From Dehalogenimonas sp. THU2 (GTDB lineage Bacteria; Chloroflexota; Dehalococcoidia; Dehalococcoidales; Dehalococcoidaceae), in contig NZ_JBDLLU010000012.1 in assembly GCF_039749495.1 (NCBI RefSeq), positions 1-64,000 on the forward strand: DNA of 64,000 bases, given 5' to 3'. The notes under the pieces were generated by a model. The model was not told the origin of the DNA and made no database searches. It saw nothing but the letters and a program-made list of their open reading frames with translations. The position numbers were made by a program, and so were the translations under genes. Below, piece by piece: positions 1 to 64,000 of this stretch (the stretch's first letter is position 1; every line of letters begins with the position of its first letter).

Positions 1-1
1 T

Positions 2-136
2 GATCTGCCGTCATGTCTGACCGGGTCCGCCCTGGACGCGTCGGTGCGGGCGGCGCGGCTTTCCCCGGAACCGGATTCGACTCAATTATCGAAACCCACG
101 ATTAGCCTAAAGCTGAGCGACGGAATTGTTTTATGA
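2..136 (+). CDS. Possible 3' end of a gene cut by the window edge
   Basis: The frame beginning at base 2 is open for 44 codons to a TGA at 134-136. It has strongly G/C-biased third positions at first, like the genes further right, and fades toward the end. No domain is recognisable in so short a tail, and the competing frame from base 1 also stays open to about 105. Treat it as a possible C-terminal fragment only. Confidence 0.25.
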   Translation, partial: DLPSCLTGSALDASVRAARLSPEPDSTQLSKPTISLKLSDGIVL

Positions 137-390
137 ATTTTTATTTATTGGGTAACAATGATGTCGCCGCAAACTCTACGTAACACTCATCAATGACCCC
201 TCCGGGGAAGGGGGAGCCGGACGGGGTTCCGGGAAAATTCACCGGTCGCCAAGCAAAACGCACTTTTAAAAATAAATATGAAGCGGCTGAGCGTTGAAGA
301 ACCTCCCATCCGTGGATCCTTACCCTTCGACGTTGCTCAGGGCGAAAGGCCGTGTAGGATGACATGGGGGACGGCGAGGGTTAGGGACCA

Positions 391-410
391 GGGCACGCAG
401 CAGCGTGCCC
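391..410. repeat. Hairpin, GGGCACG/CGTGCCC
   Basis: A 7-bp perfect stem (391-397 with 404-410) around a 6-nt loop, followed by CTACC. Read from the other strand it begins GTAGGGGC, the same lead as the hairpin elements at 29228-29320, so it probably belongs to the same dispersed family. Confidence 0.5.
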
Positions 411-491
411 CTACCGTGGGGTGGGTACGAATCCGCCCGTCGATGAGCACCTGTCCAATCTCTATTCTCTTGGAGAAATTGCCAAAGGCTC

Positions 492-516
492 AACTATTCG
501 GAAATTCCGAATAGTT
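492..516. repeat. Perfect 25-bp palindrome
   Basis: Arms AACTATTCGGAA (492-503) and TTCCGAATAGTT (505-516) are exact reverse complements around a single A at 504. It has no flanking T-run, so it is not an obvious terminator. It could be a protein-binding site or a repeat-element end. Confidence 0.75.
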
Positions 517-706
517 CAAATAGAGGGAGCGCTAGATGGCAGCAATGCTTCATAAGCCCTTCGGCGTTGCTCAGGACGAACACGATGACGGTTTGTGGGG
601 AGTTTAGGAAATGGATCCTCCGCTTGCGCGCAGGATGACAAGGGGGCGAGGGAGAGTCCGCCTCTCCATCCGCAACACACGACTCGTAACTCGTGATGCA
701 ATTCGA

Positions 707-735
707 TTGAGCTTTTTGGCCTTTCGTGCTAATAT
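707..735 (+). promoter_or_regulatory. Candidate sigma70 promoter for ribF
   Basis: TTGAGC (707-712), a 17-bp spacer, then TAATAT (730-735). Each hexamer matches consensus at 4 of 6 positions. Transcription from here would place the 761-782 hairpin in the ribF leader. Confidence 0.35.
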
Positions 736-760
736 AAGCCATCATTTCCAGAAGTTTTTT

Positions 761-782
761 AGAGGGGATAGTTGTCCCCTCT
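761..782. terminator. Perfect 8-bp hairpin just upstream of ribF
   Basis: AGAGGGGA (761-768) pairs with TCCCCTCT (775-782) over a 6-nt loop. A T-run precedes it (754-760) and a weaker one follows it. It may be a terminator read on either strand, or a leader structure of ribF, whose start is 16 nt downstream. Confidence 0.45.
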
Positions 783-797
783 TTGGTTTATTGAAGA

Positions 798-1739
798 TTG
801 ACGCAACTGGAAACCGAACTTAACGCTATCAAACCCGCCCGGCCGATGGTCCTGACCATCGGCGTCTTCGACGGCGTCCACCTGGGCCACCAGGCGCTTA
901 TCACCGAAACCATCACACAAGCCAAAGCCGGCGGCTATCTGAGCGGCATAGTCACCTTTGCGGGGCACCCCCGGTTGGTGCTGGGGATGCATAAGGAACT
1001 GCCGCATTTGACCTCGCTCGAGCAGCGCCTGCGCCTGCTCAGGGGTACGGGCATCGATCACGTCATCAGCCTGACCTTTACCGAAGAACTGGCAGCCCTG
1101 CCCGCGGGCGATTTTGTCCGCCTGCTGATCAGGCATCTCTCGATGAAGGGGCTGGTGATCGGGCCGGATTTCGCCCTGGGCAAGGGCCGCGAGGGTAACA
1201 TCGAATCACTCAAAGCGCTGGGTGGGGAACTCGGTTTCAGCGTGACTGTGGTTCCGCCGCGATTGAAAAACGGCCACAAGGTCAGCTCCACTCTTATCCG
1301 TAAGGCCATGGCCGAGAGCGATATGAAGAAGGTCCACGATCTTTTAGGCCGCTGTTTCAGCCTGGAAGGCCGCGTGGTCACGGGTGAAGGCCGCGGCGCC
1401 AAACTGGGCATACCCACCGCCAATCTGGAAGTGGCCCCGGATCAGGCGCTGCCCGCGGACGGCGTTTACGTTACCGTCGCTTTCGTCCAGGGTAAATCGG
1501 TCCCCGCCATCACCAATATCGGCACCCGCCCCACCTTCGGCGCCGGGCGGCGGACGGTGGAGACCCATGTGCTGGATTTTGACGGCCAGCTTTACGGCAG
1601 TATATTGGAAATTGCTATAATAGAGCAGATCCGGCCGGAGGAAAAATTCGCTTCGGCCGATGCGCTCAAGACCCAGATAGCCAGGGATATTTTGAAAGCC
1701 CGGCAAATTCTCATGAAAACGGAATGCTCCGATGCTTGA
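798..1739 (+). CDS. ribF: Bifunctional riboflavin kinase / FMN adenylyltransferase
   Basis: RibF converts riboflavin to FMN and then FAD in the cytoplasm. The N-terminal nucleotidyltransferase domain shows GVFDGVHLGH (about residues 22-31, containing the HxGH signature) and a later SSTLIRK motif (about 162-169). The C-terminal half carries the flavokinase signature GRGAKLGIPTAN and ends near residue 300. The length of 313 aa is normal for the family. The TTG at 798 gives the usual short lead before the first strand; an ATG at 846 would leave only two residues before TIGVFDG. The 3' end overlaps the tyrS start by 8 bases, so the two are probably co-transcribed. FAD and FMN are needed by several flavoproteins in this window. 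Confidence 0.93.
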   Translation: MTQLETELNAIKPARPMVLTIGVFDGVHLGHQALITETITQAKAGGYLSGIVTFAGHPRLVLGMHKELPHLTSLEQRLRLLRGTGIDHVISLTFTEELAALPAGDFVRLLIRHLSMKGLVIGPDFALGKGREGNIESLKALGGELGFSVTVVPPRLKNGHKVSSTLIRKAMAESDMKKVHDLLGRCFSLEGRVVTGEGRGAKLGIPTANLEVAPDQALPADGVYVTVAFVQGKSVPAITNIGTRPTFGAGRRTVETHVLDFDGQLYGSILEIAIIEQIRPEEKFASADALKTQIARDILKARQILMKTECSDA

Positions 1740-2955
1740 ACTGGATTTCATTTTAAAACGCGCCGTGAGTGAGATCATCTCCGAGGAAGAGTTGCGTAAA
1801 CTGCTGGCCTCCGGGAAGAAACTAAGGCTCAAAGAGGGATTCGACCCCAGCTCCAGGGACATCCACCTGGGACATATGGTGGGACTGCGGAAACTGCGGC
1901 AATTGCAGGAACTGGGGCACCAGGTCGTGCTCATCGTCGGCGACTGGACCGCCCAGATCGGCGATCCCACCGGCGCCTCCGTCACCCGTCCCACCCTTAC
2001 CGCCGAGCAGGTGCGCGTCAATGCCGAAACCTACATGCAGCAGTTCTTTAAGGTGGTCGATAAATCGAAGACCGAGGTCCGGTGGCAGAGCGAGTGGTTC
2101 GGGGATTTCTCCCTGGCCGACGTCATCAAGCTCACCAGCCGCTTCACCATCGCCCAGATGCTGGCGCGCGAGGATTTCAAGAAACGCTTCGAGTCGAACC
2201 GTCCCATCACGATAACCGAGTTCCTCTACCCCCTGCTCCAGGCATATGATTCGACGGCGATACAGTCCGATGTCGAGTTCGGCGGCAACGATCAGAAGTT
2301 CAACCTCCTGGTCGGCCGGGAGCTCCAGGCGATGGTCGGTCAAACGCCGCAGCAGGTTTTTATGACGCCGATTCTCACCGGCACCGACGGCGTCAAGAAG
2401 ATGTCGAAGAGCCTCAACAATTATATCGGCGTGGCCGAGCCGCCGGAGACCATCTTTGGCAAGGTCATGTCCATCGGCGACGATCTCATCATCCAGTACT
2501 TCGAACTGCTGACCGACGTTTCCGATGAGGAACTGCGGCACTTCCAGCGCGACATGGAAGGCGGCCGGACCAACCCGATGCTGCTCAAGAAACGCCTGGC
2601 GCGCGAGATACTCTTACAGCTTTACACCGAGGACGAGGCGGCCGATGCCGCCGCCCAGTTCGAACGCGTCCACCAGCGGCGGGAACTGCCGGAGGAGATC
2701 GCCGAGTGCCGGGTGTCTTTCAACGCGATGCGCACCGGGGACTGCGATGAGATCGATCTGCCCTGCCTGATGCTGGCTACCGGCCTGGCGGCCAGCAAGG
2801 GTGAGGCCAAGCGTCTCATCGCCCAGGGCGGTGTATCGATCGAGGGTGAGAAGGTCACCAGTGAAAAAGCGGCCCTGGCCAGCGGTTGCGTCGTCAAAGC
2901 CGGCAAACGCCGCTTTGCCCGCGTCATCGATTCGGATATACTGAAAGCTTCTTAA
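1732..2955 (+). CDS. tyrS: Tyrosyl-tRNA synthetase
   Basis: A class I aminoacyl-tRNA synthetase that charges tRNA-Tyr in the cytoplasm. The HIGH motif appears as HLGH (residues 45-48) and the KMSKS loop is exact (223-227). A C-terminal S4-type RNA-binding region follows from about residue 345 (CLMLATGLAASKGEAKRLIAQ). The length of 407 aa and the VEFGGNDQKFN segment fit the TyrZ-like branch rather than the E. coli TyrS branch. The ATG start lies inside the last codons of ribF, which suggests translational coupling. I see no T-box or other leader. Confidence 0.95.
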   Translation: MLELDFILKRAVSEIISEEELRKLLASGKKLRLKEGFDPSSRDIHLGHMVGLRKLRQLQELGHQVVLIVGDWTAQIGDPTGASVTRPTLTAEQVRVNAETYMQQFFKVVDKSKTEVRWQSEWFGDFSLADVIKLTSRFTIAQMLAREDFKKRFESNRPITITEFLYPLLQAYDSTAIQSDVEFGGNDQKFNLLVGRELQAMVGQTPQQVFMTPILTGTDGVKKMSKSLNNYIGVAEPPETIFGKVMSIGDDLIIQYFELLTDVSDEELRHFQRDMEGGRTNPMLLKKRLAREILLQLYTEDEAADAAAQFERVHQRRELPEEIAECRVSFNAMRTGDCDEIDLPCLMLATGLAASKGEAKRLIAQGGVSIEGEKVTSEKAALASGCVVKAGKRRFARVIDSDILKAS

Positions 2956-2983
2956 TTTTAGCGTATATATAGGAGAGCGAGCT

Positions 2984-4072
2984 GTGCAGAACTTACGTAT
3001 TCCCGGTCCCACCCCCTGCCCCCCGGAAGTCCTGGCCGCCATGAGCCGTCAGATGATCAACCACCGCGGCGTCGAGTTTTCCGAGATGGTCAAAGAAGTC
3101 ACCGCCAACATGAAGCAGGTCTTCCAAACGAAAAACGACCTGCTGCTACTTACCGGTTCCGGCACCGCCGGGCTGGAAGCCGCCGCTGTCAACATGCTCT
3201 CCCCCGGCGATTCGGTTCTTTCCGTTTCCATCGGTGTTTTCGGCGAGCGCTTCGCCAAGATCGCCCAGACCTACGGCGCGGTCGTCGTGCCGTTGAACTT
3301 CCCCCACGGCCAGGCTGCCGATGTCGATGCGGTTAAAAAGGCGCTCGCCAACAACCCGCAGGTCAAGGCGGTGCTGGTCACCCATAACGAAACTTCCACC
3401 GGTATCACCAACGACCTCAAGGCTATCTCCGCCGCCGTCAAGGGCGCCGGCAAGCTGCTGTTGGTGGACTGCATCAGCTCTCTTGGATCGGTTAACGTCC
3501 CGGTGGATGAGTGGGGCATCGATGTCGCCATCTCCGGTTCACAGAAAGGCTGGATGGTACCGCCGGGTATGGCCATGATCTCCGTCTCCGAGGCCGGCTG
3601 GCAGGCATATGCCCAGGCTAAAATGCCTCGTTTCTATTTGGACCTCGGCAAGGCCAAGGCCGGCCTGGAAAAAGGCCAGACTCCGTGGACGCCCAACGTG
3701 TCCGTGGTCTTTGCTTTCCAGGTCGCTCTCAAGATGATGCTGGAGGAGGGTATCGAAAATATCTTCGCCCGCCACGAACGCCACGGCAAGTTCACCCGTG
3801 ACGGCGTCAAAGCATTGGGCCTGAACCTCCTGGCTGACGAGCGCTACGCCTCCAATACCGTGACCTCGGTGGTGGCCGACCGCGGCCTGGACGCCAAGAA
3901 GCTCAACAAGATCATGCGGGACGAATTCGATATCGTACTGGCGGGAGGCCAGGGACCGCTCGAAGGCAAGATCTTCCGTATCGGTCACCTGGGCATGGTC
4001 AAGGAAGCCGACCTCCAGGCCGTTTTCGACGCCCTGAAAGTCGCCCTGCCCAAGGCGGGTTTTACCGGATAA
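2984..4072 (+). CDS. Class V PLP aminotransferase (alanine-glyoxylate / serine-pyruvate type)
   Basis: A fold-type I, PLP-dependent class V aminotransferase. The N-terminus MQNLRIPGPTPCPPEV and the PLP-lysine segment SGSQKGWM (Lys188) match the alanine-glyoxylate/serine-pyruvate aminotransferase family. A GTG start at 2984 follows AGGAG at a good distance. It sits 61 nt upstream of serA. In organisms that lack a canonical serC, members of this family are thought to transaminate 3-phosphohydroxypyruvate, so a role in serine synthesis is a reasonable inference from the neighbour. The sequence alone does not fix the substrate, and glyoxylate or pyruvate remain possible. Confidence 0.85.
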   Translation: MQNLRIPGPTPCPPEVLAAMSRQMINHRGVEFSEMVKEVTANMKQVFQTKNDLLLLTGSGTAGLEAAAVNMLSPGDSVLSVSIGVFGERFAKIAQTYGAVVVPLNFPHGQAADVDAVKKALANNPQVKAVLVTHNETSTGITNDLKAISAAVKGAGKLLLVDCISSLGSVNVPVDEWGIDVAISGSQKGWMVPPGMAMISVSEAGWQAYAQAKMPRFYLDLGKAKAGLEKGQTPWTPNVSVVFAFQVALKMMLEEGIENIFARHERHGKFTRDGVKALGLNLLADERYASNTVTSVVADRGLDAKKLNKIMRDEFDIVLAGGQGPLEGKIFRIGHLGMVKEADLQAVFDALKVALPKAGFTG

Positions 4073-4133
4073 ACGATATGGGCGGCCGTACGGTCGCCGC
4101 GATGCTGATGATTGAGGAGAATTTGATATTTTG

Positions 4134-5711
4134 ATGAAAAAAGTACTCGTCGCCGACGCCCTTTCGCCCGCCGGGGTGGAACGTATCAAGGCCGTAGCCG
4201 AGGTCGATATCAGGACCGGTCTCAAGCCGGATGAACTAATCGCCGCCATCGGAGATTACGACGCCCTCCTGGTGCGTTCCCAGACACAGGTCACCGCGGC
4301 GGTCATCGAGGCCGGCAAGAAACTCCAGATCATCGGCCGCGCCGGCGTGGGCGTGGACAACATCGATATCAACGCCGCCACCGAGCGGGGCATCATCGTG
4401 GTCAACGCCCCCACCGGCAACACCATCTCCGCCGCCGAACACGCCATGGCCCTGATGCTGTCGCTGGCCCGCCATATCCCCCGCGCCAACTCCTCCCTCA
4501 AGAGCTGCCAGTGGAAACGCTCCGATTTCATGGGCACCGAACTCAAGGGTAAAACCCTGGGTGTCGTCGGCCTGGGTAATATCGGCTCTGAAGTAGCCAA
4601 GCGCGCCCGCGGTTTTGAGATGCGCGTCCTAGGGTATGACCCCTACGTCACCGAAGAACGCGCCCAGAACATGCAGGTTGAACTGGCCACCCTCGAACGT
4701 ATCTATAAGGAAGCGGATTTCATCACCCTGCACGTGCCGCTGACCCCGCAGACCAAGAACATGATAGGCGCCAAAGAACTGGCCATGATGAAACCCTCAA
4801 CCCGGATCATCAACGCCGCGCGCGGCGGCCTCATCGATGAAGAGGCGCTGGTGGCCGCCATCAACGCCAAAAAGCTGGCCGGCGCCGCCATCGATGTCTT
4901 CGTCCAGGAACCCTGCACCGAGAGCATCCTCTTCGGCGTCGATAACATCATCGTCACTCCCCACCTGGGCGCCTCCACCGCCGAGGCCCAGGACATGGCT
5001 ACCTCCGATGTGGTGGATCAGGTTATCGCCGTGTTCAACGGCCGTCCGGCCCGCTACGCCGTCAACGCCCCCTACATCCCGGTGGAAAGCCTGCCGGTGA
5101 TCGCTCCTTATGTAAAGGTGGCCCGCACCCTGGGACGGCTCTTGCAGCAGATGGCGGAAGGCCAGTTCAAGAGCCTCACCATCAAGTACGGCGGTGAGAT
5201 CGCCGCATTCGAGACCCGCGCCCTCAAAGCCACTGTGCTGGGCGGCATCCTGGAGCAGATATCAGAGGAGCGGGTCAACGTGGTCAACGCCGATATCGTC
5301 GCCTGCAAGCGCGGCATCGCCATCGCCGAACAGAAGGAACCGGTGTGCGACAACTACCAGAGCCTCATCACCGTTCAGGCAGTCACCGCCGGCGGCCCGC
5401 TGGCAGTGGCGGCCACCTTCATCCGCGGTGAGGTGCACGTCGTCAAGGTCAACGAATACTGGATCGATATCGTTCCCACCGGCGGCTACTTCCTGTTCGC
5501 CGCCCACCGCGACCGGCCCGGTCTGATCGGCGCCGTCGGCAACATCACCGGCATGGCGGACGTCAATGTCAGCTACATGCACCTTTCGCGCCTGAAACCC
5601 CGCGGCCAGGCGATGATGGTGCTGGCACTCGATGAAGCCCTGTCCGACGCCAACCTCAAGCAGATCACCTCTCTTGATGGCGTTCAGACGGCAAAATTGG
5701 TGAAGCTGTAA
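4134..5711 (+). CDS. serA: D-3-phosphoglycerate dehydrogenase
   Basis: Catalyses the first committed step of serine synthesis, the NAD-dependent oxidation of 3-phosphoglycerate. The order is a substrate-binding domain, a Rossmann domain with VGLGNIGSEVA, the catalytic-region motifs AARGGLIDE and TPHLGAST, an intervening allosteric-substrate-binding-like domain, and a C-terminal ACT domain (DRPGLIGAVGNITG). At 525 aa it is the long, Bacillus/Mycobacterium-type form. I chose the ATG at 4134; a TTG directly before it (4131) is in frame. The upstream GAGGAG lies about 14 nt away, a little far. An imperfect hairpin (about 4080-4099) fills the gap after the aminotransferase. Confidence 0.95.
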   Translation: MKKVLVADALSPAGVERIKAVAEVDIRTGLKPDELIAAIGDYDALLVRSQTQVTAAVIEAGKKLQIIGRAGVGVDNIDINAATERGIIVVNAPTGNTISAAEHAMALMLSLARHIPRANSSLKSCQWKRSDFMGTELKGKTLGVVGLGNIGSEVAKRARGFEMRVLGYDPYVTEERAQNMQVELATLERIYKEADFITLHVPLTPQTKNMIGAKELAMMKPSTRIINAARGGLIDEEALVAAINAKKLAGAAIDVFVQEPCTESILFGVDNIIVTPHLGASTAEAQDMATSDVVDQVIAVFNGRPARYAVNAPYIPVESLPVIAPYVKVARTLGRLLQQMAEGQFKSLTIKYGGEIAAFETRALKATVLGGILEQISEERVNVVNADIVACKRGIAIAEQKEPVCDNYQSLITVQAVTAGGPLAVAATFIRGEVHVVKVNEYWIDIVPTGGYFLFAAHRDRPGLIGAVGNITGMADVNVSYMHLSRLKPRGQAMMVLALDEALSDANLKQITSLDGVQTAKLVKL

Positions 5712-5737
5712 CGGAAATACGAAGCACGAAAAACGGC

Positions 5738-6334
5738 TTGAAGATCGGTGTTTTAGCTTTGCAGGGCGCCTTCGCGGAGCATATTTGCGTGCTGGAACGC
5801 CTGGGCGTCAAGGCCGTAGCGGTGCGAAGGGCGGAAGAACTCGACGCCCTGAGCGGCCTCATCATCCCCGGCGGCGAGAGCACTACCATGCTGAAACTGG
5901 CCGGCATTTACCACCTGGATGAGAAGCTCAAGGCCTTATCCGCCAAAGGCTTCCCTATCTGGGGCACCTGCGCCGGCGCCATCCTTTTAGCCGGAGAGGT
6001 CGGCAACACCAATCCCAATATGCCCGCAGGCCTGGGATTGATGAAGATTGTTGTCCGCCGTAACGCCTTCGGCCGCCAGGTGGACAGCTTCGAGGACAAG
6101 CTGAAGGTCCCCGCGCTGGGCGAAGCCCCTTTCCCCGCCGTCTTCATCCGCGCTCCTCTTATCGAAAGCGCCGAACCACCGGCGGAGGTATTGGCGCGCC
6201 TGGGCAACGGCGCCATCGTGGCGGTGCGGCAGGATAACCTGCTGGCCACCAGCTTCCACCCGGAACTCGGCCTCGACGACCGCTTCCACTGCTACTTCCT
6301 GAAAATGGCGGAGGCCTACCAGGCTTACCGGTGA
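5738..6334 (+). CDS. pdxT: Pyridoxal 5'-phosphate synthase glutaminase subunit
   Basis: PdxT hydrolyses glutamine and passes ammonia to PdxS, which makes PLP. The class I glutaminase triad is visible: nucleophile Cys78 in WGTCAGA, with His174 and Glu176 in SFHPEL. The family motif GGESTT (45-50) is present. The start is TTG at 5738, giving the typical KIGVLALQGAF N-terminus; I see no good ribosome-binding site. The usual partner pdxS is not next to it and must be elsewhere if the route works. A PLP-dependent aminotransferase lies two genes upstream. Confidence 0.93.
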   Translation: MKIGVLALQGAFAEHICVLERLGVKAVAVRRAEELDALSGLIIPGGESTTMLKLAGIYHLDEKLKALSAKGFPIWGTCAGAILLAGEVGNTNPNMPAGLGLMKIVVRRNAFGRQVDSFEDKLKVPALGEAPFPAVFIRAPLIESAEPPAEVLARLGNGAIVAVRQDNLLATSFHPELGLDDRFHCYFLKMAEAYQAYR

Positions 6335-6425
6335 TTCCTGCTTTCATCGCTCCGACGATTTGAGGGTAATAATGCTGATAATATTCCAATCGCACAACTT
6401 TCCAGTGCCGTTAGCTTAAAACAGC

Positions 6426-6454
6426 TTGACAAGAAAGCCCCAATGCATGATGAT
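6426..6454 (+). promoter_or_regulatory. Candidate sigma70 promoter for the zinc-ribbon gene
   Basis: A perfect TTGACA (6426-6431), a 17-bp spacer and GATGAT (6449-6454, 4 of 6 matches), 36 nt before the ATG at 6490. Confidence 0.45.
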
Positions 6455-6489
6455 ATGGGGCTGGAACGACAATCCAAGGAGTCAGTCGA

Positions 6490-6624
6490 ATGGAAGCCTA
6501 TTGCGTTAAGTGCCGCACCAAGCGAGTGATCAAGGACGCCAAGAAAGTCACTCTCAAAAACGGCAAACCGGCCACTCAGGGCCTGTGCCCTGTCTGTGGC
6601 ACTAAAGTCTTTCGCATCGGCTAG
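6490..6624 (+). CDS. 44-aa zinc-ribbon protein, DUF5679-like
   Basis: A very short gene with good signals: AAGGAG at 6476-6481 and an ATG at 6490. The product has two CxxC pairs, CVKC near the N-terminus and CPVC near the C-terminus, separated by a lysine-rich segment (KDAKKVTLKNGKPATQG) and ending KVFRIG. This layout matches the small DUF5679 family of predicted zinc-ribbon proteins, whose function is unknown. Nucleic-acid binding is a guess from the fold and basic charge. It stands alone with its own candidate promoter between pdxT and ino1. Confidence 0.8.
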   Translation: MEAYCVKCRTKRVIKDAKKVTLKNGKPATQGLCPVCGTKVFRIG

Positions 6625-6709
6625 GGCGAAACAGCCGGTCATCCACCGGTTTAACGGCATCCGGATTACCTGATGCCGCCTGACACAACGACGTGTCTCC
6701 GGATCGTTA

Positions 6710-6739
6710 TTGATAACGGTTTGTCTTTCTGCGTTTATT
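6710..6739 (+). promoter_or_regulatory. Candidate promoter for the inositol-lipid operon
   Basis: TTGATA (6710-6715), an 18-bp spacer, then TTTATT (6734-6739), 36 nt before the ino1 start. The -10 is weak (4 of 6). Confidence 0.3.
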
Positions 6740-6774
6740 AAACGGGCTATTATTAGAAAGGAGTTCCAAATATC

Positions 6775-7893
6775 TTGGGCAAGATCAATGTCGCCATCAT
6801 TGGCGTAGGCAATTGTGCCTCGTCTCTGGTACAGGGAGTCCACTACTATCGTAAGGCAAAAGAGAATGAGTTCGTCCCGGGCCTGATGCATGTCAACCTC
6901 GGCGGTTACCACGTCAGCGATATCGAGTTCGTGGCCGCTTTCGATGTGGACAAGAACAAGGTCGGCAAGGACCTGTCAGAAGCCATTTTCACCACCCCGA
7001 ATAACACTTTTAAATTCACCGATGTACCGTTGTCCGGCGTCAAGGTGGAACGCGGCATGACCCATGACGGTCTGGGCAAATACCTCTCCCAGATCATCGA
7101 GAAAGCCCCGGGCCCCACCGCCGATATCGTCGGCATCCTCAAGGAAAAGAAAGTCGATGTCGTTATCAACTACCTGCCGGTCGGCTCCGAAGAAGCCACC
7201 AAATGGTACGTGGAGCAGGTCCTCGAGGCCGGCTGCGCTTTCATCAACTGCATCCCGGTGTTCATCGCCCGTGAAAAATACTGGCAGGACCGCTTCATCA
7301 ATAAAGGTCTGCCCATTATCGGCGACGATATCAAGAGCCAGGTCGGCGCCACCATCGTGCACCGCGTCCTGACCCACCTCTTCCGCGAGCGCGGCGTCAA
7401 ACTGGAGCGCACCTATCAGCTCAACTTCGGCGGCAATACCGATTTCATGAACATGCTGGAGCGCGAGCGCCTGGAAAGCAAAAAGATTTCCAAGACCAAC
7501 GCCGTGTCCTCCCAGTTGGACTACAAGATGAATCCTTCCGATATCCACGTCGGTCCGTCGGACTACGTACCGTGGCTGGAAGACCGCAAGTTCTGCCACA
7601 TCCGCATGGAAGGCCGCACCTTCGGCGATGTGCCCCTGCTGGTTGAATGCAAACTCGAGGTCTGGGACAGCCCGAACTCCGCCGGCGTGGTCATCGACGC
7701 CGTCCGCTGCGCCAAGCTGGCGCTGGAGCGCGGTATCAAGGGATCCCTTTTCGGCCCTTCATCCTACTTCATGAAATCACCGCCGGAACAATATTCCGAC
7801 GCCTGCGCTCATGACGCCACCGAAAGCTTCATCGCCGAAAGTGTGGCGGAACTCAAAAAGGGCAAAAAAGCCGAAGCCAAAGAGGCCAAATAG
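6775..7893 (+). CDS. ino1: Myo-inositol-1-phosphate synthase
   Basis: Converts glucose 6-phosphate to L-myo-inositol 1-phosphate with bound NAD. The N-terminal Rossmann motif GVGNCASSL (10-18), the segments [10 protein letters not shown] and FINCIPVF, and [11 protein letters not shown] with a lysine-rich SKKISKT stretch are typical of the prokaryotic Ino1 family; 372 aa is the usual short bacterial/archaeal length. The start is TTG at 6775 with AAGGAG upstream. Two genes follow closely in the same direction: a PimA-like glycosyltransferase and an enzyme with the inositol-phosphate-type CDP-alcohol motif. The product therefore probably feeds an inositol phospholipid rather than a free solute. 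Confidence 0.93.
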
Positions 7894-7937
7894 CGACCGG
7901 TCTTGTCCAGTGATATGAATGGGACGGGAGGCGGCCG

Positions 7938-9119
7938 GTGAAAATAGCCCTGGTGGCACCGTATGATTTTTCTCATCCCGGGGGGGTAGCCAACCACGTA
8001 ACGGCCCTTGAACGGCAGTTGACCGCGATGGGGCACAGGGTGGTGGTCATCGCCCCCGCGTCCCGTCCGGTGACCACTTTTGAAGACAGGTTCGTGCACA
8101 TCGGAACGCCGCGGCCGATGCCCGCTTCCGGGTCGGTGGCGCGCATCACCATTTCGGTGCGTCTGGCCAACAAGATCAAGGCGGTCCTGGCCAAAGAGCA
8201 ATTCGATGTCATCCACTTACACGAGCCATTCATGATCATGCTATGCTCGGCGATACTGCGATATTCCAAAACAGTCAACGTCGGGACTTTCCATGCCGCC
8301 GATGCCAGACCGGGTTACAGTTTCGGCGGGCCGATCACCAAATTCATTCTGAACCGTCGCGCCCGCAAATTGCACGGTCATATCGCCGTCTCGCCGGCGG
8401 CGCAGGATTACCACTCGAAGTACGTCAAAGCGGAATACACCATTATTCCCAACGGCATCGACCTGGGGCACTTCAACACATCGGTCGAGCCAATACCTCA
8501 ATATTGCGATGGTAAGGTGAATATCCTGTTCGTCGGGCGCCTTGAAAAACGCAAAGGCCTCAACTATCTCATCGACGCCTTCAAAAAGGTGCACAAGGAC
8601 CATCCGAACACCAGGCTGCTGATCGTCGGACCGGGCACCCGCTTGAGACCAAAATACGAGAAAATGGTACGCAACGCCCACCTGGAAAACGATGTCGTCT
8701 TTACCGACGGTGTCAGCTACACCGACCTGCCGCGTTACTATAAGACGGCGGACATCTGCTGCGCCCCGGCCACCGGGCAGGAGAGTTTCGGCATCATTCT
8801 TCTTGAAGCGATGGCTTTGGGTAAACCGGTTGTGGCTTCCAATATAGCGGGGTATGCAGGTGTGCTGACGCATGAGAAAGAAGGTCTGCTGGTCAAACCC
8901 CGTCACGCCCATGACCTGGCCAATGCCATTTCCCGGTTGGTCGAAGATGAACCGCTAAGACACAAATTAGGCCGCCAGGGACTGGAAACGGTCCAGAACT
9001 ATGCCTGGGACAAGGTTGCCCGGCGGGTGGCTGAATACTACCGGTTGGTGCTGGCCAGATGTGGCAAACCCCAGCCGGCGGATGCCGATACCGCGCCCGT
9101 TGAACCACTGACAGTCTGA
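7938..9119 (+). CDS. PimA-like GT4 glycosyltransferase
   Basis: A GT-B fold, family 4 glycosyltransferase of 393 aa that probably acts at the inner face of the membrane. The N-terminal half shows APYDFSHPGGVANHV, GSVARI, FDVIHLHEP and TFHAA. The C-terminal half shows LFVGRLEKRKGL and the EX7E sugar-nucleotide motif in ESFGIILLE. These segments, and their spacing, resemble mycobacterial PimA (GDP-mannose:phosphatidylinositol mannosyltransferase) closely. The context supports an inositol-lipid acceptor: ino1 is upstream and a PI-phosphate-synthase-like gene starts 3 nt after the stop. The start is GTG after GGGAGG. The sugar donor and exact acceptor are inferred. Confidence 0.85.
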   Translation: MKIALVAPYDFSHPGGVANHVTALERQLTAMGHRVVVIAPASRPVTTFEDRFVHIGTPRPMPASGSVARITISVRLANKIKAVLAKEQFDVIHLHEPFMIMLCSAILRYSKTVNVGTFHAADARPGYSFGGPITKFILNRRARKLHGHIAVSPAAQDYHSKYVKAEYTIIPNGIDLGHFNTSVEPIPQYCDGKVNILFVGRLEKRKGLNYLIDAFKKVHKDHPNTRLLIVGPGTRLRPKYEKMVRNAHLENDVVFTDGVSYTDLPRYYKTADICCAPATGQESFGIILLEAMALGKPVVASNIAGYAGVLTHEKEGLLVKPRHAHDLANAISRLVEDEPLRHKLGRQGLETVQNYAWDKVARRVAEYYRLVLARCGKPQPADADTAPVEPLTV

Positions 9120-9122
9120 TAG

Positions 9123-9719
9123 ATGGAAGGCAAATTGACGCTTAACGACACCAGGCGCCGTATCGGCGGCGGCATGACCGCCGGTCTGTCACGGGCGCTG
9201 GCTAAAAGCCGCATCAGCCCCAATGCAGTGACCGTAGCCGGTTTCATCATCACGATCGGTGCGGCATATGTCATTTCCACCGGGGCTCTGCTGGCCGGCG
9301 GTCTGGCGGTGCTGTTTGCCGGTTTCTTCGATATGCTTGACGGGGCACTGGCGCGGGCGTCGGGCCGTGTTACCCGTTTCGGCGCCATACTGGACGCCAC
9401 CCTGGACCGGCTTTCCGAAGCCGCCCTGCTGATCGGCGTCATGGTCTATTTTGCCCCGGACGGCAACACCTGGCCGATAATGCTCACCGGTCTGACCCTG
9501 GCCGGGTCCTTGACGGTGAGTTACCTGCGCGCCCGTTCCGAAGCTGCCGGGCTCGAAGGCAAGGAAGGTATTTTTACGCGTCCGGAGCGGGTTATCGTGC
9601 TGGCGCTGGGCCTGCTTTTCAACTGGCTCATTCCCGCGCTCATTATTATCTGCGTAATGAGCTATATCACCGTGGGCCAGCGTTTATCGAGCGCTTACCG
9701 TCAACTTGACGGTAAATGA
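9123..9719 (+). CDS. CDP-alcohol phosphatidyltransferase, PI-phosphate-synthase-like
   Basis: An integral membrane enzyme that transfers a phosphatidyl group from CDP-diacylglycerol to an alcohol. The complete family signature DX2DGX2ARX8GX3DX3D is present: Asp70, Asp73-Gly74, Ala77-Arg78, Gly87, Asp91 and Asp95. The local form LDATLDR is typical of members that use inositol phosphate (bacterial phosphatidylinositol-phosphate synthase, archaeal archaetidylinositol-phosphate synthase) rather than glycerol 3-phosphate. Several hydrophobic segments are present and the length of 198 aa is normal. It follows the PimA-like gene by 3 nt. The inositol-phosphate specificity is inferred from the motif and from ino1 in the same operon; PgsA-like activity is the alternative. 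Confidence 0.85.
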   Translation: MEGKLTLNDTRRRIGGGMTAGLSRALAKSRISPNAVTVAGFIITIGAAYVISTGALLAGGLAVLFAGFFDMLDGALARASGRVTRFGAILDATLDRLSEAALLIGVMVYFAPDGNTWPIMLTGLTLAGSLTVSYLRARSEAAGLEGKEGIFTRPERVIVLALGLLFNWLIPALIIICVMSYITVGQRLSSAYRQLDGK

Positions 9720-9812
9720 CACCTAACGCAGAGTCTGTTAAAATAACTCTTCGGTTTTCCCCTCTTCTAAGCGGGGAAAGTGTCCGGTCAATTAAGACCT
9801 AGGGGGGAATCT

Positions 9813-11096
9813 ATGCCAGTAACAGTCATCGTCGGCGCCCAATGGGGCGACGAAGGAAAAGGGAAGGTTATTGACATGCTCGCGGAGCGTGCCGATGCGG
9901 TGGTGCGATTCTCCGGCGGCGACAATGCCGGCCATACGGTCATCAATTCGCAGGGCACCTTCAAATTACACCTGATCCCATCCGGTGTCTTCTATCCGGA
10001 TTGCACCTGCGTCATCGGCAACGGGGTGGTGGTCAATCCCGATATTTTTGTCAGCGAACGGGATGAACTCAACAGCCGCGGCGTAAACACCGATAACGTT
10101 TACATCAGCGATCGCTCCCACCTGGTCATGCCCTATCACATCCTGCTGGACGGTCTTGAAGAAGCAGCCCGCGGCAAGAAATCTCTCGGCACCACTCTTC
10201 GCGGTATCGGACCGGCTTTCGCCGATAAGGTTGCCCGCATGGGCATCCGCGCCGGAGACCTGATGGATCGGGGCATCCTCAGAACCCGGCTGGAATACGT
10301 CCTGGAATACAAGAACCAGATTCTGACCAAGCTTTACGGAAAGCCCGCGATCGACATCGACGAGCTTTATGAGATTTGCTGCGGCTATGCCGAGCAGTTG
10401 AAATCCAATATCAGGGAAACATCGTCCCTCTTGAACGACATGGTCGATGAGGGCAAATCGGTCATCCTCGAAGGCGCTCAGGGCGCCCTGCTCGACACTG
10501 ATTTCGGCACTTATCCCTATGCTACATCCTCGTCGCCGCTTTCCGCCGGCGGTTGCCTGGGCGCCGGTATCGGCCCTACCCGGATCGATAACGTGCTGGG
10601 TGTTTTTAAAGCTTACTGCTCCCGGGTCGGCGCAGGGCCTTTCCCGACCGAACTTTTGGATGCCACCGGCAACCGCATCCGTGACCTGGCTCATGAATAC
10701 GGCACCACCACCGGCCGGCCGCGGCGCATCGGCTGGTTCGACGGCGTTGGGGCGCGTTTCAGTGCCCGCATCAACGGCATGACCGGTATGGCCATCACCC
10801 GGCTGGACATCCTCGATTCGTTTGACGAGATCAAGGTCTGCACCGCCTACCGCCTCAACGGCGATCTCATTCAGGATTTCCCGGCTGAACCGGCGGTGCT
10901 TAACCAGTGCCAACCGGTTTACGAGACACTTCCCGGCTGGCGACAATCGACGACCGGCATCACCCGGCTGGAAGACCTGCCAAAACAGGCCAGGGAATTC
11001 GTCGCCCGGTTGGAAGAGCTCGCCGGATGCACGGCCTGTTACGTCTGCATCGGCCCGGTGCGGGAACAGACCATCGAAGTGAGACCAATGCTCTAA
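9813..11096 (+). CDS. purA: Adenylosuccinate synthetase
   Basis: Catalyses GTP-dependent joining of aspartate to IMP, the first step toward AMP. The N-terminal GAQWGDEGKGK motif, SGGDNAGHT, the TTLRGIGPA segment and the C-terminal TTGITRLEDLP match PurA; 427 aa is the normal length. The open frame extends back to a GTG at 9780, but the ATG at 9813 is preceded by AGGGGGG at the right distance and gives the standard N-terminus. A strong rho-independent terminator begins 19 nt after the stop. Confidence 0.95.
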   Translation: MPVTVIVGAQWGDEGKGKVIDMLAERADAVVRFSGGDNAGHTVINSQGTFKLHLIPSGVFYPDCTCVIGNGVVVNPDIFVSERDELNSRGVNTDNVYISDRSHLVMPYHILLDGLEEAARGKKSLGTTLRGIGPAFADKVARMGIRAGDLMDRGILRTRLEYVLEYKNQILTKLYGKPAIDIDELYEICCGYAEQLKSNIRETSSLLNDMVDEGKSVILEGAQGALLDTDFGTYPYATSSSPLSAGGCLGAGIGPTRIDNVLGVFKAYCSRVGAGPFPTELLDATGNRIRDLAHEYGTTTGRPRRIGWFDGVGARFSARINGMTGMAITRLDILDSFDEIKVCTAYRLNGDLIQDFPAEPAVLNQCQPVYETLPGWRQSTTGITRLEDLPKQAREFVARLEELAGCTACYVCIGPVREQTIEVRPML

Positions 11097-11115
11097 GTAA
11101 CTCCATCGCAATATT

Positions 11116-11147
11116 AAAAGGGGCTGCCATATGGCAGCCCCTTTTTT
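11116..11147 (+). terminator. Rho-independent terminator after purA
   Basis: A perfect stem AAAAGGGGCTGCCAT/ATGGCAGCCCC followed by TTTTTT. The A-run before the stem means it can also serve the convergent minus-strand genes. Confidence 0.9.
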
Positions 11148-11170
11148 ACTTCGGCTTATCTCGAATACGA

Positions 11171-11803
11171 TCATTCACTGGACTTCGCCGGATCTCGAAG
11201 CATCAAATACATTTTAAAGTCTGAACCCGGCATGGTCTCCTCCCGGAGAAGCCGAAACCCCCACCGCCCGTACATCGCCACGTTTTTAAGATTCTGGGTT
11301 TCCAGGTAAGCGGGCATCCCTTCTTCGTTGAGTCGTTCGAGCACCTGATGAATTAACTTGCTGGCAAACCCGTGTCCCTGATGAGCCGGATCGACAGCCA
11401 GGAGGGCCAGGTACAGATGCCGCCTGGGCGCCAATTCCCTTCGCAATTTACCAAAATGAGCATCAACGGCAGCTTCTCTGAAGAGATGCTGCCATCCGCA
11501 CCGCAGCGGTAGAAACGGCCAACCGGCCCGGAAGTGATCCAGGACGGACTCCGAGGCATCCGGTTGCACCCAAACGGCTATCCCCTCGCATCCCGGCGAT
11601 GTCGCGTAAACTTCATATCCCTTGGAAAGCACCGCCAATTTCAAATAGTACTCGAATGAATAACGAAGATTGGGGCGTTTGGATGGGTCAGGGATCAGGT
11701 AATGGGTGGAAGGATCGCCGGCAAAGGCGCGGGCGCAGGCTAAAGAGGCGGGTTCGACCAGATCGAGGGTCAGGGGTGTTAACTCGTTTATATGCATCGG
11801 CAT
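11171..11803 (-). CDS. GNAT-family N-acetyltransferase (tandem copy 2)
   Basis: A GCN5-related acetyltransferase fold: the acetyl-CoA-binding stretch LLAVDPAHQGHGFASKLI and a C-terminal YLETQNLKNVAMYGRWGF segment are clear. It is the paralogue of the gene upstream; both share CARAFAxDPS, YLIPD, YSFEYYL and CEGxAxW blocks. The substrate cannot be deduced. It is the last gene of the minus-strand run that includes dapA, and the purA terminator faces it. An in-frame ATG two codons after the chosen start (MHINEL) is an alternative. Confidence 0.85.
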   Translation of the reverse strand: MPMHINELTPLTLDLVEPASLACARAFAGDPSTHYLIPDPSKRPNLRYSFEYYLKLAVLSKGYEVYATSPGCEGIAVWVQPDASESVLDHFRAGWPFLPLRCGWQHLFREAAVDAHFGKLRRELAPRRHLYLALLAVDPAHQGHGFASKLIHQVLERLNEEGMPAYLETQNLKNVAMYGRWGFRLLREETMPGSDFKMYLMLRDPAKSSE

Positions 11804-11814
11804 TCCCCGGCATG

Positions 11815-12501
11815 TTAAACCTGAAATAATGCCTCTGTCAACGGTGCGCTGACCTCTTCGGACATCGATACCGATGCAGGCATGACCGGGCGTGGCGGAC
11901 GTAACATGGCGAACAACGGGAAATTGGTGCCCGGTATTACCGCTGTTTCTTTCAGTTCAAACCCGAAACGCCGGTACATCTCCACATTCCGGAGGCTCTG
12001 CGTTTCCAGGTAGCAGGGCATGTCGTCGTTATCCAGCCGATGCAGCATCGGACGGAGGAGCATACTTGCAAACCCTTGACCCTGAAATTTGGGATCGACG
12101 GCAATCAGATCCAATTGCATGACACGGTCCGGCGCATGGTCGCGCAGCAGCCGCTGGCTTTCTTTATTGGCCGCAACGCCACGCTGCATCGATGTCCAGC
12201 CGCAGTGCAACGGCAGAAATGGGTAACCGGCGCGCCAGCGCGTCAGCCATGAATCGGTTTCTTCAGATGAAGCCCAGCAAGCGACGCCTTCACAGCGCTT
12301 CGATGTCAGATAGACCTCGTTGCGGCCGAAATAGCTGTACCGCAGATAGTATTCGAAGGAGTAATGCAGGTGACGGCGCTTAGCTTCATCAGGAATGAGA
12401 TACTCATTCGACGGGTCTTCAGCGAAGGCTCGAGCGCAAGTGTGAGATGCCGGTTTTGTTAGTTTCAGACTGAGCGGCGTCAGGAGTGCGTCAGCGGTCA
12501 T
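11815..12501 (-). CDS. GNAT-family N-acetyltransferase (tandem copy 1)
   Basis: The same subfamily as the following gene, with acetyl-CoA motif LIAVDPKFQGQGFASMLL and YLETQSLRNVEMYRRFGF near the C-terminus. The frame is open further upstream, but the ATG at 12501 aligns with the start of the paralogue and overlaps the dapA stop by 11 nt, typical of translational coupling, so I prefer it (228 aa). The substrate is unknown. Being coupled to dapA does not by itself imply a role in lysine synthesis. Confidence 0.83.
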   Translation of the reverse strand: MTADALLTPLSLKLTKPASHTCARAFAEDPSNEYLIPDEAKRRHLHYSFEYYLRYSYFGRNEVYLTSKRCEGVACWASSEETDSWLTRWRAGYPFLPLHCGWTSMQRGVAANKESQRLLRDHAPDRVMQLDLIAVDPKFQGQGFASMLLRPMLHRLDNDDMPCYLETQSLRNVEMYRRFGFELKETAVIPGTNFPLFAMLRPPRPVMPASVSMSEEVSAPLTEALFQV

Positions 12502-13399
12502 ACCTTGGCAGGTCAATGTGGATGCCCGCGAGGGTATCCCGTATGATGGCTGCCGTCTTATCATCTGCCTCGGTCAGGGGCAGCCTGAGGCCGCCGACCC
12601 TGAACCCAATATGATTCAATGCGTATTTTACCGGAATGGGATTAGCCACCACAAAAAGGTTGTTGAAAACGGGCGTCAGGCGGCGGTGAATAGCGGCTGC
12701 TTGAACGATATCCCCGGCAACGAAACTTTCCATCATCTGCTTGATCTGAGTCCCAACGAGGTGTGAGGCCACGCTGATGACGCCGTGGGCGCCGATAGCC
12801 ATCATCGGCAGGATATCTGAGTCATTGCCGCTCCAGACGGTGAAATCCGGCCTAACCTTTTGAGTCTCATCGATGATCCGGGCGATCTCACCCAGGTTGC
12901 CGCTGGCTTCCTTGGTGCCGACGATGTTAGGGATCTTCGACAGGCGGATCGTTGTATCGGCGGAGAGTGAAGTGACGGTACGGCCCGGCACGTTGTAAAG
13001 GATGATGGGAAGGGTGGTAGCGTCGGCGACAGCCTTAAAATGGCGGTACAGCCCCTCCTGAGTGGGCTTATTATAGTAGGGCACCACCAGCAAGGCGGCG
13101 TCAACACCCAGTTTTTCGGCCTTAATGGTATTCTCCACAGCCTCCGCGGTGGAGTTGGAGCCGGTGCCGGCGATCACCCTGGCCGAACCGCCGACGGCGG
13201 CCCGCACAGCCATGAAAAGCTCATGCTCTTCTTCCCAGGTTACAGTGGGCGATTCACCGGTGGTGCCGGCGACAACTATGCCATCGCTGCCGGAAGCAAC
13301 GAGCGCTTTGGCCAGCAACCTGGTCTGGTCGAAATCGATGCTGCCGTCGTCCTTGAACGGCGTAACCATGGCGGTGATAAGGCGTCCCAGTTCTTTCAC
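12491..13399 (-). CDS. dapA: 4-hydroxy-tetrahydrodipicolinate synthase
   Basis: Condenses pyruvate with aspartate semialdehyde in the diaminopimelate/lysine pathway. It is a TIM-barrel aldolase of the NAL/DapA family. GTTGESPT, YYNKPTQEGLYRHF, the YNVPGRT tyrosine region and the Schiff-base lysine in VGTKEASGN are all visible; 302 aa is normal. It lies 2 nt after asd. Dehalococcoidia are generally described as lacking a peptidoglycan wall, so the pathway probably serves lysine synthesis here. Confidence 0.95.
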   Translation of the reverse strand: MKELGRLITAMVTPFKDDGSIDFDQTRLLAKALVASGSDGIVVAGTTGESPTVTWEEEHELFMAVRAAVGGSARVIAGTGSNSTAEAVENTIKAEKLGVDAALLVVPYYNKPTQEGLYRHFKAVADATTLPIILYNVPGRTVTSLSADTTIRLSKIPNIVGTKEASGNLGEIARIIDETQKVRPDFTVWSGNDSDILPMMAIGAHGVISVASHLVGTQIKQMMESFVAGDIVQAAAIHRRLTPVFNNLFVVANPIPVKYALNHIGFRVGGLRLPLTEADDKTAAIIRDTLAGIHIDLPRYDR

Positions 13400-13401
13400 G
13401 A

Positions 13402-14421
13402 TCAGCCTCCCAGCCAGCCGCGCCGGAGCATTTCCTCGGCGATCTGAACGGCATTGAGCGCCGCGCCCTTCCGGACGTTATCGGCGACGATCCACATGGT
13501 AATACCGCCCACGTGAGACGTATCTTCGCGGATACGTCCGACATAGGTCTCATCGGTGCCGGCGGCCATCCAAGGGGTGGGATAAAGGCTTACGGTCGGA
13601 TCGTCCAGCACCCGGACGCCGGGGGCTTTCGTCAGGATAGCGCGGGCATCGTCGGCGGACATGGGGCGTTCGAACTCGATATTCACCGCTTCGGAATGAC
13701 CGATGAAGACCGGCACCCTCACGCATGTGGCGGATAAAAGCAGGTTGGGCAGATGCATGATCTTGCGCGTCTCCACCATCATCTTCCACTCTTCTTTGGT
13801 GTACCCGGTATCCAGAAAGGTATCTATCTCCGGGAGCAGGTTGAAGGCGATCTGATGAGGATAAACGTGCGGCGTTACCGCCTGGCCGTCTAGTACGGTG
13901 CGGCTTTGCCCGGTGAGTGCTTCTATGGCGGCGGTGCCGGTGCCGGACACGGCCTGGTAGGTGCTGACCACCACGCGCTTGATGGGGTTGACCTTATGCA
14001 GAGGCGCCAGGGCCATCACCATCTGAATGGTGGAGCAGTTGGGGTTGGCTATGATACCCTTGTTGTTCCGGGCGTCTTCCATGTTTACTTCCGGCACCAC
14101 CAGCGGCACCCCGGACTCCATGCGGAAGGCGGCGCTGTTGTCGATAACCAGCACCCCTTTCCGCGCGGCGATGGGGGAGAAATGACGGCTGATCTCGGCG
14201 CCGGCGGAAAAAAGCGCCAGGTCAATATCGTTGAAACTATCGGGGGATGTTTCCTGAACTTCCAGTTCCTGTTCCCTGAACCACAGCTTTTTCCCGGCGC
14301 TGCGGTCGGAAGCGAGCAGGGACAGGCTCTTCACCGGGAAATCTCGTTGAGTCAGGACCTTGATGAATTCCTGACCTACCATACCGGTAGCCCCGACTAT
14401 GGCCACTCGTAATTCTTTCAA
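13402..14421 (-). CDS. asd: Aspartate-semialdehyde dehydrogenase
   Basis: NADPH-dependent reduction of aspartyl phosphate, the branch point to lysine, threonine and methionine. The N-terminus has the nucleotide-binding GATGMVGQEF; the catalytic cysteine is Cys129 in NPNCSTIQ; and the SGTGTAAIEAL and GHSEAVNIEFERP segments fit the family. The length of 339 aa is normal. It lies between dapB (upstream) and dapA (2 nt downstream). The 107-nt gap to dapB carries a short tandem repeat of TTCGAAATCCGAA. Confidence 0.95.
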   Translation of the reverse strand: MKELRVAIVGATGMVGQEFIKVLTQRDFPVKSLSLLASDRSAGKKLWFREQELEVQETSPDSFNDIDLALFSAGAEISRHFSPIAARKGVLVIDNSAAFRMESGVPLVVPEVNMEDARNNKGIIANPNCSTIQMVMALAPLHKVNPIKRVVVSTYQAVSGTGTAAIEALTGQSRTVLDGQAVTPHVYPHQIAFNLLPEIDTFLDTGYTKEEWKMMVETRKIMHLPNLLLSATCVRVPVFIGHSEAVNIEFERPMSADDARAILTKAPGVRVLDDPTVSLYPTPWMAAGTDETYVGRIREDTSHVGGITMWIVADNVRKGAALNAVQIAEEMLRRGWLGG

Positions 14422-14438
14422 GTGAGACTCCCTAAAAA

Positions 14439-14470
14439 CAAAATTCGAAATCCGAAATTCGAAATCCGAA
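14439..14470. repeat. Tandem TTCGAAATCCGAA repeat
   Basis: Two direct copies of a TTCGAAATCCGAA-type unit lie back to back in the dapB-asd gap. Related sequence forms a hairpin at 15343-15379 and appears in degenerate form near 19100-19170 and 34437-34470. Confidence 0.6.
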
Positions 14471-14528
14471 CAAATTCTAACTCATTGAGAATCAAATTCC
14501 AAAACGGCTTTGTGGCCCGGAATAAGCA

Positions 14529-15320
14529 CTAGAATCCCAGCAGTTTTTCCAGGCCGAAAATAAACCGGCCGGGATGCCTGGGTATCTCCCGTACCGCCGT
14601 CAGCACGCCGGGCATGAAGCTCTCGCGGTTGATGGTGTCGTGGCGAATAGAGAGCGTCTGACCCAGGGCGCCGAAGATCACTTCCTGGTGCGCCACCAAC
14701 CCCGGCATGCGGACGCTGTGAACCGGTACACCGTCGATCTCCTCTCCCCGGCTCGGCCGATCGTTACCGGCAGACGGGGATTCAAAAGCCTTATCCCGGG
14801 AAGCCGCCATGGCCCTGGCGGTGGCGATGGCCGTGCCGGAAGGGGCATCCGCCTTCTTCTCATGGTGCAATTCGATTATCTCCGCCCAGTCGAAATGGCG
14901 GGCGGCAATTCGGGCCAGTTCCATCATGACGATGGCGCCCAGGGCGAAATTAGGCACTACGATAGCCCCGATGTTGTATTCCTTGGTGAGGTTCTCAATG
15001 CGGCTGAGCATCTCCGGGCTGAGGCCGGTAGTGCCGATGACCAGGGACACCCCGGCGCGGGCGGCGGTCTCCGCCGATTGCGGCACCGCCGCGGCCAGGC
15101 TGAAGTCCACCAGTACGTCCGGCCGGGTGGCCTCCAGGAGACTTGCGAGGTCGGCACTCAGGAGGATGCCCCCTGCGATACCATCGACGGTCGATGATGT
15201 GTCCCCAGCCTTGGAATCGCAAGCGCCGACCAGTTCAAGGTCAGGCGCCGCGGAAACGGCCTTCATGACCTCCCGCCCCATCTGACCCAGGGCACCCTGA
15301 ACAGCTACTTTTATGGTCAT
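14529..15320 (-). CDS. dapB: 4-hydroxy-tetrahydrodipicolinate reductase
   Basis: NAD(P)H-dependent reduction step of lysine/diaminopimelate synthesis, directly after DapA. The N-terminal VAVQGALGQMGREV nucleotide-binding loop and the signature ELHHEKKADAPSGTA, with the paired histidines and the SGTA turn, are present. The ATG at 15320 is preferred; a TTG three codons upstream (15329) is also open but has AGGG directly against it. About 263 aa, normal for the family. A hairpin built from the TTCGGATTTCG repeat separates it from pnp. Confidence 0.94.
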   Translation of the reverse strand: MTIKVAVQGALGQMGREVMKAVSAAPDLELVGACDSKAGDTSSTVDGIAGGILLSADLASLLEATRPDVLVDFSLAAAVPQSAETAARAGVSLVIGTTGLSPEMLSRIENLTKEYNIGAIVVPNFALGAIVMMELARIAARHFDWAEIIELHHEKKADAPSGTAIATARAMAASRDKAFESPSAGNDRPSRGEEIDGVPVHSVRMPGLVAHQEVIFGALGQTLSIRHDTINRESFMPGVLTAVREIPRHPGRFIFGLEKLLGF

Positions 15321-15342
15321 ACCGGTCAACCCTATCTTGCAC

Positions 15343-15379
15343 CGAAATCCGAAACATTTTTCATTTGTTTCGGATTTCG
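15343..15379. repeat. 14-bp perfect inverted repeat between pnp and dapB
   Basis: CGAAATCCGAAACA (15343-15356) and TGTTTCGGATTTCG (15366-15379) are exact reverse complements around a 9-nt T-rich loop. It lacks a clear trailing U-tract. It may stabilise or process the pnp-dapB transcript, or be a copy of the dispersed TTCGGATTT repeat. Confidence 0.7.
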
Positions 15380-15410
15380 TGATGCACGATTCGTATTTAA
15401 CTTCTGTGTT

Positions 15411-17615
15411 TTATCTTCGGAAAGGAGGCCGTCCGCCGCCTTCCATGGGGGCGCCGGGTCCGGCGCGCCGGAAACCGCCCTGCTGGGGCGGCGGCTGGTT
15501 GCGCGCCATTTCTTCCTGCTCTTCCGGGGTCGGCGGCGCCAGAAGGGCGCGGCGGGATAGGTTGATCCGTCCCTGGGAATCTATCTCGGTGACCTTGACG
15601 GTGACCATGTCGCCGGTTTTCAGTATGTCTTCGACCTTGTCGACGCGGCGGTTGGCCAGTTCCGAGATGTGTACCATGCCCTCTTTGCCGGGCAGTATCT
15701 CGATGAAGGCGCCGAAGCTCATGATACGGGTAACTTTACCGGTATAGACGGTGCCGGCCTCGATGTCCTTGGTCAGACCCTCGATGATGGCGATGGCCTT
15801 CCGCGCGGATTCGCCGTCGGTGGCGCCGATGATCACGGTGCCGTCGTCCTCGATGTCGATGGTGGTCTTGGTTTCTTCAATGATGGAGCGGATGACGCGG
15901 CCGCCGGGGCCGATGACGGCGCCGATCTTGGAGGCATCGATCTTGAGCTTGTACATCCGCGGCGCGTAGGGGGAAAGGTCGGCGCGGCTGTGGCTGATGG
16001 CCTTGTCCATGACATCCAGGATGGTCATCCGGGCACCGCGCGCCTGGTTGAGCGTCTGCTCGATAACCTCAAAGCTGATACCCTTGAGCTTAATATCCAA
16101 TTGAATCGCGGTGATACCGTCACGGGTGCCAGCCACTTTGAAGTCCATGTCGCCGTAGTTATCTTCCAGGCCTTCGATGTCGGTCAGGGTGACGAAGCGA
16201 GCGGGATCGGCGTCGTCGGTGATGAGACCTACGGAGATACCGGCCACGGCCTTTTTGATAGGCACGCCGGCATCCATGAGCGCCAAAGAAGAAGCGCAGG
16301 TACTGGCCATGGAGGTCGATCCGTTGGAACTCAAAGCTTCTGACACCAGTCTCAGGGCGTAAGGAAATTCAGCCTCGGACGGGACAACGGGTAAAAGCGC
16401 CCGCTCCGCCAGCGCCCCGTGGCCGATCTCGCGGCGGCCGGTGCCGATACGCTTGGTTTCGCCGGTGGAATAAGGCGGGAAATTATAGTGGTGGATATAG
16501 CGCTTGGAAGTATCCGGGGCGATGTTGTCCAGTTTCTGTGCCGCCTGGAGCGAACCCAGGGTGACGACGTTCAGTATCTGTGTCTGCCCGCGGGAGAAAA
16601 GGGATGAGCCGTGGACGCGCGGCAACAGACCGACCTCAGCGGAAAGCTCACGGATCTCTTCGATTCCCCGGCCGCTGACGCGTTCCTTCTTATCCAGTAT
16701 GGTGGAGCGTACGAGTTGCCGGATCTTCTTGTCATAGGCGCTGATGATGGCGTTGCAGTCGAATTCGCCGCTGAGGGCATCGAGCAGTTCGCCTTTGATC
16801 TTCTCCAGGTTCTCCTGGCGCTGGGACTTGTCCGCCTGGTAGAAAGCGGCGGCCAGTTTGTCATCGACCATGGCGGCAACCTTGGCCAACAGGCCGGGAT
16901 CGACCACCGGGGCATCCACATGCCACTTGGTCTTGCCGATAGCGGCGATGATCTCTTCCTGAAGGGCGATGATCTCCTGATTGGCCTGGTGGCCGAAGCG
17001 GATGGCTTCCAGCATCAGCGCTTCCGGGGCTTCATGAGCGCCGGCTTCCAGCATGGTGACCGCTTTTTTAGTGCTGGCCACCACCACCTCCAGCGTGCTC
17101 TCCGGCAGCTGGGAGAAGGTGGGGTTCAGCACGAACTGGCCGTCGATATAACCGACGTGCACCGCGGACAAAGGGCCTTCGAACGGCATCTCAGAGATGC
17201 CCAGGGCGCAGGAAGCGCCGATAACGCTCAGGACGTCCGGATCGTTCTCCTGATCCGCGGCCAGTACTGTGGCAATGACCTGGATCTCACGGCGCCAGCT
17301 CTTGGGCAGCAGCGGGCGGATTGGGCGGTCGGCCAGGCGGCAGGTCAGAATAGCGTTCTCCGATGGGCGGCCTTCGCGGCGGATGAAACCGCCGGGGATG
17401 CGGCCCGCGGCATACATCCGTTCTTCGACCTCAATGGTCAGGGGCAGAAAATCAATGCCGGGCTTGGCATCCTTAGCTATGGTGGCGGTAACCAGCACCT
17501 GAGTTTCGCCGTAGCGCAGAGTGACGGCGCCATTGGCCTGCCAGGCCATCTTGCCGCTTTCGATGACGAGCTTGCGCCCGCCGATGTTGCGTTCAAATGT
17601 TTTAACTATTGACAA
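15411..17615 (-). CDS. pnp: Polyribonucleotide nucleotidyltransferase (PNPase)
   Basis: A phosphorolytic 3'-5' exoribonuclease that degrades mRNA and can add 3' tails. It has two RNase PH-like domains (the second with FPYALRLVSEALSSNGSTSMAS), a KH domain (IGAVIGPGGRVIRSIIEET, about residues 570-590) and an S1 domain (GKVTRIMSFGAFIEILPGKEGMVHISE, about 640-665). The length of 734 aa is typical. It starts with TTG at 17615 after AAGGAG. The C-terminus is a short Gly/Pro/Arg tail. It follows rpsO with a GC-rich hairpin in the gap, as in the classical rpsO-pnp pair. Confidence 0.96.
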   Translation of the reverse strand: MSIVKTFERNIGGRKLVIESGKMAWQANGAVTLRYGETQVLVTATIAKDAKPGIDFLPLTIEVEERMYAAGRIPGGFIRREGRPSENAILTCRLADRPIRPLLPKSWRREIQVIATVLAADQENDPDVLSVIGASCALGISEMPFEGPLSAVHVGYIDGQFVLNPTFSQLPESTLEVVVASTKKAVTMLEAGAHEAPEALMLEAIRFGHQANQEIIALQEEIIAAIGKTKWHVDAPVVDPGLLAKVAAMVDDKLAAAFYQADKSQRQENLEKIKGELLDALSGEFDCNAIISAYDKKIRQLVRSTILDKKERVSGRGIEEIRELSAEVGLLPRVHGSSLFSRGQTQILNVVTLGSLQAAQKLDNIAPDTSKRYIHHYNFPPYSTGETKRIGTGRREIGHGALAERALLPVVPSEAEFPYALRLVSEALSSNGSTSMASTCASSLALMDAGVPIKKAVAGISVGLITDDADPARFVTLTDIEGLEDNYGDMDFKVAGTRDGITAIQLDIKLKGISFEVIEQTLNQARGARMTILDVMDKAISHSRADLSPYAPRMYKLKIDASKIGAVIGPGGRVIRSIIEETKTTIDIEDDGTVIIGATDGESARKAIAIIEGLTKDIEAGTVYTGKVTRIMSFGAFIEILPGKEGMVHISELANRRVDKVEDILKTGDMVTVKVTEIDSQGRINLSRRALLAPPTPEEQEEMARNQPPPQQGGFRRAGPGAPMEGGGRPPFRR

Positions 17616-17673
17616 CAGACTCTCCTTGTTATATTTACAGTAATCCCGACCTTCCCCGGCTGGGGGGATCAGG

Positions 17674-17937
17674 TTACTTGCGCAGGCCGAGCTTAACGAT
17701 CAGATCCTGGTAGCGGGTAGCGTCTTCCTGCCTCAGGTAGGCAAGCATGCGCCGCCGTTGACCGACCAGTCTCAGCAAATTGCGCTTGGTATGAGAGTCC
17801 TGCTTGTTGGCCGTCATGTGGGCGGTCAACTGAACGATGCGCGCGGAAAGGATGGCAACCTGTACCTCGGCGGAGCCGGTATCCTTGTCATGGCGCTTGA
17901 ATGCATCGATTACGCTGACTTTGTCTTGTTTTTCCAA
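17674..17937 (-). CDS. rpsO: 30S ribosomal protein S15
   Basis: A primary 16S rRNA-binding protein of the small-subunit platform. The 87-aa product shows HDKDTGSAEVQVA and the conserved LRLVGQRRRMLAYLRQED block. It has its own well-formed promoter upstream, despite lying within the nusA-pnp run. Synteny with truB and pnp is the standard bacterial arrangement. Confidence 0.97.
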   Translation of the reverse strand: MEKQDKVSVIDAFKRHDKDTGSAEVQVAILSARIVQLTAHMTANKQDSHTKRNLLRLVGQRRRMLAYLRQEDATRYQDLIVKLGLRK

Positions 17938-17969
17938 TGTCTTTCCTCTTTATCTTTTATCAAACAAGA

Positions 17970-17998
17970 AGTATAGCACAATCCATCGTGGGGGTAAA
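17970..17998 (-). promoter_or_regulatory. Candidate sigma70 promoter for rpsO
   Basis: On the minus strand TTTACC (17998-17993), exactly 17 bp, then TATACT (17975-17970), about 33 nt before the rpsO ATG. It would allow rpsO-pnp to be transcribed apart from nusA-infB. Confidence 0.6.
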
Positions 17999-18036
17999 AG
18001 ATGAATAGATTGTGTGTCTTTATTTTCAACGGCGGT

Positions 18037-18939
18037 TTACTCCGCGCTCTCAGCGCCCGGCTGGTGGGCGATAAAAACCTTCAGCCTCAATTCCTCACCG
18101 GCCGTGTCCGCCACGGCCAGGAGTTCCCCGTCCGTCCGGTAAAGCCGGTAGGCCTGTTTGCCTGTTAGCCGGGCTGACAATTCCTCGGTCACCACGCCGC
18201 AGATGACTTTAGCGGCGGCAGGTTCGTCAAGTTCAAGCGACGGCAGGGCTGCGAGCGCCGTATCGACGGGTAAAAGAACAGCGGCCAGGTCATCGGGGGA
18301 CGAGAGGTTGTCAAGGGGGATGGACTGTGTTATGTCAAATATGCCATAACGGGTGCGACGGAGACTCTTGAGGTGCGCCCCTACCCCCAGCCCTTGCCCC
18401 AGGTCATATGCCAGCGACCGGATGTAAGTGCCGCCGCCGCACTCCACGTCGATGGTGACCAGCGGTGAGGCGAAATCGACGAGAATCAGGCAGTGAATGG
18501 TGACCGGGCGGGCTTTTACTTCTACAGCTTCGCCGCGGCGGGCCATATCGTACATGGGGCGGCCGTTTTGCTTAAGGGCGCTGTAGATCGGCGGTACCTG
18601 CTCTATCTTACCCACAAATGATTTCAGGGCGGCTTCGACGGCACTCCGGTCGATATTTGAAGCATCGGCGCGCGCGGTGACAGCGCCTTCGGCGTCATAA
18701 GTATCGGTGGTCACGCCAAATTCGATAACGGCGCGGTAGGTCTTAGACACCTGGTGGAGGAATTCCACCGTCCGGGTAGCGCGCCCGATCGCCACCGGGA
18801 GCACCCCGGTAGCTAGTGGGTCCAGAGTGCCGGCGTGGCCGATGCGACAACGCCCGGTAAGTCTTTTCAAACGGGCGATGACCTGATAAGAGGTCATGCC
18901 GGGGGGTTTGTCTATGTTAAGCCAGCCGTTAAGACCCAT
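18037..18939 (-). CDS. truB: tRNA pseudouridine(55) synthase
   Basis: Makes pseudouridine 55 in the T-loop of tRNAs. The catalytic Asp40 lies in GHAGTLDPLATGVL, preceded by the NIDKPPGMTS motif. Later blocks (YDMARRGE, CGGGTYIRSLAYDLG) are standard. The length of 300 aa includes a C-terminal region after about residue 220 that is probably a small PUA-like or family-specific domain. It is separated from rbfA by 220 bp containing degenerate repeats, so the operon may be interrupted there. Confidence 0.95.
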   Translation of the reverse strand: MGLNGWLNIDKPPGMTSYQVIARLKRLTGRCRIGHAGTLDPLATGVLPVAIGRATRTVEFLHQVSKTYRAVIEFGVTTDTYDAEGAVTARADASNIDRSAVEAALKSFVGKIEQVPPIYSALKQNGRPMYDMARRGEAVEVKARPVTIHCLILVDFASPLVTIDVECGGGTYIRSLAYDLGQGLGVGAHLKSLRRTRYGIFDITQSIPLDNLSSPDDLAAVLLPVDTALAALPSLELDEPAAAKVICGVVTEELSARLTGKQAYRLYRTDGELLAVADTAGEELRLKVFIAHQPGAESAE

Positions 18940-18985
18940 TTTTCAAAATACTACCAATACTACAAATACCCGCCATCCCCCCGTT

Positions 18986-19028
18986 GTCTTTGTGAGCGGC
19001 AGCGAAGAATCTCAATGTTTTTGTTACC
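18986..19028. repeat. Dispersed repeat copy A (TGAGC-GCAGCGAA type)
   Basis: Shares GTC-TT--TGAGC-GCAGCGAA----CTCAATG----TTACC with 24443-24483, allowing a few mismatches and a 2-nt gap. It lies between rbfA and truB. Confidence 0.6.
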
Positions 19029-19159
19029 GATTTATTCAAGCCAATTCAGAGTCTCACGGATAGCCGAAACATGGAGTTGACCAAGATTTCGATCGAATCG
19101 AAAAAGACACCCTTTGGATTTTTGATATTTGGATTTGCTTAGATATTGGGTATTAGAAA

Positions 19160-19525
19160 TTAGGTATCGTTCGGCGGTTCCGGTGGCGGCTGGTTGGCAA
19201 CGTCAATAAGATGGCTGAGCCGCGCGCCGCGCTCAATGGAATCATCCCAGTAGAAGGCCAGTTCCGGGACATGCCGCAGGGTCAGAACCTTACCCAGTTC
19301 ACCCCTGAAATAGCTCTTGGCGCCGGTCAGAGCCTTCAATATCTCTTCTTTGTTCTCCGAGGTGGTCAGATGACTGACGTAGATCTTGGCGAACGTCAGG
19401 TCGGGAGCGGTTTCCACTGCGTTCACCGAAAGAAACTCAAAGCGGGGATCGCGCACATCACGCTGCATGATGCGGCTCATCTCCTCGCGGATCAGCTGGT
19501 TGACCCTTTCGACCCGGTGGCTCAA
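19160..19525 (-). CDS. rbfA: Ribosome-binding factor A
   Basis: A 30S maturation factor that helps process the 16S rRNA 5' end. It has the KH-like fold signature: the N-terminal [25 protein letters not shown], then the YVSHL strand and the C-terminal [17 protein letters not shown]. The product is 121 aa. Its ATG overlaps the end of infB by 4 nt, consistent with coupled translation. Confidence 0.95.
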
Positions 19526-21291
19526 GCGCTTTTCTCCTTGCGGATGAACTCAAGCACGTCGCCCACCTGGAATTCGTTGAATGTCTCCAACCCAACGCCG
19601 CCTTCGAATCCCGCCAGGACCTCGCGGACATCGTCCTTGAAGCGGCGCAGCGAAATCATGGGACTCTCCGCCAGCGCTTCACCGCCGCGCATCACCCGGA
19701 CGCGGGCGCCGCGGGCGGCTTTGCCCTCAAGGACGTATATGCCGGCCACGTTGGCCTTTTTACCCGCGGAGAAGACAGCACGCACCTCGGCGCGGCCTTC
19801 GATGATCTCCTTGATCTCGGGTTCGATCAGACCCTTCAAAGCCTTGTCGACTTCCTCGATCAGCTTGTAGATGATGTCGTAATGCCGGACGTCGATTTTC
19901 TCAGCGTCGGCCAGGCGCTGAGCGCCGGATTCGATGCCGGTGGAGAACCCGATGACCAGGCCGTGTGAGGCGATGGCCAGCATGATGTCGTTCTCAGTGA
20001 CGTTGCCGGTGCCGGAGTGAATGATGTGGACGGTCAGGTTCTCAGTCGCCAGTTTCTCCAGCGAGGTGCGGATGGGTTCGATACTGCCCTGGACGTCCGT
20101 TTTCAAAATGATGTTGAGCTCTTTGACCTTGCCGGAGGCGATCTGGTCATGGAGGCTGGCCAGGCTGACGGTAGCCGGCTTCTTAGCCGTCCTCTCGGAA
20201 AGCAACTGGCGCGCCTGCCGCTCGTTGACGGCTACGGAAAGAGTATCGCCGACGCCGGGTACCGCCGGGAGGCCCAGGATGGCGGCCGGGGTGGAGGGTT
20301 CGGCCTTGCGGATCTGCTTGCCCTGGTCATTGAACATGGCCTTGACCTTGCCGAAGATGTCGCCAACCACCACGATATCGCCCACCTTAAGGGTGCCGTT
20401 CTGCACCAGGACGGTGGCCATGGCGCCGCGATTCTTGTCCATCTCGGCCTCGATGACCACGCCGGTGGCGGAAGCGTTGGGGTCCGCGTGCAGGTCCTCG
20501 ATCTCGGCTACCAGCAGCACGTTCTCCAGAAGATCGTCGATGCCGATGCGTTCCTTGGCGGAAGTGCCGACGGCGATGGTATCGCCGCCCCATTCTTCGA
20601 TCACCAGACCCTGATCTGCTAGTTGCTGCTTGACGCGGTCGGCGTTGACGCCGGGCTTATCTATCTTATTGATGGCCACGATGATGGGCACACCGGCGGC
20701 GCGGGCGTGGTCGATGGCCTCCAGCGTCTGGGGCATTATGCCGTCGTCGGCGGCCACCACCAGGATGGTGATATCGGTAGCGCGGGCGCCCCGGGCGCGC
20801 ATGGCGGTAAAGGCCTCGTGGCCGGGGGTGTCGAGGAAGGTGATCTTCTGGCCCTTGATCTCCACCTGGTAGGCTCCGATGTGCTGGGTAATGCCGCCGG
20901 CTTCGCTCTCCATGACATGAGTCTGGCGGATGGCGTCCAGGAGGCGCGTCTTACCGTGGTCGACGTGGCCCATGATGGTCACTACCGGCGGCCGCAGCGG
21001 CAGGTTTTTGAGTTCTTCCTGTTCCGGCCTCTTGCGCTTCAGCGCGGCAGACCGGACCGCCTGAGGCCGGGCTTCAATGCCAAAATCAGCGGCCAGTTTA
21101 GCCGCCGCTTCAAAATCTATCACTTCGTTGATGTTGGCCATCATGCCGTTACGCATGAGCTGCTTGATGACCTCGATGGGATGCTGCCGGAGGGTAGCGG
21201 ACAATTGCCTGACGCTGATAGCCGGAGGCAGCTCCACTACCGGTCGGGCGGGCGCCGTATTGGTTGAACTGTCTCTTTTTTCTTCAGACAC
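19522..21291 (-). CDS. infB: Translation initiation factor IF-2
   Basis: A GTPase that brings fMet-tRNA to the 30S subunit. G1 is GHVDHGKT (108-115), followed by DTPGHEAF and NKID. The domain order is a short N-terminal IF2-N region ([22 protein letters not shown]), G domain, and domains II-IV. At 589 aa it is much shorter than the 890-aa E. coli protein because the long N-terminal extension is missing; short forms are common outside Proteobacteria. It overlaps ylxR by 8 nt upstream (counting to the infB start) and rbfA by 4 nt downstream. Confidence 0.96.
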
Positions 21292-21574
21292 TTGACTGCT
21301 CCTTAATGATTTCGCTGATGGCCGCCTTCAGTGCCTCCCTGTCCTCTTTGGCGAGTTTGACCTTCAAGACGTGTTCCAGTTGATTGCCTTTGACGGCGGC
21401 GGCGAGACAAGCGGTTTCACGGCACAGATAAGCGCCGCGACCGGACGCCCTGCCGGTGGGGTCTGTCATCACCCGGCCTTCCGGGGTGCGTACGACACGC
21501 AGGAGACCTCGTTTGCCGCCGACGGTCCGGCAGGCGACACAGGTGCGCTGGGGTGTTCTCTTAGAAGTAGTCAT
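21284..21574 (-). CDS. ylxR: YlxR (DUF448) family RNA-binding protein
   Basis: A small protein of the nusA-infB operon. The family signature is clear: RTCVACR near the N-terminus, then [11 protein letters not shown]. Family members are basic, probably bind RNA, and in some bacteria influence transcription or RNase P; the exact role here is unknown. I chose the ATG at 21574; the GTG codon just before it (21577) is an alternative. The start lies inside the nusA 3' end and the stop inside the infB 5' end. Confidence 0.93.
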
Positions 21575-23060
21575 CACCTAGATCGAATTCACCGGCGCCA
21601 CCGCTGCGTTTCTTCTTGCCCCGGCTGCCATCATCGGTTTCCCTGCCGCCCCGGCGTTTCTTCTTTTCCGCGCGCTCTGCGGCACGTCCGAGGATATCCT
21701 CGGCAAAGCGGACGCCGGATTTACTTTCGGCCGGGGTCTGCGGAACCCGTTCCGCCATATCGAGCGAGAGCTTGAGACCGGCTTCCTCGGGTACCGGCGG
21801 TGCGGCCTGGGGCACGCTGACCAGCACCGGTTCCAGTGTCTCCGGCGGCAGTTCCGGCAGCTTCTCGACGGCTTTTTCCGCGGGTTTCTCCACCGGTTTG
21901 GCGGCAGGTTTCTGCGGCGCTTTCTCCGGGGCCGGTTCAACCGGCTTCTCCACCGCTTTTTCCGGCGCTTTCACTACTTCCACAACAGGAACCGCGACCT
22001 GAGGCGCTGGCGCTGGATGGGCGGCTTCATAATCTGAAATACTCTTAATATCGATGCGCCAACCGGTCAGTTTGACTGCCAGGCGAACGTTCTGTCCTTC
22101 TTTGCCGATAGCCAGACTCTGCTGCCGGTCCGGGATGATCGCCGTGGCCGATTTCTCAGCTTCGTTGACGATGACCCTGGCGACCTGAGCCGGGCTCAAG
22201 GCGTTGGCGATAAGGATAGCCGGATCGGCGTTCCAGGCAACGACATCGATCTTTTCACCATTCAGCTCGCTGACGATGTTCTGAATCCGGATGCCGCGCA
22301 AGCCGACGCAGCAGCCCACCGGATCGATCCCCGTCTGGCGGGCGGCCACGGCGACCTTGGAGCGGGCGCCGGCTTCCCGGGCAACCGATTTGATCTCCAC
22401 CATGCCGGAATATATCTCCGGGATCTCCATCTCGAAAAGGCGGCGCAACAGGCCGGGATGAGAGCGGGAAACGACAACCACCGCCCCCTTGACCGTCTTG
22501 GCCACCTCTACCAGGTAGACCTTGAGGCGCTGGCCGGGACGGTAGCGTTCCGTGTGAACCTGTTCCGACGGCGGCATGACCGCTTCGGCGCGTCCCAGGT
22601 CGATTACGACCTGCTTGGGATCCGCGCGCTGGATCAGGCCGGAAACTATATCTCCGGCTTTACCCGCGTATTCATCGACGATGGCGGTGTTTTCGGCCTC
22701 ATGCAAGCGTTGCAGGATGACCTGTTTGGCCGTTTGCGCAGCAATGCGGCCGGCGTCATGGGGCGTATCCTCGACGATCACCGGTTCGCCCAGTTGAATG
22801 CTGGGCTGGAGGCGCCGGGCTTCGGGCAGGGTTATTTCGGTGCGCGGATCGTTTACCTTCTCCACGACCGTTTTCTCCGCCCAGACCCGCACCCGGCCGG
22901 TTTGATGATCGATCTTGGCCTGAATGTTCTGATTGGGGGCAAAACTCTCTTTACGGTAAGCGGAGACAAGCGCCGCTTCCACCGCCGCCAGAACCACCTC
23001 TTTGGAGAGGTTTTTCTCGGCGGAGAGTTGAGTGATAGCGAGCAAAAAGTCGCTTTTCAT
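21561..23060 (-). CDS. nusA: Transcription termination/antitermination factor NusA, with a long Pro/Lys/Glu-rich tail
   Basis: Binds RNA polymerase and modulates pausing, termination and antitermination. An N-terminal polymerase-binding domain is followed by S1 ([18 protein letters not shown]) and KH domains ([37 protein letters not shown]), ending near residue 345. The remaining 150 residues are unusual: about 50 residues of repeated PEK/VEK/AEKP units, then an acidic-basic low-complexity stretch ([16 protein letters not shown]) and a terminal acidic tip. rimP, usually upstream, is absent. Expression is probably controlled from the promoter and hairpin in the 23.10-23.18 kb leader. Confidence 0.95.
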
Positions 23061-23097
23061 CTCGTTTTTGCTCCCTCCTTCAATTATTCCTTACAAT

Positions 23098-23122
23098 AAA
23101 AAAGTGGGATTTCAACCCACTT
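23098..23122 (-). terminator. Terminator-like hairpin in the nusA leader
   Basis: On the minus strand AAGTGGG (23122-23116) and CCCACTT (23108-23102) pair around a 7-nt loop, followed by a U-run. The divergent gene on the plus strand starts at 23271, so there is no upstream minus-strand gene to terminate. The hairpin lies between the nusA promoter and the nusA start and may be an attenuator. Confidence 0.7.
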
Positions 23123-23148
23123 CACAGGTTCTCTTCAACTAACAAAAC

Positions 23149-23177
23149 AGTATATCACGCCGATTAGCCTTTTGCAA
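23149..23177 (-). promoter_or_regulatory. Sigma70-type promoter for the nusA operon
   Basis: On the minus strand TTGCAA (23177-23172), exactly 17 bp, then TATACT (23154-23149). Transcription would start near 23142, about 80 nt before the nusA ATG and about 20 nt before the leader hairpin. Confidence 0.65.
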
Positions 23178-23198
23178 TAGGTATCACTCCTATATAAT
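23172..23198 (+). promoter_or_regulatory. Divergent promoter toward the M28 peptidase
   Basis: A perfect -10, TATAAT (23193-23198), faces the peptidase gene. TTGCAA at 23172-23177 is a palindrome and could serve as -35 on this strand too, at a short 15-bp spacing. Confidence 0.45.
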
Positions 23199-23270
23199 GC
23201 GTCATAGCCGCCATTCCGGAACGCCTTTCGGCGTCCTTTTGATGTCGAATCTGCTAAGGAGAGCTGATCG

Positions 23271-23726
23271 ATGGAACGACATATCCTGGCAGGTAAAGCA
23301 CATACCTATATAGACTCCATCTGCGCACCACCTCACCGGCGTACCGGTTCCGGCGGCAACCGGACCACCGTCGAGTTCTTTACCAAAACGATCGGTCAAT
23401 GGGGTTATGCCACTGATACGACGCCGTTCCCCTGCCTGGATCACGAAACCGGAGCCGTTTCTCTCGCTCGCGAGGAACATGATTTTGAAGTTTTCATCAG
23501 CCCTTTCTCGCTGGCTGCCGATGTCGAAGCGCACCTGGTGGCGATCTCGACGGTAGAAGAACTAGCAGGTTGCGAGTGTCGCGACAAGATACTGCTCCTC
23601 AATGGCGCCATCGCCGCCGAGCAGTTGATGCCTAAAAACTTCACTTTCTATAACCCTGAGCACCATCAGCAAATCTACACCCTGCTGGAGGATAAACGGC
23701 CGGGGCGCTCTACCCGTTCCCCATGA
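23271..23726 (+). pseudogene. M28-family aminopeptidase, N-terminal fragment (frameshifted)
   Basis: The first 145 or so residues look like the lead and inserted PA-type region of an M28 aminopeptidase (ERHILAGKAHTYIDSI, RRTGSGGNRTTVEFF). The frame then runs off into RPGRSTRSP and stops at 23726. The next frame, read back from 23723 without needing its ATG, continues naturally as GALYPFPMIEDGDFD, so a single-base indel near 23695-23712 has split one gene into two. A TGA/ATG overlap at the junction might still allow some coupled expression of the second part. It is either a true frameshift, a programmed one, or an assembly error. Confidence 0.75.
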
Positions 23727-24433
23727 TCGAGGACGGGGATTTCGACATTCCCTCGGTTTATTGTGCCGACACTACCGGCGAGGCCATCGCGCGTCACGGC
23801 GGCGAGGTATTTCATTTGAAAGTCGAGGCCAGCCGCATCCCTTCAGCGGCTTCGAACGTCATCGCCCGGAAAAACCCCGGCACGGCGGCGAAAGTAGTCG
23901 TTTGCGCCCACATAGATACCAAGGAAACCACCCCCGGCGCCATCGATAACGCCTCAGGGATCGCGACGCTGCTGCTCCTGGCCGAGTTGATGAAAGACTA
24001 CGAGGGACCTCTGGGGATCGAGATCACAGCCATCAACGGTGAAGACAATTACAGCGCCGGCGGCGAGATGGACTATCTGCGGCGCTACAGCGACCGGCTG
24101 CCTGAGGGTTTATTCGCCGTCAACATCGACGCCGCCGGTTACATCGAGGGAAAAACCTGCCTTTCCTTTTATAACCTGCCGCCGGGCATCGAGGCGAAAG
24201 CACGGGAGGTTATCGAGTCAAATCCGGGCCTGATGGAAGGTTTCCAATGGTACCAGAGCGACCACATGGTCTTCGTCCAAGCCGGTCGCCCCGCCATAGC
24301 CGTTACCTCGGATAAATTCGTAGAACTGAGCGCCACGATCACCCATACGCCTAAAGACACCGTGGACATCGTCGACACCGGCAAACTGGTCGAACTGGCC
24401 GCGGCGCTCAACACCCTGATCCGAACCCTGTAA
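23723..24433 (+). pseudogene. M28-family aminopeptidase, catalytic C-terminal fragment
   Basis: This part holds the whole zinc-peptidase core. The expected metal ligands and catalytic residues are visible: His63 in CAHIDTKE, Asp75 in GAIDNAS, Glu107 in NGEDN, Asp136 in NIDAAGY and His208 in ITHTPKDTVD. The protein would cut N-terminal amino acids or dipeptides from peptides. The core is intact, so the fragment could be active if translated from the ATG at 23723, which overlaps the stop of the N-terminal piece. No signal peptide is seen on either piece. Confidence 0.75.
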
Positions 24434-24718
24434 CCACCAACCGTCATTATGAGCCGCAGCGAAATGAACTCAATGCCGTTACCAACTCACAACGCATGGT
24501 CGCTATCCTACCCTTTTCACGGTTAACGTCCCGCCCCGCCCCAGTATCAATTATTGCCCCCTTGTTATTAGTATTTGTAACTTTAGTCATATTATCATCC
24601 ACGCGAATAGTGTATATTATGTCATGTAAGGTCAGACCACCAGGCGCAGCCAATGCAGAGGGTTGGCTCGCCAGCGTTACGGCCGGACCTAATAACACAA
24701 CCTCGTGAAGGTATTAAA
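24434..24718. other. Upstream region of rdhA
   Basis: 285 bp without a gene. It begins with copy B of a dispersed repeat (24443-24483), then turns AT-rich around 24545-24620, with a possible -10 TATATT at 24613-24618 but no good -35. I see no clear regulator-binding palindrome. Confidence 0.5.
24443..24483. repeat. Dispersed repeat copy B (TGAGC-GCAGCGAA type)
   Basis: Second copy of the element at 18986-19028, here directly after the peptidase stop codon and upstream of rdhA. Confidence 0.6.
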
Positions 24719-26101
24719 ATGAAAACCTATCACACTACCGTAACCCGCCGCGATTTCATGAAGGCTTTAGGCCTGACGGGCGCCGGCCTCACCGCCGCCG
24801 CCACCGTCCCCTCTTTCGTCGATCTCGATGACGCCATCTCCCAGGGCGCCGTTAAACGCCCCTGGTGGGCTCGCACCGTCGAAACCCCCACCACCGAAGT
24901 TGACTGGCCTAATATGAAGAAGTTCTCCGAGGGCAACACCATGCGCGGCAGCGCCGCCAAATACATGCCCACCTATATCGACCAGGCCGAAACCGAACGC
25001 CGTGCAGCCTTGAAAAAAGAGGTCGAGGACGGCTACAAGGCCGACAAGAAAGCCGGTTACACTGTACGCGATTATGCGTTCAGTGGCTCCGCTGGCCAAG
25101 GCGCTGTCTCCAATTCGTTTATGGGCCCCATGAAGGCCAAGACCCCGCAGCAACTGGGTGTGGCCCCGTGGGAAGGCACCAAGGAAGAGAACGCCGCAAT
25201 GTTGCGCACCGTTCTGCGCTTCTTCGGCGCCATGAGCGTCGGTTTCACAGAGCTCCATGAAGACACCACCATGAAACTGATGTACGAGAAAGGCCCTGGT
25301 AACAAACAGGAGTATATCTTCGCCGATGTCGATGAGCCGTCGGAGACGGCCACCGAACAGATCTTCCCCAGGAAGTGTCGCTGGGTAGTCACTATCGTCA
25401 ATCAGGAGAGTCAGGAATTGTGGAAACGCAACCCCACTCCCCTCCAGGTGCAGATCCGCTACTCCCGCGCCCAGAACATCCAGGAGCAGTTCCAGGAGTT
25501 CATGCGCTCGCTCGGTTACCTCGCCCTGTCAGAGGGCGGTAACGGCACCGGTATCGCTCCGGCCTTCGGCGTCATGTCCGGCTTGGGCGAAATGGGCCGC
25601 ATGAACCGCATGATCACCACCGAGTACGGCCCGACGGTCGGTATCTTCCGCTACGTCACCGACATGCCGCTGCCCGATGAAAAACCGATCGACGCCGGCT
25701 TCCTGCGCTTCTGCAAGACCTGTATGAAATGCGCCGATGCCTGCGGTGAGGGCGCCATCTCCTTTGAGAAGGAACCCTACTGGGAAGTCGTCGGCGGCTG
25801 GAACAACCCGGGTCACCGGGCCTGGTTCGAGGATTCACGCAAGTGCCGCGCCTACAAGATGCTGCCTGACTCCTGCAACGCCGGCAAATGTCTGTCGGTC
25901 TGCACCTTCACAAAATACGAAAAGGCAGGCGTTCATGGGCTAGTGAAGGCCGTCTCTTCAACCACCCCGGTCTTCAATGGATTCTTCCGCAACATGGACG
26001 ACATCTTTTACCATGATGGTCTGAAGGACCCGGCTACCTTCTGGGAGACGCCGGTACCGGTGTACGGCATCGACGGTTCGATCGGCCTGAACACTCAGTA
26101 A
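24719..26101 (+). CDS. rdhA: Reductive dehalogenase catalytic subunit homologue
   Basis: A predicted corrinoid/Fe-S enzyme of organohalide respiration, exported by the Tat system. The N-terminus carries RRDFMK (residues 10-15) followed by a hydrophobic stretch. I chose the ATG at 24719, after GAAGG, over an upstream in-frame start because it puts the Tat motif at the usual distance. Two ferredoxin-like clusters lie near the C-terminus: C332-C335-C338-C342 (CX2CX2CX3C) and C376, C386, C391, C395 (CX9CX4CX3C). The proline that usually follows the last cysteine is Gly in the first and Thr in the second. At 460 aa it is of normal size. No rdhB anchor gene or adjacent two-component or MarR regulator is present. 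The substrate cannot be predicted. Confidence 0.9.
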   Translation: MKTYHTTVTRRDFMKALGLTGAGLTAAATVPSFVDLDDAISQGAVKRPWWARTVETPTTEVDWPNMKKFSEGNTMRGSAAKYMPTYIDQAETERRAALKKEVEDGYKADKKAGYTVRDYAFSGSAGQGAVSNSFMGPMKAKTPQQLGVAPWEGTKEENAAMLRTVLRFFGAMSVGFTELHEDTTMKLMYEKGPGNKQEYIFADVDEPSETATEQIFPRKCRWVVTIVNQESQELWKRNPTPLQVQIRYSRAQNIQEQFQEFMRSLGYLALSEGGNGTGIAPAFGVMSGLGEMGRMNRMITTEYGPTVGIFRYVTDMPLPDEKPIDAGFLRFCKTCMKCADACGEGAISFEKEPYWEVVGGWNNPGHRAWFEDSRKCRAYKMLPDSCNAGKCLSVCTFTKYEKAGVHGLVKAVSSTTPVFNGFFRNMDDIFYHDGLKDPATFWETPVPVYGIDGSIGLNTQ

Positions 26102-26121
26102 ACCGCGACAACCAGAGCTTC

Positions 26122-26152
26122 AAGGGAGGGGGGAATTCCCCCCTCCCTTTTT
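26122..26152 (+). terminator. Strong terminator after rdhA
   Basis: A perfect 12-bp stem AAGGGAGGGGGG/CCCCCCTCCCTT with an AATT loop and a T-run. It isolates rdhA from the arsenic-type operon. Confidence 0.93.
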
Positions 26153-26214
26153 GTATTCCTACCGCATCAAGAATCAGATTATTCGAACTTCAGAGCCAGG
26201 CCCGCGCTCTCCCG

Positions 26215-26264
26215 TTGACTTGGAAATCGATCTTGCTTTATAATATATGCGTATATGCGCATAT
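26215..26264 (+). promoter_or_regulatory. ars operon promoter and probable ArsR operator
   Basis: TTGACT (26215-26220), an 18-bp spacer and a perfect TATAAT (26239-26244). Immediately downstream, ATATGCGCATAT (26253-26264) is a perfect 12-bp palindrome that includes the arsR ATG, preceded by a partial extra copy ATATGCG. Its position over the start site suits repression by the ArsR protein. Confidence 0.65.
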
Positions 26265-26722
26265 TAGACAATAACCCTGACCGCCTGGCCGATCTAATGA
26301 AGGCGTTATCCGACGCCACCCGGCTGCGCATCCTGAACCTGCTCATCGAGCGCGAATGCTGCGTCTGCGAGGTCATGCAGGCGCTTTCCATTTCCCAGAC
26401 CCGTGCCTCTCGTAACCTGTCGCAGCTCTATGACGCCGGATTACTGGCGCAGCGGCGGGAGGGGTTATGGACTATCTACTATCTGTCGCCGGAGGCCGCC
26501 GCGGACCACCGCGGTCTCATCATTCAGGCCGTCGAAGAAGCGCTTAAGGACAATGACCAGGCGGCTGCCGACCGCCGCCGCCTGCGTGAGAGCGCGCGCC
26601 TCTGCCCACCGGCCGATCTGCCGGGGCTGGGTACATCGAACCATCCCGACATCGAAGAACCCGCCTGCCCGGTATCCTCCGGAACTGATTCCGGACAGGC
26701 GTCAATTAAAGGAGTAATTTGA
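26255..26722 (+). CDS. arsR: ArsR/SmtB-family metalloregulator
   Basis: A winged-helix repressor that normally leaves DNA when it binds As(III) or another thiophilic metal. The core is clear: LSDATRLRILNLL, then ECCVCEV (Cys35, Cys36, Cys38), which matches the ELCVCDL metal-site motif, and SQTRASRNLSQL as the recognition helix. The C-terminus has two further cysteines and a disordered tail; 155 aa is longer than usual. The ATG lies only about a dozen bases after the -10, so the message is nearly leaderless. The stop overlaps the next gene by 4 nt. Confidence 0.92.
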   Translation: MRILDNNPDRLADLMKALSDATRLRILNLLIERECCVCEVMQALSISQTRASRNLSQLYDAGLLAQRREGLWTIYYLSPEAAADHRGLIIQAVEEALKDNDQAAADRRRLRESARLCPPADLPGLGTSNHPDIEEPACPVSSGTDSGQASIKGVI

Positions 26723-27201
26723 GCAGCAACGCCATCATCTTCATATCCCTGGCTGCCGTCCTATCGGCGGTGTCGTTCTTTCTCGACCGGGACAAGACCG
26801 TCGCCGGCTTCAAGAAAGGCTGGCAGATGTTCAGAAAAATGCTTTTGCCTCTTCTCAACATCCTCATTATCGTCAGTGTAGCTCTGTACGCCATACCGCC
26901 TAGTGCCATCGATGAATACCTCGGTGCCGGGTCCGGTATCGGCGGCTTTTTCGTCGCCGCGGTCGTCGGTTCGATCGCCTTTATCCCGCCGTTTATTTCC
27001 TACCCCATCGCCTCGGGTCTTCTGCAGCAGGGAGCAACCTATGCCGTGGTGGCCACCTTCATGACCACTTTGATCATGGTCGGCATAGTTACCCTGCCTT
27101 TAGAGATACAATACCTCGGCCGCCGCGCAGCCATTGCGCGCAACGTACTCAATTTTTTTGCTGCCATCATCGTCGGTCTGGCTATCGGAGTCGTCCTGTG
27201 A
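26719..27201 (+). CDS. Half-size permease, ArsP/DUF318-like (N-terminal partner)
   Basis: A membrane protein of 160 aa with about four hydrophobic segments. The Phe/Pro-rich FIPPFISYPIASGLLQQGA motif and the LGRRAAIARNVLNF segment resemble one half of the 300-350 aa permeases of the ArsP_1/DUF318 family. The start is TTG at 26719 with AAAGGAG upstream, and both ends overlap neighbours by 4 nt. It probably pairs with the next gene to make a full transporter. The substrate is inferred from the operon to be an arsenical or another thiophilic compound. Confidence 0.8.
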   Translation: MSSNAIIFISLAAVLSAVSFFLDRDKTVAGFKKGWQMFRKMLLPLLNILIIVSVALYAIPPSAIDEYLGAGSGIGGFFVAAVVGSIAFIPPFISYPIASGLLQQGATYAVVATFMTTLIMVGIVTLPLEIQYLGRRAAIARNVLNFFAAIIVGLAIGVVL

Positions 27202-27779
27202 AAACACTCGCCAAAAAGTACCAACCCTATATCTGGTTAGCCGCTTTCGGCGTAGCGACTATCGTTTCCTTCTCCCTGGGTTTCGATCCGGGCAAGACGG
27301 TCTTCACTAATTTCAGGGTGTCGGTCTTCGAGTTGCTGTCGTTCGTCCCTTTCATCTTCATCATCGTCGGGCTGTTTGATGTCTGGGTGCCCAAGGAAAA
27401 AATACAGAAACACCTCGGGAAGGACTCCGGCGTCAAGGGCATGTTCCTGGTAGTCCTCCTGGCCATGCTCCAAGCCGGACCGCTCTACGGCGCCTTTCCG
27501 GTGGCTTACGTCCTTCACAAGAAAGGTACCAGCGTCCGCAACATTTTCATCTACCTTGGAGCCTTCTCCTCGATGAAGATCCCAATGCTGGGCATCGAGA
27601 TCGGCTACCTGGGCGTAGAGTTCACTTTAGCGCGGACGCTCATTTCACTCCCGCTTTTCATCGCCATCGGCCTATTGATGGAACGCTATCTGAAAGGCAC
27701 TGAGTTCGAAGTGATGAACCCAGGCGAAAAACCATCGGCGCCGGCACAGGCGAACCTCCAACCCGCCGGGGGGAAATGA
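27198..27779 (+). CDS. Half-size permease, ArsP/DUF318-like (C-terminal partner)
   Basis: A membrane protein of 193 aa with five or so hydrophobic segments. Characteristic stretches are [20 protein letters not shown] and [21 protein letters not shown], like the paired half-motifs of DUF318 permeases. It starts within the last codons of the previous half and ends within the first codons of acr3, so the three are tightly co-translated. No cysteine motif is seen in its membrane segments. Confidence 0.8.
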
Positions 27780-28879
27780 TGAACCGGCCCGACGCAACCT
27801 GCGCCGTCACTCCGGACGCCGGATGCCCCACCACCCTGTCTTTCCTGGACCGGTTCCTTACGCTGTGGATATTTCTGGCCATGGCCGCCGGCGTCGGCCT
27901 GGGATTCTTCCTGCCGGGATTCGGCGATTTTATCGATTCGCTCTCGATAGGCACAACTTCGATACCCATCGCCATCGGCCTCATCCTGATGATGTACCCG
28001 CCCCTGGCCAAGGTGAAATATGAGGAACTGGGCAAGGTCTTCCGCAACTGGAAAGTGTTGCTGCTGTCGCTGATACAGAACTGGATCATCGGCCCCATCC
28101 TGATGTTCGCCCTGGCCGTCATCTTCCTGGCCGATTTCCCGGAGTACATGGTGGGCCTGATCATGATCGGGTTAGCCCGCTGCATCGCCATGGTCATCGT
28201 CTGGAACGAGTTAGCCAAAGGCGACTGCGAGTACGCCGCCGGGTTGGTGGCTTTCAACTCCATCTTCCAGATCGTGTTCTTCTCGGTTTACGCCTACGTC
28301 TTCATCACCGTGGCGCCGCAGTGGTTCGGCTTGGGCGGTGCCGTCGTCAATGTTTCCATAGGGGAGATCGCCCGCAGCGTGCTAATCTACCTGGGCATCC
28401 CGTTCTTCGGCGGCATGGCGACGCGGTACTTCCTATTGAGGCGCAGGGGTCGCAAGTGGTACGAAGGCAAGTTCATCCCCCGCATCAGCCCCATCACCCT
28501 GACGGCGCTCCTCTTCACCATCGTCGTCATGTTCTCCCTCAAGGGCGATGTCATCATCGAATTACCCCTCGACGTGGTACGCATCGCCATACCGCTCTTG
28601 ATCTACTTCGTGTTCATGTTCCTGGTGAGCTTCTACATGGGGCGGCGCATCGGCGCCGACTATTCCCAGACGGCGGCCATCTCTTTCACCGCCGCCTCCA
28701 ACAACTTCGAACTGGCCATTGCCGTGGCCATATCGGTCTTCAGCATCGGCTCCGGTGTCGCCTTCGCTGCCGTCATCGGACCGCTGGTGGAGGTGCCGGT
28801 ACTTATAAGTTTGGTGAATGTGGCCCGCTACTTCCAGCGGCGGTATTTTCAGCCGCCGTTTACCGTAAACAAAATATAG
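27776..28879 (+). CDS. acr3: Arsenite efflux transporter, ACR3 family
   Basis: A ten-helix carrier that exports arsenite driven by the membrane potential or proton gradient. Family hallmarks are visible: QNWIIGP (about 101-107), the essential membrane cysteine Cys136 in [19 protein letters not shown], and [10 protein letters not shown] with its glutamate near residue 305. At 367 aa it is a normal length. An extra N-terminal cysteine pair (Cys9, Cys17) precedes the first helix. It lies between the half-permeases and the selenoprotein candidate, 12 nt before the latter. No arsC arsenate reductase gene is seen in the operon. Confidence 0.94.
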
Positions 28880-28891
28880 AAGGAGATAAAA

Positions 28892-29230
28892 ATGTCAGAA
28901 CAACAGGTCAACATCATCGTATTCCCTGCCCCTCTATCCGGGTCGTGCTGAGGCCCCCAGGGACAATCGTCGGAGACGATTGAAGCGATCAAAACAGCCG
29001 TCGAGGGCGTGACCGGCGGGACCGCGGCCGTCATCGACGTTGAAACCATCGATGCCGATGACCCGGTCTTTGCCCCGGTAATCAAGGCTTTCGACGCCTA
29101 CGGTACCTGGGCCCTGCCCGTCGTCACACTGAATGGCCAGGTAGTGTCGGTGGCAGTCTCCGCGCCAGGCCAGATAGCAGCGGCTCTAGACCAGGCACTC
29201 AAGGCCGCGGTAGACCCTTCCACAGCGTAG
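28892..29230 (+). CDS. Thioredoxin-like selenoprotein with in-frame TGA (predicted Sec20)
   Basis: The ATG at 28892 follows AGAAGGAG. The frame reads MSEQQVNIIVFPAPLSGSC, then TGA (28949-28951), then stays open for 92 codons to TAG at 29230, giving 112 aa with Cys19-Sec20-Gly21-Pro22. The part after the TGA has the look of a thioredoxin fold, including ALPVVTLNG, a cis-proline-like strand. A perfect 8-bp hairpin with a GGA loop lies 12 nt after the TGA. An adjacent Cys-Sec-Gly also occurs at the active end of mammalian thioredoxin reductase. The gene is in the arsenic operon between acr3 and an ArsP-like permease. A redox role with arsenic or selenium compounds is inferred. The alternative is a gene broken by a nonsense mutation. 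Confidence 0.82.
28964..28982 (+). promoter_or_regulatory. Predicted bacterial SECIS element
   Basis: CAATCGTC (28964-28971) pairs perfectly with GACGATTG (28975-28982) around the loop GGA (28972-28974). The loop begins 20 nt after the TGA and has G at its first two positions, as described for bacterial SECIS hairpins read by SelB. It lies wholly within the coding frame. Confidence 0.8.
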
Positions 29231-29320
29231 GGGCACATTGCGCATACACGGGTGTAGGGGCGGGTCTGAGACCCGCCCGCCCGGTCTCCCGTTTTGAAGG
29301 GACACGCCGTGCCGTGTCCT
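29228..29320. repeat. Array of GC-rich hairpin repeats inside the ars locus
   Basis: GTAGGGGC occurs at about 29228 and 29254. The second leads into a perfect 9-bp hairpin GGGCGGGTC-TGA-GACCCGCCC (29258-29278). A third hairpin, GGACACG/CGTGTCC, follows near 29300-29320. It is of the same type as 391-410. It splits the operon between the selenoprotein gene and the ArsP-like permease. Confidence 0.65.
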
Positions 29321-29330
29321 CCCAAGCCTC

Positions 29331-29348
29331 AATTTTAATTGTAAAATT
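29331..29348. promoter_or_regulatory. AT-rich inverted repeat before the second permease
   Basis: AATTTTA (29331-29337) and TAAAATT (29342-29348) are exact reverse complements around ATTG, 24 nt before the permease start. It could be an operator for a second promoter after the repeat array; the binding protein is unknown. Confidence 0.4.
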
Positions 29349-29372
29349 TGAATAGTGTAAGACGATTGTAAT

Positions 29373-30401
29373 TTGGACTTCATCTTAAATATGCTTTCAG
29401 GCGGCGTCGCTTCTCTCTTCGACTATCTATCGGCACACGTACTGACCTGCCTGGTGCCTGCCTTCTTCATCGCTGGTGGCGTTGCTGTGTTCATCTCAGC
29501 TCCAGCAGTGCTGAAATACTTCGGCCCCCAGGCCAACAAGTTCCTGAGTTATGGCGTCGCCTCGGTTTCCGGCAGTATTCTGGCCGTTTGTTCCTGTACG
29601 GTTTTGCCGCTCTTTGCCGGTATCTACAAACGCGGCGGTGGTATCGGTCCGGCCACAACCTTCCTGTTCTCCGGTCCGGCTATCAACATACTGGCTATCG
29701 TTTATTCTGCCCGCTTGCTTGGTTGGGATATCGGCTTAGCCCGGGCTATCGCCGCGGTATCGCTGGCTATCGTCATCGGCTTAATCATGGCTTACCTTTT
29801 CCGTAAAGACTCTGAAAACCAACCAGCTTCCGAACTGTTTGCCAGCGACGGTGATGATTCCAAACGGTTATGGCAGACGCTCCTTTTTTTCGGCACACTG
29901 GTCGGCATCCTAATCTTCGCCTCCGCCGCCAATTGGCCGGTAACCATTCTCCTGCTCGTCGCGTTGGGCTTGGTTCTCCGGCGCTATTTCAACCTTGATG
30001 AGATCAAACACTGGCTCCGGGAAACCTGGGCTTTCGTAAAACTGATCTTTCCCTGGCTTATCGGCGGCGTGTTCCTGGCTGGGGTTATCAGGACCATCAT
30101 TCCGGCGGACCTTATTACCGGGGCGGTAGGCGAGAGCAACTTGTCTTCAAATATCCTGGCATCCGTTTTTGGCGCGCTGATGTACTTCGCCACGCTGACC
30201 GAAGTCCCCATCCTGAAGGCCTTTCTGGAATTAGGCATGGACAAAGGCCCTGCTCTAGCGTTGCTGCTGGCAGGCCCGGCGCTGTCACTGCCCAGTATGC
30301 TGGTTATACGTAAGATAATGGGCAATAAACGGGCGTTCACCTATGTTGGCCTGGTCGTTGTATCATCTACATTAGCGGGCATGATCTTCGGAATGTTCTA
30401 G
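29373..30401 (+). CDS. ArsP/DUF318-family permease (full length)
   Basis: A membrane permease of 342 aa with about eight hydrophobic segments, the full-size counterpart of the two half-permeases upstream. The first half has VCSCTVLPLFAGIYKRGGGIG and FLFSGPAINILA; the second half repeats the pattern as YFATLTEVPILKAFLELGMDKG and LLAGPALSLPSMLVI. The family includes organoarsenical exporters and many uncharacterised permeases. The start is TTG at 29373 with no clear ribosome-binding site; an ATG at 29391 would be the next choice. It is followed 19 nt later by a small thioredoxin, a common pairing for this permease family. Confidence 0.85.
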   Translation: MDFILNMLSGGVASLFDYLSAHVLTCLVPAFFIAGGVAVFISAPAVLKYFGPQANKFLSYGVASVSGSILAVCSCTVLPLFAGIYKRGGGIGPATTFLFSGPAINILAIVYSARLLGWDIGLARAIAAVSLAIVIGLIMAYLFRKDSENQPASELFASDGDDSKRLWQTLLFFGTLVGILIFASAANWPVTILLLVALGLVLRRYFNLDEIKHWLRETWAFVKLIFPWLIGGVFLAGVIRTIIPADLITGAVGESNLSSNILASVFGALMYFATLTEVPILKAFLELGMDKGPALALLLAGPALSLPSMLVIRKIMGNKRAFTYVGLVVVSSTLAGMIFGMF

Positions 30402-30420
30402 AAGATAGGAGTATTGAACT

Positions 30421-30660
30421 ATGAAAATTAAAATTCTGGGTACCGGGTGCCCCAAGTGTAACCAGCTGGAAGCCGTAACCCGCGACGCGGTAAAGGAATT
30501 AGGCCTTGACGCCGAAATCGAAAAAGTCAAAGACATCACTAAAATAATGGCTTACCCGGTGATGATGACTCCCGCGCTGGTGATCGATGAAAAAGTGGTC
30601 CTATCGGGTAAGGTGCCCGGTAAAGCCGATATAATCGCTCTATTAAAAAGTGCCCTGTAG
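30421..30660 (+). CDS. Small thioredoxin-like redox-active disulfide protein
   Basis: A 79-aa single-domain thioredoxin fold of the TM0996/MTH895 type (redox-active disulfide protein 2). The active site is Cys10-Pro-Lys-Cys13 in GTGCPKCNQLE, and the cis-proline strand is MMTPALVIDEKVVLSG. It is preceded by AGGAG. It is partnered with the permease just upstream, and with the Cys-Sec protein it gives this operon two thioredoxin-fold proteins. The substrate is unknown. Confidence 0.9.
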   Translation: MKIKILGTGCPKCNQLEAVTRDAVKELGLDAEIEKVKDITKIMAYPVMMTPALVIDEKVVLSGKVPGKADIIALLKSAL

Positions 30661-30679
30661 AAGCAATCCCCTAAGGGTC

Positions 30680-31162
30680 CTACCGGGTAGAATTTTCCAA
30701 CCGCTTGGTCATCTTGTAATACTCCAGCGGTTCCCCCTCCACCAGCTCCACCTCATGAGACTTGACCTCGTAGCCCAGAGATTGCCAGAAATGGCGAGAC
30801 CCTATCGCAGCGTCGAGTTCCAACGATTCGATCCCCCGCCCCGCCGCCAGCCTCTCCAGTTCAACGGCTATCGATCTGCCGTAGCCCTTACCCTGATACT
30901 CCGGACGGACAAATACCCTCGATACATAGCCGCCGATGAGGCTGCCGGTAGACACCGGTTCGTTATCTATCCAGCCGATGACGATGTCCCCGGCGGCGGC
31001 GTCCTTGCGAATGTTTTCCGCCGAATGAAATTTGATGAAAAGCTGGATGACCGCGGGGGTGTAGTGTAGTCCGTAGGAACGTTCAACGGTGTTATGGATC
31101 AGGCGGAGGAGGTCCGGCAGATCATCTTCGGCGAAAGGTCTGATGGCAAGGGAATTCGGCAT
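30680..31162 (-). CDS. GNAT-family N-acetyltransferase
   Basis: An acetyltransferase of 160 aa. The acetyl-CoA-binding segment VSRVFVRPEYQGKGYGRSIAVEL (motif A, QGKGYG) and a later FWQSLGYEV are clear. The substrate is not predictable. It is the last gene of the lepB-pyrE run, 9 nt after the membrane resolvase-like gene. Confidence 0.88.
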   Translation of the reverse strand: MPNSLAIRPFAEDDLPDLLRLIHNTVERSYGLHYTPAVIQLFIKFHSAENIRKDAAAGDIVIGWIDNEPVSTGSLIGGYVSRVFVRPEYQGKGYGRSIAVELERLAAGRGIESLELDAAIGSRHFWQSLGYEVKSHEVELVEGEPLEYYKMTKRLENSTR

Positions 31163-31171
31163 GGATAATGC

Positions 31172-31639
31172 TTATTCCAATGTTTCGTCGCCGTCAGGCT
31201 GACACCTTCGCTCGATAAGCTCCCATCTCACCATGCCGTCCTCGATAAGCTGCCTGATCTTGCGCTCGGCGGGGGTCAGCACGCAGTTCTTGCCGCTTTT
31301 GACCTCCACGATGACCACTTCCTTGGGGTCGCCGCTGGACAGGCCGGGGAAGACGACGAAGTCGATGGGACTGCCGATGAAGCGGGCCTCGGTGGGATCG
31401 TATTTGAACTCGGGGAGGAAGGGCGCCATCTGCTCGGTGAACTTGCCCCCCAGCACCGCCCGGCTCTGGGTTACCGCCTGTTTTGAGGAGTGGCCGATCT
31501 CCGCTTTCCAGTAGGCCTGCTCCTGCGCCTGCCACTCCCGGAAACGCGCCTCGAAACGCCATTTGATCATGTAATAGTTGACGGTGATGATGAGGAAGGC
31601 GGCCACCACCACCAGGACGATGATGAGCACCGTGTCCAC
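31172..31639 (-). CDS. Membrane-anchored protein related to archaeal Holliday-junction resolvase
   Basis: About 155 aa. An N-terminal membrane helix (LIIVLVVVAAFLIITV) is followed by a coiled, Glu/Arg-rich segment and a C-terminal restriction-like domain, in which FVVFPGLSSGDPKEVVIVEVKSGK supplies the expected catalytic E-x-K. This fits the Pfam Endonuc_Holl-type family. The GTG at 31639 shares its G with the pyrE stop (TAGTG) and has GGGAG at a good distance, so I prefer it to the in-frame GTG at 31681. A nuclease tethered to the membrane is odd; the true substrate is unknown. Confidence 0.75.
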   Translation of the reverse strand: MDTVLIIVLVVVAAFLIITVNYYMIKWRFEARFREWQAQEQAYWKAEIGHSSKQAVTQSRAVLGGKFTEQMAPFLPEFKYDPTEARFIGSPIDFVVFPGLSSGDPKEVVIVEVKSGKNCVLTPAERKIRQLIEDGMVRWELIERRCQPDGDETLE

Positions 31640-32202
31640 TAGCTGCTCCCGGGTTTTTTTAGCGGGACGCCCGACCGGCACAGCGGGCAGTCCTCCGGCT
31701 CATAGGCCGGGGTGACGGCGCGCAGGCAGGCAAAAAGCGGCGCGCCGAAGTCATGCTGGTGTTCCGAGCGGTCCACCAGCACGCCGATGCCGACGATGTC
31801 ACCCTGCTGTTTGTTGACCGCGTCGATGACCTCGCGCACGCTTTTGCCGGTGGTCAGCACGTCATCGACGATGAGAATGCGCTCGCCCGGCTTGATCTTG
31901 AAACCGCGGCGGAACTCGCGCTCGCCGGTAGCCATTTTCTCTGCAAAGGCCGCCGGCAGTCCCATCTGGCGGGCAACCTCGAAGGCCAGGATGATGCCGC
32001 CGGTGGTGGGGCCGACGACAAGTTCGATGTCTTTATTTTTGAAATGTTCAGCGATCATACCGCACAGCGGCACCGCCGCCGCCGGGTTTTCGATGACCCG
32101 GAATTTCTCCCAATAGACCGGCGAGTGCAGGCCGGAGGTCAGCAGGAAATGTCCGTCCAGTCGTGCACCGGACCGGATGAATAATTCTTCGACGTCGTTA
32201 AT
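31639..32202 (-). CDS. pyrE: Orotate phosphoribosyltransferase, apparently starting at ATT
   Basis: Joins orotate to PRPP in UMP synthesis. The PRPP loop is ILIVDDVLTTGKS and the early FLLTSGLHS block is intact. The first ATG/GTG/TTG in frame that could start the reported core is the GTG at 32073, but that would remove 43 residues, including the conserved LTSGLHS block. Upstream of it the frame is open only to a TAA, leaving ATT at 32202 as the one plausible start; AGGGAG lies 7 nt before it. ATT overlaps the lepB stop. The protein would begin MNDVEELFIRSGA and have 187 aa. A C-terminal CPLC pair is unusual. The other pyr genes lie at 48-56 kb. Confidence 0.88.
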   Translation of the reverse strand: MNDVEELFIRSGARLDGHFLLTSGLHSPVYWEKFRVIENPAAAVPLCGMIAEHFKNKDIELVVGPTTGGIILAFEVARQMGLPAAFAEKMATGEREFRRGFKIKPGERILIVDDVLTTGKSVREVIDAVNKQQGDIVGIGVLVDRSEHQHDFGAPLFACLRAVTPAYEPEDCPLCRSGVPLKKPGSS

Positions 32203-32812
32203 TTATATTCTCCCTGATCTTGCCGTAAACCCGCCGGGCCGGGAACAGTAATAACACCGGCACGAGCAGCACCCCGGCAACGATCTCTTCGAACTCATGG
32301 TTGGGGGCGCCGCCGAAACTGCCGAGAGGCCAGAAGACCACCCAGGCCTTGCCGTGAATATCCTCGCGGCTGACCGTCCAGCCCTGGGAAGAATCCAGGC
32401 TCACCGGTCGGTTGTCGCCCCGGACGTAGTATTCGCCCTCGGGAATGGTCACAGCGGGGTATGAGCGGTTGTCGCGGTTGACGATGTAGGGTTCGTCGAG
32501 TTCCTGGCCGTCGATGAAAATGATGCCGTTCCTGACCTCGACCGTGTCACCCGGCATGCCGATGATACGTTTGATGAATTCGCGCCCATCCTCGTAGGGT
32601 GAGGGAAAGACGATGATATCGCCGCGTTCTGGCTCGCTGAAAGCATAGCTAACCTTGCTGACCAGCAGCCGGTCCTCATCCATCAGGTTAGGCTCCATGC
32701 TGGTGCCTTCGACGATGGAATTCTGTAAGGTAAACTGAAAGATAATGAAGATAGCCAGCGCCCCGACAAGGACATAGGCGATCTCTATAAGTGCCGCTTT
32801 AAGTGCTTTCAA
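32198..32812 (-). CDS. lepB: Signal peptidase I
   Basis: A membrane-bound serine protease that removes signal peptides from exported proteins. An N-terminal transmembrane segment (VLVGALAIFIIFQFTL) precedes the catalytic Ser38 in TSMEPNL and Lys81 in FIKRIIGMPGD. The later GDNRPVSLDSS box is also typical. The length is 204 aa. The start is TTG at 32812 with GGAG upstream. A second hydrophobic stretch near the C-terminus may be a further membrane anchor. A strong promoter lies just upstream; pyrE follows by overlap. Confidence 0.95.
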   Translation of the reverse strand: MKALKAALIEIAYVLVGALAIFIIFQFTLQNSIVEGTSMEPNLMDEDRLLVSKVSYAFSEPERGDIIVFPSPYEDGREFIKRIIGMPGDTVEVRNGIIFIDGQELDEPYIVNRDNRSYPAVTIPEGEYYVRGDNRPVSLDSSQGWTVSREDIHGKAWVVFWPLGSFGGAPNHEFEEIVAGVLLVPVLLLFPARRVYGKIRENIN

Positions 32813-32833
32813 AATGTCTCCAGAATTTTCCTA

Positions 32834-32861
32834 ATTATAACAGCCGGAGCCGCCGCGTCAA
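32834..32861 (-). promoter_or_regulatory. Sigma70-type promoter for lepB-pyrE operon
   Basis: On the minus strand TTGACG (32861-32856), a 16-bp spacer, and a perfect TATAAT (32839-32834), ending 22 nt before the lepB start. Confidence 0.75.
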
Positions 32862-32902
32862 CAATTCCTGGGACGGTTAACGGCATTCTTTGCCCGTGTC
32901 CG

Positions 32903-32941
32903 TAAAAAACAATGAACGAGGGAGGCTTCATCTCCCTCGTT
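32903..32941 (-). terminator. Terminator after the feoA-like gene
   Basis: A perfect 10-bp stem AACGAGGGAG/CTCCCTCGTT (32915-32941) with a 7-nt loop. On the minus strand it is followed, after six bases, by a run of six T. It separates the broken feoA-like gene from lepB. Confidence 0.65.
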
Positions 32942-32987
32942 CCGGTACCAGGCTAGACCGGTCTTTTTAACCATCACATCCGATGGT

Positions 32988-33290
32988 TTACCGGCATGCA
33001 GCTTCCATAACCCTGACGGAACCGGCTACCGGGGTCAGCGGCTCAATCTCCAACCTGCATGCTTCCTCGGAAGTCAGTTTCATCAGGTGACCGTTGACCA
33101 TGATTTCCAGCAAGGTGGAGCGATGACCGATCCCATTCTGGTTGAATACCATGGGAATGATGCTTCTTATCTCGATCACGCCGTTGATCTTCAGTCCTGT
33201 CCGCTAACACCAACGATGGAAATCCGGGCTGCCTTTGATCTTCAACACCCTTGCTGACTGGCCTTCCTGCATCTCGGTTAACTTGTACAT
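32988..33290 (-). pseudogene. FeoA-domain protein interrupted by an internal stop
   Basis: From the ATG at 33290 (GGATG upstream) the frame reads MYKLTEMQEGQSARVLKIKG, then SPDFHRWC, then TAG at 33206-33204, and continues without a shift as RTGLKINGVIEIRSIIP to a TAA at 32988. Joined, the 100 residues match the FeoA (SH3-like) domain fold found in ferrous-iron transport systems and DtxR-type regulators. The TAG falls at a variable position of the domain, so one base change would restore the gene. No feoB is nearby. It is either a recent nonsense mutation, suppressed by readthrough, or a sequencing error. Confidence 0.72.
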
Positions 33291-33532
33291 TCACTATCAT
33301 CCTTTAGAGTTTCACTTTATCTCAGGCATCAGGATACACGGCCGGGCGGCGGAAAGATATCCGTACCTTTACCTAATTATTAATCAATAATCCCTTAGTC
33401 GCCTTCAAATTCTATCGAGAACCATCCGCCAAACTCCAATTTCTGGAAATTCTTTGACGCGCCCCCTATCCCAACCCCCAGCTCCGCCGTTATACTCTAT
33501 GAAACCCACTAAACAGAAAAGGAGAACAGGAA
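33291..33532. other. Divergent intergenic region before the SIMPL gene
   Basis: About 240 bp with no gene. A TATACT at 33491-33496 may be the -10 for the gene at 33533, but no -35 at standard spacing is visible; TTGACG at 33454 is too far away. Confidence 0.4.
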
Positions 33533-34282
33533 ATGAAAAGGGGAATTACCATCCTGGTCTCAGCGATACTGATCGTAGCGCTGGGCATCGGAGCGACCGG
33601 TTGGGCGGCGGCTCAATCCGGCGAGGTCATCAACACCACGCAACAGGTCGGCATCTGGGTCAACGGCACCGGTAAAGTGACCGCCACTCCGGATACCGCC
33701 AATCTGTCTCTTGGCGTCCAAGTGGAGGCCGCCACCATCACTGAGGCCAACCAGAAGGCCGCCGCAGCCATGGAATCCCTGATAGCCACCCTGAAAGGCC
33801 AGAGTGTGGCCGACAAGGACATCAAGACCCAGTACTTCAACGTCTATCCCGTGTATGATTACGACCGCGACACCGGCAAGAGCACCATCCGGGGTTACCA
33901 GGTGTCCAACAACGTTGAGGTCAAGGTCCGTGTCATCGCTAACGCCGGCCCGATCATCGATGCCGTCGTAGCCGTAGCCGGTGATGTCATCCGGGTCAAC
34001 AACATCTACTTCACCATCGAAAACACTACCGCCCTGGAAGCGCAGGCCCGTGAACTGGCCCTGCTGGATGCCAAGGCCAAGGCCGAACAGATCGCCAACG
34101 TCACCGGCGTCAGCCTGGGTCAGATCAGCTTCGTCTCGGACAGCTCCAGCGGCAGCGGCCGAATCGCAATGCCCACCCCGTCCTTTGACGCCAAAGCCGG
34201 CGCCGAGTCATCCGTCACCCCCATCCTGCCCGGTGAGACCGATATCTTCATCCAGGTGCAGGTCATCTTCAACATCAACTAG
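33533..34282 (+). CDS. SIMPL-domain (DUF541) secreted or membrane-tethered protein
   Basis: A 249-aa protein with an N-terminal signal peptide or anchor (MKRGITILVSAILIVALGIG), so the bulk is outside the cytoplasmic membrane. The body matches the SIMPL/DUF541 family: VNGTGKVTATPDTANLSLGVQ, YFNVYPVYDYD, RGYQVSNNVEVKVR and the ALLDAKAKAEQIA helix. The functions of this family are mostly unknown; some members are linked to the cell envelope or stress. It is a single-gene unit with a strong terminator. Confidence 0.88.
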   Translation: MKRGITILVSAILIVALGIGATGWAAAQSGEVINTTQQVGIWVNGTGKVTATPDTANLSLGVQVEAATITEANQKAAAAMESLIATLKGQSVADKDIKTQYFNVYPVYDYDRDTGKSTIRGYQVSNNVEVKVRVIANAGPIIDAVVAVAGDVIRVNNIYFTIENTTALEAQARELALLDAKAKAEQIANVTGVSLGQISFVSDSSSGSGRIAMPTPSFDAKAGAESSVTPILPGETDIFIQVQVIFNIN

Positions 34283-34302
34283 TTCCCGCCTCCTCCATAT
34301 GA

Positions 34303-34340
34303 AAAAGCGCCCCGCTCACCCCGGGGCGCTTTTCTTTTTT
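34303..34340 (+). terminator. Terminator after the SIMPL gene
   Basis: A 12-bp perfect stem AAAAGCGCCCCG/CGGGGCGCTTTT with a 7-nt loop, followed by CTTTTTT. Confidence 0.92.
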
Positions 34341-34458
34341 GAATCACTCTACCCTTCCAGCAACAACGAATCGGCTGCAATCAACTACCGTGTTACGTAA
34401 AATACCGCATCAAGTGGAGCAACATGTCAAGCAGTCTGTCGGATTTCGATATTCGGAT

Positions 34459-35949
34459 TTAGGATTTTGGCCAATCAGGCGCGAATTCTCGAAGCCTCTC
34501 GACGATGCGAACCATCCCTTCCGTATCCTGGCCGCAATACTCCAGGAGGTCGGTGAAGACCTGCGCTCTCTCAGCCTCCGGCATGCCGCCAAAAACGGCG
34601 GCCATGAAGCGAAGGCTGGCTATCTGTCCGTTGCCGATGTTCAGGTCGTCGTAGCCGATGCCGGTCAGGGCGGGCAGGACGTATTTCAGGGAGGCGCTGC
34701 CGCGCTGGGCGGGGTGGTAGTAGTGGAAAGCGCGGAAAGGCACGATGAGATCCACCATGCGGGATACGACGTCATCCACCCATCCGCCGTATTCCGGGAA
34801 GGCCGCCGCCAGGTCCTTCAGTACCCCCTGCTCGAAGCTCTGGTTATAGACGACGACGTTGCCGCCCTCCCCCATGGCAGCTTTAAGGGCGGCGAGGAAT
34901 TCCGGGCGGGGATCGTGGCCGCCGCGGGCCAGGAAATGGCGGTGCTCCAGAGCCTTCCCTTCTGCGGCGACGGCGTGGAGCGAGAACTGGAAAGGGATAT
35001 TTTGGTACGGCCACATGCCGTCGAACAGTGGTATTGCCGTGGCGAAGGTCTCGAAATCGAGGTAGTAATGCGGGTAGCTTAGGGTCTCCAAAAACGTGGC
35101 GATGCCCTCGTAATCGATATGCGGTTGGCCGCACTCGACGCAGGTGCGCTGGATAACCTGCTTCTCGTTGAGTTTAAAATCCGCGGGGATATCGGCGATG
35201 GCGGTCACGCCGCTCCGGAGAAGTTCATCAGCTTTGGCGCCGATACGATAAAGGTCCGTTACCGGATGCTCCGGCATCGCCGCCCAACACTCGGTCTTCA
35301 GCGGGCAACTGTAGGGAGCGTCGCAGGTCCGTCCGATGTCAGGGTCGGGACACGGTCCGGCCATGGTCTCAAGCATGTCGTCCACCATATCGGCCATGCC
35401 TCCAGCCAGTTCGGCGACGTCCTCGGTGATTTCCTCGGCGATGAGCAGGGCGGCGGGGTCGATCTCACCCTGCTTCACGAAGTCCCGGTTGATATGCATC
35501 AGAAAGCAGCGGTTGATCCGGATGCCCGACTGGACGCAGACATAGCGCTGGAAAGCCACGTCGGCCTTGTTCTCGTCTTTGACCGAGGTGCTGCTCTTGA
35601 CCTCGATGATATCCCAGCCACCGTCCTCCGACGGGTTAAGGATGTCGATGCGGGCATAAAGTTGCCCTGACTGCACCGCGGCTTCAAAGAGGGGCTTACC
35701 GTCAGCCAGGCGCGCCGCCGTTTCAGTCAGCATCTCCCGGAACCCGAGTCCGGCCATATCGACGCCACCGGGAAACAGCCGCTTGGCCATATCCCCGACC
35801 TCGTGTCCCTGGTCGAAGGTATGCTGGGTCACCATATCCGGCTGGGGGATCCGCTTCGGCTCGTTGACATAGACCCACAGGTAACGCGGGCATTGTAGCC
35901 CGGCCATGAATTTGGACTTGGTTAATAATTTAGCGGAGCGGTTTCTCAC
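34459..35949 (-). CDS. DUF2779-family nuclease (PD-(D/E)XK with Fe-S cluster, plus DEDD-type domain)
   Basis: A 496-aa protein with two nuclease-like modules. The N-terminal half resembles Cas4/RecB-type nucleases: Asp102 (RIDIL), Glu116-x-Lys118 (IIEVKSS), and cysteines at 20, 209, 215 and 221 placed to bind a 4Fe-4S cluster. The C-terminal half resembles a DEDD exonuclease (RNase H fold): Asp298 and Glu300 in YYLDFETFA, VVYNQSFEQGVL in the middle, and YCGQDTEGM near the end. The 4-nt overlap with an upstream ADP-ribosylglycohydrolase suggests a two-gene operon. A role in DNA repair or defence is inferred. Confidence 0.85.
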   Translation of the reverse strand: MRNRSAKLLTKSKFMAGLQCPRYLWVYVNEPKRIPQPDMVTQHTFDQGHEVGDMAKRLFPGGVDMAGLGFREMLTETAARLADGKPLFEAAVQSGQLYARIDILNPSEDGGWDIIEVKSSTSVKDENKADVAFQRYVCVQSGIRINRCFLMHINRDFVKQGEIDPAALLIAEEITEDVAELAGGMADMVDDMLETMAGPCPDPDIGRTCDAPYSCPLKTECWAAMPEHPVTDLYRIGAKADELLRSGVTAIADIPADFKLNEKQVIQRTCVECGQPHIDYEGIATFLETLSYPHYYLDFETFATAIPLFDGMWPYQNIPFQFSLHAVAAEGKALEHRHFLARGGHDPRPEFLAALKAAMGEGGNVVVYNQSFEQGVLKDLAAAFPEYGGWVDDVVSRMVDLIVPFRAFHYYHPAQRGSASLKYVLPALTGIGYDDLNIGNGQIASLRFMAAVFGGMPEAERAQVFTDLLEYCGQDTEGMVRIVERLREFAPDWPKS

Positions 35950-36716
35950 AGCTTGAACCTCTCGTTGAACTCATCGATGGTGCGCAGCAGCGGCGGGTCG
36001 AGGCGCTGCCTGGCTTCCACCGCGATGGCCACCGGCACACACCCGTAATATGCCTGGGCGATGCCTCCCGCGATGCAGGCGATGGTGTCCGAATCCCCGC
36101 CGAGGGAGACCGCCTGCCGCACCGCATCTTCGTAACCCTTGGATTCGAGAAAGGCGGTGATAGCCTGGGGTACTGAACCCTGGCAGGTCTCATCGAAACT
36201 ATAGCGCGGCCGGATCTCCTCGATCGTCCGGGTCAGCTTATAACCGAAAGCGTCGGTGATGTACTCCCTGATGTAAGGCTTGTCCCAGCCCCGGCGGGCC
36301 AGGAAGATAGCGGCGGCCACCGCCTGAGCGCCCTTGATGCCTTCCGGGTGGTTGTGGGTCACCTCGGCACTGCGCCGGGCTTCCACCAGGACCTCATCCA
36401 GGGTGTCACAGGCAAAACCAACCGGCGATACGCGCATCGCCGAACCATTGCCGAAGCTGTTATAGGGCTTACGGTCATCCGATCCAAGCCACTCGGAGAA
36501 ACGGCCACCATAACCGCGGTCGGGATAGCGGTTGCCGTATTCCTGTATGGTGCGAGCGTAGTCCCTGCCATGAAGGAGACAATCGGCGACGGCCACGGTC
36601 AGGACAGTGTCATCGGTAAAACGGGAATGCTGGGAAAATAGTTCGAAGTCATACCGCCGGGTGTTATTGAACTCGTACACAGAGCCAATAATGTCTCCGG
36701 CGATGGCTCCGAGCAT
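35946..36716 (-). CDS. ADP-ribosylglycohydrolase-family protein
   Basis: An all-alpha, Mg-dependent hydrolase of the DraG/ARH family that removes ADP-ribose from proteins, nucleic acids or small molecules. Metal-ligand motifs are intact: TDDT at residues 34-37 and GGDSDT near residue 209. The length is 256 aa. A TATAAT lies upstream on the minus strand near 36745 with a weak -35. Its stop overlaps the start of the DUF2779 nuclease by 4 nt. No nitrogenase regulators (DraT) are nearby, so the target is not dinitrogenase reductase; a nucleic-acid or stress target is possible. Confidence 0.9.
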   Translation of the reverse strand: MLGAIAGDIIGSVYEFNNTRRYDFELFSQHSRFTDDTVLTVAVADCLLHGRDYARTIQEYGNRYPDRGYGGRFSEWLGSDDRKPYNSFGNGSAMRVSPVGFACDTLDEVLVEARRSAEVTHNHPEGIKGAQAVAAAIFLARRGWDKPYIREYITDAFGYKLTRTIEEIRPRYSFDETCQGSVPQAITAFLESKGYEDAVRQAVSLGGDSDTIACIAGGIAQAYYGCVPVAIAVEARQRLDPPLLRTIDEFNERFKL

Positions 36717-36808
36717 AACAACTCTCCTGACTTAACGATTTCGAATTATTATAACACAGGCATTACGATAGGAAAGCTGATAAATGACCAGAAATGCCCT
36801 CTGATTTC

Positions 36809-37576
36809 TTATTGGTTCTCGGAGCGTACCTTGTTGATCGCCTCAGAAACACCGCGGGTGACCGCCCGTGCAATCAGTTCACCAAGTTTGACCTGCCCTG
36901 AAACGTAGAAGCAGCGGTCGCCGTTGCCAGGCACAATGCAGATTTGGTCGGTGCTGGTGCCGGTGGCCTGCCATTGGGGATTATAAGAACTTCTGATGTC
37001 CAGATCCTGAAGAGCCGCAGTCTTGGCCTCGGTGATTGTGATGAAACTGGAGGCCATGGCCGCCTGCCCCATATCGGCGGAGGTCAGTACGATGATGTTG
37101 ATGGTACCGAACGGCTGCCAGAGGCCACAGCGCTCGATACCGAAGGCTGAGTCGCGGCCAACCCGGATGGCGTTAGTCCTGACACCGGCGGTCACCCAGG
37201 CCTGCACCCACAACTCCTCATAGGTTTCCTCGACCATGACGTGCTTGTGCATGTCCACACCGGTGAAAAGGAGTGCCGTCTTTTCACCGGGTGCCACCTG
37301 TTTGATCATCTCGCGGTGAACCCATCGGGTGTATTCCCAATAGGTCCGCCTGGTATTGTCCACGGTATGCCAGGATTCTTTAGGGTGGTAACAGTTCAGT
37401 ACCGCCGAGACTTTACGATAGCCCTGGTAGGCGCACAGTACCCATTTCGGTTGCGGCAGCCTAAGGACGAGGGTGTTGGCCGGATAATCCCAGACACAAT
37501 GGCTGACAATCTCGGCTTTGATGCCGTGAAATTCCCCAATCGGTTCACGCGATGTTATCTTCGATACCGGTTCCAT
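36809..37576 (-). CDS. cbiZ: Adenosylcobinamide amidohydrolase
   Basis: CbiZ cleaves the aminopropanol side chain from adenosylcobinamide or pseudocobamides so the corrin ring can be rebuilt with another lower ligand. The 255-aa product shows FTGVDM, VTAGVRTNAIRVGRD and ATGTSTDQICIVPG, which match the CbiZ family. Organohalide respirers need specific cobamides for RdhA, and the class generally salvages corrinoids rather than making them, so the gene fits the rdhA in this window. It is the last gene of an operon with two B12-binding-type radical SAM genes, 3 nt after the nearer one. Confidence 0.88.
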   Translation of the reverse strand: MEPVSKITSREPIGEFHGIKAEIVSHCVWDYPANTLVLRLPQPKWVLCAYQGYRKVSAVLNCYHPKESWHTVDNTRRTYWEYTRWVHREMIKQVAPGEKTALLFTGVDMHKHVMVEETYEELWVQAWVTAGVRTNAIRVGRDSAFGIERCGLWQPFGTINIIVLTSADMGQAAMASSFITITEAKTAALQDLDIRSSYNPQWQATGTSTDQICIVPGNGDRCFYVSGQVKLGELIARAVTRGVSEAINKVRSENQ

Positions 37577-37579
37577 ATC

Positions 37580-38992
37580 TTATCCGTGAAGCGGGCGAGT
37601 AACGTAGTAACGCCACCAGAAGCGAATGACCCGCAGAATTTCCTTCGGGCTCATGTTCACAGGCAGATAAAAAGCGAACATCCCATGCCTCAGGGCAAAG
37701 CTGGTCCGCCGCCAGAAATAGTATTTTACCAACTTCCGCTTGAATTCGGCGGTCATTTCCCGGGGAACTTCACCCCATTTTATACCGCAATCAGGCTGAG
37801 AAATGAAAGCTGCCCATTCTTCTGTCGTTTTCGGCGGTTCCAGCCCCCGCTGGACGCAATAATTATAAAGCTCCGTGCCGGGATAAGGCAGGAAGCTGAC
37901 ATATTGGTAAGGCGGGTTGCCCAATTCCCGGATCAATTGCTTTGTAGCCTCAAAGTCCTCGATAGTTTCGGTGGGCAGTTCGGAGATAAGATATAATTTG
38001 GGCAGTATCTTGTATTTGACCAGCAGTTTGAAGGTTTCCTTGATGTCTTCCAGTCGCGCTGTTTTACGAATGAATTTGAGAAGCCGCGGCGAACCGCTCT
38101 CCACCCCGAAACCCACCGAGGCGCAACCGCTCTGCTTCATCAGTCGCACGTCTTCTTCGGTCAGGCCGGCACGGGCGTCGCAATCCCAGCGAATCTTCAT
38201 CTTTTTATCGATGACCAGTTGGCAGAAGCGATGAAGCCGCGGCCGGTTGTGGCAGAAGTCATCCTCAAAGAAGCGGAACAGGGTCACATCGTATCTTCCC
38301 TTGAGTATCTCCATCTGCCCGACAATACGGTCGGCGGAAAACTCACCGAGCTGACCTTTGTGAAAGGGCGGATTGTAACAGAAAATACATTTCGAAGGGC
38401 AACCGCGGGATGTATTGAGAGATTTCTCCCAGTAATCATCCATCGGCACCAAGTGCCAGGAAGGATCCGGCAGTTCGTCGAGGTTTTTGATGAAAGGACG
38501 ATCAGGGTTTATTACGACCTGTCCGTTCTCCTTGAACGCCAAGCCTTTGATGTCAGTGAGATGAGGAGGCTGGCTTTTTTCGAGGTGTTCGGCCAGTTCC
38601 AGCAGCGTGTATTCACCCGGACCGATGGCCACGAAATCGACATAGTCCTCGGCCAGGGTCTGTTCCGTCAACATGCTGGGGTGAACATTGCCCCAAACGA
38701 TCTTAATGTCCGGGTTGATGCGCTTGAATTCCCGGGACTGGTCGATAGCTTCATAAATAATGCCGCCGACGGAGACAGAGAAACCCACCAGCTGCGGATC
38801 AAAATCTCTAAGGAAATCGGCTGGCTGGCGATCGTCAACCTGCTGATCCCAGATTTGAACCTGGTGTCCGCCTTTTTCTAGCACCGCGCCGATATACAGC
38901 AGGGAATTCGGCAGCACCGTCGGCTGTAATGACCGGGTTTTTCCGAGGAATCCTTTGAACCTTTTAGCAGGATTGACCAGCAAGATACGCAT
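37580..38992 (-). CDS. B12-binding-type radical SAM protein (paralogue 2)
   Basis: A 470-aa class B/BchE-like radical SAM enzyme. The N-terminal Rossmann-like domain (1-140, MRILLVNPAKRFKG to GPGEYTLLELAEHL) corresponds to the cobalamin-binding domain but has no DxHxxG signature, as in other BchE relatives. The radical SAM core has Cys198, Cys202 and Cys205 (CX3CX2C in SRGCPSKCIFCY). The C-terminus is a family-specific extension rich in aromatic and basic residues. It is a close paralogue of the upstream gene. Its place directly before cbiZ ties it to corrinoid use. The substrate (methylation or ring chemistry) is unknown. Confidence 0.85.
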   Translation of the reverse strand: MRILLVNPAKRFKGFLGKTRSLQPTVLPNSLLYIGAVLEKGGHQVQIWDQQVDDRQPADFLRDFDPQLVGFSVSVGGIIYEAIDQSREFKRINPDIKIVWGNVHPSMLTEQTLAEDYVDFVAIGPGEYTLLELAEHLEKSQPPHLTDIKGLAFKENGQVVINPDRPFIKNLDELPDPSWHLVPMDDYWEKSLNTSRGCPSKCIFCYNPPFHKGQLGEFSADRIVGQMEILKGRYDVTLFRFFEDDFCHNRPRLHRFCQLVIDKKMKIRWDCDARAGLTEEDVRLMKQSGCASVGFGVESGSPRLLKFIRKTARLEDIKETFKLLVKYKILPKLYLISELPTETIEDFEATKQLIRELGNPPYQYVSFLPYPGTELYNYCVQRGLEPPKTTEEWAAFISQPDCGIKWGEVPREMTAEFKRKLVKYYFWRRTSFALRHGMFAFYLPVNMSPKEILRVIRFWWRYYVTRPLHG

Positions 38993-39036
38993 TCTAAGTT
39001 AAGTTCCCAACCTAGAAAGTTCGAAATGCCACAGCA

Positions 39037-40452
39037 TCACCTGAGCTGTCCCCTGATACTGCCCTCCGGCAGCGGGCGGGTGTTGAAATACAGATAAAAA
39101 CGTTTCATTCCTTTGAGCAGCGCAGCCGGTGTCGGGGTCAGACGGGTAAAATAAAAGGGCATATGGCGCAATGCGAAACGCAGGGGACGGAGGAAATAGA
39201 AGTGCCTCAAATCGTCTAGCGCTTTATCCAGCATTTCCGGCGGGACTTTGAGGTACGACGGATTGATGGCACGCAACGTCAGTACCCCGGCCCATTCAGC
39301 CAAAGTAGCCGGTTCTTTAATGAGACCTTCTTTGATGATATAGTCATAGAGCACCGTGCCGGGGAAGGGCATGTAGGGCATATACTGGTAAGGCGGCTGG
39401 TCAAGCCTCTTGATAAGGTCCTGGGTCTCTTTAAACTCCTCCACCGTTTCGGTGGGCAGCTCGGCGATAAAGTAAAGACGGGGCATGATCTTATGGCGGG
39501 CGAGTCGTTCGATGGTCTCTTCTACCGCTTTAACCGTGATGCCCTTTTTGATGAACTTGATGACGCGGGGCGATCCGCTCTCTATCCCGAGTCCAACCGA
39601 AAGACAGCCAGCCTTCGACATCAGCGCGATGTCTTCATCGGCCAGTCCGATCCGGGAGTCGCAGTCCCATTGCACCGGCACCTTGCGTTCGACCATCAAC
39701 TCGCAAAACCTGCGCAGCCGGTCTCGATTGCAGGTAAACGTATCCTCGAAAAAACGCATGAATTTTACATTGTAGGTTTTATTCAGGTGTTCGATCTGGC
39801 TGACGATACGTTCGGCGGACAGGTCGCCAGAGTACCCCTTATAGAAGAGCGGCGAATAGCAGAAAGTACACTTGGAAGGGCAGCCGCGGGATGTATTGAG
39901 GGATTTTTCCCAGTAGCTGAGCACATCGATCAAATGCCACGCTGGGTCCGGCAGTTCGTCGAGGTTTTTGATGAAATCGCTCGGCTCGTTGGTAATGACC
40001 TTTACGCCATCCCTCCATACCAACCCCTTGATCTTATCGATCGAAGGCGTGCCGGTTTCGAGATGGTTAGCCAGTTCCACCATAAGGTATTCGCCAGCGC
40101 CAACGCAAAGATAATCGATATAATCTTCGGCGATGGTCTGTTGCGGCATGACGCTTGGATGAACGTTACCCCAGATGGTCTTCACGCCGGGTAGCAGCGC
40201 CTTGAAGTCTTTGGTTTGCTGAATAGCTTCAGCGATGTTGGGACCGGAAAGCACCGAAAAACCAATCAGTTGCGGGGCAAAGTCAATAAAATCCTTCGGC
40301 TCACGCAGGTCCACCTGATTGTCGTAGATGCGGACCTCATGCCCGGCTTTCTCCAGCACAGCCGCGATATAGAGCAGGCTGTTAGGGAATACGCTATGGC
40401 GGCCAAACGTCTCAATGTGCTTGCGCGCGGGATTGACGAGCAAAATTCTCAA
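39037..40452 (-). CDS. B12-binding-type radical SAM protein (paralogue 1)
   Basis: A 471-aa homologue of the next gene with the same domain order: Rossmann-like N-terminal domain (MRILLVNPARKHIETF to VGAGEYLMVELANHL), radical SAM Cys191, Cys195 and Cys198 in SRGCPSKCTFCY, then matching blocks (WDCDSRIGLADEDIALM, ESGSPRVIKFIKKGI, YFIAELPTETVEEF). The C-terminal 70 residues differ most from the paralogue and may set specificity. It is the first large gene of the radical SAM-radical SAM-cbiZ operon. I see no cobalamin riboswitch in the 240 bp upstream. Confidence 0.85.
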   Translation of the reverse strand: MRILLVNPARKHIETFGRHSVFPNSLLYIAAVLEKAGHEVRIYDNQVDLREPKDFIDFAPQLIGFSVLSGPNIAEAIQQTKDFKALLPGVKTIWGNVHPSVMPQQTIAEDYIDYLCVGAGEYLMVELANHLETGTPSIDKIKGLVWRDGVKVITNEPSDFIKNLDELPDPAWHLIDVLSYWEKSLNTSRGCPSKCTFCYSPLFYKGYSGDLSAERIVSQIEHLNKTYNVKFMRFFEDTFTCNRDRLRRFCELMVERKVPVQWDCDSRIGLADEDIALMSKAGCLSVGLGIESGSPRVIKFIKKGITVKAVEETIERLARHKIMPRLYFIAELPTETVEEFKETQDLIKRLDQPPYQYMPYMPFPGTVLYDYIIKEGLIKEPATLAEWAGVLTLRAINPSYLKVPPEMLDKALDDLRHFYFLRPLRFALRHMPFYFTRLTPTPAALLKGMKRFYLYFNTRPLPEGSIRGQLR

Positions 40453-40500
40453 CGCTAATTCTCCGAACAGGATTGAAAGATCGCGATACGGAATGCCGGT

Positions 40501-40623
40501 CTATTGTAAATGACGATAAACTCCGGCAATGACCCACATCGCAAGGTAGATAGCAATAACTGAGACAATTAAAAATCCCATAGGTTCGTTATCATTATGG
40601 CTTATAGGACGCAGATGGTGCAA
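40501..40623 (-). CDS. Possible 26-40 aa single-helix membrane peptide
   Basis: A small frame upstream of the radical SAM genes encodes, from an ATG at 40581, MGFLIVSVIAIYLAMWVIAG and then VYRHLQ: one membrane helix and a basic end. A TTG at 40623, directly after a stop, would add 14 polar residues. There is no convincing ribosome-binding site. It may be a real micro-protein or chance. Confidence 0.35.
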   Translation of the reverse strand: MHHLRPISHNDNEPMGFLIVSVIAIYLAMWVIAGVYRHLQ

Positions 40624-40656
40624 CTATCGATCATTGCCCAAAAAAGGGCGAAACGG

Positions 40657-40686
40657 CTGACCCGGGCGCTCTAATAATGCTATAAT
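40657..40686 (+). promoter_or_regulatory. Candidate promoter for the UvrD-like helicase
   Basis: CTGACC (40657-40662), an 18-bp spacer and a perfect TATAAT (40681-40686). The predicted start site falls at or just before the TTG start codon at 40695, implying a leaderless or nearly leaderless message. Confidence 0.5.
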
Positions 40687-40694
40687 GGGCGGCT

Positions 40695-42914
40695 TTGAAA
40701 ACCGATATATTATCAGGTCTGAATCCCGCCCAACGAAAAGCCGCCGAGGCTATCGACGGCCCTGTGCTCATCCTGGCAGGTCCCGGCTCCGGCAAGACCC
40801 GTGTCATCACTTACCGTATCGCTTACCTGGTGCAGGTGGTCGGGATAAACCCTCATCATATCCTTGCCGTCACTTTCACCAACAAGGCGGCTCGGGAGAT
40901 GAAGGAGCGCCTGGAAAAACTTACGCCCGGCTCGGTCAAAAACATGACCATGGGTACCTTCCATGCCATCTGCGCCGGTATCCTCCGGCGCGACGGCGAG
41001 GCCATCGGCATAGAGCGGGAGTTCGTCATCTTCGACGCCGACGATCAGGAAAAGCTCCTGAAACAGGCTGCAATCGAAACCGACATAGATCCCAAAAAGT
41101 TCCCGCTGAAGAAGATCGCCGGAGCCATCAGCCAGGCCAAGAGTCAAATGATAACGCCGGAAAAGCTCAGGGAACAGGGTAAGGATTACTTCGACGAGAT
41201 CGTGTCCCGCATGTACGAACGCTATGAGAAAATGCTGCGGCAGAACAATGCCGTCGATTTCGATGATCTGCTATTAAAAACCGTATTTCTCTTCAAACGG
41301 CAACCACAGATATTGAAACGCTACCAGGAACGCTACGTGCACATCATGGTAGACGAGTTCCAGGACACCAACCTGGTGCAGTACGAATTGGTGAAACTGC
41401 TTGCAGCGCACCACCGTAATATCGCCGTGGTCGGGGATCCGGACCAGTCGATCTACTCCTGGCGCGCGGCGGATCTCAGAAACGTTTTCAACTTCGAGCG
41501 GGACTTTCCCGACGCCCAGATACATTACCTGGAGCAGAATTACCGCTCCACCGCTAAAATCCTCGAGGCGGCTTCCAGCATCATCGCCGACAACCGCGCC
41601 CGTAAAGACATCAAGTTGTGGACGGAGAACGAACCGGGAGAACCGGTTTGCATCATCGAAGCTTACAATGAGCAGGAAGAAGCGCAGATGGTTGTGCGGG
41701 AGTCGGAACGCCTGACTGCCACCGGAAAATACCGGCTGGCCGATCTGGCCATTTTGTACCGCACCAACGCCCAAAGCCGTGCCCTGGAAGAAGCTTTCAT
41801 CCGCTACGGGGTACCCTACAAATTGGTAGCCGGTACCCGATTCTACGAACGCCGGGAAGTCAAAGATCTTATCGCCTATTTCCGCCTGATCCACAATCCC
41901 GCCGACAGTGTCAGCCTGATGCGTATCATCAACGTGCCGCCGCGGGGACTGGGAGAGCGTTCCATCGTGGAGATGCAGGCCTGGGCAAGGGAAAAGGATA
42001 TCTCCTTTTATGAGGCGCTCGACCTGGCTGCCTCCAGCGCCGAAAAACCGCCACTCAACTCCCGCGCCCTGGCGTCGTTTGATCTCTTTTTCAGCACCAT
42101 CAGATCACTCATCGAAACCAGTAAAACTGCGTCCCTGATGGAACTTTTCGACTTAGTTTTGGAGAAAAGCGGCTATCAGCTTTACATGAAGGCACAGCCG
42201 GACGGTGAGGAAAGACTGGAAAACATCGCCGAGTTGCGCACCGTGGCCGAGCAGTTTAATGATCTGCCACCTGGAGAGGCGCTGTCGCCTTTTCTTGAGA
42301 GTGTCAGCCTGGTCTCGGATGTGGATAACCTGGACGAAACCGAAGGCGGTGTTACGCTCATCACCCTGCACCAGGCCAAAGGCCTCGAATTCCCGGTGGT
42401 CTTCATCGTAGGCCTTGAAGAGGGGGTTCTACCGCACTTCCGTTCCTTGGACGATCCGACCCAAATGGAGGAGGAACGGCGACTATGCTATGTCGGCGTT
42501 ACCCGAGCCAAGCGGAGGTTGTACCTCTTACGTGCTTTCCGCCGCAGCCTCATGGGCGGCAGTATGACCAACCCGCCGTCGCGATTTCTCGACGCTATCC
42601 CGTCGCATGTGACCGCTGAGGGAGGCATCCGTGAGGAAGCACCTAAACCGCAACCCGTGCAGAAAAAATTGTACGAATACTCCACCCGGCCGCCTCAACC
42701 CCAGGTGCAAACCCGTCGTCCGGTAACATCCTCGACCAACAATCTGCTCCCGCCTCCATTTAAAACCGGCGACAAGGTCAGTCATCCCGTCTTTGGCTAT
42801 GGTGTGGTGATCAGCACCCTACCAGTGAAAAGCGACCATGAGATCGTGGTATCGTTCAAAACGGATGGTTTGAAGAAACTGCTTCTAAGTTTTGCGAAAC
42901 TGACGAAAGTCTAA
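40695..42914 (+). CDS. UvrD/PcrA-type superfamily 1 DNA helicase
   Basis: An ATP-driven 3'-5' DNA helicase of nucleotide-excision and recombination repair. Walker A is AGPGSGKT (28-35); motif II is VDEFQDTN; then GDPDQSIYSWRAA, LEQNYRST, TLHQAKGLEFPVVF and the late VTRAKRRLYL motif. The 739-aa protein ends with a linker rich in Pro/Gln and a C-terminal KTGDKVSHPVFGYGVV Tudor-like domain that contacts RNA polymerase in PcrA. The start is TTG with no ribosome-binding site; the perfect -10 lies only nine bases upstream. Confidence 0.93.
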   Translation: MKTDILSGLNPAQRKAAEAIDGPVLILAGPGSGKTRVITYRIAYLVQVVGINPHHILAVTFTNKAAREMKERLEKLTPGSVKNMTMGTFHAICAGILRRDGEAIGIEREFVIFDADDQEKLLKQAAIETDIDPKKFPLKKIAGAISQAKSQMITPEKLREQGKDYFDEIVSRMYERYEKMLRQNNAVDFDDLLLKTVFLFKRQPQILKRYQERYVHIMVDEFQDTNLVQYELVKLLAAHHRNIAVVGDPDQSIYSWRAADLRNVFNFERDFPDAQIHYLEQNYRSTAKILEAASSIIADNRARKDIKLWTENEPGEPVCIIEAYNEQEEAQMVVRESERLTATGKYRLADLAILYRTNAQSRALEEAFIRYGVPYKLVAGTRFYERREVKDLIAYFRLIHNPADSVSLMRIINVPPRGLGERSIVEMQAWAREKDISFYEALDLAASSAEKPPLNSRALASFDLFFSTIRSLIETSKTASLMELFDLVLEKSGYQLYMKAQPDGEERLENIAELRTVAEQFNDLPPGEALSPFLESVSLVSDVDNLDETEGGVTLITLHQAKGLEFPVVFIVGLEEGVLPHFRSLDDPTQMEEERRLCYVGVTRAKRRLYLLRAFRRSLMGGSMTNPPSRFLDAIPSHVTAEGGIREEAPKPQPVQKKLYEYSTRPPQPQVQTRRPVTSSTNNLLPPPFKTGDKVSHPVFGYGVVISTLPVKSDHEIVVSFKTDGLKKLLLSFAKLTKV

Positions 42915-43051
42915 GTCAAAGCCAATTTTTCTCGGATGGCAATGCCCCATTCCGCCCCACAGTACTAATGACATGGCTTGAATATACTTAAGTACCATTG
43001 ACGGCGATGAGTCCGGCTGGTACTTTTATATATAGTAGTGGGGGAAGAGAT

Positions 43052-44131
43052 ATGACTGTACCTTTAGAGAAACTATTGGAATTCATCGTTGCCCGGAACG
43101 CCACCGACCTCCACCTCACTGTTCCGTCTGTTCCAGTATTGCGCATCGACGGCGAACTGATTCCTTTACCGGAAATACCTCCGCTAACACCGGAGGAGAT
43201 CGAAAAAATATTTGAGCGTATCACCACCGAAGATCAACGCTCAGTCTTCAAAGAACGCCGGGAATTGGATTTCACCTACAGCATGAGTGGCATATCTCGA
43301 TTTCGCGTTAGCGCCTTACGCCAACGCGGTTCCATCAGCCTGGCGATCCGGCCGGTTCCCTTTAAGATACCCAGTATCGATGAGTTGGAACTGCCTCAGA
43401 TTTGTAAATCACTGGTAACGAAACCTCGAGGCCTGATTTTGGTTACGGGAGCGGCGGGTACGGGAAAATCCACTACCCTTGCGGCCATGATTAACCATCT
43501 CAACGAGATAGTGAAACGGAACATCGTCACGGTGGAAGATCCTATCGAATTCCTTTTTCCCAACAAGCAGTGCCTTATCCGTCAACGCGATCTTGGCGAC
43601 GATACCCATTCTTTTTCCAAAGCACTGATCCACAACCTTCGACACGATCCCGACGTTCTGGTGATCGGTGAGATGCGGGATCTTGACACCATGAGCACCG
43701 CCATTACCGCCGCTGAAACCGGTCACCTGGTGATCGCTACATTACATACAGTTGATGCCGCACAGACCATCGACCGTGTTGTAGATGTGTTTCCACCGGA
43801 GCAGCAGCGGCAGGTCCGTTATCAGTTGTCCCAGGTGCTTCTAGCTGTCCTTTCGCAACGGTTGTTACACCGGGCCAGAGGCGGACGAATCGCCGCTTTT
43901 GAGATAATGCTCAATAATCCGGTGGTTTCTCGGCTCATCCGCGAGGAGAAGATATTTGACTTGCAGGCTAATATCGAAGTCAGTCTTAAAGAAGGCATGC
44001 AAACCATGGATCAGGCATTGGCTGATCTTATTAAGCGCAAGGTGATTACTCGCGATGAAGGCATGCTCTACAGCACCATGCCATCCAGGCTGCAACAACT
44101 ATTACAGGCGGAGCGAGGAACGGTCTATTAG
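43052..44131 (+). CDS. PilT-like twitching-motility ATPase (orphan)
   Basis: A secretion/retraction ATPase of the PilT/GspE superfamily. Walker A is GAAGTGKST (133-141), VEDPIEFLF forms the Asp-box region, GEMRD Walker B and IATLHTVDA the His-box. There is an N-terminal PilT-type domain (ARNATDLHLTVPSVPVLRIDGEL). I chose the ATG at 43052, after GGGGGAAGAG, over an upstream in-frame start that lacks one. It is 359 aa, normal for PilT. No other pilus genes lie nearby, so whether it drives pilus retraction is unclear. A GTACCA/TGGTAC hairpin sits in its leader at about 42990-43022. Confidence 0.87.
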   Translation: MTVPLEKLLEFIVARNATDLHLTVPSVPVLRIDGELIPLPEIPPLTPEEIEKIFERITTEDQRSVFKERRELDFTYSMSGISRFRVSALRQRGSISLAIRPVPFKIPSIDELELPQICKSLVTKPRGLILVTGAAGTGKSTTLAAMINHLNEIVKRNIVTVEDPIEFLFPNKQCLIRQRDLGDDTHSFSKALIHNLRHDPDVLVIGEMRDLDTMSTAITAAETGHLVIATLHTVDAAQTIDRVVDVFPPEQQRQVRYQLSQVLLAVLSQRLLHRARGGRIAAFEIMLNNPVVSRLIREEKIFDLQANIEVSLKEGMQTMDQALADLIKRKVITRDEGMLYSTMPSRLQQLLQAERGTVY

Positions 44132-44154
44132 ATTCACCCTACACCAATCAGCGA

Positions 44155-44901
44155 TTATCTTCCATCATCACCGTAGTCGAACAGAGACTCCACGTTTGCC
44201 AATATCCGGTCGGCGATGATTGCCAGAAAAGCCGCGGGCACCACTCCCTGCAGGATATAGGCGATGTTGTCCTGCACCAGCCCGGCGACTACCGGCGAAC
44301 CGAGGCCACCGGCGCCGATGACGGCGCCAATCATAGCCGTGCCGATGTTTATGATGACCGATATACGGATACCGGCTATTATCACACGGGCAGCCAGGGG
44401 TATCTCGATTCTGAAAAGGGCCTGGGGGCGGCTCATACCCAGGCCGTAAGCAGCGTCCAGGGAAGCTGCCGGTACCGCTTGGAGACCGGCGATGGTGTTC
44501 CTGACCACTGGCAGCATGCCGTAAAGAAAAAGTGCGAAAACGGTAGGCTTGAGACCGAACCCCAGCACCGGCACTGCAAGGGCCAGCACCGCGACCGGCG
44601 GAAAAGTTTGCCCGATAGAAACCAGGTTATTCGCTATCGGCTGAAAACTCAGACCGGAACGCCTTGTTACCCAAATACCCAGGGGTAACCCAACCGCGAT
44701 CGTCATGCCGCTGGAAATAGCTACCAGTTTAAGGTGCTCACCGGTAAGTTGTACTAGCGAGGCACGGAGATAGACAACCTGCGCCTCGTCCGGAAAAAAA
44801 TACCGCAGAGCACTTTGCCACCACTCCGGATTGGCGATGATAATGCCGAACAGGAAGATGGCCAGACCCAGTAGAACCCAGGCTCGAAGGCGCTGTTTCA
44901 C
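44155..44901 (-). CDS. Osmoprotectant ABC transporter permease (second)
   Basis: A membrane subunit of a glycine-betaine/choline/carnitine-type importer (OpuC/OsmW/YehW family). The 248-aa protein has an N-terminal helix and about six hydrophobic segments, with the inner-membrane EAA-like loop AAYGLGMSRPQALFRIEIPLAARVI for the ATPase. It overlaps the ATPase gene by 4 nt and is the last gene of the operon. It pairs with the larger permease upstream. Confidence 0.9.
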   Translation of the reverse strand: MKQRLRAWVLLGLAIFLFGIIIANPEWWQSALRYFFPDEAQVVYLRASLVQLTGEHLKLVAISSGMTIAVGLPLGIWVTRRSGLSFQPIANNLVSIGQTFPPVAVLALAVPVLGFGLKPTVFALFLYGMLPVVRNTIAGLQAVPAASLDAAYGLGMSRPQALFRIEIPLAARVIIAGIRISVIINIGTAMIGAVIGAGGLGSPVVAGLVQDNIAYILQGVVPAAFLAIIADRILANVESLFDYGDDGR

Positions 44902-46004
44902 GGTTCAGTCTCGGCGGTGGCTTTTTCGACATCGCTCATGCGCACTTCACCTAATAAACGCTCTTCACTATCAACCACCGGCAAATTCTTGATGCCCTGG
45001 CTAAGCATTCGCGACAACGCTTCCCTGAATGATGCCGTGTCGGTCACCGCCAGGTCTGCCACCGCCACTTTCTCCATGACATCCGCCGAGAATACGCCTG
45101 GTTTCAACGCCGTCCGATCCAGCCAGCCAATCAACCGACTATCCCTGCCGGTGACCCACACCCAGCGACAAGAAAGGCAGGCTGAGGCGGCTTCATCAGC
45201 AGTGGCATCGATCATTACCGAGGGCGCAGGGTGGATAAAAGGCCTAATGCTAATGCGGGACAACCGCTTAAGAGCCCGGTCTGAACCCACAAAGTCATGG
45301 ACGAATTTATCAGCCGGTTTACTTAAAATTGCCTCCGGTGTGTCAAACTGCACGAGTTCTCCAGCTCGCATGATGGCGATCCGATCAGCCAGGCGGATGG
45401 CTTCGTCGAGATCGTGAGTGACCAGAATGACCGTTTTCTTAAGCTGGCGCTGGATATCCAGGAACTGTCCCTGGAGCCGTTCGCGGGTTAACGGGTCAAC
45501 CGCTCCGAACGGTTCGTCCATCAGCAGTATCGGAGGATCGGCGGCTAGCGCCCGGGCCACACCGATCCGCTGGGCTTCACCGCCGGATAACTGGTGAGGG
45601 TATTTCCCGGCGTAGGTGTCCGGCTTGAGACCTACCAGTTTCAAAAGCTCACTTACCCGATTGGCGATCCGGTATTTATCCCAATTCAGAAGTTCCGGTA
45701 CTACCGAAATATTGCCGGCTACCGTCATATGCGGAAAAAGCCCGACGCTCTGGATGGCGTAACCGATGGACCGTCTTAAATCTTCCGGTTTGCGGGCGCC
45801 GACATCCTGCCCGTCAATTATTATCCGGCCGGAGGAGGGCTCTATCAAACGATTGATCATGCGTAAAGTCGTGGTTTTACCGCATCCCGAGGGACCGATA
45901 AGCACAACTACTTCTCCGCTTTCAACGGTGAGTGACAGGCGATCAACCGCCGGTACGCTTGCCTGTGGGTATTTTTTAGTGAGTGTTATCAGTTCGATCA
46001 TCAA
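44898..46004 (-). CDS. Osmoprotectant ABC transporter ATPase with CBS domains
   Basis: The energy subunit of the importer. Walker A is GPSGCGKTTT, signature LSGGEAQRIGVARAL, and Walker B LLMDEPFGAVD. After about residue 240 a tandem CBS-type region follows (a first degenerate unit, then ADLAVTDTASFREALSRML and NLPVVDSEERLLGEV), which in OpuA/OpuC senses ionic strength or nucleotides. The length is 368 aa. Its start overlaps the upstream permease by 4 nt. Confidence 0.93.
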   Translation of the reverse strand: MMIELITLTKKYPQASVPAVDRLSLTVESGEVVVLIGPSGCGKTTTLRMINRLIEPSSGRIIIDGQDVGARKPEDLRRSIGYAIQSVGLFPHMTVAGNISVVPELLNWDKYRIANRVSELLKLVGLKPDTYAGKYPHQLSGGEAQRIGVARALAADPPILLMDEPFGAVDPLTRERLQGQFLDIQRQLKKTVILVTHDLDEAIRLADRIAIMRAGELVQFDTPEAILSKPADKFVHDFVGSDRALKRLSRISIRPFIHPAPSVMIDATADEAASACLSCRWVWVTGRDSRLIGWLDRTALKPGVFSADVMEKVAVADLAVTDTASFREALSRMLSQGIKNLPVVDSEERLLGEVRMSDVEKATAETEP

Positions 46005-47191
46005 TCGCTCCGTTTCAAGCCTCGAGGTGACCCCAGGTTAACCGCCAAACGCATCAATCCGTCTACTACCACCGCCATGAAGATAATGGGCAGTGTCCCC
46101 AGCAGTATCATGTCCGGCGCCGCCTGCCCCAGGCCTTGAAAAATGAACCACCCTAGACCGCCGGCTCCGATGAGCGCCGCCACCGCCGCCAGACCGACAG
46201 CCTGAACCGAAGCGATACGCAGACCTTCCAGCACCAATGGGGTTGCCAGCGGAATTTCTATACGCCGGAAAAGCTGGCTGCGGCTCATGCCCATGCCCCG
46301 GCCGGCTTCGAGGACGCCCGGATCGATCTGGCGCAGGCTGATATAGGTGTTGCGGACGATGGGCAGCAGGGAATAGATGAACAGCGCGATAATGGCCGGC
46401 GCCGCCCCGATACCACGTATACCCAATTCACGTAATACCGGGAATTGGAAGGACAACGCCGACAGCGGGGCGATCAACAGGCCAAAAAGCGCCAGGCTGG
46501 GTATGGTCTGAGTAATATTGGTCACGCCAAAGATATACTTTTCCGCTTTGCGCTGCCGCGCCGCCCAGATGCCCAACAGCACCCCTCCCAGGCTGGCCGC
46601 GGCCACGCTGATCGTTACCAGAAAAATGTGTCGTCCCAGTTCCTGACCGAAGCGTTCCTGTTGAGCGATGTATTCCCGCATTACGGATAGCTGATCGAAG
46701 GCGCCGCCCAGAATCATGGCCAGCAAGACAGCGACACCTGTGACGGCTACCAGGCGCTGTGCCCATGGTGTGGCGGACAGTCCCCGGTAAGCTGCGAAAA
46801 TTACGATGTAAGACGCAAAAAGGGTAAGCCACACGCCGCCACCCAGCGATACCCGGGCTGAGGCGGCAGACCCTTCCAGCAGGTTAGAGCTCGTGATGCT
46901 GACAAGGACGGAGCTGGCGATCAAAATGACACTAACCGAAATCCCTAACGCCAGGTATACGCGTCTCCCCCGCCGGCTCAGCGCCAGGCTCAGGCAAATA
47001 ATCCACAGGGTCAGGAGTAGCAGCGTACCGCCCCAGCCGGCAGCCGAGTGCAAATTCAGATAATCCCCTTCAGCCAGCCGGTTGGCTTTCAAGGTGAACC
47101 ACCCGGCAGCCAGCGATCCGAGGCCGAACAAACTGCCAGTAAGAGCCACTTTATCAGCGCCCGATATTAGCGAGGACAGACTGAGTCTCAA
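46001..47191 (-). CDS. Osmoprotectant ABC transporter permease (first, extended)
   Basis: A 396-aa permease of the same family as the last gene. The C-terminal 220 residues form the transporter domain (coupling loop EAGRGMGMSRSQLFRRIEIPLATPLV). The N-terminal 170 residues add four or five hydrophobic segments with no clear family, as in YehY-type permeases. It lies 15 nt after the binding-protein gene. Confidence 0.9.
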   Translation of the reverse strand: MRLSLSSLISGADKVALTGSLFGLGSLAAGWFTLKANRLAEGDYLNLHSAAGWGGTLLLLTLWIICLSLALSRRGRRVYLALGISVSVILIASSVLVSITSSNLLEGSAASARVSLGGGVWLTLFASYIVIFAAYRGLSATPWAQRLVAVTGVAVLLAMILGGAFDQLSVMREYIAQQERFGQELGRHIFLVTISVAAASLGGVLLGIWAARQRKAEKYIFGVTNITQTIPSLALFGLLIAPLSALSFQFPVLRELGIRGIGAAPAIIALFIYSLLPIVRNTYISLRQIDPGVLEAGRGMGMSRSQLFRRIEIPLATPLVLEGLRIASVQAVGLAAVAALIGAGGLGWFIFQGLGQAAPDMILLGTLPIIFMAVVVDGLMRLAVNLGSPRGLKRSD

Positions 47192-47206
47192 AATTTTAAG
47201 CTCGGC

Positions 47207-48127
47207 TTATTTTAGGAAACCCTTTGATTCCAGGTAGGCTTTGGCGACCGCCGCGGCCGACTCCCCGTCAACGACGATTTTGCCGTTAAGAGTTCGTAAG
47301 GTTACCAAGTCCAGCGAGCGGAAGACCGGATCGAGGATGTCGGCGATCTCCGGATACTGGGCTAGTACCGAACCGCGGACGATGGGTGCCGGTTCATAAA
47401 CCGGTTGGACGCCGCGGGGATCGGTCAACACCACCAGGTTGAAAGCATCGATGCCGCCATCTGTGCCGTAGGCCATGGCGGCGTTTACCCCGTCGGTGCC
47501 GAGGGAGGCGGCCTGCTCGGTCTGGGCCGTATCGCCGCTGCCCACGATGATTGTCTGGACGGGCTCAAGGCTAAAGCCGTAGGCTGCCTGAAAAGCGGGC
47601 ATGGCCACCTCGCTGTCGAAGAATTCGGCGGAACCAGCCAACTTGAAATTACCTCCATCGTTTACATAGGCGGCCAGATCGTCCAGCGAGGTCAGGTTGG
47701 CGCTTTGGGCTAGTTCCCTGGTCACGGCTATAGCCCAAGTGTTGTTGGCTGGCGCCGAGGACAGCCATTCGATGTCGTTCGCGGCCTTGTCTAGTTCCTT
47801 GACCCGTTGCCAGCCTTGCTGGGCGTTATGCCACACGGTTGAATTAGTTTCGTCAAAAAAGAAGGCACCGTTGCCGGTGTATTCTGGGTAGATGTCAATC
47901 TCACTGGAAATGATGGCGTTTCTCACTATGGAAGTCGCCCCGGTGCCGGTCCGATCATTAACGTCGAAGCCGTTATCACGCAGCATAAGGACGATCATCT
48001 GTCCCAAAAGAGCGCCCTCGGTATCGATTTTGGAACCGACAGTGATTGTTCCTTTTGCAGAACATCCTGTGGCGATGAATGCCAATATGGTAACCATCAC
48101 CAAGGCGAAACAAAGTAGCTTTTTCAT
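47207..48127 (-). CDS. Osmoprotectant-binding lipoprotein
   Basis: The substrate-binding subunit (OpuCC/OsmX type). The signal peptide ends in the lipobox IATGC, so Cys22 is the predicted lipid-modified residue. The type II periplasmic-binding-protein fold begins ITVGSKIDTEGALLGQM, with DIYPEYTGNGAFF and AMAYGTDGGIDAFNLVVLTDP as family blocks. The length is 306 aa. It is the first gene of the operon, behind AAGGAGG and a strong promoter. The ligand is probably a betaine-type solute but cannot be fixed from sequence. Confidence 0.92.
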   Translation of the reverse strand: MKKLLCFALVMVTILAFIATGCSAKGTITVGSKIDTEGALLGQMIVLMLRDNGFDVNDRTGTGATSIVRNAIISSEIDIYPEYTGNGAFFFDETNSTVWHNAQQGWQRVKELDKAANDIEWLSSAPANNTWAIAVTRELAQSANLTSLDDLAAYVNDGGNFKLAGSAEFFDSEVAMPAFQAAYGFSLEPVQTIIVGSGDTAQTEQAASLGTDGVNAAMAYGTDGGIDAFNLVVLTDPRGVQPVYEPAPIVRGSVLAQYPEIADILDPVFRSLDLVTLRTLNGKIVVDGESAAAVAKAYLESKGFLK

Positions 48128-48173
48128 CGAACCTCCTTGTATTTCGGCAGGACTCGTAAGCCCCTTCTTTCAA

Positions 48174-48202
48174 AATGTATTGGTATTTATAGGTAATGTC
48201 AA
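48174..48202 (-). promoter_or_regulatory. Sigma70-type promoter for the osmoprotectant operon
   Basis: On the minus strand a perfect TTGACA (48202-48197), 17 bp, then TACATT (48179-48174), about 47 nt before the ATG. Confidence 0.75.
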
Positions 48203-48223
48203 CGTCTTCTGAAATACAGACCC

Positions 48224-48252
48224 TTGCCTCGACTAACCCACCCTGTTATAAT
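48224..48252 (+). promoter_or_regulatory. Sigma70-type promoter for the pyr operon
   Basis: TTGCCT (48224-48229), 17 bp, then a perfect TATAAT (48247-48252). The start near 48259 gives a leader of about 110 nt that contains the PyrR attenuator. It is divergent from the osmoprotectant promoter. Confidence 0.75.
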
Positions 48253-48275
48253 GATACTAATTTAATAAACGCCCA

Positions 48276-48308
48276 CCTTTAACGAACAGTCCTGTGAGGC
48301 TGGCAAGG
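48276..48308 (+). promoter_or_regulatory. PyrR-binding loop (anti-antiterminator)
   Basis: AGTCCTGTGAGGCT (48288-48301) matches the PyrR RNA consensus ARUCCNGNGAGGYU at every position. It is flanked by CCTT (48276-48279) and AAGG (48305-48308), plus CAG/CTG, which close the hairpin. In other bacteria UMP-bound PyrR stabilises this hairpin and favours termination. Confidence 0.9.
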
Positions 48309-48346
48309 GAATCGGGAATGGTCGCGCTTATGCACCTCTTGCCGGC
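48299..48346 (+). promoter_or_regulatory. Predicted antiterminator of the pyr leader
   Basis: GCTGGCAAG (48299-48307) can pair with CTTGCCGGC (48338-48346) over nine positions with one G-U pair. This pairing is mutually exclusive with both the PyrR hairpin and the terminator, completing a three-state attenuator. Confidence 0.75.
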
Positions 48347-48368
48347 AAAGGTTGGTAAGAGGTTTTTT
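48334..48368 (+). terminator. Attenuator terminator before pyrR
   Basis: ACCTCTTGCC (48334-48343) pairs with GGTAAGAGGT (48354-48363), with one G-U pair, around a 10-nt loop. T63-T68 form the U-run, and the pyrR ATG follows at 48370. Confidence 0.88.
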
Positions 48369-48369
48369 A

Positions 48370-48915
48370 ATGCCCGAAAAAACGGTAATGACCGCCGAGG
48401 ACATGCGACGGACGTTGTCACGCATCGCGCACGAGATCGCCGAACGAAACAAAGACACCTCATCACTGGTGCTGGTGGGCATGCGCACCCGCGGTGTACC
48501 GCTGGCTGATCGATTGGCGTCGCTGATCAGCGAATTCGAGGGTGTCAAAGTGCCGGTGGGAGCACTCGATTTCAGCTTATACCGCGATGACCTGAACCGG
48601 GGCAATTTTAACCCCCAGGTCAAATCCACCGATATTCCGGTCAGCATCGACGACAAGGTCATCATCCTGGTGGATGACGTGCTGTACACCGGACGCTCCA
48701 CTCGCGCCTCGATGGACGCACTCATCGACTTCGGACGGCCGCGGGTCATCCAATTGGCGGTTCTAATCGACCGCGGCCACCGGGAACTTCCGATCCGCGC
48801 CGATTATGTGGGCAAGAATATCCCTTCCGCCGCCACCGAGAATATCAGGGTAAAGCTGGCCGAAATCGACCAAATTGATGAAGTGGTCATTTCATCCGGT
48901 GAGCGGCATGGTTAA
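48370..48915 (+). CDS. pyrR: PyrR bifunctional regulator / uracil phosphoribosyltransferase
   Basis: An RNA-binding attenuation protein of pyrimidine genes that also has weak UPRTase activity. The PRPP loop is [16 protein letters not shown], with the long flexible-loop region FSLYRDDL nearby and the C-terminal [10 protein letters not shown] family block. I chose the ATG at 48370, directly after the attenuator terminator, with AGAGG upstream; the frame also opens at 48352, but that would place the start inside the terminator. The product is 181 aa. It is the first gene of pyrR-B-C-carAB-K. Confidence 0.95.
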
Positions 48916-49885
48916 CGAAACGATCGCACCATCGAGAACCAGCGACTGGAATCATCGTCACTTGCTGGACGTGGACGACTTCACGCCGGAGGAGTTCGAG
49001 TTGGTCTTCCGAACCGCCGACGCCATGAGCGAAATCCTGGCCCGCCCGATTAAAAAGGTGCCGGCGCTCCGCGGCCAGACGGTGGTCAACCTCTTCTACG
49101 AAAACAGCACCCGCACCCGCGCGTCTTTTGAGATCGCCGCCAAAAACCTGTCTGCCGACGTGCTTAATATCACCGCTTCGGCATCGAGCGTCGCCAAGGG
49201 CGAGAGCCTGATCGATACGTTAAAAACCCTCGAGGCTTTGGGAGCTAACATCATCGTCATGCGACACCTTCACTCCGGCGCGCCTTACCTGGCCGCCAAA
49301 CACAGTAAGGCCAATATTATCAACGCCGGCGACGGCTGGCACGCCCACCCCACACAGGCGCTACTCGACCTCTTCACTATCCGGAAACACAAAGGCAGCC
49401 TCAATGGACTCAAAGCAACCATCGTCGGTGATGTCCGCCACAGCCGGGTGGCCCACTCCAACATCTGGGGCATGACACGGCTCGGTATGGAAGTCACCGT
49501 CTGCGGACCGCCGACGCTGCTGCCTTACGGCCTCGATGAACCCGGCGAATATTTCCCCAAGACAAAAGTCGAGACCGATGTCGAAAAGGCGATCGAAGGC
49601 GCTGACGTGGTCATGGCTTTGAGATTACAGCGGGAACGCCAGCAGAGCGGTTTGCTGCCTTCCGTACGCGAGTACATTCAGCGCTATCAAATAACCCCCG
49701 GACGGCTGAAAAAGGCGGCTAAAGGCGTGCTGGTGATGCACCCCGGTCCGGTCAATGAAGACATCGAACTGGCGACGGAATCGGCTTACGGTGAGCAATC
49801 GGTGATCAACGAGCAAGTTCAAAACGGCGTAGCGGTACGTATGGCTATCCTGTATCTCCTTAGCGGCAGGCAGAGTGAACTATGA
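48908..49885 (+). CDS. pyrB: Aspartate carbamoyltransferase, catalytic chain
   Basis: Makes carbamoyl aspartate in the second step of UMP synthesis. The carbamoyl-phosphate motif is [22 protein letters not shown] and [12 protein letters not shown] are also conserved. The ATG at 48908 lies inside the last codons of pyrR and yields the right N-terminus (325 aa); the longer frame from 48875 does not look natural. No regulatory pyrI follows, which is usual for Gram-positive-type operons. Confidence 0.96.
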
Positions 49886-51186
49886 AAAGCATCTTGATTG
49901 AAAACGGGCATCTCATCGATCCCGCCCAGGACATCGACGACAGGTTCAACATCGCAGTAATCGACGGCAAGATCGCATGGATCGGTACCGGTGAGCCGCC
50001 CAAGGGGGATTATCGGGTCATCGATGCTACCGGAAAAATCATCGCTCCCGGTTTCATCGACCTGCACACCCACCTGCGCCAGCCTGGGTTCGAAAACAAA
50101 GAGACCGTCTCAACAGGGACGAACGCGGCGGCGCGGGGCGGCTTCACCACCGTCTGCGCTATGCCTAACACCAGCCCGGCCATCGACAATCGCGCGACTG
50201 TCGATTATGTCAAATACGTTACTTCCATCGAAGCGGCGGTGAGGGTGCTCCCCATCGGCTGCATCAGCAAGGGACGAAAAGGTGAAAACCTGGCTGAACT
50301 GGGTGAAATGGCTGACGCCGGGGTGATCGGTTTTTCCGACGACGGATCGAGCGTGCCGGGCGCACGCTTGCTTAAACAGGCCATGGAATATTGCACCGCA
50401 CTTGACCTGCCGGTGATCGAACATTGCGAAGACATGAGTTTAGCCGAAGGCGGCCAGGTCAACGAAGGCGTCATCGCCACCCGGTTGGGATTAGCCGGCA
50501 TCCCCAACGCCGCGGAGGACACTATCGTCGCCCGCGACATCGCGCTGGCTGAGCTGACCGGAGCCCGGCTGCACCTGTGCCACATCAGCACTAAAGGCGC
50601 CGTAGAACTAATCCGCCAGGCTAAAGCAGGCGGCATAAAAGTCACCGCCGAGGTCACCCCCCACCATCTCACCCTGACTGAGGACCGGACACTGGGCTAC
50701 GACACCAACGCCAAGGTCAATCCGCCGCTACGGGCGCAGGCCGACATCGATGCCCTGATCGAGGGTTTACTGGACGGGACTGTCGATGCCATCGCCACCG
50801 ACCATGCCCCGCACTCGTTCAATGATAAATGTTGTGAATTCAGCCTGGCGCCGTTCGGCATCTCCGGCCTGGAAACAGCCTTCGGCAGCCTCATGAAACT
50901 GGTGCACGGCGGCAAATTGCCGTTGAAACTCATCATCGAAAAGCTGACCGCGGCGCCGGTATACATCATCGGTGACAAGCACGGCATCAATGGCAGTCTG
51001 AAAGTCGGCGGCCCGGCGGATATTGTGATTCTCGACCCGGATGCCGAATGGAGAGTCGATACTAGCAAGTTCGCCTCCAAGGGTAAAAATACGCCTCTCG
51101 CCGGAACAACGCTTAAAGGCAAGGTGACGGTTACCATCTTTGGCGGCACTGTGGCATATCAAGAAGAAAACAAGGATAACACATGA
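49882..51186 (+). CDS. pyrC: Dihydroorotase
   Basis: Cyclises carbamoyl aspartate to dihydroorotate. It is a type I (long, 434 aa) amidohydrolase with the metal-binding [10 protein letters not shown] near residue 55, and later TDHAPHS and [10 protein letters not shown]. It overlaps pyrB by 4 nt and carA by 4 nt. Confidence 0.95.
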
Positions 51187-52280
51187 TCAAACGCGCCATA
51201 TTAGTACTGGCAGACGGCAGCGTCTATGAGGGCAACAGTTTTGGGGCGGAAGCTGACGCCTTCGGCGAGGTGGTCTTTGCCACCAGCATGACCGGCTACC
51301 AGGAAATGCTAACCGATCCGTCATTCGCCGGGCAGATACTCATCCCCACCTATCCGCTCATCGGGAACTACGGAGTCAACCCCGCCGACTGGGAATCGGA
51401 AAAGTTGCAGGTGCGGGGCTTCGTTGTGCGCGAGGAATGCTCCGAACCCTCCAACTACCAGTGCGCCGGCACCGTCAACGATTATTTGGTTCAGGGCGGC
51501 ATTCCCGGAATCTGGGGACTGGACACCCGAGCCATCACCCGTAAACTACGGAACCACGGCGTGATGATGGGCATGATCACTTCCGACAAGACACCAGGAC
51601 AAGCCCTGGAATTGTTGCGAACCACGCCGGATTACGGTATCACCGATTTCGTGAAAGAGGTTTCCACCAGGGAACCATACGAGTGGGATTCCACCGATCT
51701 GCCCGACGATGCACCAAGAGTCGCCCTCCTGGACCTGGGCTGCAAATTTAATATCATGCGCATCTTGAAAGATCATGGCTGCCGCGTCACCGCCTTCCCC
51801 TGCACCGCCTCCGCGGCCGATATGATTTCGATCAACCCCGACGGCATCATGCTGTCCCCAGGCCCCGGCGACCCGGAACTCCTCGATTACGCTACCGAAA
51901 CGGTGAAAACACTCGTTGACGGCGGCAAGCCTATGATGGGTATCTGCCTGGGCAACCAGCTTATCGCCAAGGCCTTCGGCGGACGAAACTTCAAACTTAA
52001 GTTCGGCCACCGCGGCGGCAACCATCCGGTAAAAGACCTCCTTAACGGCCGCATCCACATCACCGCCCAGAACCACGGTTATGCCGTCGACCCGGAATCT
52101 ATCGAAAGCAGCGGGCTGGAGGTGACCCATGTCAACCTGAATGATTGCACAGTGGAGGGAATGCGGCACCGTACAAAGCCCATCTTCACCATCCAGTACC
52201 ACAGCGAGGCTTCCCCGGGACCGCTGGATAATATCTATCTATTTGAACAGTTTATGAAAATGATGGGAGCCGCCAGATGA
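51183..52280 (+). CDS. carA: Carbamoyl-phosphate synthase, small (glutaminase) subunit
   Basis: Releases ammonia from glutamine and channels it to CarB. The N-terminal CPSase_sm region ([28 protein letters not shown]) is followed by the class I glutaminase domain with Cys in GICLGNQL and His/Glu in QYHSEASPG. The usual GxCxGHQ is GNQ here, and HPE is HSE; the catalytic Cys, His and Glu are kept. The length is 365 aa. It overlaps carB by 4 nt. Confidence 0.95.
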
Positions 52281-55200
52281 CCAAACCCGCCAAAGTCCTG
52301 ATCATCGGCAGTGGCCCCATTATCATAGGGCAGGCGGCGGAATTCGACTACGCCGGCACTCAGGCGTGCAAGGCCATGCGCGAGGAAGGCGTGATTTCCG
52401 TACTCGTAAACTCTAACCCCGCCACTATTATGACCGATGAAGAGATCGCCGATATCGTATATATCGAGCCGCTGACCGTCGAGGCGGTGTCCCGCATCAT
52501 CGAACGGGAGCGCCCGGACGGCCTGCTGCCGACGCTTGGCGGCCAGACCGGTCTCAACCTCGCCGTGGAACTGGCCGACGCCGGAGTATTGGAAAAATAC
52601 GGCGTCCGTGTCCTGGGCACACCCATCGAGACAATCAAAAAAGCTGAGGACCGGGAACTGTTCAAACGGTTGTTAATTTCCATCGATGAACATGTTCCGC
52701 CCTCGCGGACCGTCACCACTGTCTCCGAGGCTAAAGAGGTAGCCGCGGAACTTGGATTACCCCTCATCATCCGCCCCGCCTACACCATGGGCGGCACCGG
52801 TGGCGGAATAGCCAACGATATGGATGCTTTCGAGGAAATCGCCGTTGGCGGCATCTCCGCTTCACCGATACATCAGATCCTCGTGGAAAAATCCGTTGCC
52901 GGCTGGAAAGAGATCGAGTATGAGGTTATGCGGGACGCCGCCGACAATTGCATCACCGTGTGTAATATGGAGAACTTCGACCCCGTCGGAGTTCACACCG
53001 GGGATTCCATAGTCATCGCTCCTTCACAAACACTGACAAATAAAGAGTACCAGATGCTGCGGACAGCCAGTATCAAGATCATCCGGGCGCTGGGCATCGA
53101 GGGCGGTTGCAACATCCAGTATGCTCTGGATCCGGTGTCCGCCACTTATTATGTCATCGAAGTAAACCCCCGTGTCAGCCGCTCATCGGCCCTGGCCTCG
53201 AAAGCTACCGGTTATCCAATCGCCCGGGTAGCAGCCAAGATCGCCGTGGGTAAAACGCTCGATGAGATACCCAACGCCGTCACCGGCAAAACGGCGGCCT
53301 CTTTTGAACCGGCGCTGGACTACGTGGTAGTGAAAATACCGCGCTGGCCGTTCGATAAGTTCGCCACCGGCGACCGGATAATCAATACGCAAATGAAGGC
53401 AACGGGTGAGGTCATGGCCATCGACCGCACTTTCGAGGCAGCACTTCAAAAAGCGGTAAGGTCTCTCGAATTCGGTAAGAAATCGATTCTCTGGGAAGAC
53501 CCGGAATGGGTTCTCGGCGACGACATAGCCGGCTACCCGCTGAAACCAACGGATATCCGGCTTTGGGCGGTGATGGCGGCGCTGCGGCGCGGCCTGACTC
53601 CCCAGCAGATTTTTGAGGTCACCAAGATTGACCTGTGGTTCCTCAATAAACTTTTGAATCTCGTCGGCATGGAAAAGCGGCTGCTCTCGGAGACGCTGAA
53701 TCCGGAACTGCTGCGACAGGCCAAACGTTTGGGATTCGGTGACGAGCAGATCGCTACCCTGGCCGACCGGCTGCCGGAACAGGTGCGCGATCTGCGCAAA
53801 CAGTGGAACCTTCTGCCGACCTACAAGATGGTGGACACATGCGCCGCTGAGTTCGACGCTGAAACACCGTACTTCTACTCAACGTACGAGGATGAGAACG
53901 AGGCTGTTCCAGATAACTGCAATAAAGCCCTGGTCATCGGTTCAGGTCCGATCCGCATCGGCCAGGGTATCGAGTTCGACTACTGTTCGGTGCATGCCGC
54001 CATGGCGTTGTCCAAAGCGGGATACCAGTCGATCATGGCCAACTCCAACCCGGAAACGGTCTCCACAGATTTCGACACCTCCAACCGGCTGTATTTCGAA
54101 CCGCTGGACGCCGAGAGCGTGCGCGATATTCTGGACAACGAGAACGCCGGATGCTCCGCCAGTACGCCCTCGATCTGCCAGTTCGGCGGTCAAACCGCCA
54201 TCAACCTGGCGGGGACGCTGACCCAAACCGGATATCCCATCATCGGCTCAAGCGCCGAAACCATCGACCTGGCGGAGGACCGCCGCCGCTTCGAGGTCTT
54301 CCTGTCCGAACTGGACATCCCTCAGGCGCCTGGCGCCGGGGTGACCACTTTAGATGAAGGATTGAACGTAGCCAGCCTTATCGGTTATCCGGTGCTGGTT
54401 CGCCCCAGCTACGTGCTGGGCGGGCGGGCGATGGAGATCGTTTACGACGCCACCGAACTGGTCAGGTTCATGAAGCTGGCCATGGAGCTTCAGACCGGCC
54501 ATCCGGTGCTCATCGACAAATATCTCATGGGTAAAGAGGTTGAGGTGGATGCCATCGCCGACGGTGAGCGCGTGCTTATTCCCGGTATCATGGAGCACAT
54601 TGAACGTGCCGGGGTCCATTCCGGCGATTCCATGGCCGTGTATCCCGGACTCAATCTGACCCAGGAAGAAACAGACACCATCGTGGACTACACCACTCGC
54701 ATCGGCCTGGCTTTGAACATCCGCGGCCTGATGAACATCCAGTTCGTCATCACCCGTGAAGAGGGACAGAGCAAGATCTATATCCTGGAGGTCAACCCCC
54801 GCGGATCCCGTACCGTGCCGTTCCTATCTAAGGTTACCGGTGTGCCCATGGTGGACGTAGCCGTCAATGTCATGCTCGGCAAAAGTCTGATGGAACAAGG
54901 CTATGAAGGCGGACTGTGGCCGGCACGGCCACTGGTGGCCATCAAAGCCCCGGTATTCTCCATGTCCAAGCTTATCGGCGTGGACACCTACCTGGGACCT
55001 GAGATGAAATCTACCGGCGAGGTTATGGGAATCGATCATGATTTCAATGGGGCTCTCATCAAAGCGCTTATGGCCGCCGGACTGTCGCTGCCTCCGGAGG
55101 GCAACATCCTCGTATCAGTCGCCGACCGCGATAAGGCCGAGGCACTACCGCTTATCCGGAAACTGCACGCCTCCGGTTATCATCTGTACGCCACCGAAGG

Positions 55201-55504
55201 CACCGCCACCATGATCGAGGCTATCGGCCTGCCGGTCAAACTTATCTCCAAGAAGCTGTCGGAGGGTCATCCCAATATCGTCGATATCGTCAGGAACGGT
55301 ACCGTGGCCGGCGTAATCAACACCTCCACCGGCGACCGGGCACCACTTCGCGACGGCTTCCATATCCGCCGCGCCGCCGCCGAAAAGCGAATACCCTGCT
55401 TCACATCACTGGATACGGCGCGGGTGGCTATCGACGCTTTAACCAACAAGGGTTACAATTACAACATAAAACCGGTGCCGGAGTATCGACGTGGCCGAAG
55501 CTAA
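52277..55504 (+). CDS. carB: Carbamoyl-phosphate synthase, large subunit
   Basis: Makes carbamoyl phosphate from bicarbonate, ammonia and two ATP. At 1075 aa it has the full layout: two related ATP-grasp halves (first with [12 protein letters not shown] and [10 protein letters not shown]; second with [11 protein letters not shown] and [13 protein letters not shown]), an oligomerisation region between them, and a C-terminal MGS-like regulatory domain ([18 protein letters not shown]). The end overlaps the next gene by 14 nt. Confidence 0.97.
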
Positions 55505-56279
55505 ACCTTACCTGGGAACCGCGAGTGTCTTATCCGTCGAGGACATCATGCCCGGCGTTTTCCGGTTGCGATTGCAATGCCCTGAAATAGCCGCGGAGGC
55601 AAAACCCGGCCAGTTTGTCATGCTCAAATGCGGCGACCAACTTCTGTTAAGACGGCCGATCAGTATCAGTGATGCGAACGCCCCCAGCGGCCAGATCGGC
55701 CTCATGATCGCAACTGTCGGTAAGGGTACCGAGTGGCTGTCACTCAGGAAACCGGGTGAGGAACTGGATATTCTCGGTCCGCTAGGAAACGGCTTCACTA
55801 TCGGCGAAAAGGCAGAGAAACTCCTGCTCATCGCCGGGGGCATGGGCATCGCCCCGCTCAATTTCCTGGCGAGAAAGGCCGCCTCGCTAGGTAAAAAAGT
55901 GACCCTCGTCCTCGGCGCCCGCACCGGCGAACTACTGTGCCCACCGTCCCACCTGCCCAAGGTCGATGAATGCGTGATCTGCACCGAAGACGCCTCAATA
56001 GGCATCAAGGGCCGCGTCACCGACTGCCCCGATGCCCACATCGCCGAATCACAGCAGGTCTTCGCCTGCGGACCGCTGCCGATGTACCGGGCGCTGGCAA
56101 AGGATCATCGCTTCAATGAGAAATCGATGCAAGTCTCGCTGGAGGTCAGGATGGCCTGTGGCATCGGGCTTTGTTACGGGTGCACCGTAAAAACCCGAAA
56201 CGGTCTGAAACAGGTCTGCCAGGACGGCCCGGTTTTCCAGATGGGGGACATTTCCTGGGGAGACCTGGCCGACCTTTAG
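55491..56279 (+). CDS. pyrK: Dihydroorotate dehydrogenase electron-transfer subunit (PyrK-like)
   Basis: A ferredoxin-reductase-fold FAD/2Fe-2S protein that passes electrons from type 1B PyrD to NAD. FAD-binding RRPISISD and NAD-binding [10 protein letters not shown] are visible, and the C-terminal cysteines in [11 protein letters not shown] and VCQDGP bind the 2Fe-2S cluster. The start is GTG at 55491, inside carB. The partner pyrD is not adjacent; neither is pyrF. The operon position strongly favours PyrK over a general ferredoxin-NADP reductase. Confidence 0.9.
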
Positions 56280-56351
56280 CTCTCATCCCGATCGATCAAA
56301 ACGTCGGGACATCGAAGTGACTTTCTGTTTCCGCGCCTCTACAATATATCC

Positions 56352-57713
56352 ATGAAAATAAAGGACGATTCTTCTCAACTGAATACACAACGTGTTATTG
56401 TCATCGGCGGTGGCGCCGCCGGTCTGCTGGCCGCGGGCCGGGCGGCGGAACTGGGTGCTTCGGTCACGCTACTTGAACGCATGGACGAACCGGGCAATAA
56501 ATTGCTCATCACCGGTAAAAGCCGCTGCAACCTTACCAATATCGCTCCCCTTAAGGAGTTTTTGACGGCGTTCGGTCCCAATGGGAAATTTCTTTATGGC
56601 GCTTTCTCCCGCTTCTTCCGGGACGAATTACTGGGGTTTTTCCTCCGTTATGGCATCGAAACTAAAAATGAGCGTGGCGGACGGGTATTTCCGGCATCGG
56701 ATAATGCCGCTGATGTCGTCGCGGCATTGATGTCTTACATCAAAGACCATGGTGTCGATTTGAGACTTAGCAGTCGTGTCGCCGGTATCGAGCGCGACGA
56801 CAGAGGCGTTACCGGTGTCATACTCGACAGTGGAGAGTTCATTCCGGGAACTGCGGTGATCTTAGCCGCCGGAGGGTCTTCATACCCCGCAACCGGCTCC
56901 GCCGGCGATGGTTTCAGACTGGCCGAAAAACTCGGGCACAAGGTAAACACTCTCTACCCGGCTTTGGTGCCACTCGTTATAAAAGAGATCAGTTATGCCA
57001 TTGCCTTTCAGGGGGTCAGCCTTAAAAATGTGCGCCTGACCGCCTACGCCGTTAATAAAGCGTCGATTCCCGAAATGACCATCGAACACGACTACGGGCG
57101 CGGAACCGGCTGGGAGAAGCCGCCGGCGCCGATTATCGAAAGCCGTTTCGGTGAGATGCTGTTTACCCATTTCGGCATCGGTGGACCGATCACTCTGCTT
57201 ATGAGCCAGGCAGTAGCTCGGGCGCTGGACGCCGGTCCGGTATCCGTGTCCATTAATCTTAAGCCAGCATTGACCAATAAAGAACTTGACGCTCGGCTGC
57301 TGCGCGAGTTTGCCGTCTCTCCGAAACGGCAGTTGCCCGCCATTCTCCGGGAACTGCTACCGGAAAAGATGGTTGATCTAATGGCCGGCATATCCGGCAT
57401 TCCCATGGGCCGAACCGCTTCGAATTTTACCACCGAGGACCGTCACCGACTCGTAAAGCTACTCAAGGGGCTGACCTTCGACGTGAAAACCCCTCTGCCG
57501 ATTGGCGCGGCCATGGTCACCGCCGGAGGCATCGATCTGAAAGAAATAGATCCGCGGACGATGGCGTCAAAGCTGGTTCCGGGGCTGTATCTGGCTGGCG
57601 AGGTCCTGGACCTGGATGCCGACACCGGTGGCTACAACCTGCAAGCAGCCTTTTCGACGGGCTGGGTGGCGGGGGAGGCGGCGGCGAAATTCGCCGGAAT
57701 TATCATCGAATAA
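56352..57713 (+). CDS. HI0933/YhiN-family flavoprotein
   Basis: An NAD(P)/FAD-dependent oxidoreductase of unknown substrate (453 aa). The N-terminal dinucleotide-binding motif is VIGGGAAGLLAAGRA; then GNKLLITGKSRCNLTN, the family hallmark; and the C-terminal GLYLAGEVLDLDADTGGYNLQAAFSTG closes the FAD site. Family members include BaiN, and some are proposed to act on aromatic or steroid-like compounds. It stands downstream of the pyr operon but is separated by 72 nt. Confidence 0.9.
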   Translation: MKIKDDSSQLNTQRVIVIGGGAAGLLAAGRAAELGASVTLLERMDEPGNKLLITGKSRCNLTNIAPLKEFLTAFGPNGKFLYGAFSRFFRDELLGFFLRYGIETKNERGGRVFPASDNAADVVAALMSYIKDHGVDLRLSSRVAGIERDDRGVTGVILDSGEFIPGTAVILAAGGSSYPATGSAGDGFRLAEKLGHKVNTLYPALVPLVIKEISYAIAFQGVSLKNVRLTAYAVNKASIPEMTIEHDYGRGTGWEKPPAPIIESRFGEMLFTHFGIGGPITLLMSQAVARALDAGPVSVSINLKPALTNKELDARLLREFAVSPKRQLPAILRELLPEKMVDLMAGISGIPMGRTASNFTTEDRHRLVKLLKGLTFDVKTPLPIGAAMVTAGGIDLKEIDPRTMASKLVPGLYLAGEVLDLDADTGGYNLQAAFSTGWVAGEAAAKFAGIIIE

Positions 57714-57769
57714 TTCTCTCCATCTGAAATTCGTTCATAAGAGAATGCCGATTTCACGGCCTGGTGCGT

Positions 57770-57775
57770 TATAAT
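57770..57775 (+). promoter_or_regulatory. Candidate -10 box for phosphofructokinase gene
   Basis: A perfect TATAAT 30 nt before the pfkA ATG. I see no -35 hexamer at the normal spacing. Confidence 0.4.
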
Positions 57776-57805
57776 GGCGGTGACAATTGCAAAGCGAGGC
57801 GCCCC

Positions 57806-58774
57806 ATGAAAAAGATAGCCGTTCTTACCAGCGGAGGCGATGCCCCGGGCATGAACGCCGCCATCCGGTCGGTAGTCCGATGTGGTCTCGCCGCCGGATG
57901 GGAAGTGTTCGGCATAAACCATGGTTATGCCGGACTCATTGCAGGAGTTTCTCAAAAACTTGGCCCCCGTGACGTTTCCGGGGTTATTCAGGCTGGCGGA
58001 ACCATCCTGGGATCTTCCCGGTCACCTGAGTTCGAAACGGAATCCGGCCGGCAAAAAGCCATAGACAACCTGAGGAACAACCAAATAGAGGCCCTGGTGG
58101 TCATCGGTGGTAACGGTTCCCAGATGGGTGCCCATCTTTTGAATGAGATGGGATTCCCCACCGTCGGTGTGGCCTCCACCATCGACAATGACCTCTACGG
58201 CACCGACCAGAGCATCGGGGTGGACACCGCACTCAACATCGCACTTGAAGCCATCGACCGGCTCAAAGTAACAGCCTCGTCACACCAGCGCGCTCATATC
58301 GTGGAGACAATGGGCCGCAACCAGGGATATCTGGCTCTCATGGCTGGTATCGCCGGCGGTGCCGAGTACGTGGTCATCCCTGAGGTGGAAACCAGTCCCG
58401 ACCTTATCGCTGAAGAAATCAAAAACACCTATCGCCGCGGTAAGTCCCACTGCCTTATCGTGGTAGCTGAAGGCGCTCACTGGAACGCCGAGCGGATACT
58501 GGAACATTTCCGCGAGAACAAGGAGTTGGGTTACTCGTTACGGGCCACGATCTTAGGCCACGTTCAGCGTGGGGGCGCACCGACCGCCTTCGACCGGTTG
58601 CTAGCCACCCGCGTCGGCGCTGCCGCAGTTCATGAAATCGAAGAAGGTCGTTCCGGCATACTCCTAGGGCTGTCATGCGGTGAAATCAAAGCGACGCCTT
58701 ATACAGAGGTAACAAGCCATCGAAAGACACTTGATTTATCTATCTTGGATATTGCCGAAAAACTGGCGCGTTAG
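57806..58774 (+). CDS. pfkA: 6-phosphofructokinase with altered active-site residues
   Basis: Phosphorylates fructose 6-phosphate in glycolysis. SGGDAPGMNA at the N-terminus, TIDND at 125-129 with catalytic Asp127, and the ETMGRNQGYLA and GHVQRGGAPTAFDR blocks identify it. The ATG at 57806 (GCGAGG upstream) gives exact E. coli numbering at key sites: Gly104 is kept, which favours ATP over pyrophosphate, but position 103 is Asn instead of the Mg-binding Asp (GGNGS), and 123-124 are Ala-Ser instead of Pro-Gly. The phosphoryl donor is therefore less certain than usual. The length is 322 aa. Confidence 0.9.
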   Translation: MKKIAVLTSGGDAPGMNAAIRSVVRCGLAAGWEVFGINHGYAGLIAGVSQKLGPRDVSGVIQAGGTILGSSRSPEFETESGRQKAIDNLRNNQIEALVVIGGNGSQMGAHLLNEMGFPTVGVASTIDNDLYGTDQSIGVDTALNIALEAIDRLKVTASSHQRAHIVETMGRNQGYLALMAGIAGGAEYVVIPEVETSPDLIAEEIKNTYRRGKSHCLIVVAEGAHWNAERILEHFRENKELGYSLRATILGHVQRGGAPTAFDRLLATRVGAAAVHEIEEGRSGILLGLSCGEIKATPYTEVTSHRKTLDLSILDIAEKLAR

Positions 58775-58873
58775 CTCATATTGTTCAAGCGAAATTAACC
58801 AAATTCAAACGCATACCCGGTGAAGGATGACCCCGGGTTGACAACCGCTGGCAGCCGGATTAAAGTTAGTTCG

Positions 58874-59836
58874 ATGCCAACCCTGATACTCACCCGGCAA
58901 GATGTTTCCCGGCTTATCACCATGCCGGAAACATTAAAGGCTGTGGAGCGCGCGTTCACCGATTATGCTACCGGCCAGGCATCGATGCCCCCAAAAGCTT
59001 ACCTCACCCTGGAAAAAGGCGATTTTCGAGCCATGCCTGCCGCAGTCCCGGGCGCGGCCGGAGTTAAGTGGATCAACGTTCACATGGGCAATACCGACAA
59101 GGGGTTGCCAAGCATCATGGGTATCATCATCTATTCCGACCCGGACACCGGCTACCCCCTGGCCATAATGGACGGTACCGAGATCACCGCCTATCGCACC
59201 GGCGCCGCCGCAGCAATCGCCAGCAAGCACCTAGCCCGGAAAGAAGCCCTGAGTCTCGGGCTTATCGGTGCCGGCAATCAAGCTGATACGCAGTTAATAG
59301 CCCATCTGGAGTATTTCCGTTTCGAAGAGATCCGAGTGTATGACCGGTCAACAGAGGCCGCGACTAAATTCAGGGAACGATTTGCCGGCAATCCGGTCAG
59401 AATCACATCCCTTGCCGAAGCGTGCGGCGCCGACATCGTCTGTACCCTGACGCCGTCACGCGCACCGTTTCTAAAACGCCAGTGGCTTAAACCGGGAACC
59501 CACATTAACGCCATCGGCGCCGACGCCCCGGGCAAGCAGGAACTTGAGCCGGATGTCCTGGAGGCCGCAACAGTGGTGGTCGACGATATTTACCAGTCCA
59601 CACACGCCGGGGAACTTAACGTACTGATATCCACCGGCCTGTTTTCCGAAAAACAGATTTACGGCACGCTCGGTGAACTGACCTCAGGCCGAAAACCTGG
59701 ACGCACTACTGACGATGCGATTACGGTCTTCGACTCTACCGGCTTGGCCATCCAGGATATTGCCTGTGCCCGCTTCATCTACGAAAAAGCACTGGCACAA
59801 GGCGCCGGGCATCAATTCGATTTCATCCGGGAATAA
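58874..59836 (+). CDS. Ornithine cyclodeaminase / mu-crystallin-family protein
   Basis: An NAD(P)-binding enzyme of 320 aa. Segments typical of the family are MPPKAYLTL, INVHMGNTDKGLPS, DGTEITAYRTGAAAAIASKHLA and the Rossmann loop LGLIGAGNQADTQL. Members include ornithine cyclodeaminase, archaeal-type alanine dehydrogenase, ketimine reductases and enzymes of siderophore or opine synthesis; the residues I can see do not choose between them. I used the ATG at 58874; a GTG at 58820 is in frame but would add an unlikely lead. Confidence 0.85.
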   Translation: MPTLILTRQDVSRLITMPETLKAVERAFTDYATGQASMPPKAYLTLEKGDFRAMPAAVPGAAGVKWINVHMGNTDKGLPSIMGIIIYSDPDTGYPLAIMDGTEITAYRTGAAAAIASKHLARKEALSLGLIGAGNQADTQLIAHLEYFRFEEIRVYDRSTEAATKFRERFAGNPVRITSLAEACGADIVCTLTPSRAPFLKRQWLKPGTHINAIGADAPGKQELEPDVLEAATVVVDDIYQSTHAGELNVLISTGLFSEKQIYGTLGELTSGRKPGRTTDDAITVFDSTGLAIQDIACARFIYEKALAQGAGHQFDFIRE

Positions 59837-59938
59837 CATTCCCTCGCACCTCGTAGATCTCACAACGCTTCATCAACTCGTTGCCATTAATCCGAACTTC
59901 AACTTCAAATAAACTCTGCGAAAAACCCGAATTAAGCA

Positions 59939-59967
59939 TTGTAAAGGGACAAAATAAAGCATACAAT
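59939..59967 (+). promoter_or_regulatory. Sigma70-type promoter for the kinase-regulator pair
   Basis: TTGTAA (59939-59944), 17 bp, then TACAAT (59962-59967), 26 nt before the ATG at 59994. Confidence 0.65.
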
Positions 59968-59993
59968 AGGTTCAAATTATTAAGAAGTTGGCG

Positions 59994-61937
59994 ATGAACA
60001 ATAGCGGTACACATTATAGTGAATCAAGCCCGACCAAAGACGGGCTTTATCGCACCATATTCGACAAAGCCACTGACGCCATCCTGCTTTGGGAATATCT
60101 CGGTGAAGAGGCTGGTTTCCACATCGTCGAAGCAAATACGATGGCATGTGAACGTTATGGCTATACCCGAGAAGAATTCTTGAAGCTCAACAATAAAGAC
60201 CTCAACACGCCAGAAAGCTATGAAGCCAACAAATCAGCCGGGAAACTCATTTTTGAATCAGGACACGGATCCTTTGAAATAGTACATAGGACCAAAGCCG
60301 GGCGCCCGATTCCATCCGAAGTCTCAGCCCGCCTCTTCAATGAGGGCGGAAGGACATTCATCGTTTCCATCGTTCGGGATATTACCAAACGAAGAGAACA
60401 GGAATCTTTAATCCGGCAGTTGGCCACCTATCCAATTTCCAACCCGAATCCAGTAATCAGAACCACTCCGGAAGGCCAACTAATTTTCGCTAATCCAGCC
60501 TCAGCGCCACTTCTCTTAACCTGGGGAGTAAAGCAAGGCGACCACCTGCCGTCACATTGGGTAAACATTCTCCGTGACACCTATGCATCCAATACGGCCG
60601 TAAATATGGAAGCGACATTCGGAAATCAAATATATTCCCTGAACATTTATCCTGACACGAACGATGGATATCTAAATATCTACGCCTTAGATATCACCCG
60701 GCGTAAAGAGATGGAAGAAGAACAAAAAAATAGCCGGGATTATTTGGAAAAACTCAATGATTCCCTTCCAGAAACTATCTTTATCGTACGCCGTCCGGAG
60801 CGCCACATTGAATATGTCAATAAACAAGTGGAGCAGATTTACGGCTATTCCCCCGCCGAGTGTTTGAGACGGACGCCGGAATTTCTCTTTGCGACCCGAT
60901 CTGATTATATGAAACACAGCCGAAAAGTATCCAGCGCAATTCGCCATCGTCATTCGATGTTACGCACGGAAATGATCCAAAAACGAAAGAGTGGTGAACT
61001 TTTTCCATGCGAAGTAATCCAAACTTTTTCCAGGCGACCCGATAATTCGCTGGGAATAATCACCATTGTTCGAGACATTACCGAGCAACAAAAAATCCGG
61101 GCTGAGATTACCCGATACCAACAAGATTTGGAGCGTATGGTAGCTGCCCGGACCCAGGCGCTCGATGCAGAAATCGCGTCGCGACAAAAAGCCGAAGAAG
61201 AACTCAGGTCCATGTACGAACGGGAGCACTCACTAAGCTCCGCTCTCAAACAACAGATCGAAGAACGCATTCTCTTCACCCGGGCTTTGGTGCATGAACT
61301 CAAGACCCCGCTGACTCCGCTGTTGACCGCCTCTGATTTCCTGGAAAATCACCTGACCGACGACACCGCCCGGGGGTTTGCCCGTAATATCCGCACCGGG
61401 GCTCTCAATATGGAAAAGCGCGTCAACGAACTATTAGATTTGGCACGGGGGGAGGTCGGCACTCTGAAACTGGCATATCGGGACTTCGACCTAGTGTCTC
61501 TGCTGTCCGAGATTGCCGACTACATGGGTCCCGAGGCTAAACGTCGTGGCCAGCATCTTGAATTGGACCTGCCGGATCAGCCTGTTCAAATGCGAGGTGA
61601 TCCCGACCGGTTGCGCCAGGTAGTTACCAATCTGCTAGCCAACTCGTTCAAGTTCACCCGCCAGAGCGGGCGTATTAAATTAAGCGCTGTTGCCGAACCA
61701 GACGGCGCCCTTATCGCGGTGAAAGATTCTGGCTCAGGCATCGAAGCCGCTGATCTGCCATATATCTTCCAGCCCTACCACCGAGGTCAAACTTCGGAAA
61801 AAAGTCGCCTGAGCGGTTTAGGACTCGGACTGGTTCTTTCAAAGATGATCGTCGAACTTCATGGCGGCCAAATATGGCTTAAGAGCGCCAAGGGTAAAGG
61901 CAGCACTTTCAGTTTTATAATCCCATATCACAAATAA
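59994..61937 (+). CDS. PAS-domain sensor histidine kinase (cytoplasmic)
   Basis: A 647-aa kinase with no transmembrane segment, so it senses inside the cell. It has a first PAS domain (about 18-130), a second weaker PAS-like unit (140-235), and a third (about 245-370, FIVRRPERHIEYVNKQVEQIYGYS), then a coiled coil (ITRYQQDLERMVAARTQALDAE), the phospho-acceptor His434 in LVHELKTPLTPLL, and a HATPase domain (NLLANSFKFTRQ, DSGSGIEAADLPYIF, GLGLGLVLSKMIVELHG). It forms a pair with the regulator 10 nt downstream. The signal is unknown. Confidence 0.92.
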   Translation: MNNSGTHYSESSPTKDGLYRTIFDKATDAILLWEYLGEEAGFHIVEANTMACERYGYTREEFLKLNNKDLNTPESYEANKSAGKLIFESGHGSFEIVHRTKAGRPIPSEVSARLFNEGGRTFIVSIVRDITKRREQESLIRQLATYPISNPNPVIRTTPEGQLIFANPASAPLLLTWGVKQGDHLPSHWVNILRDTYASNTAVNMEATFGNQIYSLNIYPDTNDGYLNIYALDITRRKEMEEEQKNSRDYLEKLNDSLPETIFIVRRPERHIEYVNKQVEQIYGYSPAECLRRTPEFLFATRSDYMKHSRKVSSAIRHRHSMLRTEMIQKRKSGELFPCEVIQTFSRRPDNSLGIITIVRDITEQQKIRAEITRYQQDLERMVAARTQALDAEIASRQKAEEELRSMYEREHSLSSALKQQIEERILFTRALVHELKTPLTPLLTASDFLENHLTDDTARGFARNIRTGALNMEKRVNELLDLARGEVGTLKLAYRDFDLVSLLSEIADYMGPEAKRRGQHLELDLPDQPVQMRGDPDRLRQVVTNLLANSFKFTRQSGRIKLSAVAEPDGALIAVKDSGSGIEAADLPYIFQPYHRGQTSEKSRLSGLGLGLVLSKMIVELHGGQIWLKSAKGKGSTFSFIIPYHK

Positions 61938-61947
61938 GGAGGACCTC

Positions 61948-62622
61948 ATGAGGATCTTAATCGTTGAAGACGACAGCGCCATCGTAGAATTGGTCAGTCT
62001 CTGTCTCAAGGTGAGCTGGCCGGACGCCAGGATCATATTCACAGGGCTGGTGGAAGAAGGAATCGAGCTCGCCGAAAAAGAGAACCCGGATCTCATCATC
62101 CTGGACCTGGGACTACCGGATAAGAGTGGCCTGGAACTACTTAAGGAAGTACGCCAGACATCATCCGTACCGGTCATCATCCTCACCGTGCGCGACGAGG
62201 AATCAGATGTTGTCCGCGGTCTTGAACTGGGCGCTGATGATTACATCACCAAGCCTTTCAGGCAGATGGAATTCGTCTCCCGGGCTAAAGCCCTCCTGCG
62301 CCGTCAACATGTCAGTGATGGCAGCACCCCTGTCACTATCGGACCCTTCCATTTTTCTGCCTCACGGCGCCAGGTGAGCTGTGGCGGGCACAGTATTAAA
62401 CTCACGACGACCGAGGGAAAAATCTTATATTGCCTGGCCCAGAATAACGGAAAACCGGTGTCCCATCAGGCGCTTGCTATAACTATTTGGGGAGAACTGG
62501 TCCCGGACGCGGCGAATTCCATCAGGGTACACATCAGGAATCTACGTCAGAAGTTAGCTGAGATCGGCGTTAAAGACAGCGTGGTGACAAAATCAGGAAC
62601 TGGTTATTTTCTCAAAAAATAA
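61948..62622 (+). CDS. OmpR-family response regulator
   Basis: A 224-aa DNA-binding regulator. The receiver has acidic residues Glu7, Asp8 and Asp9, phospho-acceptor Asp53 in LIILDLGLPDKSG and the lysine in ITKPF. The C-terminal winged helix (GHSIKLTTTEGKILYCLAQN, SIRVHIRNLRQKL, GTGYFLKK) is PhoB/OmpR-like. AGGAGG precedes the ATG. It is probably phosphorylated by the kinase just upstream; targets are unknown. Confidence 0.94.
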   Translation: MRILIVEDDSAIVELVSLCLKVSWPDARIIFTGLVEEGIELAEKENPDLIILDLGLPDKSGLELLKEVRQTSSVPVIILTVRDEESDVVRGLELGADDYITKPFRQMEFVSRAKALLRRQHVSDGSTPVTIGPFHFSASRRQVSCGGHSIKLTTTEGKILYCLAQNNGKPVSHQALAITIWGELVPDAANSIRVHIRNLRQKLAEIGVKDSVVTKSGTGYFLKK

Positions 62623-62684
62623 GCCACTTAGATTAAAGATCTGACACAGGAGTAATTATTATTTTATAATTTCAAGACTCTCGT

Positions 62685-63797
62685 TTAGTTCTCGGTGGCG
62701 TCGACCAAATCAACCGGTAATTCGACGGTGAACGTAGCGCCTTGTCCGTATACACTCTCAGCATAGATTCGCCCCTCGTTCTGTGTCACGATACCATGAC
62801 AGACAGATAACCCGAGCCCGGTGCCCTGCCCGACTTCACGAGTAGTGAAAAACGGATCGAAAATCCGTTTCAGGTTTTCACCTTTTATGCCCGGTCCGGT
62901 ATCTTTAAAAATGATAACAACCTTTTTGCCGCTGATTTCTGTTTTTACCTTAAGTCTGTTCGGAGGGTCTTTTGTCTTCATCTCAGTCAGAGCATTAATG
63001 GTGATGTTAAGAAAGACTTGTTGTATTTGGGATGCATCAGTCAGCACCCTCGGTAAGTCCGCTGCCAAATCAGTGACCACTTTAATATCGTTGCTCATGA
63101 ATTCGTATGCTTGAAGCTCCAGCGTCGCCAGAACGAGCTTGTTAATATCGGTATATTCCCGCACCGGATGACGGGGCCGGGCGAAAGTCAAAAGGCGCCG
63201 TACGATACCAGCTACCCGTTGGGCACCCTCGTTAATTATGCGGACTTCATCACGAATGTCATCCGGTATCTGCCGTTGCGAAAGCAACTGAGCGAAACCG
63301 ATAACTCCGGTCAACGGATTATTGATCTCGTGAGCGATACCGGAGGCCATTTCTCCGATACTGGCAAGATGTGCAGCCAAGTGCGCCTGATCTTCCAGTC
63401 TTCGTTTCTCATCTTCCGCTCGCTTCTGTGCGCTGATATCGGTCAGGATCCCCAACAGTTCACCTTGATTTTTTTTGCCGAGACTTCCCAGTTCCAGAAG
63501 GGCGGGCAATTCCACACCACCACAGGTCATGATTCGACATTCGCGGGGTGCCGGAATTATCCCAGCCATACTTTGGTTCAAATCTTCTATTACCGCCGTT
63601 CGGAATTCTTCGGCGAACATGGTAATAATATCAAAATCCCCTAAGTTCGAACCTCCGATGCAGTATCCTGAAATAATCTGAAACTTCCGGTTCGCGTAAA
63701 CGACTTTTCCTGCCCGTAATACAAAAACAAGGTTCGGCACCAATTCAGCCAAAGTGCGAAAGTGAGCCCCACTTATACTCACCGACTGATTTTTCAT
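62685..63797 (-). CDS. PAS sensor histidine kinase (orphan, convergent)
   Basis: A 370-aa cytoplasmic kinase: one PAS domain (about 10-125, LVFVLRAGKVVYANRKFQIISGY), a coiled linker, the H-box His156 in SGIAHEINNPLTGVIGFAQLL, and a HATPase domain (FLNITINALTEMKTKDP, FKDTGPGIKGENLKRIFDPFFTT, GTGLGLSVCHGIV). The HEINNPL box is typical of the NtrB-like class. No response regulator lies next to it on the same strand; it faces the kinase-regulator pair. It has its own strong promoter. Confidence 0.92.
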   Translation of the reverse strand: MKNQSVSISGAHFRTLAELVPNLVFVLRAGKVVYANRKFQIISGYCIGGSNLGDFDIITMFAEEFRTAVIEDLNQSMAGIIPAPRECRIMTCGGVELPALLELGSLGKKNQGELLGILTDISAQKRAEDEKRRLEDQAHLAAHLASIGEMASGIAHEINNPLTGVIGFAQLLSQRQIPDDIRDEVRIINEGAQRVAGIVRRLLTFARPRHPVREYTDINKLVLATLELQAYEFMSNDIKVVTDLAADLPRVLTDASQIQQVFLNITINALTEMKTKDPPNRLKVKTEISGKKVVIIFKDTGPGIKGENLKRIFDPFFTTREVGQGTGLGLSVCHGIVTQNEGRIYAESVYGQGATFTVELPVDLVDATEN

Positions 63798-63844
63798 ATG
63801 GTAACCGTGGTTCCACCCTTCCGGTTATTAAAAGTCACGCCTCC

Positions 63845-63873
63845 ACTTTATCCTGCTAGTGATGGACTGTCAA
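63845..63873 (-). promoter_or_regulatory. Sigma70-type promoter for the orphan kinase
   Basis: On the minus strand a perfect TTGACA (63873-63868), 17 bp, then TAAAGT (63850-63845), about 48 nt before the ATG at 63797. The remaining bases to 64000 hold no gene that I can see. Confidence 0.7.
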
Positions 63874-64000
63874 CAGAAATCCGGGTGCCCCATACTATCG
63901 TACTATTCGGCAATCAACTATGTGAAGTCTAACCTGATATGATGCCATCATTGCTAAAGTTATTCCAAATGTAAAAGTAATGAATAATTTTTTCCCTAGG

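Follow-up and report, generated by a model that had tools for sequence, protein, structure and literature searches.

What does a TGA codon signify when it interrupts, after only 19 codons, an otherwise open reading frame in the middle of an arsenic operon? The question is raised by positions 28892 to 29230 of the window, by which we mean the whole 64,000-nucleotide stretch of Dehalogenimonas sp. THU2 DNA that was analysed, and it has two parts: whether the codon is read as selenocysteine (Sec), and what a selenoprotein would be doing among arsenic exporters. Here we show by comparative analysis that the segment very likely encodes a selenoprotein with Sec at position 20, with the reservation that there is no peptide or selenium evidence. 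The second part is answered more tentatively. We lean, by a modest margin, towards an account in which this Sec protein is an arsenic carrier resembling ArsD.

An interrupted reading frame in an arsenic operon

The features of the locus are as follows.

26215..26244, + strand: promoter-like site TTGACT-18-TATAAT before arsR (11/12 consensus match, and a consensus match only)
26255..26722, + strand: arsR, ArsR/SmtB metalloregulator, 155 aa (PF01022 E 7.6e-14; NF033788 above cut-off)
26719..27201, + strand: half-size ArsP-like permease A, 160 aa (PF03773 E 6.4e-7, slightly below the gathering score)
27198..27779, + strand: half-size ArsP-like permease B, 193 aa (PF03773 E 2.9e-12)
27776..28879, + strand: acr3, arsenite efflux pump, 367 aa (TIGR00832 E 8e-140, 465.8 bits vs 282.8 cut-off)
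28880..28885, + strand: ribosome-binding site AAGGAG (from the sequence)
28892..29230, + strand: very likely selenoprotein gene, 112 aa with Sec20; thioredoxin-like, distantly ArsD-like
28949..28951, + strand: TGA very likely decoded as selenocysteine (in-frame TGA in 9/9 homologues)
28964..28982, + strand: SECIS-type hairpin, 8-bp stem, GGA loop (stem identical in 9/9 copies)
29373..30401, + strand: arsP-type permease, 342 aa (PF03773 E 4.1e-87)
30421..30660, + strand: arsE-type small thioredoxin with a CPKC motif, 79 aa (TIGR00412 111.8 bits vs cut-off 62)

The frame opens with ATG 28892 and runs for 19 codons to the TGA, beyond which 92 more open codons lead to TAG at 29228-29230; the joined translation begins MSEQQVNIIVFPAPLSGSCUGPQGQSSETIEAIK. 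A first-pass annotation, made from the sequence alone, had proposed a selenoprotein of thioredoxin fold, equipped with a SECIS-type hairpin and encoded in an arsenic operon, a description that is supported. Its account of the ribosome-binding site, the ATG, the 19 codons, the TGA, the 92 codons and the hairpin was exact to the base, and its expectation that a gene finder would call only the part from GTG 29009 also held, since the conventional ORF listing contains just the 73-residue frame 29009-29230.

The arsR, permease A, permease B and acr3 genes are joined by 4-nt overlaps, and the selenoprotein gene starts 12 nt after acr3. ACR3 precedes the selenoprotein gene in seven of the nine copies that we found in the genus, the window's own included, and permease A is conserved along with the operon in relatives. 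The order in genome G031 is ACR3, selenoprotein, ArsD and an ArsA-like ATPase gene. In G030 ArsD forms the end of a fused protein, the order being ACR3, selenoprotein, this fusion and an ArsA-like gene; in both cases the ArsA-like naming rests on the P-loop sequence GKGGVGKT of large genes. Genome G032 has two copies, the first ahead of permeases and without ACR3, the second (L041:8848-9189) alone beside ABC transporter genes with its TGA and hairpin intact. The syntenic place of this lone copy in G036 holds ACR3 and a selenoprotein gene.

Several minor observations concern these neighbourhoods. Neither of the permeases at 26719-27779 matches the PF03773 profile beyond its first half, and the half-size pair is kept with the operon in most of the genus, possibly as a heterodimer. 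The gene directly upstream of the arsenic operon (24653-26101) codes for a reductive dehalogenase bearing a TAT signal, and a hairpin resembling a terminator comes after it at 26122-26149. The intergenic stretch 29250-29320, from the selenoprotein gene to arsP, carries GC-rich inverted repeats (GGGCGGGTCTGAGACCCGCCC, then GGACACG...CGTGTCC) that may represent either a terminator or a dispersed repeat. The ArsD of G030 (L040:7042-7950, minus strand) follows, within one fused protein, a Cys-rich N-terminal domain (~190 residues) that contains the motifs CKRC and CESC; an in-frame TGA flagged in this gene was rejected as a Sec codon, being an ordinary stop after a C-terminal Cys-Cys.

Conservation of the TGA codon, its hairpin and the selenocysteine machinery

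A spacer of 12 nt separates the TGA from the perfect hairpin, CAATCGTC-GGA-GACGATTG, and the distance from the TGA to the loop is 20 nt. Of the 2211 TGA triplets in the window, 13 precede a perfect hairpin of no fewer than 8 bp that lies within the next 45 nt, and in three of these cases at least 60 open codons follow as well. The folding energy of the hairpin region is unremarkable (z -0.34, a score that is uninformative by itself). Because of these chance hairpins and this folding energy, the single sequence is suggestive and does not amount to proof. It is very likely the conservation across the genus that establishes the significance of the observation, by comparison and not by experiment. 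Elsewhere in the window, TGA triplets at 32913 and 34300 (+ strand) have perfect hairpins of 9 and 12 bp downstream and are followed by open frames of 113 and 259 codons, respectively; the hairpin at 34300 lies 18 nt past an ORF and is possibly a terminator.

A search of 156 genomes of the order returned strong homologues only from this genus, in 8/8 genomes and nine copies, along with two other matches that were weak and partial. Each copy has a single internal TGA, which always falls at the same position and is flanked on either side by coding sequence. The homologues are 36-67% identical to the window protein, and the residues that never change are M1, P12, Sec20, P22, G24, Q25, S26, S27, T29, I30 and I33 in the N-terminal part and D49, I53, F67, L75, P76 and G82 in the remainder. 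Cys adjoins Sec in seven copies and stands at Sec minus 4 in the other two (CGGGU, CTSGU), so that every copy has one Cys no more than four residues upstream.

These results bear on two points of the first-pass annotation. It would have been refuted by homologues with an unconserved N-terminal segment and neither Cys nor Sec at position 20, and this outcome was not seen: the segment is conserved and position 20 is Sec in 9/9. Its adjacent Cys19-Sec20 held only in part, as Sec is invariant and the neighbouring Cys is not; the redox pair that it drew from this adjacency remains possible, and an arsenic-binding pair suits the surroundings at least as well.

Beyond the genus, a phylum search (400 genomes) gave only weak partial matches, and no relatives were detected when 84,980 species genomes were scanned with single-protein and alignment patterns or when viral contigs and plasmids were searched. 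It should be noted that the pattern scans need near-exact peptide stretches and may omit near genomes, and absence outside the genus is weak evidence. No homologue with Cys in place of Sec was found, searches outside the genus being of limited sensitivity.

The strongest signal lies in the hairpin itself. Its 19-mer pattern occurs once per copy, at the expected place, in all eight genus genomes, and its six codons (QSSETI) are identical synonymous codons in 208/208 comparisons, as against 632/1504 (42%) elsewhere in the gene and 89/220 upstream of the TGA. This contrast indicates selection on the RNA. Correspondingly, pS is 0.00 inside the hairpin vs 0.72-0.73 on both flanks, and pN/pS values of 0.62 before and 0.51 after the TGA show coding constraint on both sides. 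The probability of such codon uniformity under the genes' own codon usage is ~1e-18, a figure that is overstated because it treats the sequences as independent, although the flanking synonymous sites are near saturation. One copy has a loop changed from GGA to GTC (E to S in the protein) on an unchanged stem, and covariation is unusable as a test because the stem never varies. Bacterial SECIS (bSECIS) rules call for a loop of 3-9 nt, a stem of 4-16 bp, G[G/U] at the loop start, a spacing of 16-37 nt from the UGA and an MFE of -7.5 or lower (PMC13188914). All are met, with a 3-nt loop (GGA or GUC), 8 bp, 20 nt and an MFE of -9.2 to -15.9 kcal/mol across copies (48 nt counted from the TGA). The invariant hairpin also offers, beyond the model organisms, a remarkably clear natural case in which to test SECIS recognition.

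A lack of selA, selB or selC would have refuted the first-pass reading, but these three and selD are all present in the host genome (1.84 Mb, 35 contigs, 99.8% complete, the window lying in contig C12). The tRNA-Sec gene (selC, C10:12559) scores 70.3 bits vs a gathering score of 47, selA matches at 531 bits vs a cut-off of 268 and selB at 344 bits vs 242, and the cluster order is selC-D-A-B. SelD is itself Sec-containing, with ...EYSAYSG-U-AAKIGPGDLAKAL read through UGA; in its gene (L008, G000:C10, around 461) the SG-UGA-AAKIG site is followed by a short hairpin. The formate dehydrogenase alpha subunit gene fdnG has one internal TGA, at ARL-U-HSS; by our reading of its sequence it also has a hairpin, whose 3-nt loop is GTT and whose distance from the TGA resembles that in the selenoprotein gene. 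Across genomes, selA is present in 8/8 of this genus vs 0/3 of the sister genus, and the selenoprotein gene was not found in those three sister-genus genomes. Dehalogenimonas has been published with selCDAB and with Sec-containing FdnG and SelD (PMC13390414, PMC4918011), which likewise use UGA for Sec and are unrelated as proteins to the one described here.

The Sec reading is thus strongly supported by the conserved TGA, the hairpin codons, the fit to the bSECIS rules, the sel genes and the coding constraint. It would give this organohalide-respiring genus a third selenoprotein, PMC13390414 and PMC4918011 reporting only FdnG and SelD. Neither NCBIfam release 20.0 nor Pfam nor a 2026 inventory of 119 prokaryotic selenoprotein families contains the (C)UGPxGQSSETI motif or the family, and the open-licence literature searched (ArsD/selenoprotein, Dehalogenimonas/selenocysteine) holds no report of the protein; an earlier mention elsewhere is possible.

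Fold and relation to ArsD

Searches of Pfam and NCBIfam gave no significant match for the window protein. When all nine members were scanned against Pfam, weak matches to Thioredoxin_3 (best 2.3e-5) and to ArsD (best 9e-4) were each obtained for 5/9, and the scan of genome G033 against Pfam ArsD reached 18.7 bits vs a gathering cut-off of 27. Profile comparison (hhalign) gave E 2.5e-5 for ArsD, mainly over the C-terminal half, and E 0.011 for ArsE. An AlphaFold2 model (mean pLDDT 80, pTM 0.72, order beta-alpha-beta-alpha-beta-beta-alpha) predicts a thioredoxin fold with Cys19-Sec20 in the loop that leads from strand 1 to helix 1 and a conserved LP segment of the cis-proline type; it was built on only nine sequences and has a pLDDT of 60 around the active site. 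The top seven Foldseek matches of this model in the PDB are all ArsD chains (best E 9.6e-4, TM ~0.45), and in VIA-align ArsD reached Z 7.0, a value that several other thioredoxin-like proteins equalled. The profile and fold pointers are weak, and what they likely reflect is distant ArsD/thioredoxin kinship and not membership of ArsD.

ArsD (PF06953 / NF033727; 3KGK, 3MWH, 3KTB) is the best fold and profile neighbour. It is similar in size to the selenoprotein, and the two share a thioredoxin-type fold (predicted for the selenoprotein), arsenite efflux neighbours, a vicinal Cys-type pair after the first strand, and an invariant LP with the G that follows. However, the selenoprotein has Sec in the pair and scores below the Pfam gathering cut-off, and the ArsD triad of Cys12, Cys13 and Cys18 is not met: the window protein has only Cys19 and Sec20, lacking both an equivalent of the third site Cys (Cys18) and the C-terminal Cys pair. 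Unlike ArsD it has no ArsA partner gene in the window operon, and its GPxGQSSETIEAI motif is absent from the ArsD alignment. The ArsE or MTH895-type thioredoxin (TIGR00412), with a copy in this operon at 30421, is also a small thioredoxin-like protein of arsenic operons, but it is shorter, has a CxxC motif and contains no Sec. Catalogued thioredoxin-like selenoproteins include SaoT (NF040730), Sec.1 (CxU), Sec.2 (UxC), TsoX and the DF family (PMC13188914). The catalogued Sec families resemble the present one in being small Sec proteins, several of them thioredoxin-like and some encoded in metal or organometal operons (PMC13188914), but their Sec motifs differ and there is no significant NCBIfam release 20.0 match.

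A putative arsenic carrier and its rivals

According to the model that we prefer, SelB, guided by the hairpin at 28964-28982, would insert selenocysteine at TGA 28949, a step not shown by experiment. The selenolate and the nearby thiolate would capture cytosolic trivalent arsenic (arsenite or methylarsenite), which would be handed to the co-encoded exporters, ACR3 first and the ArsP-type permeases second. Such a mode of action, inferred throughout, would resemble that of the arsenite metallochaperone ArsD. An arsenic role is suggested by the adjacency of ACR3 in 7/9 copies, by the ArsD and ArsA-like neighbours in two genomes and by the similarity to ArsD. Against carriage stand the Cys partner, which shifts by three residues in two copies, and the lone G032 copy (L041), which lies outside any arsenic operon. 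We regard the inferred carrier role as evenly poised; stated more loosely, as binding or reducing arsenic before export, the inferred role is likely.

Two genomes encode the selenoprotein alongside both a genuine ArsD and an ArsA-like gene, and so it is no mere substitute for them. This argues for a role distinct from that of ArsD, perhaps that of feeding ACR3 directly. A bolder reading, which is somewhat more likely to prove wrong than right, is that Cys-Sec is an arsenic ligand and not a redox centre, in a selenium-based chaperone that would feed ACR3 without an ATPase. To our knowledge no selenoprotein serves as an arsenite or methylarsenite chaperone. On any of these readings the selenoprotein would connect selenium with the export of arsenic, an element with which it reacts strongly, and would do so in bacteria of groundwater that serve in bioremediation.

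The main rival, to which we give distinctly less than even credence, is that the protein is a selenol/thiol oxidoreductase in which a disulfide or an oxidised arsenical would be the target of Sec20, the nearby Cys would resolve the intermediate, and electrons would be supplied to arsenate reductase, ArsE or the transporters. In its favour are the thioredoxin fold with its cis-proline type LP segment, the weak Thioredoxin_3 matches in five members, and a pattern fitting catalysis, in which Sec alone among the redox residues is invariant and Cys changes position. Furthermore, selenoproteins with a thioredoxin fold are mostly thought to be redox enzymes (PMC13188914). Mammalian thioredoxin reductase, too, has an adjacent Cys-Sec. 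Against it, there is no CxxU or UxxC motif, the closest profile and fold matches are ArsD and not thioredoxin or ArsE, and the operon already has a CxxC thioredoxin in ArsE. ArsC-like proteins (PF01451, VLFVCIHNSGRS start) are found elsewhere in 7/8 genomes, and arsenate reduction therefore need not be the selenoprotein's task. Identity as an arsenate reductase (ArsC, PF03960) was considered separately and rejected, there being no PF03960 match in the protein or the genus; the ArsC-like proteins disfavour it as well.

It is formally possible, though very unlikely, that the hairpin has nothing to do with Sec insertion, being a regulatory RNA element or a palindromic operator, and that readthrough of the TGA happens in some other way. 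The invariant stem lends this some support, in that covariation cannot prove RNA structure. However, the position is fixed relative to the TGA, all bSECIS rules fit, with G[G/U] in both loop variants, and the fdnG gene of the same host has its GTT-loop hairpin at a similar distance.

The reading that the gene ends at the TGA, with a separate downstream gene from GTG 29009 or a decayed gene, is what gene callers would report and is all but excluded. The TGA is present in 9/9 copies, the protein is conserved to either side of it, synonymous divergence is saturated and the hairpin is invariant. A decayed gene would show scattered stops and frameshifts, and reading across the TGA yields a single complete thioredoxin fold in the AlphaFold2 model. 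Annotation pipelines are expected to truncate or miss the selenoprotein gene in each of these genomes.
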